Source: a virus. From it: a stretch of 29,402 nt of DNA. Location: positions 1 through 29,402 of the IMG/VR virus record IMGVR_UViG_3300032322_000273; one strand, given 5' to 3'. The notes beneath the pieces were generated by a model. That model was not told the origin of the DNA, ran no database searches, and worked only from the letters and a program-made list of their open reading frames with translations. Positions 1 to 29,402 of this stretch are shown in pieces. Numbering within the stretch: the first letter of the stretch is position 1; each line of letters starts with the position of its first letter. A program made the position numbers and the translations under genes.

Positions 1-75
1 ACCCATGCGGTAGTCAGCAGAGCGGTAACACTGCTGGTACTTGCTAATCTCGGCCTCTCGCAATACCTCAAGCAT
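1..75 (-). CDS. 5' fragment of a gene running off the left edge (possible methyltransferase)
   Basis: Only the first 25 codons are present; the rest lies left of the window. Translation from the ATG at 75 begins MLEVLREAEI and continues through an SKYQQCYRSADYRMG segment with no stop. The start overlaps the last bases of the preceding 184-residue gene, as elsewhere in this genome, which supports a real gene. The aromatic-rich Y-x-x-x-Y-x-x-x-x-Y-R-M-G pattern vaguely resembles the N-termini of phage-encoded class I SAM methyltransferases, but 25 residues are too few to assign a function. Confidence 0.5.
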   Translation of the reverse strand, partial: MLEVLREAEISKYQQCYRSADYRMG

Positions 76-622
76 CTGGCCTCCCCAAAATCCCAGCAGT
101 CTCCCCAGACATTGAAAAGATGCCAGCAGTCTTGTTCTGGGAACAGAAGGTTCGCAGATGGCTGATCCAGTGATCCACTTGACTGTCCGTAGCAAAGCCG
201 TCAGGCTTGGTGTATTCAGAAGGATACTTTTCTGAGTAGGCCAGATTGCCAATACTCAGAGGAATACCCGCCATGATCACCTCATCAAAACCCATGCCAT
301 GCTTGGCCCACAAAGCCCCTGCCACGCCACTGGAGCCACAGACCCAGTTCAGACTGGGCCAGATGTAGTCCGTCTTATCGCCCATGATGTTGGCCCGGCC
401 ATGCACTTTGACCTGCGCCTTGGCTTTGTACTGCTCGGCAAGATTGTTGTGCTGCGTCCAAACGTGCCGGATCTCGGGGATCATGACACCAGCGTTATTC
501 ACGCCGACAAGGTAAGCCTCGGGCCGTAGATCCAGGGCTTTTTCTAGGTCTTCAAATACGCAAGGGGCACTGCCACAAATGATGGCAGTACCCCGATGCT
601 TGACGTTGTACCTTTCGCGCAT
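68..622 (-). CDS. conserved phage protein of unknown function, Rossmann-like
   Basis: A 184-residue protein I recognise as a type common in tailed phages but without a settled function. Near the N-terminus a hydrophobic strand leads into a small-residue turn (IICGSAPC, about residues 13-20), followed by a second strand ending in GVNNAG. This looks like a nucleotide- or sugar-nucleotide-binding alpha/beta fold of the DUF115/MptE-like sort, which is inference. A Gly-Ser-Ser motif followed by an LWAKHGMGFDEVIMAG segment, and a C-terminal SMSGETAGILG, are the other conserved-looking blocks. The ATG lies directly after an intrinsic terminator (627-650), so its expression probably depends on read-through. 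No Shine-Dalgarno sequence sits at normal spacing; the only purine-rich stretch is the 5' arm of the terminator stem. The stop overlaps the next gene start. Confidence 0.75.
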   Translation of the reverse strand: MRERYNVKHRGTAIICGSAPCVFEDLEKALDLRPEAYLVGVNNAGVMIPEIRHVWTQHNNLAEQYKAKAQVKVHGRANIMGDKTDYIWPSLNWVCGSSGVAGALWAKHGMGFDEVIMAGIPLSIGNLAYSEKYPSEYTKPDGFATDSQVDHWISHLRTFCSQNKTAGIFSMSGETAGILGRPDA

Positions 623-624
623 AG

Positions 625-650
625 AAAAAGAGGGGGCGAACCCCCTCTTT
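625..650 (-). terminator. Rho-independent terminator after the capsid/decoration genes
   Basis: In the leftward transcript a 10-bp perfect stem (AAAGAGGGGG paired with CCCCCTCTTT) closes a TTCG tetraloop and is followed by Ts. It lies between the stop of the decoration-like gene (652) and the ATG at 622, so it should strongly reduce transcription into the 184-residue gene. Confidence 0.85.
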
Positions 651-651
651 A

Positions 652-930
652 TCAGTCGCTATCGGTAGCGGCCAAGGTGGTGCCGTTGCTCACATCGACC
701 ACGGTGCCCGTGTTCGACAGAACATACACCAGCGTTGCCACAGCAGTGGTGCCAGTGGAGGTCACGCAGTAGACCAGATCGCCAACTTGCAAGGTGCCAG
801 CCAGGGCGTTGAAGTAACCCTCGGTGTTGACCGTTGCAATGCTGTCGGGGGTCGAGTAGGAGTAGATGCCAGGAGCATTGCCACGCTTGTTAGCAGCAAT
901 GACGTTCCAGCCAGATGCAAGATAAGCCAT
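652..930 (-). CDS. probable head decoration or minor capsid protein
   Basis: A 92-residue protein starting MAYLASGWNV, rich in Ala, Thr, Gly, Ser and Val, with alternating hydrophobic residues as in all-beta proteins and no membrane segment or cysteine-rich motif. It follows the major capsid gene by 12 bases. It has a good ribosome site (AAGGAG, 8 bases before the ATG) and ends just before a strong terminator. A small beta-rich protein directly downstream of the capsid gene is typically a head decoration or head-fibre protein in tailed phages. That role is inferred from position and composition, not from a recognised family. Confidence 0.65.
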   Translation of the reverse strand: MAYLASGWNVIAANKRGNAPGIYSYSTPDSIATVNTEGYFNALAGTLQVGDLVYCVTSTGTTAVATLVYVLSNTGTVVDVSNGTTLAATDSD

Positions 931-942
931 GTTAAGTACTCC

Positions 943-1785
943 TTATTCGCGGCAGGTGATTTCAACGATGCCGCCAGCGTCGATGGCCACAGCACCAGCG
1001 GAGAGCATCGACGACACCAGCCAAGAGGTCTTCTCGGGGATGTAGTTGATCTCAGAGCGGATGCCCATGCCTTCAGCCATGCCGACGGAAGTCTTGTGCC
1101 AAGCCCAGACCTTACGATCCTGGCCAGATCCACCGCCAGTCAGGCCGCCTTCAGAGCGGTCACCAATGGTGATGAACTTGAAGCCCAGGAACGTGTCCAG
1201 ATCACCCTGCACCAGAGCCTTGACCGTGTTGAAGTCAGAGCTGGTGACAGCGGTTTCAGTCAGCAGAGCCATCAGGTTGGCAGCGTGAACCAGCATATAG
1301 CGGTCACCCATCGGCACGTTGCCCTTGTCCATCAGCTCCTTGGCCTTACGCAGCTTGGCCACGTTCAGGTTGGAGTCAGTGCCGCCGATGTCGTTGGACA
1401 CGGTCAGCGAGGTGGACGAACCAGCCAGAGCGTCGATCACGATCTGGTCAGCACGGCGGCCGATGGCCTTACCGACAACCTGAACCAGCTCAGAACGCTC
1501 GTCAAAGTTGACCTTGGCCTGATTGAAGATGTCGCTGTATTCAGCGGCAATCCAATCGCCCAGGGTAACCGTGGCTTGCGAGTAGGTAACGTTCAGCGGG
1601 GTAACGTCGGTTTGCGGAACGCGAACCTGGGCAACGCCAGCGCCGATCTTGGGGAACTTGTGGGTAGCCGCGGTAACGCCAGTGCGAAGACGGACAGTGT
1701 TACGCAGGACAGCATCAGCTTGATACGCCTGTTTAACTTCCGCATCGAACAGGGTTACAAAGGCATTCGAGATCGAAATAGCCAT
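943..1785 (-). CDS. major capsid protein (HK97 fold, T7 gp10-like class)
   Basis: A 280-residue protein starting MAISISNAFV that forms the icosahedral shell. The start at 1785 is chosen over an upstream extension because AGGAG lies at normal spacing and the extension has low-complexity, leader-like composition. The order of blocks matches T7-type capsid proteins. It has an N-terminal helix (LFDAEVKQAYQ) and a TVRLRTGV-x-x-x-HKFPKIG loop region equivalent to the FPVLGRTQAAYLAPG region of T7 gp10. Next come a TVTLGDWIAAEYSDIFNQAKVNFDERSELVQVVGKAIGRRADQIVIDAL spine and P-domain segment, then a C-terminal A-domain strand set. The gene sits downstream of the scaffold across a 600-base regulatory gap and has its own promoter-like sequence at 1925-1955, consistent with high expression. 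The segment lengths quoted here are only approximate to the family. Confidence 0.93.
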   Translation of the reverse strand: MAISISNAFVTLFDAEVKQAYQADAVLRNTVRLRTGVTAATHKFPKIGAGVAQVRVPQTDVTPLNVTYSQATVTLGDWIAAEYSDIFNQAKVNFDERSELVQVVGKAIGRRADQIVIDALAGSSTSLTVSNDIGGTDSNLNVAKLRKAKELMDKGNVPMGDRYMLVHAANLMALLTETAVTSSDFNTVKALVQGDLDTFLGFKFITIGDRSEGGLTGGGSGQDRKVWAWHKTSVGMAEGMGIRSEINYIPEKTSWLVSSMLSAGAVAIDAGGIVEITCRE

Positions 1786-1924
1786 TTGTTTCTCCTGAAA
1801 CGGGTTGAACTTAGGGTTTATCGTCGCTGGTTGTCCAGGTCGCCCTGGGCCTTGACTTGTGCTTATCCTCGCACCGAGCAGTGGATTACCACCATCTATC
1901 GGCCTTGCGGTTGTCGATGGTTGA

Positions 1925-1955
1925 ATTCTATCGCACAGTTCTCTGGGTGTGTCAA
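1925..1955 (-). promoter_or_regulatory. sigma70-type promoter for the major capsid gene
   Basis: On the minus strand there is a perfect TTGACA (1955-1950), then 19 bases, then TAGAAT (1930-1925, 5 of 6 consensus). An alternative -10 with a 17-base spacer, GATAGA preceded by TGC (extended -10 type), overlaps it. Transcription would begin near 1918, giving a leader of about 130 bases before the capsid ATG. Confidence 0.6.
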
Positions 1956-2218
1956 CTATTTCTGGGCATAGGTTCCCCAAGGGTGGATAGCTCTGTATCC
2001 AGCCCCTCCCGGAGGGACTTGCTTGTAGTCCATCCCAGAGTACCCATGAGGCAGCGATTCATCCAATGTGTGCTTGTCCCACCGCTGTGCACACATCTAC
2101 CCAAGTCCCTCGCTGACAGGCTTGTCGGGTTAGCTGAGGGGTGTGTCCCAGCCCGGTGTTTCTTGGGTGCGGCCCATGCAGGCCCATATGCTGACGCGCC
2201 CTGACGGCTGCGTGCAGA
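1956..2218. other. non-coding stretch between structured RNA and capsid promoter
   Basis: No credible gene lies here: the only open frames have shadow-like composition and no ribosome sites. The stretch holds several short inverted repeats: GGATA/TATCC at 1985-2000, a CCCTC/GAGGG palindrome around 2004-2016, and GTGTGC/GCACAC spanning about 2067-2093. It may be a structured leader or spacer for the transcripts passing into the capsid gene. No specific element was recognised. Confidence 0.5.
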
Positions 2219-2303
2219 CAACAAAAAAGCCGCTTACTACTGCGCCCGGTAGCTGCTCCCCTTTCGAGGACAGACGCATGAGTAAACGGCTTCGACTTTG
2301 TTG
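2219..2303 (-). ncRNA. candidate structured RNA (long hairpin with GNRA cap and U-tract)
   Basis: The leftward transcript folds into one extended hairpin. The base pairs 2297-2303 with 2219-2225 (CAACAAA/TTTGTTG). A 12-bp helix joins 2281-2292 to 2227-2238. Inner helices are TGCG/CGCA (2275-2278 with 2241-2244), CTG/CAG (2271-2273 with 2253-2255), and a 5-bp apical stem (2266-2270 with 2257-2261) capped by a GAAA tetraloop. A run of six Us (2228-2223) lies at the foot. Two pairs are G-U wobbles in the leftward RNA but would be C-A mismatches in the rightward RNA, so the leftward transcript is the structured one. It could be a small RNA with its own terminator, an mRNA processing or stability element, or a second terminator. 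No known RNA family was recognised. Confidence 0.55.
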
Positions 2304-2331
2304 ACAGCTACGACAACGAGGCCAGTATACA
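2301..2331 (+). promoter_or_regulatory. possible rightward (antisense) promoter
   Basis: TTGACA at 2301-2306 and TATACA at 2326-2331 match the sigma70 hexamers in 6/6 and 5/6 positions, but the 19-base spacer is longer than ideal. It would drive transcription antisense to the scaffold gene. The match could be chance, since the same bases form part of the hairpin and the leftward -10. Confidence 0.25.
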
Positions 2332-2351
2332 CAAAAAAAGACCCAGCACAA
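2324..2351 (-). promoter_or_regulatory. possible extended -10 promoter for the structured RNA
   Basis: On the minus strand TGTG precedes TATACT (2329-2324), an extended -10 form. The nearest -35 candidate, TTGTGC at 2351-2346 with a 16-base spacer, is weak. A start near 2317 would give an RNA of about 95 bases ending at the U-tract near 2223. It abuts the terminator of the scaffold gene. Confidence 0.3.
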
Positions 2352-2360
2352 GGCTGGGTC
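2333..2360 (-). terminator. Rho-independent terminator after the scaffold gene
   Basis: In the leftward transcript GACCCAGC (2360-2353) pairs perfectly with GCTGGGTC (2347-2340) across a 5-base loop, followed by seven Ts (2339-2333). It lies 38 bases after the scaffold stop codon and separates the portal/scaffold operon from the capsid transcription unit. Confidence 0.88.
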
Positions 2361-2397
2361 AAGTGGCAACGGCAAGATTACCGCAACCTTGGAGAAT

Positions 2398-3162
2398 TTA
2401 TCCGTAGAACTTCTCAAACATCCGCTCTACCTTTTGGCGGTAGCCCGCGTCCGTCTTGTACTTGGGATCAGCAACCATTGACTCCAGGTCTTCCTTGGAC
2501 ATGGATTCTTCAGTCTGACCCTTGATCGTGTCAACAGGCACACGACCCTCGTAGGTCTCACGCAGCTTCATCAAGGCTTTGATGCCCTTGGCGGTGTCTC
2601 CCCAGCGGGCAAACTCGTTAAAGTCTTCCTTGCTGAAGATGCCCTTCTGGACAAGCCCTTTGCCCCAAGTAGCCATGTTGGAGATGATGGCCTTGCTGTT
2701 GGGGCCAAGCTCTGCCAGTTCTGCTTCCATGCTGCGCTGGGCCTCTGCCTGCTGCATGCCGCCCATCTGGACAAACTGGCTGGCCAGCTCATCAAAGGCT
2801 TGCTGGCTCAGGCCGTACTTCTGTGCCCAGGAGACATAGGTCTTGGCCAGAGCGTCATCCTGGGGCGTATCACCCAGGGCGCTCATGTCGTAGTTCCCAC
2901 CCTCTGGGGCTTTGTGCTTGCCTGAACGGAACTGCTTTTCCAGCTCCATGTAAGACTTGCTGATGCCCTCAAGGTCAGGCTCTGCCTTGTCCTTGATCCA
3001 GAACTTCTCTGGCCAAAAGTCTGGGCGTTCCAGCGGGCTGTCGTCTTCCTTTTCAGGTGTGTCAACGTGGCTGATTGCGCTTTGCTCTTGGCCCTCGGTT
3101 GTCTGCTCATCCTCTACTTCAGCAGAGGCCAGCAGGCCGGGGTTGTCATTCGCTTCGCTCAT
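2398..3162 (-). CDS. capsid assembly scaffolding protein
   Basis: A 254-residue protein that templates procapsid assembly and is normally absent from mature virions. The N-terminal third is strongly acidic and disordered-looking, with many Glu, Asp and Gln. It is followed by a DFWPEKFWIKDKAEPDLEGISKSYMELEKQF segment, the recognisable core of T7 gp9-like and related scaffolds (a short WP-x-KFW-like motif, then a helix that leads into 'S-Y-x-E-L-E-K'). The rest is helical with a basic C-terminal tail (YRQKVERMFEKFYG), as expected for the capsid-binding end. Its ATG overlaps the stop of the preceding gene (ATGA), and it lies between portal and capsid, the standard position. A terminator follows. 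Confidence 0.88.
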   Translation of the reverse strand: MSEANDNPGLLASAEVEDEQTTEGQEQSAISHVDTPEKEDDSPLERPDFWPEKFWIKDKAEPDLEGISKSYMELEKQFRSGKHKAPEGGNYDMSALGDTPQDDALAKTYVSWAQKYGLSQQAFDELASQFVQMGGMQQAEAQRSMEAELAELGPNSKAIISNMATWGKGLVQKGIFSKEDFNEFARWGDTAKGIKALMKLRETYEGRVPVDTIKGQTEESMSKEDLESMVADPKYKTDAGYRQKVERMFEKFYG

Positions 3163-3413
3163 TTAGATCGTGCCTTTTTAATGCGTAGTTCAATGTCGCG
3201 GATCACGCTGTTCTGTCCCTCACGGAACTGCCCCAGCGATGCATCCGCACCGGGTTGCCAGCATGGCCGCTCAAGATAGAAATCTCGCATCCACGCCAAC
3301 ACTTTCTGACCTTCATCGCTGGCGAACGTGCGCGAAACCAGCAGGTCAATATCCAAGGCTCCCGGCTCTTTCTCTGCCGGGGTTGCCTCATCCAGATCGT
3401 CCCATCCGCTCAT
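3159..3413 (-). CDS. Bbp19-like small phage protein
   Basis: An 84-residue protein between portal and scaffold, overlapping both by ATGA junctions. The acidic N-terminus (MSGWDDLDEA) is followed by a compact domain, TFASDEGQKVLAWMRDFYLERP through FREGQNSVIRDIELRIKKA. This fits the Bbp19-like domain named from Bordetella phage BPP-1: a conserved F-x-x-x-x-G-x-x-V-L-x-x-L/M helix, a Pro-containing loop, then G-Q/R-N/R-x-V-I-x-x-I. The family's function is unknown; the position suggests a head-assembly accessory role. The family assignment is from memory of the pattern and is moderate in confidence. Confidence 0.75.
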   Translation of the reverse strand: MSGWDDLDEATPAEKEPGALDIDLLVSRTFASDEGQKVLAWMRDFYLERPCWQPGADASLGQFREGQNSVIRDIELRIKKARSK

Positions 3414-4978
3414 TGGGCCATCTCCATCGGTGCACCCTCAGCGCCAGCCGGGGCAGCCTGTTGCTGCGCCATAGCGGCCATCTGAGCCATCTGCTCGGCC
3501 ATCTGCTTGCGCTCGGCCTGGCTGGTACGCAGCGCAGCGGGCACACCCAGCTTGTCAGCGATATACTCCAGGGTGTCGCCCGTCTTGATGGCCATCTGAC
3601 CCTCTGGCCCCAGGCCCTGGGCAATCTGCATGAACTGAAGGATGTTATTGATCTCATCCATGTTCTGGGCCATTGCCAGCGGGGAGACCGGAGAGACCTT
3701 CACTTCCAGGCCGTTGACGCGCAATGGCAGATCAATCAAGCCGCCCTCATCCATCACCTCAAGCATCTTGCTCACGATGGGGATCATGGTCTCGTTGATT
3801 AGACGGCCAAAGGCTGAACCCAGGTTCTGAGCCAGTTCTTTCATGCGCTCGACCACCTCGGTGGCAGACCGTGCGCTCATGTTGTCTGGCGGCAGGGACT
3901 CATCCAGGAGCGTGCGCTTGATGTTGGCCCGCATATCGTTGATCACGATCTGGCTCACATCAAAGTCACCAGAGCGAGGCAAGGGGCGCAGGGCCTCACC
4001 CTGGGGGCCACCATTGCGGGCCACGGGGATGATGGCACCGGGCATGATCTTGACCGTGGCAGGGTTCAGAACCCCATCATCTGCAGCCGTGTAGACACCC
4101 GTGATGGCCAGAGCAGCGTTCTTGAGCAGCAGCTCCAGCGTCTTGTTCAGGGTCTTGATGTCCGGCAGAGCCGTGATCACAGGGCCACGGCCATAGATCT
4201 CACCGGCTACCTTCATGTAACGGCTGATCACCCAGGGGCTGGTCTTCTTGGTGCGATACACCAGCTCAGACTTGCTCTTTTCGTGCAGGACGTAGTAGCC
4301 ATATTTACCAGTCTGGTAGTCGTAGACCGTGGCTTCAACCAGATCCACCTCCATCGTGGGCTTGTCGTCAATCTGCTTCTGCAGTTCGTCCGGGATGTTG
4401 GCGTCTTTCCACTGCTGGGCAATGGCCTCGCCCTTGATACGCATCTTGCGGTAGACGTTATCCACCTGGCCGTTGGCACCTTCCTCAAAAGAGACAAGGT
4501 ACTGCGGAACAGGGATGAAGTTGATGGGGCTGACGGCATCACCAGCCTGAACCAGCATCACAGCCGTGCCCACAGACAAGTCCAGCAGGAACTCGCCCAT
4601 AGCAATGTCGAAATTCGACTGCTTGAGGACGGCAAACATCTTGTCGTTGTACAGATCCAGGGCACGCTGGGCCTCTGGGCGGCGCTCCATTGGGATCTCC
4701 GGGCCTGGTTCCAGGCGGCACCACTTACGCTGAGGCGGGAAGATGCCAGACTGCAGGCGGTTGGCAAAGCGTTGGGTGCTGTTGATGGCCGTGGAGTCAA
4801 AGACCCGGCTCATCTTCTTGCGGCCACCCACATTGCTCTCGTAGTCACCCGTGTACAGATTGCGCTGCGGCAGGGCGAACTCATACGCATCCTCGTACAG
4901 GCTGCGGAAGTCGTCTTTACGGTTCAGCGCCAGCTTCTGACGAGCCAAAATCTGCTCAGGAGTCAGTCGGTTAGCCAT
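3410..4978 (-). CDS. portal (head-to-tail connector) protein
   Basis: A 522-residue protein of the bacteriophage head-to-tail connecting family (T7 gp8-like). It forms the dodecameric portal through which DNA is packaged and ejected. Recognisable blocks include the N-terminal RKDDFRSLYEDAYEFALPQRN and FDSTAINSTQRFANRLQSGIFPP, characteristic of this family. Also present are ISRYMKVAGEIYGRGPVITALPDIKTLNK in the middle and a late MSARSATEVVERMKELAQNLGSAFGRLINE helix before the wing/crown. The C-terminus is a Gln/Ala/Met-rich tail. Length is normal for the family. The ATG overlaps the end of the DUF6321-like gene by 8 bases, and the stop overlaps the Bbp19-like start. Confidence 0.95.
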   Translation of the reverse strand: MANRLTPEQILARQKLALNRKDDFRSLYEDAYEFALPQRNLYTGDYESNVGGRKKMSRVFDSTAINSTQRFANRLQSGIFPPQRKWCRLEPGPEIPMERRPEAQRALDLYNDKMFAVLKQSNFDIAMGEFLLDLSVGTAVMLVQAGDAVSPINFIPVPQYLVSFEEGANGQVDNVYRKMRIKGEAIAQQWKDANIPDELQKQIDDKPTMEVDLVEATVYDYQTGKYGYYVLHEKSKSELVYRTKKTSPWVISRYMKVAGEIYGRGPVITALPDIKTLNKTLELLLKNAALAITGVYTAADDGVLNPATVKIMPGAIIPVARNGGPQGEALRPLPRSGDFDVSQIVINDMRANIKRTLLDESLPPDNMSARSATEVVERMKELAQNLGSAFGRLINETMIPIVSKMLEVMDEGGLIDLPLRVNGLEVKVSPVSPLAMAQNMDEINNILQFMQIAQGLGPEGQMAIKTGDTLEYIADKLGVPAALRTSQAERKQMAEQMAQMAAMAQQQAAPAGAEGAPMEMAQ

Positions 4979-5297
4979 TTTTCTTCCTTGCTTCGTAGCG
5001 TTTTAGTAATGCCCGGCCCTTGGCAGCCAGCCGTGCAGCAGATGCGGCAGTCTTGGGCACTGGTTCACCCCAGGCATTGGCAGCCAGAGCCAGTCTGGTT
5101 GGCTCTCCGTTGGGTTTTTGCAGTGGGCCGCTGGGGTTTGTGTAGAACCGAGTCAGAAAAGACCCCTTGCGGCGCATCTTTTCAGGCGTGTCAGCAGCGC
5201 CTTTTACCCCTGGCTTGAGGTTAGCCCCCTCCTTGCGCTTGAAATAGCGCCTACCGGCCTCTGTAAGACCTCCCTCGGGGTTCTTTAGCTTGCTCAT
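4971..5297 (-). CDS. DUF6321-like small basic phage protein
   Basis: A 108-residue, Lys/Arg-rich protein starting MSKLKNPEGGLTEAGRRYFKR. The NP-x-GGLTEAGRRYFKRKEGANLKPGVKG and RRKGSFLTRFYTNPSGPL blocks match what I know as the DUF6321 family, found widely in environmental phages. Function is unknown; the high positive charge suggests nucleic-acid contact. The start at 5297 is preferred over a GTG nine bases upstream because its ATG overlaps the upstream stop as ATGA. It sits directly before the portal gene. Confidence 0.85.
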   Translation of the reverse strand: MSKLKNPEGGLTEAGRRYFKRKEGANLKPGVKGAADTPEKMRRKGSFLTRFYTNPSGPLQKPNGEPTRLALAANAWGEPVPKTAASAARLAAKGRALLKRYEARKKNG

Positions 5298-5881
5298 TCG
5301 TACCACTCTAGAGAAAGGTGGCCAGCATGGGCGGTTCCGTTGACGTTAGTCATGCGGATCAAGTAGTTCGTCAAGGGCTTGAAAATGAATTCCAAGCTGT
5401 TCAAGCTGCCACCGCCAGCCCTTCTGCCAGTTCCTCCAGGCAGGAATTGGGCATCAAGCATCGTTCCAGTTGCGGTCACCGTTGGGTTGATAACCATCGC
5501 AACATTACTGGAGGTCGTGTAGTTGCGATTGCGGTTGATGGGGGTAAATGGCGTGCCGCCGGTGCTGGTAGCGCCCTCGTAGATGTACAGCTCGGCATCT
5601 CCCATCAGCACAGCGTCAATGGTCAAGTGAACAATGGTGTCTGGGCCTGCAGCTAGAACGATGTTGCAGCTTGCGCCAGAGGCCAGCTTGGCTGCATCAG
5701 GGTACAGCCTCCAGGCAATCCAGGCCCGCCCGTCATGGCTTCGCTGGTGATTCACATCCACCGTGATCAAAGGCGCATCAGATCCGGCCACCACGAACTG
5801 GCCAGCGTTGTTCTTCTGAACAGGCGTGACAAACCGGGACTTTGTTGTCAGCGACTCCAGTTCAACCAGGGTGGTGGCCAT
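5294..5881 (-). CDS. putative virion structural protein
   Basis: A 195-residue protein without recognised domain, starting MATTLVELESL. It is beta-rich with Thr, Ala and Gly, and it ends in a KPLTNYLIRMTNVNGTAHAGHLSLEWYE segment. That segment resembles the C-terminus of a structural protein seen in many phages (a conserved 'Y-L-I-R-x-T-N' strand and terminal 'L-E-W-Y-E'). The Gly/Arg loop GGTGRRAGGGSL precedes it. Its place among head genes and the lack of catalytic motifs suggest a capsid-associated or head-fibre role, which is inference. Confidence 0.7.
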   Translation of the reverse strand: MATTLVELESLTTKSRFVTPVQKNNAGQFVVAGSDAPLITVDVNHQRSHDGRAWIAWRLYPDAAKLASGASCNIVLAAGPDTIVHLTIDAVLMGDAELYIYEGATSTGGTPFTPINRNRNYTTSSNVAMVINPTVTATGTMLDAQFLPGGTGRRAGGGSLNSLEFIFKPLTNYLIRMTNVNGTAHAGHLSLEWYE

Positions 5882-5884
5882 AGC

Positions 5885-6037
5885 TTACTTCTTCTTTTTC
5901 ATTGCCGTCATGGCGGCTTTTTTGAAAGCCTCATTGGTCGGCGCACCGGGAGAGCCAGGCTTACGCATCCGCTCTTTGGAGCCTTCAGCGATGCGCTCAC
6001 GCTTGGCGTGAATGTTGGCGTAGAGTCCTGGTTTCAT
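5885..6037 (-). CDS. 50-residue basic phage protein
   Basis: Translation from the ATG at 6037 gives MKPGLYANIHAKRERI through a KKAAMTAMKKKK C-terminus, then TAA. The protein is strongly basic. The MKPGLYANI-x-AKR-x-RI and RKPG-x-x-GAPT-x-x-AF-x-K pattern is one I recognise from small genes in environmental phages; function unknown. The ATG overlaps the stop of the preceding gene as ATGA, which supports both genes and the start. The short length explains why it is easily missed. Confidence 0.78.
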   Translation of the reverse strand: MKPGLYANIHAKRERIAEGSKERMRKPGSPGAPTNEAFKKAAMTAMKKKK

Positions 6038-6192
6038 TTCTTGACCGCCTTCCTTGCTTCAGACATGGCGATGGCCACAGCCTGCTGTTGGTTCTTAACC
6101 ACAGGGCCGCCCTTGCCAGAATGCAGAGTTCCGGCCTTGTACTCGCGCATCACCTTGGTGACTTTGCGCTGCATCTTTTCTTTCTTGTCCAT
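6034..6192 (-). CDS. DUF6496-like small phage protein
   Basis: A 52-residue protein reading MDKKEKMQRK, then KVMREYKAGTLHSGKGG and PVVKNQQQAVAIAMSEARK. The signature (KVM-x-E-[FY]K-x-G-x-LHSG, then GPVVK-x-x-x-QA-[IV]AIA-[LM]SEA) is that of DUF6496, common in phages and some bacteria; its function is unknown. The ATG at 6192 shares a base with the upstream TGA (TGATG), and its own TGA overlaps the next ATG. The three tiny genes in this stretch are therefore translationally coupled. Confidence 0.82.
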   Translation of the reverse strand: MDKKEKMQRKVTKVMREYKAGTLHSGKGGPVVKNQQQAVAIAMSEARKAVKK

Positions 6193-6449
6193 CACAGCCC
6201 CGCGCCCAGGGTAGTGCGGGCGGGCAGGCCAGCCTCGGCATCAGCACGCTCGGTGGACAAGAGACCGCGCAGACCACCACGGCGACGGGCACGGGTGGCA
6301 GACATGGCACGCTCGGCCATTGCAGTCTGTTCTGCAGCAATGCCAGCTTCTTGCTTGGCCACCACAGCCTCTTGTTTGGCCATGTTTTCTTTCTGCATCT
6401 TGTTGGCTTCCGCAGCCTGGGCTGCAGCTTTTCCAGAACCAAAGCTCAT
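6192..6449 (-). CDS. small Ala/Gln-rich phage protein, possibly structural
   Basis: An 85-residue protein with an Ala, Gln, Glu and Lys-rich helical N-terminal half (MSFGSGKAAAQAAEANKMQKENMAKQ), likely a coiled coil. A short C-terminal patch ARRRGGLRGLLS and a terminal TTLGAGL follow. The pattern of an Ala/Gln helix followed by RRGG-x-R-x-LLS and TLG resembles small proteins next to the internal-virion or head genes of other T7-like and P22-like phages. No function is established. A GAGGG ribosome site lies 7 bases before the ATG. Confidence 0.7.
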   Translation of the reverse strand: MSFGSGKAAAQAAEANKMQKENMAKQEAVVAKQEAGIAAEQTAMAERAMSATRARRRGGLRGLLSTERADAEAGLPARTTLGAGL

Positions 6450-6451
6450 GA

Positions 6452-6937
6452 TTAAACCCTCGACATTAGGTAAAAGTCGCTTCCGTCCGGGCCGTACCGC
6501 TTCATTTGTCCTTCCAGCGTGAACCCAATGGCAGCAGCCCAGCGTAAAGCCCGCTGGTCAGCACATTTTACGGTTAGCTGCAAGCGGTGCAAGTTGCCCG
6601 CTATCACTCTGAAATCACGATAGGCAATGCCAATCTTGGTCATGCTCAGGCGGTAACGTCTGGCTCTCTCCTCCAGCAGGCACCACATTTCTTCCACGCC
6701 CTTCCAGATGTGCACACTGCCAAAGCAGGCCGCTGGACGCCCGTGCAATAGCGCGGTGATGGCATGGCCAGTGGATGCCTGAGTTGCCATCAGGTCAAAG
6801 AATGGCAGGTTCTGGCGCATGGAGACAGAGCCGGGATCTTCCACCCTCATGTTCAGCGCATGGGCCGGATTGAACGGCACCAGGGTGATCTCTGAAGGCA
6901 GAGTTGGCAGAAGATCATCCAAAGATATCGAATTCAC
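6452..6937 (-). CDS. GNAT-fold phage protein (gp13/DUF2833-like)
   Basis: About 161 residues with a GNAT acetyltransferase-like pattern. It has a strand carrying HGRPAACFGSVHIW and a helix around EERARRYRLSMTKIGIAYRD. The C-terminal half LHRLQLTVKCADQRALRWAAAIGFTLEGQMKRYGPDGSDFYLMSRV has the 'RALRWAAAIGF' signature typical of the last GNAT motif. T7 gp13, an internal-virion assembly protein, has this fold, and many related podoviruses carry a GNAT-like gene here; catalytic activity is unproven. The frame extends into the terminase gene. I chose the GTG at 6937, 20 bases before the terminase stop, but TTG 6922 or GTG 7015 are possible. None has a convincing ribosome site. Confidence 0.75.
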   Translation of the reverse strand: MNSISLDDLLPTLPSEITLVPFNPAHALNMRVEDPGSVSMRQNLPFFDLMATQASTGHAITALLHGRPAACFGSVHIWKGVEEMWCLLEERARRYRLSMTKIGIAYRDFRVIAGNLHRLQLTVKCADQRALRWAAAIGFTLEGQMKRYGPDGSDFYLMSRV

Positions 6938-8474
6938 TGTTGGCCACCGTCTGAGCAATGAAGGGTTGAGTGTTTGGCTTTGTGTTGCCCCTGACCATCC
7001 GGTTGTACTCGCCACCGCCGAGCATCAAATAGCCAAAAGAGTCACCAATGTGCGAATGCTCGTTCTTGTTAGGGGCATCCCTGAAGCGTTCTTGCCCCGC
7101 ACCGACTGCAACTCGTTTAAAATGGTAGCCGCCGCCAAGGGCTTTGCGGAGGAGCTTGCATTCCCTGTTCACAATGAGTCCGGGTTTACCCTGAATCAGC
7201 CTTTGCATGGGAGCGGCAGCAGCTTCCCGGCGCACTTTGAAGTCATTGCTGGCCGTAGGCTGTGCACGCAGGCCGATGGTCTTCAGGAACTCAAAGGCAG
7301 TTACCTCATAAATGGCATCCCTGGCCTGGCCAGCAGGGTCACCCCAGACCATCACTTGGTGATTGGGGTAGCGTTGGTTCAGTTCAGCCAGCAGTTGCAG
7401 GCCAAAACGCTCCAGACCCATGTCAAAGGTAACAATTTCCTGGTGAATCACCCATTGCCCATTAGGCAGGCGCTGGCCAATGGTGGCCGCAGGGGTCAAA
7501 CCAAAGTCCAGCCCCACCTGGATGGGCACAGTGGAGTCAACCACCGTGTCACCAGACATCGTGCTGTCCTCGTACTCAGGCCAAACAGGGCGACCCTCTT
7601 GGACATAGGTATACAGACCTCCTGCATAGCACCTGATCCAGTCCAGATTCTTGCCCAGCAGCATCTGAGGGTAGTACCCAGCGGGCAGGTTGTTGATGTT
7701 CTCGGCCTTGGGGTTGACCTTCCACCACTTGCCAGCCGAGAAGATATGGTCATTGGCCTCAGGGTTGTCTGGCAGCAGATCAGGATCAGCCTCAATCACG
7801 CCACCGGGCTGCTTCCAGAACTTCCAGGCGTATGGCCCGGTCATCTTTTCCTTCTCGGCCATGTTGTGCCACCAGTGGTCATCATCCATCGGGTTGGTGT
7901 CCATGATGATGCCGTGCCAAGTAGCACCGCCGTCTCGTTTGGTAGGGTAGCGACCCACCCGGTGCGTGAGGCCGTCAATCACCGCTTTTGGCAGCTCACG
8001 GGCCTCGTTGACCCAAGCACCCGTCAGCTCAAGCGAGAGCAGCTTACGGACGTCTTTTGGTTGATCAAGGGCCAGGAAGATGACCTCGCAGTCAATGCCA
8101 GCAGCCCCATCACGGGCAGGCAAGCGGATATGGTGCGTAATCGGTGGAGTCCACAGCATCGGGCCAAAGGTGGACTCAGGAAACAGATCCAGCCAGGTCT
8201 TGATGGTGGTGGTCTTGAGCATCGGGTAGCTGTTTCGCACCACCGCCCAGCGTGAATAACGCACGTTGTCGATGGGGCTGGGCTTTTGCTGCACAGCTTT
8301 GATGAAGATCTTGCCGCAGCAGGCATAAGACTTCCCCGACCCCACAGGCCCCATCATGCCCTGCACAAAGGCATTGGACTTGATGAAGTCATACACCACA
8401 GGAGACTTGCTGAAGTCCAGTCGCAGGCCACTGGCAGCAACAGCTTTGTCAGATTGCTCTTTTGTTCTTGCCAT
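6915..8474 (-). CDS. terminase large subunit
   Basis: A 519-residue packaging motor ATPase/nuclease. It has a Walker A GPVGSGKS (about residues 42-49) and a Walker B/catalytic region around IFLALDQP-x-D with WVNEARE (about 154-160). The RNase H-like nuclease domain begins at VGLDFG (about 320-325), contains GDPAG (about 378-382), and ends with SHIGDSFGYLMLGGG, whose Asp is a likely metal ligand. It pairs with the small subunit to recognise and cut concatemeric DNA and pump it through the portal. The ATG at 8474 shares a base with the small-subunit stop (TGATG); a TTG just before it is less likely. The stop lies inside the GNAT-like gene. Confidence 0.96.
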   Translation of the reverse strand: MARTKEQSDKAVAASGLRLDFSKSPVVYDFIKSNAFVQGMMGPVGSGKSYACCGKIFIKAVQQKPSPIDNVRYSRWAVVRNSYPMLKTTTIKTWLDLFPESTFGPMLWTPPITHHIRLPARDGAAGIDCEVIFLALDQPKDVRKLLSLELTGAWVNEARELPKAVIDGLTHRVGRYPTKRDGGATWHGIIMDTNPMDDDHWWHNMAEKEKMTGPYAWKFWKQPGGVIEADPDLLPDNPEANDHIFSAGKWWKVNPKAENINNLPAGYYPQMLLGKNLDWIRCYAGGLYTYVQEGRPVWPEYEDSTMSGDTVVDSTVPIQVGLDFGLTPAATIGQRLPNGQWVIHQEIVTFDMGLERFGLQLLAELNQRYPNHQVMVWGDPAGQARDAIYEVTAFEFLKTIGLRAQPTASNDFKVRREAAAAPMQRLIQGKPGLIVNRECKLLRKALGGGYHFKRVAVGAGQERFRDAPNKNEHSHIGDSFGYLMLGGGEYNRMVRGNTKPNTQPFIAQTVANSEFDIFG

Positions 8475-8902
8475 CAATCACCCCCAGCAGCCGGAGCCAC
8501 CACATTCACATCAATCACACTCGGCTTGTCAGAGCCATCATCCGGGTTGTCCAGCAATCCAGATGCCTTGGCCAGCAGCCTCAGAACACCCACTTTGTCA
8601 TACAGCTCAATCTCCAGGGTGTTGTTACCGTCTTTGTCGGTCTTGACACTGATCTTCTTGATTGACTGCAAAGCGTGTTCAGGAATGGCACTGGAAGGCT
8701 TGACCTTCACATTGCCAGACTCATCCCAAGACATGATGTCTGTCAGCTTGGTGTTGGCCATGCACAAGAGCGCATAAGCCACCGCTTCACGGTTAGCCAC
8801 AATCGTGGCAGACCGCTCCATGCGGCGCTCAATTGAACGAACCCCACCCCAATTCTTCAGGGATGGGATCTGCTCACTGATCCGAGACTTAGGTCTTGGC
8901 AT
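8474..8902 (-). CDS. terminase small subunit
   Basis: A 142-residue protein starting MPRPKSRISEQIPSL. It has an N-terminal helical part with IERRMERSATIVANREAVAYALLCMAN, then the block DIMSWDESGNVKVKPSSAIPEHALQSIKKI. It ends with ELYDKVGVLRLLAKASGLLDNPD. The W/D-x-x-G-x-V-x-V-K-P-x-S-x-I-P block and the LYDK-x-x-x-L-x-x-L-A-K-x-x-G-L ending are typical of Terminase_2-like small subunits. It recognises the packaging site and regulates the large subunit. It overlaps the genes on both sides by TGATG junctions. An intergenic region that could hold a packaging site lies upstream of 9183. Confidence 0.9.
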   Translation of the reverse strand: MPRPKSRISEQIPSLKNWGGVRSIERRMERSATIVANREAVAYALLCMANTKLTDIMSWDESGNVKVKPSSAIPEHALQSIKKISVKTDKDGNNTLEIELYDKVGVLRLLAKASGLLDNPDDGSDKPSVIDVNVVAPAAGGD

Positions 8903-9183
8903 CAAAAAGGAATGTCTGAGTCATCAGCCTGAGGCTGGAACCCATTGCCCTTAGCCTGGCTGTGCTGGGTCATCGGCTGGCCAGAACCCTGCACAACGTC
9001 ACCAATAATCAGACTAATCCAAGGCTCACCAGCCGCAGTCTTGTTGCTCCAGGCCGAGATCCACCTCAGTTCACCATTAGGCAGCATGATCTGCCCACCA
9101 AGATTGGGATGCTTCTCAGATTTCTTCTCTCTGCGAAACAAGCTGCCAGTTCCAGGTTTGTGTTGATAAGTTGTTGACATCAT
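8902..9183 (-). CDS. small single-stranded DNA-binding-like protein with SSB-type tail
   Basis: A 93-residue protein that starts MMSTTYQHKPGTGSLF. The core KPGTGSLFRREKKSEKHPNLGGQIMLPNGELRWISAWSN with a downstream WISLIIG resembles DUF736-like OB-fold proteins (N-x-x-GSLF-x-x-x-KK-x-x-x-HP-x-x-x-G; I-S-A-W; G-x-x-W/F-I-S-L). The Q/G-rich linker leads to a C-terminal DDSDIPF. That is the hallmark of bacterial SSB tails, which dock host replication and repair enzymes. An ssDNA-binding role is inferred. AGGAG precedes two adjacent ATGs; the second, at 9180, has the better 6-base spacing. It is the first gene of the packaging/head block. Confidence 0.8.
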   Translation of the reverse strand: MMSTTYQHKPGTGSLFRREKKSEKHPNLGGQIMLPNGELRWISAWSNKTAAGEPWISLIIGDVVQGSGQPMTQHSQAKGNGFQPQADDSDIPF

Positions 9184-9510
9184 TTACTCCTTAAAAAGAT
9201 TGTCAGGGAAAACAGGCTACCCCTTGCCGGGAAAACCTTGGGAAAAATTGGGAGGGACACCCCCAGCGGTAGGTGAGGGGTGGGGGAGGGGATATACCAC
9301 TTCTGTACTACAAGCACCTTCGATCCTATGTAGCACACCCACCCCCCACTGCTCTGAAGCAACCCACCCCCTACCACTATCCAGAACCCATACGTTCGAT
9401 TGAGTTCTAGCCATAGGGCCTACAAGCTCTTGAAGCATCATCTGGCTACCCATGTACCAGCCACCCCATGATCGCGGCTTGTAGGGGCCTTAGAAGCCCT
9501 GCAAACGGCA
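9184..9510. other. non-coding region with G/C tracts and a long inverted repeat
   Basis: No convincing gene is present; the longest frames translate to Pro/Gly-rich, shadow-like sequence. It contains a G-rich run on the plus strand (three G4-G5 tracts around 9277-9291, with GGGAGGG nearby) and C-rich runs at about 9338-9347 and 9364-9374. It also has a 9-bp inverted repeat CCTACAAGC (9419-9427) / GCTTGTAGG (9477-9485), with TGGCT/AGCCA nested inside. The region separates the initiator gene from the packaging genes. A late promoter, a packaging site or part of an origin is plausible; I found no clear promoter hexamers. Confidence 0.5.
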
Positions 9511-10452
9511 TCAGGCAATCCCACGGCTGACTGCTGCAAGCTCAATCAGCTCGGCAACCAGTCGATCAGGGTTCAGCTTCAAGCCCTCGCTTGCGTACGC
9601 ATCGGAAAGGACTTGCAAGTTGTCGATCACTTGCTTTTCAGTCAAACCTGCTTCTTTCAATTCAATTCTTTGTTGGTTGTTCAAAACATAAGACTCTTTA
9701 TAAACATCCTCTTTATACCCCTTGTTCTTGTGTTCTCCACAACCCCTAGAGGTTGTTGAAACCCCCTCAAAAGGTTGTGCCACGGACTCCTGAAGTGAGG
9801 CTATTGGTTGTGCCTGGTGTACAACCTTCAGAGGTTGTGGGACTGACGCCTTGGGAGTGCGCTTTGTCTTGGCCTTGGTGATGTCTTCCTTCATCTTCTT
9901 GACTGTCATGCTGTCCTCCTTCTTGATGGTCACTGGTTGCTCCTTGGTTGGTTGTCTTAGTACTTTGGTTATCAGGCTGGCGATCTTGGCCTGGCCTGCT
10001 CTGTCTGGCTGTTCTGCCTGCATGGCTTGCTCCCTCTTCATGTATGGTGGCCTGGTGTCTTCGATGCTGGAGGTGATGGCCACGGCATCCTCGGCTTTGA
10101 TGCTTGGGTCATAGATCACCCGCCAGGTGGTGTGCTTCTGGCCTGGGATGGGGCGCTTCAAGATCTCCAGATAGCCTGCCTTGGTCAGCTTGACCAGGTG
10201 CTTGCTGATGGCCTGCTGGCTCACGCCCATCTTTTCTGCCAGCAGCTTCTGGCTGACCCAGGTAATGCCTGACCTGTTGCAGTAGCTGCAGATCAGGATC
10301 AGAGCCTTGATCATCCCGTGCGTGAGCAGCTTGTCAGTGCAAGCCCGGATTGGGATGACAGCCAGTTTCCTCTGGTCTGGTGGGGCGTCTTCTTCCTTGA
10401 CCCTGGGCTTCTTGGGCAGGCTGAACGGGACTACTTCAGGCAAGGCGCTCAT
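9511..10452 (-). CDS. winged-helix protein, candidate replication initiator
   Basis: A 313-residue protein with a winged helix-turn-helix at about residues 45-115: HGMIKALILICSYC, then WVSQKLLAEKMGVSQQAISKHLVKLTKAGYLEI, then a wing ending TTWRVIYDP. A long basic, Lys/Thr/Gln-rich linker follows, then a short helical C-terminus (QQRIELKEAGLTEKQVIDNLQVL). Domain plan and position (last gene of the early leftward operon, next to the packaging genes) fit phage replication initiators such as lambda O, with DNA-binding N-terminus and partner-binding C-terminus. In support, the linker-coding DNA (residues 205-238) carries repeated GGTTGT motifs and palindromes. A MarR-like regulator is the alternative reading. 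The gene overlaps the upstream gene by 17 bases. Confidence 0.7.
   Translation of the reverse strand: MSALPEVVPFSLPKKPRVKEEDAPPDQRKLAVIPIRACTDKLLTHGMIKALILICSYCNRSGITWVSQKLLAEKMGVSQQAISKHLVKLTKAGYLEILKRPIPGQKHTTWRVIYDPSIKAEDAVAITSSIEDTRPPYMKREQAMQAEQPDRAGQAKIASLITKVLRQPTKEQPVTIKKEDSMTVKKMKEDITKAKTKRTPKASVPQPLKVVHQAQPIASLQESVAQPFEGVSTTSRGCGEHKNKGYKEDVYKESYVLNNQQRIELKEAGLTEKQVIDNLQVLSDAYASEGLKLNPDRLVAELIELAAVSRGIA
9739..9838. repeat. iteron-like repeats inside the initiator gene (candidate origin)
   Basis: Two perfect inverted repeats, ACAACC-6 bases-GGTTGT, lie at 9739-9756 and 9821-9838. Two single GGTTGT half-sites lie between them at 9773-9778 and 9806-9811. Start-to-start distances of GGTTGT are 22, 33 and 27 bases; the first two are near whole helical turns. 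Further copies lie outside at 9675-9680 and 9950-9955. The arrangement resembles origins embedded in initiator genes, as in lambda O. Confidence 0.55.
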
Positions 10453-10669
10453 GTCTGGCCACCTCCCTCATGTGCTGCCGTATGCGCTGCTCTGCGCCTT
10501 CCCCGTACAGCTTGTCCATTCTGGCCAGGTGCCTGTCCACCAGCTCCTTGTCCTTGGTCACTTCCCAGGTGGTCAGCAGCTCCCTGGCGGCTGCACGCTC
10601 CAGCACTGGCCGCTCGGGCAGCGGGCCAGTCTTGCGGGCCAGCCTGAATGGCTTGAGCAGGGCTTTCAT
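10436..10669 (-). CDS. small hypothetical protein (DUF7696-like pattern)
   Basis: A 77-residue, Arg/Leu/Glu-rich helical protein. The segment AARELLTTWEVTKDKELVDRHLARMDKLYGEGAEQRIRQHMREV has the layout of small phage proteins such as those in DUF7696: a short helix before a loop, then a helix with an aromatic/Gly turn, then a C-terminal helix. The resemblance is loose and from memory. It starts with ATG in an ATGA overlap with the preceding gene and runs into the initiator gene, so it is co-translated with it. Function unknown. Confidence 0.7.
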   Translation of the reverse strand: MKALLKPFRLARKTGPLPERPVLERAAARELLTTWEVTKDKELVDRHLARMDKLYGEGAEQRIRQHMREVARHERLA

Positions 10670-11133
10670 GCGGTGATAGCCCTTGCCTTCTTGTTCTTGA
10701 TTTCTGCGTGCACCAGAGCCAGTGCCTTGTCCAGCTCACCCACGTTGCAGGCATCGAGCTGGGCATCGTGTACGTCCATGCCAGTATTCATGGCCTGCAG
10801 CTCCAGCCCCGTGAACAGAAAGCTGCCCTTGGCCAGCCCCCGTCTGCTCATTACGAAGATGGCATCCTGAGCATCTTTGATCTCATCGGCATACTCAAGC
10901 CCCAGCGCAGGGTTTACCCGGTAAAGCGCCTCTGCCATGTTCATCGCGGCGATCAGGATGTCGATCTGTGCCCGACCACCCTTGCCTTGCGTGATCTGCA
11001 GCAAGGCATCGTGGTTCTTGATCCGCAGCGTAGTGGCCTCGTTCATGTCCCGCAATGGCTTGAAACCCGACAGAACCCAATTGAGCGGGTCTGGCAGCAC
11101 TGGCTTGGGCTTGTACTTGCTGCGCTTTTTCAT
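10666..11133 (-). CDS. conserved phage hypothetical protein
   Basis: A 155-residue protein starting MKKRSKYKPKPVLPDPLNWVLSGFKPL. The basic K-x-R-x-K-Y-x-P-K-P-V-L start followed by a helical body (RIKNHDALLQITQGKGGRAQIDILIAAMNMAEALYRV) is a pattern found in early regions of many phages, without known function. The helical body and basic leader suggest a protein partner or nucleic-acid binder; no catalytic motif is seen. The start at 11133 is preferred over a GTG 30 bases upstream because it forms an ATGA overlap with the previous gene. Confidence 0.78.
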   Translation of the reverse strand: MKKRSKYKPKPVLPDPLNWVLSGFKPLRDMNEATTLRIKNHDALLQITQGKGGRAQIDILIAAMNMAEALYRVNPALGLEYADEIKDAQDAIFVMSRRGLAKGSFLFTGLELQAMNTGMDVHDAQLDACNVGELDKALALVHAEIKNKKARAITA

Positions 11134-11324
11134 GCGATCAGAAGCGTGAAGGCAGCCATCCACAGCATGGCCACACAGACCAGCAGCCAGCGGGCTAGAT
11201 GCTGCAACTTGTCGCGCCAGGAAGATGGCGGCAGCGGATCTGGCCCATGCATACGCTGGCCGATCTTTGCCATGCGAGCCGGGCAGTTACGGCCCTGGTT
11301 GCATTCGTAATCGCAGCAGTTCAC
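11130..11324 (-). CDS. small Cys-rich membrane protein
   Basis: A 64-residue protein with an N-terminal cysteine cluster (C3, C4, C8 and C14 in MNCCDYECNQGRNCPAR) and one C-terminal membrane segment (about 44-63, LARWLLVCVAMLWMAAFTLL). The Cys cluster could bind metal on the cytoplasmic face of a C-tail-anchored protein; this is inference. Similar N-CC-D-x-x-C-x-x-G-x-x-CPAR proteins occur in other phages with no known function. The start is GTG at 11324, supported by GGAGG five bases upstream and by the GTGA overlap with the preceding stop. Confidence 0.78.
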   Translation of the reverse strand: MNCCDYECNQGRNCPARMAKIGQRMHGPDPLPPSSWRDKLQHLARWLLVCVAMLWMAAFTLLIA

Positions 11325-11524
11325 TCGATCCTCCAGCAGCGGTAACCCTCGGGGGTCTTGCGAACGGTGAACTTTGTGCCCGTCTTTCTGGCATAGCGTG
11401 TGGCGTATACCGCCACAGTGTTCTTATGTGTGCCTACTGGCACCAGAAAGCTGTCGCCCACCTTCATTTCTGCGAATGGGAACTTAGCTGGAAATGGAAT
11501 GTGCGATTCGATCTTGATGGTCAT
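11321..11524 (-). CDS. small conserved phage protein
   Basis: A 67-residue protein starting MTIKIESHIPFPAKFPFAEMKVGDSFLVP and ending FTVRKTPEGYRCWRIE. The order 'FPF-x-x-M-x-V-GDSF-x-VP ... Y-A-x-R-x-x-K-x-F-T-x-R-x-x-x-x-G-x-R-x-WRI' is a well-spread small phage family (I think DUF7303-like) of unknown function with a likely beta-barrel fold. The ATG at 11524 is chosen, rather than the longer frame, because of the AGGAG upstream and an ATGA overlap with the zinc-ribbon gene. Confidence 0.8.
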   Translation of the reverse strand: MTIKIESHIPFPAKFPFAEMKVGDSFLVPVGTHKNTVAVYATRYARKTGTKFTVRKTPEGYRCWRIE

Positions 11525-11670
11525 GCTTCTTTTCTCCTGGTTACTCTTGCCTTCCAACAGGCCGCGCACCACCAGCGGCCTGCGCCTGTTTCTACGCCAC
11601 CTTCTGGTGGTCTGCTCTTCTCGCACTTGCGGCACAGCTTGAATTTTTGGGTGCGTTCTTGCTGCGTCAC
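11521..11670 (-). CDS. zinc-ribbon microprotein
   Basis: A 49-residue protein read from a GTG at 11670 to the TGA at 11523-11521. It contains LCRKCEKSRPPEGG and RWWCAACWKAR, i.e. C-x2-C followed after about 18 residues by C-x2-C, the ligand set of a zinc ribbon. The remainder is basic. It overlaps the RusA gene by GTGA and the following gene by ATGA, so it sits exactly in register in the coupled operon. It may be a nucleic-acid or protein-binding accessory factor. It is too short for most gene-finding thresholds and lacks an ATG start. Confidence 0.75.
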   Translation of the reverse strand: MTQQERTQKFKLCRKCEKSRPPEGGVETGAGRWWCAACWKARVTRRKEA

Positions 11671-12086
11671 TTCAGTACCTCGTGCACATACACCTCGACC
11701 CTGGGGTCAAAGCTGTATTTCTTCTCTGCCACCAGCCTGATTACTTGCTTGTCGTCCGTGTAGACCACCCCATTCATGGCGTCCAGCACGGCCTTGGCCA
11801 CGTTGTCCAGATCTGGCTTGCCTGGGATCACATCACCGGCCAGGGCAAGCTGCTTCTTCTTCTTGCTCCAGCTCACGGGAATGGCGTGATGGGCAACAAC
11901 CCGCAGGCTCATGGGCGTATCAAGCACGGGCATATCACTCATGGCATGGCCTGCCAGGCGGGCAATCTGGGTCTCATAGGCCAGCGTAGTGGCCGGTGTG
12001 TACATCCGCACAAAGCCGCCTCGGCTGCTGGCACGGGGCCTGCCCTTGCCCTGGGGCTGGCCTGGGATCACAAAGTAGATTGCCAT
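11667..12086 (-). CDS. rusA: RusA-family Holliday junction resolvase
   Basis: A 139-residue crossover-junction endonuclease. The N-terminus MAIYFVIPGQPQGKGRPRAS carries the family's G-x-P-x-x-KGRPR block. The middle GKPDLDNVAKAVLDAMNGVVYTDDKQV contains the Asp cluster (D-x-DN-x-x-K-x-x-x-D, then Y-x-DD-x-Q) that binds catalytic metal. RusA cleaves four-way junctions formed in recombination or replication, so it fits the exonuclease and RecT-type genes encoded on the other strand. The ATG at 12086 gives the canonical N-terminus; a GTG at 12092 forms a GTGA overlap with the previous stop and is an equal alternative. Confidence 0.92.
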   Translation of the reverse strand: MAIYFVIPGQPQGKGRPRASSRGGFVRMYTPATTLAYETQIARLAGHAMSDMPVLDTPMSLRVVAHHAIPVSWSKKKKQLALAGDVIPGKPDLDNVAKAVLDAMNGVVYTDDKQVIRLVAEKKYSFDPRVEVYVHEVLK

Positions 12087-12088
12087 GC

Positions 12089-12265
12089 TCACAGGTGACC
12101 AGCCTTTCTCATTTCAGCCAGGAACTCTGCCATCTCCGGGCAGGGTATGTCTCTCCAGCAGGCACCGTCACCCACCATGAACAGAGCCTCTGCCAGCACC
12201 TCCTCAGGCACAGGCTGGCCGTCCTTGGCCATGTCCAGCAGCTTTGTGGCTTCTTGGTGTGTCAC
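12089..12265 (-). CDS. small hypothetical protein
   Basis: A 58-residue acidic protein beginning VTHQEATKLLDMAKDGQPVPEEVLAEALFMVGD and ending MAEFLAEMRKAGHL. It looks all-helical and has two cysteines in an ACWRDIPCPEM loop. No family recognised. The GTG at 12265 is taken as start because it forms a GTGA overlap with the stop of the HNH gene, matching its neighbours; the longer frame to 12304 would begin inside that gene. Confidence 0.65.
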   Translation of the reverse strand: MTHQEATKLLDMAKDGQPVPEEVLAEALFMVGDGACWRDIPCPEMAEFLAEMRKAGHL

Positions 12266-12777
12266 TTGAACAGCCCCGCAAAAGGTGAAGTAAGAACCTT
12301 CCACACCCGACCCGTGCGGATGCGCTTGATCATGCTCTCATGGACTCCATACTGCGCTGCCAGCACCCTGCTTGGTTCGGTGCTGGCACGAATGGCCTGG
12401 GCCTTCTCCATGTCCAGCTTGGTCAAGCCACGGTCAATCCTGGCCTGGCGCTTCTTCAGGCTTTCCACAGGGCCGTGCGTTCGCCTTTTGGCCATGTCCC
12501 GCATATGGGTCTTGGTGTTCTTCCAGAGTGTGTGATCAGGGCTGACACAGAGCGGGTTCTTGCAGGTGTTCCCGTACTGGCCATCAGGCATGGCCCTGCC
12601 AATCTGCAGCTCACGCAGCAGACGGCGCACGCTGTACATCCCCTTCTTGTCCTTGCGGTAGTACATCACCTGGGGCGTGCCGTTCTGGACGTAGCCCTGC
12701 CACAGCCAGCAATCGCCTTCCTCAATGGTGCGGGCCTGGAGGCTCTCCACGGTGTGAATGGTTCGGGGAGGACTCAC
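12262..12777 (-). CDS. HNH endonuclease with C-terminal helix-turn-helix
   Basis: A 171-residue protein. The N-terminal half GDCWLWQGYVQNGTPQVMYYR ... VRRLLRELQIGRAMPDGQYGNTCKNPLCVSPDHTLWKNTKTHMRDM carries an HNH-type zinc and nuclease signature (C-x-x-x-x-C-V-x-P-x-H, then N-x-x-x-M-x-DM). The C-terminal segment LDMEKAQAIRASTEPSRVLAAQYGVHESMIKRIRTGRVWK is the helix-turn-helix repeat typical of phage homing endonucleases. It probably nicks or cleaves DNA and may be a free-standing homing gene. The start is GTG at 12777 in a GTGA overlap with the ribbon-helix-helix gene. Confidence 0.88.
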   Translation of the reverse strand: MSPPRTIHTVESLQARTIEEGDCWLWQGYVQNGTPQVMYYRKDKKGMYSVRRLLRELQIGRAMPDGQYGNTCKNPLCVSPDHTLWKNTKTHMRDMAKRRTHGPVESLKKRQARIDRGLTKLDMEKAQAIRASTEPSRVLAAQYGVHESMIKRIRTGRVWKVLTSPFAGLFK

Positions 12778-12968
12778 TGCTTGACCCCCATCAGAAAACG
12801 CTGAACACGGGTGTCAACGTCTGCGTACTTGCCTCGGAGCTGGTCTCGCACTGCCTCATCCACGATGCTGGCCAGGCTGCGGCGCTGGTCATCAGCAGCA
12901 CGATCCAGCAGGGCGCGGGTCTCTGGCCTGAGCCTGACAACCAGCGGCTTGTTTGGTGTCTTTTCCAT
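12774..12968 (-). CDS. Arc/MetJ-type ribbon-helix-helix DNA-binding protein
   Basis: A 64-residue protein beginning MEKTPNKPLVVRLRPETRALLDRAADDQRRSLASIVDEAVRDQLRGK. It has a beta strand (KPLVVRLRP) followed by two helices with 'S-x-x-S-I-V-x-E-A-V'. That layout is typical of Arc/MetJ repressors, which bind operators as dimers of dimers. It is the first gene of the leftward early operon, 30 bases after a promoter (12998-13027) and next to the operator-like palindrome at 13117-13137. A role in controlling the divergent promoters is inferred. A typical ribosome site (AGGA, about 6 bases) precedes the ATG. Confidence 0.85.
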   Translation of the reverse strand: MEKTPNKPLVVRLRPETRALLDRAADDQRRSLASIVDEAVRDQLRGKYADVDTRVQRFLMGVKQ

Positions 12969-12997
12969 GTCTTTCCTGTATTCACTGCGATGGCGGG

Positions 12998-13027
12998 ATC
13001 ATACACATCCGAGCCTGTGCCCTGCAA
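12998..13027 (-). promoter_or_regulatory. promoter of the leftward early operon
   Basis: On the minus strand TTGCAG (13027-13022) is followed by 18 bases and TATGAT (13003-12998, 5/6), preceded by TGTG as in an extended -10. The start would fall near 12991, about 23 bases before the ATG of the ribbon-helix-helix gene. A TAGGG/CCCTA inverted repeat (13043-13057) lies just upstream. Confidence 0.55.
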
Positions 13028-13078
13028 AAAAAGCCAATCTCTTAGGGTTTGTCCCTAGAAAATTCTTTTGAAAGCTGC

Positions 13079-13109
13079 TTGCGCGACCTGTGCTGACATG
13101 GGTTATGAT
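13079..13109 (+). promoter_or_regulatory. promoter of the rightward operon
   Basis: TATGAT at 13104-13109 (5/6) is preceded by TTGCGC at 13079-13084 with a 19-base spacer. It faces the serine-recombinase operon and sits directly before the palindrome at 13117-13137. The -35 is weak, as in regulated promoters. Confidence 0.45.
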
Positions 13110-13116
13110 ACGTCCA

Positions 13117-13137
13117 ACGATGTCGCGGTGACATCGT
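13117..13137. promoter_or_regulatory. operator-like perfect palindrome
   Basis: ACGATGTC (13117-13124) and GACATCGT (13130-13137) form a perfect 8+8 inverted repeat separated by GCGGT. It covers the expected start of the rightward promoter (about +1 to +21) and lies 15 bases before the ribosome site of the first rightward gene. It is best read as a repressor operator; a 5' mRNA hairpin is the alternative. Confidence 0.6.
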
Positions 13138-13164
13138 GAACCACCGAGATACAGGAGTTCAGAA

Positions 13165-13368
13165 ATGACACAGCAAGAGAAGCAACTTATTGACGCCATT
13201 AAGGCGCAGCCAAACTATCAGGTTTTCCCTGGCAACGGCTGCGTTGTCGTTGCTTACACACACAGCACAGCAACTGGCGTTAGGGTCAGCCAGGGCAGCA
13301 TCTGGCTTGGACGGTCAAGCACCATTGACCGTCTGCAAAGTACGCTTTTGACTGCGATGGGGCTGTGA
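13165..13368 (+). CDS. small hypothetical protein, first gene of rightward operon
   Basis: A 67-residue protein, MTQQEKQLIDAIKAQPN... TAMGL, with one N-terminal helix and a beta-rich middle (YQVFPGNGCVVVAYTHS, VRVSQGSIWLG). No family recognised. AGGAG at 13152-13156 sets the ATG start. Its stop overlaps the GTG before the recombinase gene (GTGA). As the first gene after an operator it may be regulatory, but no DNA-binding motif is evident. Confidence 0.75.
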   Translation: MTQQEKQLIDAIKAQPNYQVFPGNGCVVVAYTHSTATGVRVSQGSIWLGRSSTIDRLQSTLLTAMGL

Positions 13369-13370
13369 TC

Positions 13371-14021
13371 ATGGCCCGCTTTGTAGCCTACTACCGTGTC
13401 TCCACAGATCGCCAGGGCCAGAGCGGCCTTGGCTTGGAAGCCCAGCGTACTGCTGTAGCCCAGCACATCGGAGCCGCCGAGCTGGTGGCCGAGTTCACCG
13501 AGGTCGAGTCTGGCCGCAAGAATGACCGGGAGCAACTGGCTCACGCCCTGAGCCTGGCCAAGCGTACAAAGTGCACCTTGGTGATTGCCAAGCTCGACCG
13601 TCTGGCCCGTAACGTTCACTTCATCAGCGGCTTGCTGGAGTCTGGCGTGCCTTTTGTGTGTGCCGATATGCCAGAGGCTGACCGCACGTTCCTGCAGATG
13701 TCTGCTGTGTTTGCTGAATGGGAGGCACGCAAGATCAGCGAACGCACCAAGGCTGCACTGCAGGCCGCCAAAGCCCGTGGCGTGCGCCTTGGCTGCCCTG
13801 ACCCTGGCAAGGGTAGCGTCATCGGTAACGAGCGCATCAAGGCCCGTGCTGATGCCTACGCTGCCAGCGTTGAGCCAATCATCGTGAGCATACAGGCTCA
13901 GGGTTTTGCCAGCATGAAGGCCATCGCCACTGCCCTGACCGAGCGAGGCATCAAGACACCCCGAGGCAATACTGAATGGCACGCCAGCCAGGTTGCCAAC
14001 ATCCTCAAGCGCATCAACTAA
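13371..14021 (+). CDS. small serine recombinase (resolvase/invertase family)
   Basis: A 216-residue protein with the full resolvase catalytic layout. YYRVSTDRQG carries the nucleophile Ser at residue 11 and its Arg partner at residue 9. The LEAQR block, the helical LAKRTKCTLVIAKLDRLARN segment (DRLAR motif) and the long FAEWEARKISERTKAALQAAKARG helix follow. A C-terminal helix-turn-helix (MKAIATALTERGIKTPRGNTEWHASQVANILKRI) would bind the crossover site. It may act as integrase, invertase or resolvase. It is the only recombinase of its class in the window, and no attachment site was recognised. The ATG at 13371 has GGGG at normal spacing; a GTG at 13365 overlapping the previous stop is possible. 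Confidence 0.93.
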   Translation: MARFVAYYRVSTDRQGQSGLGLEAQRTAVAQHIGAAELVAEFTEVESGRKNDREQLAHALSLAKRTKCTLVIAKLDRLARNVHFISGLLESGVPFVCADMPEADRTFLQMSAVFAEWEARKISERTKAALQAAKARGVRLGCPDPGKGSVIGNERIKARADAYAASVEPIIVSIQAQGFASMKAIATALTERGIKTPRGNTEWHASQVANILKRIN

Positions 14022-14038
14022 ACCAAGGAGACCAGAAC

Positions 14039-14269
14039 ATGAACGAAAAAATCACCACCAAAGTCCCGCCTTACAACACAGGAAAAGTCCTGATTGGCGT
14101 GATGTACCAACCTCCAGTCCGTAATGATTACAGCCGGGATATGGAGCGGCTGCAGGCCGCGCTGGTCAAGCCCCAGCTCAGGCGCTCTGCCACGGTAGAC
14201 AAGTGGGCAGACCGCACGATCTACGCCCTGGCTGTGATCAGCTTCGTGGCTGTGTTCTTCTTCATGTGA
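14039..14269 (+). CDS. small membrane protein
   Basis: A 76-residue protein with a soluble N-terminal part and one C-terminal membrane segment (about 58-76, RTIYALAVISFVAVFFFM), so probably a tail-anchored inner-membrane protein. AAGGAG eight bases before the ATG at 14039 fixes the start; the open frame extends upstream into the recombinase gene without a better start. Function unknown. Confidence 0.75.
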   Translation: MNEKITTKVPPYNTGKVLIGVMYQPPVRNDYSRDMERLQAALVKPQLRRSATVDKWADRTIYALAVISFVAVFFFM

Positions 14270-14277
14270 GGTAAATC

Positions 14278-14577
14278 ATGGAACAAGCACACATTGGCCG
14301 CGCCATCCGTGACAGCCAGCTTGCTCTGTTTGAGCAGCGTGATGCCGACTTCTTGGCCCGCTGCCGCACGCTGGCCGTGGAGATTGCCAAGACCCAGGGC
14401 ACCGTCAGCATCAATGACATCCGGGCCAAGGTCAGCATCCCCGCTGAGATGAACCCGTCTGTCCTGGGTGCCGTCTTCAAGGGTAAAAAATTTCATGCCT
14501 GCGGATTCACCGAGGCAAACCATCCCCAGGCGCACGCCCGTGTCGTCCGGGTTTATCAACTGGCCGATAAGGAGTAA
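14278..14577 (+). CDS. phage protein, possibly winged-helix
   Basis: A 99-residue protein. The first half is helical (IRDSQLALFEQRDADFLARCRTLAVEIAKTQG). The second half has TVSINDIRAKVSIPAEMNPSVLGAVFKGKKFHACGFTEANHPQAHARVVRVYQL. This layout ('...DIR/DVR...P...P...LGAVF...F/I...G...HA/HR...V-R-V-W/Y') resembles a group of small phage proteins that look like winged-helix domains. The assignment is tentative; GAGG precedes the ATG. It lies directly before the exonuclease gene and is probably co-transcribed. Confidence 0.75.
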   Translation: MEQAHIGRAIRDSQLALFEQRDADFLARCRTLAVEIAKTQGTVSINDIRAKVSIPAEMNPSVLGAVFKGKKFHACGFTEANHPQAHARVVRVYQLADKE

Positions 14578-14580
14578 CCA

Positions 14581-15543
14581 ATGGTCAACAAAGTCACACC
14601 CGATGAGATGCTGTCTGCGTCACGGCTTCCTGCAGTCATGGGACTGAGCCGATATCAGACACCCAATGAGGAGCTGGAGTACAGCATCCGAGCATTGAAT
14701 AATCAGGAGCGCCCAGACATTGGCAACGAGGCAATGGATTGGGGCAACGAGATGGAGCCGCTGGTTCTGCGTAAAGCAGCCACTCGCCTGCAGCTTGTTG
14801 ACCTGGTGACAGAACACCCCACCGCCCGCTTCCACGATAGCCTGCCACTGTGCTGCAGCCTGGACGGAACTGGTGATGGCTGTGGCCAGGTCATTACCAG
14901 CGATCCTGAAGCTGGCATCTACGTCATCGGCCAGGACAGCATCACACTGGAGGGCATCGGGGTGCTGGAGGCCAAGTGCACCAGCATGGATGCAGAGGAC
15001 AGCCCTCCGCTATGGCGCGGCCCGATCCAGTTGCAGGCACAGATGGACATCATCCAAGCCAAGTGGGGTGCCGTCTGCACGTTGTACCGTGGCAACACCC
15101 TGCGGATCTTCGTATTCGCTCCGCACCAGGCCACCGTCGAGCGCATTGCCGCAGTGGCGAAAGACTTCCAGAGCAGGCTGGACAACTGGAAAGAGACAGG
15201 CGAGGTGAACTACTACCCGCCAGCAGATGGTGAGCAATGGCCAACTCACCGGGGAGAGTATCCAGCCAAAGAGGAAACCATCATATTGACCGATGAGGCA
15301 GCCATGTTGGCAGACCGCATCATCCACGAGCGTGCTGCCATCAAGGAATCTGAGGCCATCATTAGCGATGCAGAGAAGCAGCTCAAGGAAGTGATGGGCG
15401 AGTCCACCAAGGCAGTGGCTGGTCGCTTCAGCATTTCATGGCCGACTCGCTCTTACAAAGCACAGCCTGAGAAGATCGTGCCTGCCAAATCGGCATACGT
15501 TATCCGGCAGTCAAATCTCACCATCAAAGAAGGCAGGGCATGA
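14581..15543 (+). CDS. YqaJ-type/lambda-exonuclease-family recombination nuclease
   Basis: A 320-residue protein of the YqaJ viral recombinase (lambda Exo-like) family. The N-terminal motif ASRLPAVMGLSRYQTP is the substrate-binding loop. WGNEMEP (E57/E59), SLDGT (D95), VLEAKC (E130 and K132) and QLQAQMD (Q150-Q154) supply the PD-(D/E)xK metal and catalytic residues in the right order. It degrades one strand of double-stranded DNA ends to give the 3' overhangs used by the RecT-type annealase encoded two genes downstream. The C-terminal quarter is a helical tail rich in Glu and Lys. AAGGAG precedes the ATG. Confidence 0.92.
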   Translation: MVNKVTPDEMLSASRLPAVMGLSRYQTPNEELEYSIRALNNQERPDIGNEAMDWGNEMEPLVLRKAATRLQLVDLVTEHPTARFHDSLPLCCSLDGTGDGCGQVITSDPEAGIYVIGQDSITLEGIGVLEAKCTSMDAEDSPPLWRGPIQLQAQMDIIQAKWGAVCTLYRGNTLRIFVFAPHQATVERIAAVAKDFQSRLDNWKETGEVNYYPPADGEQWPTHRGEYPAKEETIILTDEAAMLADRIIHERAAIKESEAIISDAEKQLKEVMGESTKAVAGRFSISWPTRSYKAQPEKIVPAKSAYVIRQSNLTIKEGRA

Positions 15544-15722
15544 ACATCACCCTTGTCGATACGGATGAGATCACAGCAGCACACACTCGTGCAGTAGATG
15601 CCGTGCGCTTCAACATCCCAAAGTGCACCAAAGAAGATGCTGATGAGATCGTTACAGCCATTGTGGCGTTGGTCTTCGTGACCCTAAAACATTACCTACC
15701 TGGAGAAAACAAATGCAACTGA
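15540..15722 (+). CDS. small hypothetical protein between exonuclease and annealase
   Basis: A 60-residue protein, MNITLVDTDEITAAHTRAVDAVRFN... with a central IVTAIVALVFVTLKHYL helix that could be amphipathic or membrane-associated. It overlaps the exonuclease stop (ATGA) and the annealase start by 10 bases, so it belongs to the recombination operon. No family recognised. Confidence 0.7.
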   Translation: MNITLVDTDEITAAHTRAVDAVRFNIPKCTKEDADEIVTAIVALVFVTLKHYLPGENKCN

Positions 15723-16711
15723 TCACCACCCGCCAGGGCTTTGCCCCTGCCACCATCACCGAGGCAATGGAGTTCAGCAAGATGCTGGCAGACTCCAGCA
15801 TGGTGCCCCGTGCTTACCAGGGTAAACCCCAGGACATCATGGTCTGCGTGCAGTGGGGCATGGAGCTGGGGCTGGCACCCATGCAGGCGCTGCAGAACAT
15901 TGCCGTCATCAACGGCAAGCCCTCTGTGTATGGCGATGCCATGATGGCGCTGGTGCAGGCCAGCCCCGTCTGTGAGGATGTCCAGGAATACTTTGAGGCA
16001 GAAGGCACACCCAATCCGGTGGCCGTCTGCATCGCCAAGCGCAAGGGTCGCAAAGAAGTTGTGGCCAAGTTCTCTGTTGAGGATGCCAAGCGGGCAGGGC
16101 TATGGGGCAAGCAAGGCCCGTGGTCTGCATACCCCAAGCGCATGATGCAGATGCGGGCCAGAGGCTTTGCTCTGCGCGATGCCTTTCCCGATGTCCTCAA
16201 GGGGCTGATCAGTGCGGAGGAGGCGCAGGATTATCCCAGCGAGATAAACCATAGTAACTCTCCTAAGATCGCAAAGGTCGCTATAAACCCTCTGGATGCA
16301 CTGGCCCCGCCAGAACCTACCAGCAACCCGGTTGTGATCGAAGTTGCCCTGGCCGACACTGTTGAGCCGATGCCAGAGGTGGTGCAGGAGGTTGAGCTGG
16401 TGCACACCCCTGAGGCGCTAGAGGCAGCAGAAGAAGTGGAGCCAGCGCAGGTCATTGGCTTTGCCCTGATGGTGCCAGGCAAAGATGAGCCGCACAGCGT
16501 TTACAACACCATTGATGACTGGTCAGATGCTTACGAGGAACTGGCTGACAAGACGGCCAAGGCTGGCAAGGCTGCGCCTCGGGATCGGATGACCAAGCTG
16601 CGTGAGTTCCGAGAAGTCAACGAGAAGAACCTCAAGAGGGTTGATGTTGCCCGCAAGGCACGGCATATGGCCAACTACCAGCAGAGGCTGCGCGCATTAG
16701 GAGCTTCTTGA
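15713..16711 (+). CDS. RecT-family single-strand annealing protein
   Basis: A 332-residue protein with the RecT/annealase blocks: FSKMLADSSMVPRAYQGKPQDIMVCVQWGMELGLAPMQALQNIAVINGKPSVYGDAMMALV, then a KF-S-x-EDAKRAGLWGKQGPWSAYPKRMMQMRARGFALRDAFPDVLKGL region. The second is typical of RecT-type proteins in environmental phages, with a W-x-x-Y-P-x-R-M-x-x-x-R-x-x-x-x-x-R-D-x-F core. It anneals complementary single strands made by the upstream exonuclease. The second half is a Pro/Glu-rich linker and a basic helical C-terminus. A GGAG ribosome site precedes the ATG. It converges with the leftward 51-residue membrane gene. Confidence 0.9.
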   Translation: MQLITTRQGFAPATITEAMEFSKMLADSSMVPRAYQGKPQDIMVCVQWGMELGLAPMQALQNIAVINGKPSVYGDAMMALVQASPVCEDVQEYFEAEGTPNPVAVCIAKRKGRKEVVAKFSVEDAKRAGLWGKQGPWSAYPKRMMQMRARGFALRDAFPDVLKGLISAEEAQDYPSEINHSNSPKIAKVAINPLDALAPPEPTSNPVVIEVALADTVEPMPEVVQEVELVHTPEALEAAEEVEPAQVIGFALMVPGKDEPHSVYNTIDDWSDAYEELADKTAKAGKAAPRDRMTKLREFREVNEKNLKRVDVARKARHMANYQQRLRALGAS

Positions 16712-16727
16712 CACAGCATGATGGGCG

Positions 16728-16746
16728 GCATCTGCATTCCAGGTGC
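16728..16746 (+). terminator. weak hairpin in the convergent gap
   Basis: GCATCTG (16728-16734) and CAGGTGC (16740-16746) can pair in the rightward transcript with one U-G wobble across a 5-base loop. It lies 17 bases after the annealase stop. There is no U-tract, so it is at best a weak or Rho-assisted terminator. Confidence 0.25.
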
Positions 16747-16752
16747 TGTCCA

Positions 16753-16908
16753 TCAGCGTTTGAAATCTAGCCAGAGCAGGCCGACATTGGCCCAGGCATA
16801 GCCAGAGTATGTGATCCCAAGTGATGAGTCACCACGAATAAAGTAGATCACCGAGGCGCTGGCATAGCACAGTGTCGGCACCAGGATCAGGGCGAACGTC
16901 CAGCTCAC
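16753..16908 (-). CDS. small membrane protein
   Basis: A 51-residue protein read from GTG at 16908 to TGA at 16755-16753. It has two hydrophobic segments (about 3-23, WTFALILVPTLCYASASVIYF, and about 33-48, TYSGYAWANVGLLWLD) separated by a short IRGDSSLGI loop. The SGYAWANVGLLW end matches a pattern common in tiny phage membrane proteins (A-x-Y-x-x-A-N-x-GL-x-W). It overlaps the phosphoesterase stop as GTGA, which supports the start. Function unknown; a lysis accessory or superinfection role is only a guess. Confidence 0.75.
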   Translation of the reverse strand: MSWTFALILVPTLCYASASVIYFIRGDSSLGITYSGYAWANVGLLWLDFKR

Positions 16909-17876
16909 AAGTCGCCCACCTCAATGACCTTGCCACGGAACTCAATCACACCCTCCCTAAGGGTGTGCACAACTTCTGGCCACAGCAAATGGCCGTTGTG
17001 AAGCGTCAGCACTGCAAAGCCGCTGCGCCAGTTGACCGGGTTGGACTCCAGGTAATCCTCGAACTGCGGCCCGACGGTGTCAGCCAGTGTGCCGGTATCA
17101 ACACCATAGCGAGTGCCGTTGTAGTCACTCCAAGGTGTGACCTTTAGGCTGTGCAAGTGGCCTGTGATGATGGACTTGCCACCGCTGACGGCATTGTTAT
17201 GCGCTGCATGGATGCCGCCCTTCAGTCGGTGCTTGACCACAACGTCCTCAGTAATCCAGGCAGACCAGCACGGCGTCCATTTTGGGAAGTGATCCTTCAG
17301 GCTAAAACCTTTAACCCCTTGGAACTCTGGGGCGTTCGCAGCCAAGCGACTTTCAAAACGAGCATCATGATTGCCAAGGCACCAGACTAGCTTTGCCTGA
17401 TCAGCGATGTCCTCAATCTCACCGAGCGCCATCTCGCAAGCCTTCAGCTCCTCAATGACGCTAGGCTTGCTGTCCCAGCCAATGCGCGGATAGCGTGAGA
17501 TGGAAGCGCCATCAAAGGCGTCGCCGTTGTTGACGATGGCCTTTGGCTTGAGTTCTTTGATGGCCCACAGTAGACCCTTGAAAGCAGTCGTGCGGATGCC
17601 AGGCCAGAAGTGTGCATCCGAGAAAACCAACACGACACCATTCTCAATGCCAAGTTTCAGCCGACTCTTGCTCAGGTGCGCCGTATGGCGGTGCTTGTGG
17701 GCAATGGCGTTGCGTGAATCGGCCTCAAGTTTGATGCCGTAACGCAGCTCAATCCTGCGACGGCGCTTGGTCACTTTGTCAGGATTCATCTCAAGGATGA
17801 CACCGACATCAGTTGCAGACTTGTGCGTTCGGAACAGTTCAATGAATTCTTGGTCACTGACTCTGGGAGCTGGCAT
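16905..17876 (-). CDS. calcineurin-like metallophosphoesterase with N-terminal helix-turn-helix
   Basis: A 323-residue protein. Residues about 7-50 look like a DNA-binding helix-turn-helix (SDQEFIELFRTHKSATDVGVILEM ... KRRRRIELRYG). The rest has the binuclear metal motifs of the calcineurin-like fold: SDAH (86-89), GDAFD (118-122), GNHD (168-171) and GHLH (239-242). It hydrolyses a phosphoester bond; the substrate is unknown, with DNA a candidate because of the N-terminal domain. The start at 17876 has AGGAG at six bases; the upstream TTG alternative has no such site. It overlaps the HExxH gene by 23 bases. Confidence 0.9.
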   Translation of the reverse strand: MPAPRVSDQEFIELFRTHKSATDVGVILEMNPDKVTKRRRRIELRYGIKLEADSRNAIAHKHRHTAHLSKSRLKLGIENGVVLVFSDAHFWPGIRTTAFKGLLWAIKELKPKAIVNNGDAFDGASISRYPRIGWDSKPSVIEELKACEMALGEIEDIADQAKLVWCLGNHDARFESRLAANAPEFQGVKGFSLKDHFPKWTPCWSAWITEDVVVKHRLKGGIHAAHNNAVSGGKSIITGHLHSLKVTPWSDYNGTRYGVDTGTLADTVGPQFEDYLESNPVNWRSGFAVLTLHNGHLLWPEVVHTLREGVIEFRGKVIEVGDL

Positions 17877-18249
17877 TTTGTTCTCCTGACAGAACTCGCT
17901 CAAGCACGTTGATGACGCGGTGTTCTGCGACCTCTAGCTGACTGTCGGTGGAAAGTTGATCCCGCACGACAATCAGCAAGTCGAACAGGAAAACATGAAG
18001 GCACTCGTGGAGCGCCGTTTTATTTAGCAGATTAGAAGTGATTTCCTCACCGCCAAAATCCCCTAAGCGATACACAGCAAGATGCGAGGCTGCCTCGCAC
18101 GACACATCGGCCATTGCGCCGTTTGTCGCAGGCTTGCGACTGCGTTCTAAGCGCCAGTCACCAAGATTGAGAACCTGCTGCCAGTGCTTGATGTAGCGAT
18201 CAAACTCTTGCGCCTGCGACTCGTTTGGTCTGTTTGCTGTTTTTGCCAT
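17854..18249 (-). CDS. phage protein with HExxH metallopeptidase-like motif
   Basis: A 131-residue protein. The motif TALHECLHVFLFDL places H81, E82 and H85 in an HExxH arrangement typical of zinc metallopeptidases. The pattern W-x-x-x-L-x-L-x-D-W-R-L-E-R before it is conserved in a phage family I recognise but that has no demonstrated activity. The C-terminal part is helical and acidic (SQLEVAEHRVINVLERVL). It might be a zincin-like protease or merely a metal-binding fold. A third zinc ligand is not obvious; E102 or later acidic residues are candidates. The ribosome site is weak. Confidence 0.8.
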   Translation of the reverse strand: MAKTANRPNESQAQEFDRYIKHWQQVLNLGDWRLERSRKPATNGAMADVSCEAASHLAVYRLGDFGGEEITSNLLNKTALHECLHVFLFDLLIVVRDQLSTDSQLEVAEHRVINVLERVLSGEQNASSQSQ

Positions 18250-18268
18250 GTCATGGTGCAGGGTTTAC

Positions 18269-18745
18269 TCAAGATAAAAACACAGCCCGCTCATCCTTGC
18301 GCCGATTAACTAAGCCTTGCAGCACTTTGCCTGCGGCCTTAGTCCAATCAAGGAAACCATCAGCAGCCCCTTGGTAATCGCCCCTGTTGTACTTCATACG
18401 GATGCTTGACCGTTGCAAGTTTCCGAGACCTACGTTAAAGGAAAAAGACACCAGTGCGTCCAGATGGCCCTGGCGATCAACAGCAGCAGGACACAGTCGA
18501 GCCACACCAGCCTCAAATCGCTCAAGATCTTTTGCCAGGATCGCATCGACTTCCTCCATGGTGAGGGTTCTGCCCCAGCCGGTGGGGATGCCGAGTTCCA
18601 GGCGCTGGTCAAAGGGCACCTTGATATGGGCCGGATCAATCACAGGCCCCACGCCCACAGTCCACAGCCTGGCCGGGCAGCGGTAAGGGTTAACCCGCAC
18701 CCCTTCGTGGTGCTTGATCATCTTCAGCGCCTTGTCGCTGATCAT
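18269..18745 (-). CDS. endolysin, glycoside hydrolase family 24 lysozyme
   Basis: A 158-residue muramidase that cleaves peptidoglycan at the end of infection. The N-terminus ALKMIKHHEGVRVNPYRCPARLWTVGVGP holds catalytic Glu14, with Cys23 in the position often occupied by Asp, and Thr29. The E-8-C/D-5-T layout is the GH24 active site, and the Cys variant is common in lambdoid-type enzymes. The rest (DALVSFSFNVGLGNLQRSSIRMKYNRGDY ... GLVNRRKDERAVFL) is the helical lobe. No signal or anchor segment is present, so a holin is needed. The start at 18745 forms an ATGA overlap with the upstream membrane protein; the longer frame to 18817 is inside that gene. Confidence 0.94.
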   Translation of the reverse strand: MISDKALKMIKHHEGVRVNPYRCPARLWTVGVGPVIDPAHIKVPFDQRLELGIPTGWGRTLTMEEVDAILAKDLERFEAGVARLCPAAVDRQGHLDALVSFSFNVGLGNLQRSSIRMKYNRGDYQGAADGFLDWTKAAGKVLQGLVNRRKDERAVFLS

Positions 18746-19278
18746 TTCCCAAAGGCGCGTCCACCGAAGTGGAAGGCGATGATCGAAGCAAACAGGGCGG
18801 CGGTGTTGCTGTCCCACAACATATCGGCCAGCACAGGGAACTCGACCTGGTGATTGAAGGCGTACACGATCAGGCCCAGGTCAATAAAGCACAGCAGCAG
18901 GAAGAATCCCATGGTGATCAGCGAGCGGGTGCCGGCTCGCAGGTTGATCACCCACTGCGCTGCGCCCTCACCGATGGCCTCATCGTGCTTGTAGAGCGCC
19001 TCCATCTCGGCCTTTTGAGCGTCGATGACCGCACCCTTGGTCTGGGCGTCGGCGGCGTACTTGTCAGCGTCGGTCTGTACCTTCAGCTCCTCCAGCTTGA
19101 TTTCCTCCAGCTTGGCCTGGGCCACATAGCCGCGCTCCAGCATCTGCAGCTCGCGCTCGGTCTGCATACGCGCCAGCTCCAGCTCATGCTTCTTGTCAGC
19201 ACGATCCTGAAAAAACTCCAGCAGCTTTGGCAGTCCACCCATGAGGAAGGACAGCAGGGTGGATAGCAATGTCAGCAT
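18742..19278 (-). CDS. membrane protein with coiled coil, holin candidate (GTA_holin_3TM-like)
   Basis: A 178-residue protein. An N-terminal hydrophobic helix (about 1-21) is followed by a charged coiled coil (about 25-105). A membrane segment (about 118-141, SLITMGFFLLLCFIDLGLIVYAF) and a C-terminal amphipathic/hydrophobic helix ending FHFGGRAFGK complete it. The layout, with WDS-x-T-A-ALFASIIAFHFGGRA near the end, resembles holin-like 3TM proteins next to endolysins. It is immediately upstream of the GH24 lysozyme and overlaps it. AAGGAG is well placed before the ATG. Holin function is inferred from position and topology. Confidence 0.78.
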   Translation of the reverse strand: MLTLLSTLLSFLMGGLPKLLEFFQDRADKKHELELARMQTERELQMLERGYVAQAKLEEIKLEELKVQTDADKYAADAQTKGAVIDAQKAEMEALYKHDEAIGEGAAQWVINLRAGTRSLITMGFFLLLCFIDLGLIVYAFNHQVEFPVLADMLWDSNTAALFASIIAFHFGGRAFGK

Positions 19279-19292
19279 GGGATCTCCTTCTG

Positions 19293-19457
19293 TTACAAAC
19301 CAACAATTCCGAGCAGCTTGTCTGCAACCCTCTTGCCGAGCTCGTCAGGCAGGTGGGGCAGAATGTCCAACACAATCCACAGCACCCAAGCGCAAGCGCA
19401 CAGCTTCATCCACTTCTCAAAGCCCTCACGCGCTTCCTTGAGGTAGTCCTTAGCCAC
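19293..19457 (-). CDS. small membrane protein in the lysis cluster
   Basis: A 54-residue protein from GTG at 19457: VAKDYLKEAREGFEKWMKLCACAWVLWIVLDILPHLPDELGKRVADKLLGIVGL. A charged N-terminal helix precedes one membrane segment (about 17-36). The ribosome site is weak and the start overlaps the previous stop, so coupling is likely; the longer open frame begins inside the upstream gene and has Trp/Cys-rich shadow composition. Possible accessory lysis protein; unproven. Confidence 0.6.
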   Translation of the reverse strand: MAKDYLKEAREGFEKWMKLCACAWVLWIVLDILPHLPDELGKRVADKLLGIVGL

Positions 19458-19959
19458 ACCCGACTTTCGAGCAGTGGCTGACCAGCTCATAGGCCAGCCA
19501 CAGCAGACCGCCGACCAGCACCACAGCGGCACTCACGCCGAGCACGATCTCGATTGCCTCTTGTTCTTGCTTCTTCTTGGCAGCAGCAGCACGCTTTTCA
19601 GCAGCAGCAGCCTTGGCCGCATCAGCTTCCATCATGGTGGCCCTGGCTTTAATTTTTTGCCAGACATCCATTTTGTTGGAGGAGAAGAACAAGCCCTTTA
19701 GGTCTTCCTCAAACTGGCGCTGGCTTTCGATAGCCATCTCTAGCTCAAGAGCTTTGCCCATGCTGGAGCCGCCAAAGCCGCCAGCCTTGGCTTTTTCCAT
19801 CGTGGCGATGGCGTTGGCCTTGGCGTCGAAGTAGCGGCCCAGCAGCGGCGCTAGAGACTCGACGTTCTGTGCGGTCTTGCTGGCCTTCTTGACTAGGGAT
19901 ACCGCCTTGTTGACCGCATCCAGGGCCTTGTCAGGGTCTAGCAGCAGGTCAACGATCAT
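19450..19959 (-). CDS. Ala/Lys-rich coiled-coil protein with C-terminal membrane anchor
   Basis: A 169-residue protein with an N-terminal helical domain (LLLDPDKALDAVNKAVSLVKKASKTAQNVESLAPLLGRYFDAKANAI). A long charged coiled coil (about 70-133), rich in Ala, Lys and Glu, and one membrane segment (about 136-158, IEIVLGVSAAVVLVGGLLWLAYELV) follow. A short Cys-containing tail ends it. The VKKASKTxNxVxSLxPLLGxxFDAK block occurs in other phages in lysis or virion-related positions without known function. AAGGGGG precedes the ATG. Confidence 0.75.
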   Translation of the reverse strand: MIVDLLLDPDKALDAVNKAVSLVKKASKTAQNVESLAPLLGRYFDAKANAIATMEKAKAGGFGGSSMGKALELEMAIESQRQFEEDLKGLFFSSNKMDVWQKIKARATMMEADAAKAAAAEKRAAAAKKKQEQEAIEIVLGVSAAVVLVGGLLWLAYELVSHCSKVGCG

Positions 19960-19962
19960 GAT

Positions 19963-20172
19963 CTAGCCCCCTTTGAAGTGGCTCACTACCCAAGTGACTG
20001 CGCCGCCGATGGCCGAAGCGATGGCCATGCCGGCCCATAGCCCGCCCTTGGACTTATTGGCAAGTTCGAGCAGTTGCTCGATCTGCCGCTCCATCTTGTC
20101 GATCTTCTTGTCCATCTGCTGGACGCGCTCCCAGAGAACGCCGTACTTTACGAGGTCGATCTCATCATCCAT
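19963..20172 (-). CDS. small holin-like or hemolysin-like membrane protein
   Basis: A 69-residue protein with an N-terminal charged coiled coil (about 8-42, LVKYGVLWERVQQMDKKIDKMERQIEQLLELA) and one membrane segment (about 44-66, GLWAGMAIASAIGGAVTWVVSHF). This coiled-coil plus single-TM plan is that of XhlA-like and other small phage membrane proteins found with holins. The ribosome site GAGGAG is formed by the last codons of the upstream HNH gene. Role in lysis is inferred from place and topology. Confidence 0.75.
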   Translation of the reverse strand: MDDEIDLVKYGVLWERVQQMDKKIDKMERQIEQLLELANKSKGGLWAGMAIASAIGGAVTWVVSHFKGG

Positions 20173-20175
20173 GTT

Positions 20176-20871
20176 TTACTCCTCGGCTGGCAGCGGTTCG
20201 TTGCCTTCAGCGACCCACGCGAGGTACTGCTGGTTCTGTTTTCGTTTCATGTGTGCAAGCCTCATTTTCTCTCGGGTTTCAGGGGAATGTTTCCTGCCAG
20301 CCATGTGATTAAGTATGCCTCGCTGTGCATCGCCAATCCGCTTCTTGGTTGCTTCTGACACAGAGTGGCCCAGGCGACCGTTGCTTTTACCGCGCTTGGC
20401 TTCTGATACGCGCTTGGCAAACACTTCGCCCATCTTCCTGCCCGTCATGGCAAGGCGCACATTTTCAATGTGTTGAGGTGTGAGCTTGCGGCCTAGCTTG
20501 GCTTGGCGCTGCTTCTCTCTGGTTTCCAAAGAAACGGGTGGCATCACTTTTCCGCGCATCTGATCTCGAACAAGCAGGGCGTACTCTTGCCGAGCAATCT
20601 GATAGGTCGTTGAATTGACCTGCCCGTACTTGCCAAAGTTGCTCATCATGAAGAACGCACGAGAAGCAGAGCCACCCAGCGCACGAGCCAACATCCAATG
20701 TGCGATGTAGTGCTGCCTTGCAGTGAGCTTAATCAGGTTATCCGCATCATCAGAGCCGCCAAGGCTGCGGGGCACAATGTGATGCACCTCGGCATAGCCA
20801 TCCACAGACTGCCCACGCAGGGAGCCTATGAATCGCTGGTAGCGGCTGTAATGATGGGCGCTGCGGATCAT
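20176..20871 (-). CDS. HNH homing endonuclease with NUMOD3 repeats
   Basis: A 231-residue DNA endonuclease of the free-standing homing type. The N-terminal HNH domain (about 6-60) includes EVHHIVPRSLGGSDDADNLIKLTARQHYIAH, giving His30/His31, Asn45 and His54/His58 as metal and catalytic residues. Several NUMOD3-type DNA-binding repeats (about 100-205, the S-x-E-T-R-x-K-x-R-x-A-x-x-G and G-R-K-x-S-x-E-T-R motifs) follow. The last 18 residues (QQYLAWVAEGNEPLPAEE) differ in character and resemble the C-terminal part of the adjacent 70-residue protein. The ATG at 20871 overlaps the previous stop (ATGA). Confidence 0.9.
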   Translation of the reverse strand: MIRSAHHYSRYQRFIGSLRGQSVDGYAEVHHIVPRSLGGSDDADNLIKLTARQHYIAHWMLARALGGSASRAFFMMSNFGKYGQVNSTTYQIARQEYALLVRDQMRGKVMPPVSLETREKQRQAKLGRKLTPQHIENVRLAMTGRKMGEVFAKRVSEAKRGKSNGRLGHSVSEATKKRIGDAQRGILNHMAGRKHSPETREKMRLAHMKRKQNQQYLAWVAEGNEPLPAEE

Positions 20872-21080
20872 GGAAGCAGTTTGGCGATTGTCTCTGCGAC
20901 CCACTCGTCAGTCACCACGCCACCCTCTTCGGCTGGCTCTGGCTTGTTGCCAGCCTGAAGCCACTTTGCAAATTGCTGGGCATCGGTGTTGGCGGGGTCG
21001 AAGGGGACGAACGCGTTGTCTGCGAGGCGCTTGATGCACTGCGCTGCGCCCAGCGGTGTGTCAGGTTGAAGTTGGTACAT
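20868..21080 (-). CDS. small protein downstream of the tail fibre
   Basis: A 70-residue acidic protein, MYQLQPDTPLGAAQCIKRLADNAFVPFDPANTDAQQFAKWLQAGNKPEPAEEG. The N-x-D-x-Q-Q-[YF]-x-x-W-x-x-x-GN-x-P-x-PAEE block is common in small proteins next to phage tail-fibre genes. It may be a fibre chaperone or a fibre-associated protein, by position only. GGAG lies eight bases before the ATG; a TTG start six bases upstream is less likely. Its stop overlaps the HNH start. A related C-terminus is fused to the HNH endonuclease. Confidence 0.75.
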   Translation of the reverse strand: MYQLQPDTPLGAAQCIKRLADNAFVPFDPANTDAQQFAKWLQAGNKPEPAEEGGVVTDEWVAETIAKLLP

Positions 21081-21082
21081 GA

Positions 21083-23872
21083 TCAAAGCTCCGCAGAAAT
21101 AATGGTCACTGGATAGCTAGTGTTATTGTCCAGCAGGCGCGTGGCGTTGCCTGCGGTTAGACCAGACGCAACACCAAAACCAATAGCCAAAGAAGTTGTG
21201 TCTGCCCGAGCAGTGGAAATTGAGGTTAGGGCAATGGCGCTGCCACCACTCCCAGTAACTGCGTACTTAGACGCTGTGTCGTAAGTCACGGTAGGTTGCG
21301 CTCGTTTTGCAACCTGATAGAAATATCCAACAGTGCCGCTGGTTGAAGCCTCATTCTGACCAATGGCAAGTTGTGCATACGTTGTCACGCCAGTTGGTCG
21401 AAGCACTTCGCAGTATCGTTGGCACTGAATTAACTGGCGCCCATAATCTATGCGCTCAAACGGGGAGGCGACAGTGCCTGCTTCAAGCTGGACGCCGGTG
21501 ATGTAGAAGGTGGCTCCGTTGGTGCCGACTACAGAGGTTGCGCCTGTCGAGCCAACAAACCAGTTGGCCGCCCAAGCGCCAGCAGTTCCCAGACGGCCAG
21601 ACACGGCCCCTAGAGAAAACTGAAGAATGGTTCCGACGCCATTTGTTGACCCAACCCAAGTTCCGGTTGTATCACCAGCAATCGTGACCGTCTTTTGTTC
21701 CCAGGTGTTTGCGGCGCTGATGGTGTAGCTAAACGGGTATGAACGGTTGAACGCATTGTTTGTCATTGCGCCGCCGAAAGTGCCCGTTAGAGAGCTTCTC
21801 ACCCAGAAAGACACGGTAATGGTCTGCGCGTTTGCAGTCCCCCACATCAGGTCTGCAAAGTTAAAGCCCTCAATTTTTTGGATGACCCCAAAATAGTCGT
21901 TGCCCGTAACAGCGTAAGACGACAGTGAAGTAACCAGCACCGAGTTGGAGAAACCAGTCGGCGCGACCGTTGACTGTTGGACAGAAAACTTACTGGCCTG
22001 AGAAAGCCAATAGCCCCAACGATCTGGCCCGCCGTACTGACCGTCAACAGTTGGCGTCACACTCGCACCAGCGTTCCTCTGGTCAATGACCATGTTGCCG
22101 TTGATGATGCGGTTGCGGAAGCCAAAGTCCTGAGTTCCCGCAAGGAAGGTCGCACGGTCAGCCGACATTCCCGCAAGGGTGGTCAGCTCAGAGTCGGAGG
22201 CTTGCTTGTTTGCCAGCAGCGCATCGGTCTGCGCCTGGGTGTAGGTGTTGGCAACCTGGAAGGATGAGAAGGCGTACATCACCACCTCGTCGTTCAGCGC
22301 AGCAGCCGAGGTCAGCACCACCGTCGTGCCGTTGGTCGCGGTGTAGTCGTCGCCAGGCCGCAGGATCACGCCATTCAAGGACACGATCAAGCCGCCAGCG
22401 ATGTAGCTCAGGGTCAGGCTGTTGGCATCAGCACCGCTGAAGCTGGTCTGGCCAGCCGTGGCCACATACTCGTAGGTGACCAGAGCGGCCTGCTGTGCGG
22501 CAGATGCCTCCAGCCATTGGCTGCCGTCGTACACCTTCATGCCGATGGGCGCGGTGGTGCGGTAGTACAGGGCACCCGTCAGCAGCGCGTTGCCGTCGTT
22601 GTCCACGGTTGGGTTGCTGGACTTGGCACCCAGGTAGCGGTCATCGAAGTTGTCCAGCGCAGCGGCTGCAGCAGCAGCAGAGGTGGCAGCATTGGTCTCG
22701 CTGGTGGCGGCTGCGCTGGCGCTGTTTGCCGCATTGGTCGCGGAGGTGGAGGCGTTGCTCGCCTGCGTGGTGGCGATGCCGGCCTGGGTGGTCGCAGTCG
22801 ATGCCGAGCTGGTCGCAGAGCTCGCGCTGTTGGCCGCGTTCGTTGCCGAGGTCGAGGCGTTGCTGGCGCTGGTCGAGGCAGCGGAGGCCGACGAAGACGC
22901 ATTGCTAGCCGAGGTGCTGGCTGCGCTTGCGCTGTTGCTGGCGTTGGTGGCCGAAGTGGCAGCAGCAGACGCACTGTTGCTTGCGTTGGTCGCTGCCGTG
23001 CTGGCCGTACTAGCAGAGGAGCTGGCAGCAGAGGCCGAGCTGGCTGCGTTGGTTGCAGATGTCGAAGCGTTAGATGCCGAGGTGCTGGCATTGGATGCCT
23101 GCGTGCTTGCAGTCGAAGCAGAGCTGGACGCATTGCTTGCACTGGTCGAAGCGTTACTCGCGCTGGTGGCGGCAGCCGATGCACTGGAAGCAGCAGCCGT
23201 GGCCGAAGCACCAGCACTGGCGTTGTCAACAATCAGATCCCACTTCGCGCTGTCAGTATTGGTGCTGATCGGCAGGGAGCCACTAGAAGTGTGCGATGTA
23301 TTTGCATAGTAGATATTGCCGTTGGTGGTGTCCTTGACAATATCGCGCTTGTTGTAAGAAGTGGCAGCAGCCCAATTGCCACGGTTGTCTCCGATAGCCT
23401 CGCCAGTAGTTGGGTTACCGTTAGTATCGAATGCCAGAGTTTTGTTTGCCCTAGACGTTTTGCTGGGCAGAGTCATGGCAATGTCTGTCGGATCAGTCAC
23501 CGGAGCCTTCAGACCACGCTCGGCCTTCTCATCCACTTGCTGGGAGTAGATGGTCAGGGCATCCAGCTCTTGGTTCAGCGTATTGGCAAACAGATCGCCA
23601 CCCGTCACAAAGTCGGTGGTGCGCTGGATGCCACGATCACCCACAATGGTGATGTTGTCTGAGCCAGTGGCTGCCGAGACCAGCGTCACGCTGCCGGTGC
23701 CGTTGCTGTTGATGGTGACCGTGTAGTTCGTGGTCAGCGTTAGCAGAGTCGTGTTTTTGTAGACGGCAATGTCCGTTTGGTTCAGAATCTCAAAGCTGAA
23801 GCTGTAGGGGCCAGTTCCAGCAGAGCCGGAATAAACCACACGGCGGGTAACGTCAGAAATCGGGTAAGCCAT
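21083..23872 (-). CDS. tail fibre protein with T7 gp17-type N-terminus
   Basis: A 929-residue host-binding fibre. Residues 1-150 (MAYPISDVTRRVVYSGSAGTGPYSFSFEILNQTDIAVYKN through SQQVDEKAERGLKAP) match the T7 tail-fibre N-terminal attachment domain. About 165-215 (WAAATSYNKRDIVKDTTNGNIYYANTSHTSSG) resembles a ChiC/carbohydrate-binding module. About 216-405 is an uninterrupted Ala/Ser/Thr/Asn-rich stretch, expected to form a triple-stranded shaft. A DFGFRNRIINGNMVIDQRNAGASV block follows near 560. A large beta-rich C-terminal region ending near FERIDYGRQLIQCQRYCE is probably the receptor-binding part. The ATG follows the preceding stop directly (TAAATG). Confidence 0.93.
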   Translation of the reverse strand: MAYPISDVTRRVVYSGSAGTGPYSFSFEILNQTDIAVYKNTTLLTLTTNYTVTINSNGTGSVTLVSAATGSDNITIVGDRGIQRTTDFVTGGDLFANTLNQELDALTIYSQQVDEKAERGLKAPVTDPTDIAMTLPSKTSRANKTLAFDTNGNPTTGEAIGDNRGNWAAATSYNKRDIVKDTTNGNIYYANTSHTSSGSLPISTNTDSAKWDLIVDNASAGASATAAASSASAAATSASNASTSASNASSSASTASTQASNASTSASNASTSATNAASSASAASSSASTASTAATNASNSASAAATSATNASNSASAASTSASNASSSASAASTSASNASTSATNAANSASSATSSASTATTQAGIATTQASNASTSATNAANSASAAATSETNAATSAAAAAAALDNFDDRYLGAKSSNPTVDNDGNALLTGALYYRTTAPIGMKVYDGSQWLEASAAQQAALVTYEYVATAGQTSFSGADANSLTLSYIAGGLIVSLNGVILRPGDDYTATNGTTVVLTSAAALNDEVVMYAFSSFQVANTYTQAQTDALLANKQASDSELTTLAGMSADRATFLAGTQDFGFRNRIINGNMVIDQRNAGASVTPTVDGQYGGPDRWGYWLSQASKFSVQQSTVAPTGFSNSVLVTSLSSYAVTGNDYFGVIQKIEGFNFADLMWGTANAQTITVSFWVRSSLTGTFGGAMTNNAFNRSYPFSYTISAANTWEQKTVTIAGDTTGTWVGSTNGVGTILQFSLGAVSGRLGTAGAWAANWFVGSTGATSVVGTNGATFYITGVQLEAGTVASPFERIDYGRQLIQCQRYCEVLRPTGVTTYAQLAIGQNEASTSGTVGYFYQVAKRAQPTVTYDTASKYAVTGSGGSAIALTSISTARADTTSLAIGFGVASGLTAGNATRLLDNNTSYPVTIISAEL
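22651..23226. repeat. low-complexity Ala/Ser repeat DNA in the tail fibre gene
   Basis: About 190 codons of degenerate repeats of the SASNAST/SATNAAS type, running in an approximate 7- to 11-residue period. The degenerate third positions make the antisense strand open for long stretches, which creates false open frames on the opposite strand. Repeats of this kind can expand or contract by recombination and so change fibre length. Confidence 0.8.
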
Positions 23873-26806
23873 TTACTTTGCTCCTTTGCCAAACTCGGCA
23901 AGTCTGTTCGCTTTTTCCTTGATGCGCTCTTTGATGGCTGGGCCGTAATCGGGATCTTCCAGCAGCATCCTGCGGGCAACCTCAAACACATCACCAAACA
24001 CCTTGCTGATCACGTTCTGGTTGGTGTAGACAGATGTCCCGCCCTGGCCCTGCTGAATCACTTTCAGCGCAGACAGCACCTGCTTCTCAAGCTGCAGGTC
24101 TTTGCCGTTGGCGATCCTCAGAAGTTGGTTGTATTCCTCTGCCGTCAGTTGCGTGTCAGTGGTGATCTTTTCCCTGTTCACCTCGACAGGCATACTGACC
24201 TTGCGGGCAGGCATGGAGATGTTGGCGTTGAGCTGGATCAGCCCCTGGTCAACCTCCCGCATCTTGCCTTCTTTCATCCGCAGCGGTGACCAGGTGTACT
24301 CATGCTCAACTGGTTCGCTCCAGATGTTCAGCAGCGGAGGCAAGCCCTCAGACAAGCCAGGCGTGTTGGCGCGGTGCTTGTCCAGTGCATCCAGCACACC
24401 CTTTAGGCCAGCAGGCGCATTAGGGTTCATCTGGTAGTCGCGGCGCAGCGGATCAATCTGTTCTCTGACCGAGGTGGCCGAGCCAGTCAGCGGCTGCACA
24501 CTCTTGATGCCAGCAGTGGTCGCAAATTCTGCCAAGCCGTTGATGGTCTTGATTAACTGCTGGCGGCTGTTCGGGGCTTGGCCGCCGATCAGCGAAGTGA
24601 TATTTGCCACACCCTGCAGGAACGGGCTTTCCAGAATGTAGTTGCCCAGGCCGAAGATGGCCCCACCGACATACGCATTTAGGCGGCTGTCGTCCTGCTC
24701 ATATCGGGCGTAATCTGCATAATCGGCAGCCATTGCCATCAGAGCGCCAACAGGCTCCATGCCCTGGTAACTCAGGAACACCTTGCCAGCGTAGTCACCA
24801 GAACCGAAGCGCACTTGCGTTGGGAACTTGGAAAGAAGTTGCCGCACTTCTTCATCGGTGCCATCAAAGTCCAGCACGATGCTGTAGGGCTGCCAGCCCT
24901 GACGGATCATTGCCTCGCGGGTGCCCTTCTCGCCAGGGCCAGAGCCGGTGACCTTGTTGCTGGTGGCAAACTCGGTGAACCCGTACATGGCCGCCGTACC
25001 CAGGCCGACCTTGGTCAGGGCGATGTCAGCCTCTTTGCCACCCTTGGCAATAGCTTGCCGGAACCCAGCCGTCAGCGGGGCCAGTGGCGTGCGCTGCAGG
25101 GCCTCGCTCATCACATTGATCGGGGTCGAGATGAACGGGATCTGTGTCCTCAAGGCAAAGGACATCGGAGAGTTTGGCGTAGAGTCTGCCTGTAGCTTAC
25201 CGATACGGCCTTCCAGCTTCTGCGTGAATGTACCTACCTCAGCAAGCTGGGTGACGTACTCAGGCGGCTCAAGCAGGAACTGGTCAACGGCAGCACGCTG
25301 CGCCACACCAGCCTCGGCCACAGTCTTGCCAGCCTTCAGAGCTTCGTCATAAGCCACGATGCCCGTGCGGGTGGCTTCAGCGGTTAACTCATAGGTGTAA
25401 TTGATGCCTTTGAAGAACTCATCTGAGGCCATTAGGGCACGGCCAGGCAGCGTGACAACAGTGTTCAGGGCTTTGATGCCCAGACCCAGCGGGTTGTCCG
25501 TGCGGTAGTTGAACAGTTCCAGGCGAGACTGCGCCCTGGACACTTTGCCAGGATCAGTCCAGCCCTTGGGCACGCCATTGACAAAGGAATGGGCCATCAA
25601 GTTCCAGCCATTCCGCACAGCCACCGGGGTGGATGCCAGGATAGAAGGAAGCTCGGCAAACTCGTAGATGTCGTCAGAACCCACGCCGACAGACTTACGC
25701 AAAGCACCCACGCCAGCGGCCACACCACGCTCAGTCATGCGGTATGGCAGGAACAGGGTGTTGGACAAGAAATTCTTTACGTGCGTGCCAGGGCGAGACA
25801 AGATGCCATTGACATAGACCGTGAACATCTTTTCCCACACATTGCCCTGGGCCATGCTGCGGATCAGATCGGCCTTGCCCTCTGGCGTCTTCACATCAAG
25901 ATAAGCCTGGGCAAACTTCACAATGTCAGTCTGATTGCCAAACTGCTCCAGAATCTGGACAACTTCAGTCGAGCTGCTGCGGGGCATCCGCATCACAGCC
26001 AGCGACTGAGCGATGTTGGTCTGGTAGTTCTTGATGCTTTGTTGCAGGACGTTGCTAAATGCCACCGCTTGAGTAGCCTCAGCCAATTCCGTGGGGGTGG
26101 CAGAGCCATCAGCCACTTTGGCCAGCAGGCCGTCCAGATGCTGCATGATGCCAATCTGGGCCTTGCCAGCCAAAATCACATTCTCAGGCGATACAGCCAG
26201 CTTGCCAGAAGTCACATCCTGAACAAACTTGGCACCAAAGCCTGCAGCGTCTGCAGCCTCTTCCCAGGTCTTGAACGTGCCGCGCTGGGTTGTTACCCGT
26301 TCAGCCAGCACCATCATGGTCTGCTTGACTGACTCATCGGTGTCCATCAGCGGCATATTGAATGCCGTTTTCGGAGGCTTCTCGCCAGTGCGGGCAGCCA
26401 TGCCAGGCCGCTCTGCAACAACCTGCTGAGGCGATGGGACGACAGCTTTGGCTTGTTCTACCTGGCCAGCCAATCGGGCAGCCTGAGGCGTTCCTGCACC
26501 AGTTTGGCTGGCAGCCTTCTGCAGATCGGTCAGCTCCTGGGCTTTCATTGCCTCAGGCGTCAGGGGTGCCGGTGTTGGCCGAATGTCCTGGCCTCTGATG
26601 CGGCGCAGCACCTCGCCGACAACTTCCATGCGGCCACCAGCGACTTGCACGCCGTCAGCCATCTGGATCTCAGGCGGGATCACAGGAACAGTGGCAGCCT
26701 CTAGCGAGTCATTCTGAGGCGCAGTCGCCAGATCAACTCGCTGCTTCAGATCGGCAGCGTCCTGATTGAGCTGATCCAGCCGTTGATCAAGGGGACGGAC
26801 TGCCAT
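23873..26806 (-). CDS. large internal virion/ejection protein (gp16-like position)
   Basis: A 977-residue protein, helical and Ala/Leu/Gln-rich, beginning MAVRPLDQRLDQLNQDAADLK. The middle contains GILSRPGTHVKNFLSNTLFLPYRMTERGVAAGVGAL and a segment with LFNYRTDNPLGLGIKALNTVVTLPGRALMASDEFFKGINY. This resembles domains in large phage internal proteins and in polyvalent proteins of environmental phages. Position after the gp15-like gene and a 211-residue protein matches T7 gp16, the DNA ejection protein. I see no lytic transglycosylase motif. It starts at a TAATG junction with the previous gene. Function is inferred mainly from position and size. Confidence 0.75.
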   Translation of the reverse strand: MAVRPLDQRLDQLNQDAADLKQRVDLATAPQNDSLEAATVPVIPPEIQMADGVQVAGGRMEVVGEVLRRIRGQDIRPTPAPLTPEAMKAQELTDLQKAASQTGAGTPQAARLAGQVEQAKAVVPSPQQVVAERPGMAARTGEKPPKTAFNMPLMDTDESVKQTMMVLAERVTTQRGTFKTWEEAADAAGFGAKFVQDVTSGKLAVSPENVILAGKAQIGIMQHLDGLLAKVADGSATPTELAEATQAVAFSNVLQQSIKNYQTNIAQSLAVMRMPRSSSTEVVQILEQFGNQTDIVKFAQAYLDVKTPEGKADLIRSMAQGNVWEKMFTVYVNGILSRPGTHVKNFLSNTLFLPYRMTERGVAAGVGALRKSVGVGSDDIYEFAELPSILASTPVAVRNGWNLMAHSFVNGVPKGWTDPGKVSRAQSRLELFNYRTDNPLGLGIKALNTVVTLPGRALMASDEFFKGINYTYELTAEATRTGIVAYDEALKAGKTVAEAGVAQRAAVDQFLLEPPEYVTQLAEVGTFTQKLEGRIGKLQADSTPNSPMSFALRTQIPFISTPINVMSEALQRTPLAPLTAGFRQAIAKGGKEADIALTKVGLGTAAMYGFTEFATSNKVTGSGPGEKGTREAMIRQGWQPYSIVLDFDGTDEEVRQLLSKFPTQVRFGSGDYAGKVFLSYQGMEPVGALMAMAADYADYARYEQDDSRLNAYVGGAIFGLGNYILESPFLQGVANITSLIGGQAPNSRQQLIKTINGLAEFATTAGIKSVQPLTGSATSVREQIDPLRRDYQMNPNAPAGLKGVLDALDKHRANTPGLSEGLPPLLNIWSEPVEHEYTWSPLRMKEGKMREVDQGLIQLNANISMPARKVSMPVEVNREKITTDTQLTAEEYNQLLRIANGKDLQLEKQVLSALKVIQQGQGGTSVYTNQNVISKVFGDVFEVARRMLLEDPDYGPAIKERIKEKANRLAEFGKGAK

Positions 26807-27441
26807 TATTGAGGCTCCTGGGATGGTTGCGGCATTGTACCGGCACGGGTTTTAGACGCAACCTTTTTGACCGCTTTTGCTGCAGCTTGGGCACCCTTGA
26901 TTGCCACAAGGGGATCAGCCACTATTTCACCAGCAACCCGGCCAACACCAGCAGCAGTCTCGCGTGCGCCCTGCATTTGCACGCCAGCAGGCACCACGGG
27001 GCCAATGTTCTTGGTCAGCCACTTGTCCACATCATCCGAGGTCGGCAAAATCAGACCTTTTTCCATACCCTGCAGGAAAGCGTCTAGTGCGTTCTGATCA
27101 CCACCGCGCCGACCAATCTCATACAACCCACGGCCAATAGCCAGCACATCACCAGCAAGGCCGACAGTGCCGCTAATGGCACCCTTGCCAGCCCCAGCAA
27201 GTACATCGGCAGCCAACACAGGCAGATTGGCACCGATGTCGCTGCGGCCAGCCCGGCGAGGCTTCATCTGCGGGAACACACCAAAGGCAGCGCCAGCATC
27301 CGACACAGTGCCAGACGGGCCAGCAGCCAGCAGCACAGGCGGCTCAACAGGCTCTACTTCCTCGCCAAAGGTCTCAACCTCTGGCTCAGACTCCGGGTAG
27401 AAAACGGCGTCCCAATTTGCTCTAAGTTCTTTTTCCAGCAT
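26806..27441 (-). CDS. probable virion protein, possibly an N-terminal part of a split ejection protein
   Basis: A 211-residue protein. The acidic N-terminal half (YPESEPEVETFGEEVEPVEPP) is followed by a Gly/Ala-rich hydrophobic part (LAADVLAGAGKGAISGTVGLAGDVLAIGRGLYEIGRRGG). A block KGLILPTSDDVDKWLTKNIGPVVPAG ... RETAAGVGRVAGEIVADP, which occurs in large phage internal proteins, comes next. The stop overlaps the start of the 977-residue gene (TAATG). Together the two may replace a single T7 gp16-like polypeptide; this is inference. AGGAAAG lies before the ATG. Confidence 0.7.
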   Translation of the reverse strand: MLEKELRANWDAVFYPESEPEVETFGEEVEPVEPPVLLAAGPSGTVSDAGAAFGVFPQMKPRRAGRSDIGANLPVLAADVLAGAGKGAISGTVGLAGDVLAIGRGLYEIGRRGGDQNALDAFLQGMEKGLILPTSDDVDKWLTKNIGPVVPAGVQMQGARETAAGVGRVAGEIVADPLVAIKGAQAAAKAVKKVASKTRAGTMPQPSQEPQ

Positions 27442-27449
27442 GGCTTTCC

Positions 27450-29153
27450 TTAGAGGTTGCTCTTGTATTCGTCGATCAGCTTCTGCAGCCGCTTACGGTC
27501 GCTCTCGTTCATCCTGCCGATGTTGGACGGATTGATCTGCTCAATGGGCAGGTTAGGCCTCTGTACACTTGGGGATGCTTCAAAGAGCTTATTGATCCGC
27601 TCCTCTGCAGACTTACGGTTTTGCTCCCTTGTCTGCACTGCCTTGTCATCGCCGTATTCTTTGATGGCCTGACGGGCTGCAGTAGCAGGATCAGGGTAAA
27701 CCATTACCCCCTGATCGTTCTTGACCTGGGTGGACAGGATGCGCTGGAAGTTCCTGAGGTAGCCTTCCTTCTGACGGATTTTGTCATCGCTTGGGTTGAT
27801 CATGTTCTCAGTGATACCAGCGGCCAGGTTGAGACTTTGCACAGCCTCACGGTGCTGGATGTCCACGATTGACCGGCCAAGGCGTTCATACTGTGAGTCG
27901 CTGAGGCTGCCAGCAAAGCGAGACAACTGGCCCACATTGGTAAGCTGCCCGTTGCGGATCTGCTGGTAGAGCGAGACTTCAAGCTGCGAGTTGGCCTCGC
28001 GGCTCTTGGGCTTGAGCGCAGACTCTGCCTGCTCAAAGGTCATCTCATCCAGCCTGATCAGCGCAGTCACAATCTCACGGCGGCGATCAACTGTCGTCTT
28101 GGGATTGAGCAGCTCAATGCTCAAGACGTTGCCCCGTTCCCGATTGGCGTTTTTGGTCTTGGCCTCATCAATCTTGCGTGCAGCCTCAACATCACTGAAT
28201 GACTTTAGCGTGCGCTCACGCACCAGAGCCTTGTCGGTCTCTGTAAGGTTTCTGTAAATGCCGCTCATGTTGCCAAAGTCACCCTTGGCAATCTTGGCCA
28301 TTGCAGCACCGGCACTGGTAGCAAACTCAGGCGCAGTGGCTGCAGAGGTCAGGGCATTGATCTTGGCATCGGCCACAATCTTGTTGAAGGCGTCAACGTG
28401 CTTGCTCGTGCCAGTCGCCCGGATGGAGTCATACAGCGGCCTGCGCTGCACCTCCAGCAAAGACTCAATGTCAATCTCTTGGCCGGTTCTTGGGTCTCTG
28501 GCTCCGGCTTGCTTGATGATGGTTTCCACCAGCGGGGCAGAAGCAATCACAGCCTGGTTCAGCCTAGCGTCAAGTTGCTCGGCATCAACCCTGATTTGTC
28601 GCTCATTGGCTTCTTTGTAGATCTGATTTCCTGCCACAGTCAGGGCAGAGCGCAGACGGATGGCTTCTCTGGGATCAAGCGCCATCAAGGTAGAGGCATA
28701 GCCGTCCACCATGTCTTTCAGCTCAACTCGCAAGGCATCCGGGTTAAGCGTTCCACCAGCTTTGACTTGGGCGGCTAGATCCGAGATCTTGCGCTGGCCT
28801 TCAAGCTGCAGCTCAGAAGACAGAAGCTGTGCCTGGGTCTCTGAATAAGCCCGATTAAATACCGAGCCAGCTCCCGTAACTTGAACTGGAAACTTGTAAG
28901 AGTTGGCAATGTCAACCTGCTGCTTGGTCAGCGGATTCTCAATGGCGTACTTGCGGCCCTCTTTATCAGCCCGAGTGACGGCAGCGTCTTGAAAGTAGGC
29001 CGTCATGCGATCCACAGCCCGGCCAATCTGGTCGAACTGCTGCACCTGCACCTGCTGCTGCTGAATCGCAACATCTTGGCTGGCCGTAGAAAGACGGGGC
29101 AGATCAGCAAACTGAGCGCCCATGTTTTCATAGCGAGGCAAAGAGGTGGCCAT
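27450..29153 (-). CDS. internal virion protein, gp15-like
   Basis: A 567-residue, largely helical, Gln/Glu/Lys-rich protein starting MATSLPRYENMGAQFADLPRL. The N-terminal region has repeated Gln (IQQQQVQVQQFDQIGRAVDRM), then helical repeats through the body (QRKISDLAAQVKAGG, KALVRERTLKSFSDVEAARK, YEGxL-type REGs near the C-terminus). It fits the T7 gp15 internal virion protein, part of the tube that spans the host envelope on DNA injection, by size, composition and neighbours. AGGAAG lies before the ATG. No catalytic motifs seen. Confidence 0.8.
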   Translation of the reverse strand: MATSLPRYENMGAQFADLPRLSTASQDVAIQQQQVQVQQFDQIGRAVDRMTAYFQDAAVTRADKEGRKYAIENPLTKQQVDIANSYKFPVQVTGAGSVFNRAYSETQAQLLSSELQLEGQRKISDLAAQVKAGGTLNPDALRVELKDMVDGYASTLMALDPREAIRLRSALTVAGNQIYKEANERQIRVDAEQLDARLNQAVIASAPLVETIIKQAGARDPRTGQEIDIESLLEVQRRPLYDSIRATGTSKHVDAFNKIVADAKINALTSAATAPEFATSAGAAMAKIAKGDFGNMSGIYRNLTETDKALVRERTLKSFSDVEAARKIDEAKTKNANRERGNVLSIELLNPKTTVDRRREIVTALIRLDEMTFEQAESALKPKSREANSQLEVSLYQQIRNGQLTNVGQLSRFAGSLSDSQYERLGRSIVDIQHREAVQSLNLAAGITENMINPSDDKIRQKEGYLRNFQRILSTQVKNDQGVMVYPDPATAARQAIKEYGDDKAVQTREQNRKSAEERINKLFEASPSVQRPNLPIEQINPSNIGRMNESDRKRLQKLIDEYKSNL

Positions 29154-29165
29154 TTTTTCTTCCTG

Positions 29166-29402
29166 TTACTTTTTGCCTGGTGTTGCAGTCTCGCCAACCT
29201 TTGCGAGGCCCGTCAAACCCGTGCCGACAGCCGCCAGCAGCCCTGGAGTCGTCGAGAAACCCTCGGCAATAGCAGAGGCAGCCCGCAGGTCTTGCGAGGC
29301 TGATAGGCCGCCATAAAGCGCCATATTGGAGTTCTCTTGCAAGATCTGGAATTCACGGCCAGCACGGATTGCATCGGCCTGTTGGGCGCTCATGGGTGAG
29401 CC
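29166..29402 (-). CDS. 3' end of a gene from the right edge (gp14-like internal virion protein)
   Basis: At least 78 codons of an Ala/Gly-rich frame that stays open to the window edge, so the true start lies outside. An internal ATG at 29393 (MSAQQADAIRAGREFQILQENSNMALYGGLSASQ) is in frame. No clear ribosome site is visible before it, and upstream codons remain open, so it is probably not the start. The Ala-rich helical C-terminal tail and the position before the gp15-like gene suggest a T7 gp14-like internal virion protein. Assignment is by synteny and composition. Confidence 0.6.
   Translation of the reverse strand, partial: GSPMSAQQADAIRAGREFQILQENSNMALYGGLSASQDLRAASAIAEGFSTTPGLLAAVGTGLTGLAKVGETATPGKK

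Follow-up and report, generated by a model that had tools for sequence, protein, structure and literature searches.

The window analyzed here, a virus record of 29,402 bases, carries on its minus strand a structured RNA of 95 nt (2223-2317) that we call RNA1. By every test available, with a literature search covering open-licence papers, the sequence data indicate that RNA1 represents a new RNA family, unusual in its composite arrangement but of a general kind already known, namely structured phage RNAs that carry their own terminator. The case for its identity is strong: RNA1 appears to be a phage small RNA of ~95 nt with its own sigma-70-type promoter, a hairpin at +1 and its own intrinsic terminator, and would constitute the front half of a mobile, moron-like two-RNA cassette lodged between phage genes, with a second RNA (RNA2) as the interchangeable back half. 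RNA1 adds a strongly covarying family that has no entry in Rfam 15.

Fold, strand and ends of RNA1

An earlier note on this DNA had described a leftward hairpin at 2219-2303 with a GAAA tetraloop and a six-U tract. Both are present on the leftward strand, where this interval folds with -47.4 kcal/mol (z = -5.45; 0 of 200 shuffles were as good), against a z of only -1.14 for the rightward strand. The hairpin therefore stood, but its start at 2303 did not, as the element begins at 2317 and its 5' hairpin (2300-2317) and a pseudoknot had been missed. The exact RNA (2317-2223) folds with -41.1 kcal/mol (z = -5.39) and is matched from end to end by the covariance model (2223-2317, E 5.9e-18), in agreement with the predicted leftward RNA of ~95 nt ending at 2223. 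The strand-specific wobble pairs were likewise real, their number in the leftward RNA being four instead of two (U32-G85, U44-G73, U46-G71 and U51-G58, numbered from 2317). The proposed leftward strand and selection on the RNA are supported. A lack of compensatory changes had been named as an outcome that would speak against this reading; the check did not refute it, helix P2 having 12 pairs changed on both sides in the homologues compared.

RNA1 homologues were gathered by an architecture scan of all loci; 41 sequences were aligned, and the set was later extended to 131 distinct sequences. The 5'-terminal hairpin P1 (2300-2317, minus strand), GUUG...CAAC in the window, lies at the predicted start and keeps 4/4 pairs in each of the 41 sequences aligned, where CAAC, CGAC, CAGC and UAAC occur as variants. 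It is followed by a long hairpin (2227-2292, minus strand) made up of P2 (2292-2271 with 2248-2227), in which a CA/GU internal loop separates 12 pairs from an upper helix, and of the apical hairpin P3 with its GAAA loop (2270-2257). Changes on both sides were found in 12/19 P2 pairs, and P3 is the most variable part of RNA1 in the alignment of 41 sequences, its GAAA loop not being conserved. On alignment A1, 99.3% of the cells for P1 and P2 were paired, 12 pairs were changed on both sides and the covariation score reached 0.416; the shuffled controls scored 0.169 and none reached the real values, while structures slid along the alignment scored at most 0.104.

The P1 loop contains the strand GUAGCUG (2305-2311, minus strand), which forms a 7-bp pseudoknot with CAGCUAC (2249-2255, minus strand), a "bulge" of the long hairpin that a plain fold leaves unpaired. 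The pseudoknot was counted on anchored sequences and not on the MAFFT alignment A1, where the second strand is out of register. Thirty different words occur among the 131 distinct sequences, and position 3 shows each of the four Watson-Crick pairs; as the sets of 41 and 131 sequences had been selected for having the pseudoknot, a fairer test used 34 unique loci chosen by a pattern on the P2 3' strand only, regardless of the pseudoknot. A 7-bp Watson-Crick pseudoknot was found in 34/34 of these loci, against 34/1034 combinations when the 5' and 3' halves were swapped between loci; some of the 34 are related and so do not represent independent events, their pseudoknot words being nevertheless different. 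The unpaired bases of RNA1 are few and hardly conserved, and it is the shape that has been kept.

RNA1 carries predicted signals at both ends. An intrinsic terminator behind the scaffold gene (2333-2360, minus strand), with an 8-bp stem (2360-2340) and a U7 tract, confirms the independent terminator that had been proposed directly upstream, and its loop region holds the -35 box of the putative RNA1 promoter (2324-2351, minus strand). This promoter, identified from the spacing in homologues, consists of TTGTGC (2351-2346), a 16-nt spacer and TATACT (2329-2324), with a predicted start at 2317, the first G of the P1 hairpin. A promoter at the start of the RNA had been suspected as an extended -10 element; the position held, as a predicted sigma-70-type promoter, but the strict extended -10 did not, the arrangement being of the -35/-10 type. 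The -35 box of the window, placed within the upstream terminator hairpin, is weak (3/6), too weak for the generic promoter scan, which did not list this promoter; many homologues carry TTGACA at this position. In 36/50 homologues by script, and in 11 more by inspection, 6-7 nt separate the end of the -10 box from GUUG, the script having taken an upstream GUUG in the latter cases. At the 3' end, the GC-closed stem P2 is followed by a U6 tract (2223-2228, minus strand), which gives RNA1 the form of an intrinsic terminator, one too large for the generic terminator scan, which requires a short loop. Among homologues found by a pattern without the U tract, nearly all have retained it; in two, L209 and L224, it is degenerate (CCUUUGUG).

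Distribution and gene contexts

The RNA1 pattern was found in 50 viral contigs, most of them outside the capsid lineage of the window; the matches listed for a second pattern (P1 plus the P2 5' strand) also included chance matches in coding sequence. With the covariance model, 29/31 whole records had one sense-strand copy, two of these weak, and across the 31 records the sense-strand match was far stronger than the antisense one. The carriers are unrelated phages, apparently mostly from freshwater. We distinguished 46 phage gene contexts, of which many lie in regions for replication or recombination; in 39/46 the gene after RNA1 runs in the same direction. The neighbors include YqaJ, a sub-threshold RecT match, HNH proteins, RusA (annotated in MW202484) and a small protein of the form FExFWxAWPKSxRKG.

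The family is thus wide among unrelated environmental phages and nearly missing from cultured phages and bacterial genomes. One phage record matched, a podovirus from the Manatee Spring virome, in which RNA1 is flanked by a helix-turn-helix gene and rusA. On the bacterial side the only match was a betaproteobacterial MAG contig of viral look; among genomes of the bacterial order of this MAG, RNA1 occurred in 1/399, namely the MAG itself, and a plasmid search gave no match. In MW202484.1 a hypothetical protein is annotated over RNA1 and RNA2 (33533-33892), and this is probably not a real gene.

The location between scaffold and capsid genes reported in the earlier note is correct for the window and does not hold as the general site, most RNA1 copies lying elsewhere. 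Control of capsid dosage, which had been suggested as one possibility, was not supported: a dedicated role of this kind is unlikely because RNA1 occurs in many contexts that are mostly not scaffold-capsid junctions, and capsid relatives with up to 96% identity are without RNA1.

The two-RNA cassette

On the minus strand of the window the gene order is portal (4978-3410), scaffold (3162-2398) and capsid (1785-943), and we retrieved 80 capsid relatives to compare the last junction. Most of their scaffold-capsid junctions belong to one of two length classes, ~180-255 bp and ~590-980 bp, and comparison of the junction sequences revealed that the long ones contain an extra cassette, with the scaffold terminator on one side and the capsid promoter on the other. 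This cassette starts with a promoter and RNA1, after which comes a conserved region of ~240-300 nt, RNA2; in L020 and L027 it opens with a different small RNA in place of RNA1, in a similar layout. The relative L002, with a capsid 96% identical to that of the window, has a short junction without the cassette, implying that the cassette is gained or lost among close relatives and therefore behaves like a phage moron.

A putative capsid promoter lies after RNA2 (1925-1955, minus strand; TTGACA, 19 nt, TAGAAT) and can be aligned among relatives whether or not they carry the cassette; the generic promoter scan did not report it because its spacer is too long. The capsid leader (1786-1924, minus strand) contains recurring sequence blocks, also present in both kinds of relatives, and may be a third structured RNA; on a mixed alignment no covariation was found in it. 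In L013 an ORF that looks by eye like a winged helix precedes the capsid gene where the relatives carry the RNA cassette, which gives the junction the look of a hot spot for insertions. A search of the window for tRNA and tmRNA genes gave none.

The RNA2 of the window, which we call type A, is 241 nt long (1967-2207, minus strand). In the window lineage it contains seven covarying helices, one of them crossing another, against 0-2 in permuted controls; its fold energy alone was not significant (z = -0.34), and the consensus fold from a mixed alignment of 26 sequences was poor. All 56 type-A loci have an RNA1-type element upstream (48 by script and 7 by inspection) or end in a truncated contig (one locus). 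Of 85 loci, most have 17-25 nt separating the RNA1 stem from RNA2, and most of the others have inserted modules. RNA2 follows RNA1 nearly always, its types differing between phages and being interchangeable; one exception is L115, where an HNH gene comes directly after RNA1. No promoter was seen between the two RNAs.

Several variations of this organization were noted. Extra modules of ~100-230 nt lie between RNA1 and RNA2 in L012, L016, L019, L047, L105 and L263; some are closed by long inverted repeats, and the module of L019 ends in GGTTCGATTCC, which resembles a tRNA T-arm. Another intergenic module, GGGAAAGCGGATGCT...GCGAGTACC, recurs in L017, L020 and L132. Small HNH endonuclease ORFs are found in or beside the cassette in L003, L115 and L171 and could help it to move. 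Type-C RNA2 is usually preceded by a small RNA different from RNA1; in L321-L350 the small RNA that replaces RNA1 before it belongs to a second promoter-proximal class (CGTCTAGAGTGGCATCTAGGCG ... GGGGTTTTT).

Possible function and relation to known RNAs

We give about an even chance to a two-RNA moron in which RNA1 acts in trans or as a decoy and, in addition, limits RNA2. A host or phage protein would recognize RNA1 by its fold, and this mode seems the most likely because it is the shape, not unpaired sequence, that is conserved. Its conserved shape, few conserved unpaired bases, 5'-terminal stem and U-tract end suggest a stable RNA recognized in this way. Since no promoter of its own was seen for RNA2, we infer that this RNA is made by read-through of the RNA1 terminator, which would limit such read-through and set the RNA1:RNA2 ratio. 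The argument for a role in trans comes from one observation, the absence of conserved unpaired sequence, and the pseudoknot is also compatible with a purely cis role; a terminator that works between promoter and RNA2 fits oddly with the regular pairing of the two RNAs. In a more tentative extension of the two-RNA moron, RNA1 and RNA2 may form an RNA-only mobile module, present once per genome in very diverse phages, in which a constant front RNA (a handle, a stabilizer or an expression control) is combined with a swappable effector RNA for phage-host or phage-phage conflict.

An action in cis only, with RNA1 as a regulated terminator (an attenuator or a put-like anti-termination element) gating RNA2 and the genes behind, seems to us rather unlikely, even if the lack of a visible promoter between the RNAs, their strict order at 17-25 nt in most loci, the direction of the next gene (the same in 39/46 contexts) and the kept U tract would all be expected from it. 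The downstream genes vary, the capsid gene of the window has its own putative promoter behind RNA2, and no switch is visible, since pseudoknot and terminator stem are not in competition. Constant order and spacing, and the fact that among the 56 type-A loci, one of them truncated, RNA2 never lacks an RNA1-type element, could also be explained if both were domains of one long RNA, joined simply by the U tract, and if the terminator were weak during infection. We regard this as improbable, given that a textbook U tract is kept, that some loci have modules of ~100-230 nt between the supposed domains and that complementarity between RNA1 and RNA2 is at chance level (mean 7.26 vs 7.08).

Two further readings have very little probability in our judgment. 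A plain transcription terminator with no RNA function would account for the stem and the U tract, which lie between phage genes and next to an ordinary terminator; such a terminator needs neither a 5' hairpin, nor a pseudoknot with 30 covarying words, nor a promoter starting exactly at the hairpin, and the scaffold gene of the window is already ended by that ordinary terminator 20 nt upstream. The other is a base-pairing antisense sRNA directed against host or phage messages, with its seed in the P3 loop or a pseudoknot strand. P3 and the pseudoknot words vary, as expected with differing targets, and a U-rich 3' end is typical of Hfq-bound sRNAs, this being the only feature of that class seen in RNA1; yet the unpaired bases are few and unconserved, the pseudoknot fills the 5' loop, and no excess complementarity was found to the neighboring RNA2, the sole target compared.

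RNA1 was not a recognized RNA family for the earlier note, and indeed no Rfam 15 family reaches its curated score for RNA1. A permissive search of 1780-2420 gave no match confined to the RNA1 interval, and one to a c-di-AMP riboswitch over 2104-2229 with 13.7 bits (cut-off 38); the RNA2 of the window had no Rfam match. In open-licence papers we found no literature on RF02932, the put RNA or a phage two-RNA cassette, and an earlier description elsewhere is possible.

Phage morons are autonomous transcription units inserted between phage genes. The cassette shares with them a position between genes, an apparent promoter and terminator of its own flanking the inserted unit, and its presence or absence in close relatives; it differs in consisting of structured RNAs, usually without a protein, some copies having a small HNH ORF. 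RNA1 resembles the put RNA of phage HK022 and RNA-based anti-termination in being a short structured RNA near the promoter of a phage transcript. The put RNA, through which RNA polymerase passes downstream terminators, is made of two hairpins and has no terminator, and the architecture of RNA1, with its pseudoknot and terminator end, is different. GOLLD, ROOL and HEARO are likewise structured RNAs of phages or mobile elements with unclear roles, and HNH ORFs lie near some RNA1 copies; unlike them, RNA1 had no Rfam match in any scan. HEARO accompanies the large IscB protein, whereas the RNA1 loci have only HNH ORFs of 112-163 aa, and in few loci. In the pistol ribozyme the pseudoknot strand lies on the 5' side of P3; in RNA1 it lies on the 3' side, and with no Rfam match this candidate was rejected. 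A ribozyme in general was dropped as well, RNA1 being almost without conserved unpaired bases. ToxI, of type III toxin-antitoxin systems, is also a small pseudoknotted RNA tied to phage biology, and consists of tandem repeats before an endoribonuclease toxin gene (PMC8860590). RNA1, in contrast, is present in a single copy per record, with variable neighbors and no constant protein neighbor.

RF02932 (Betaproteobacteria-1 RNA), an sRNA of unknown function in Rfam, is a different RNA, since its covariance model is not matched by RNA1 or by the RNA2 of the window. It shares the phage setting and fills the RNA2 slot right behind RNA1 in five loci (L099, L166, L204, L218 and L235). RF02932 thereby gains a genomic setting: it is among several interchangeable second RNAs that share RNA1 as the first, and its role becomes testable.
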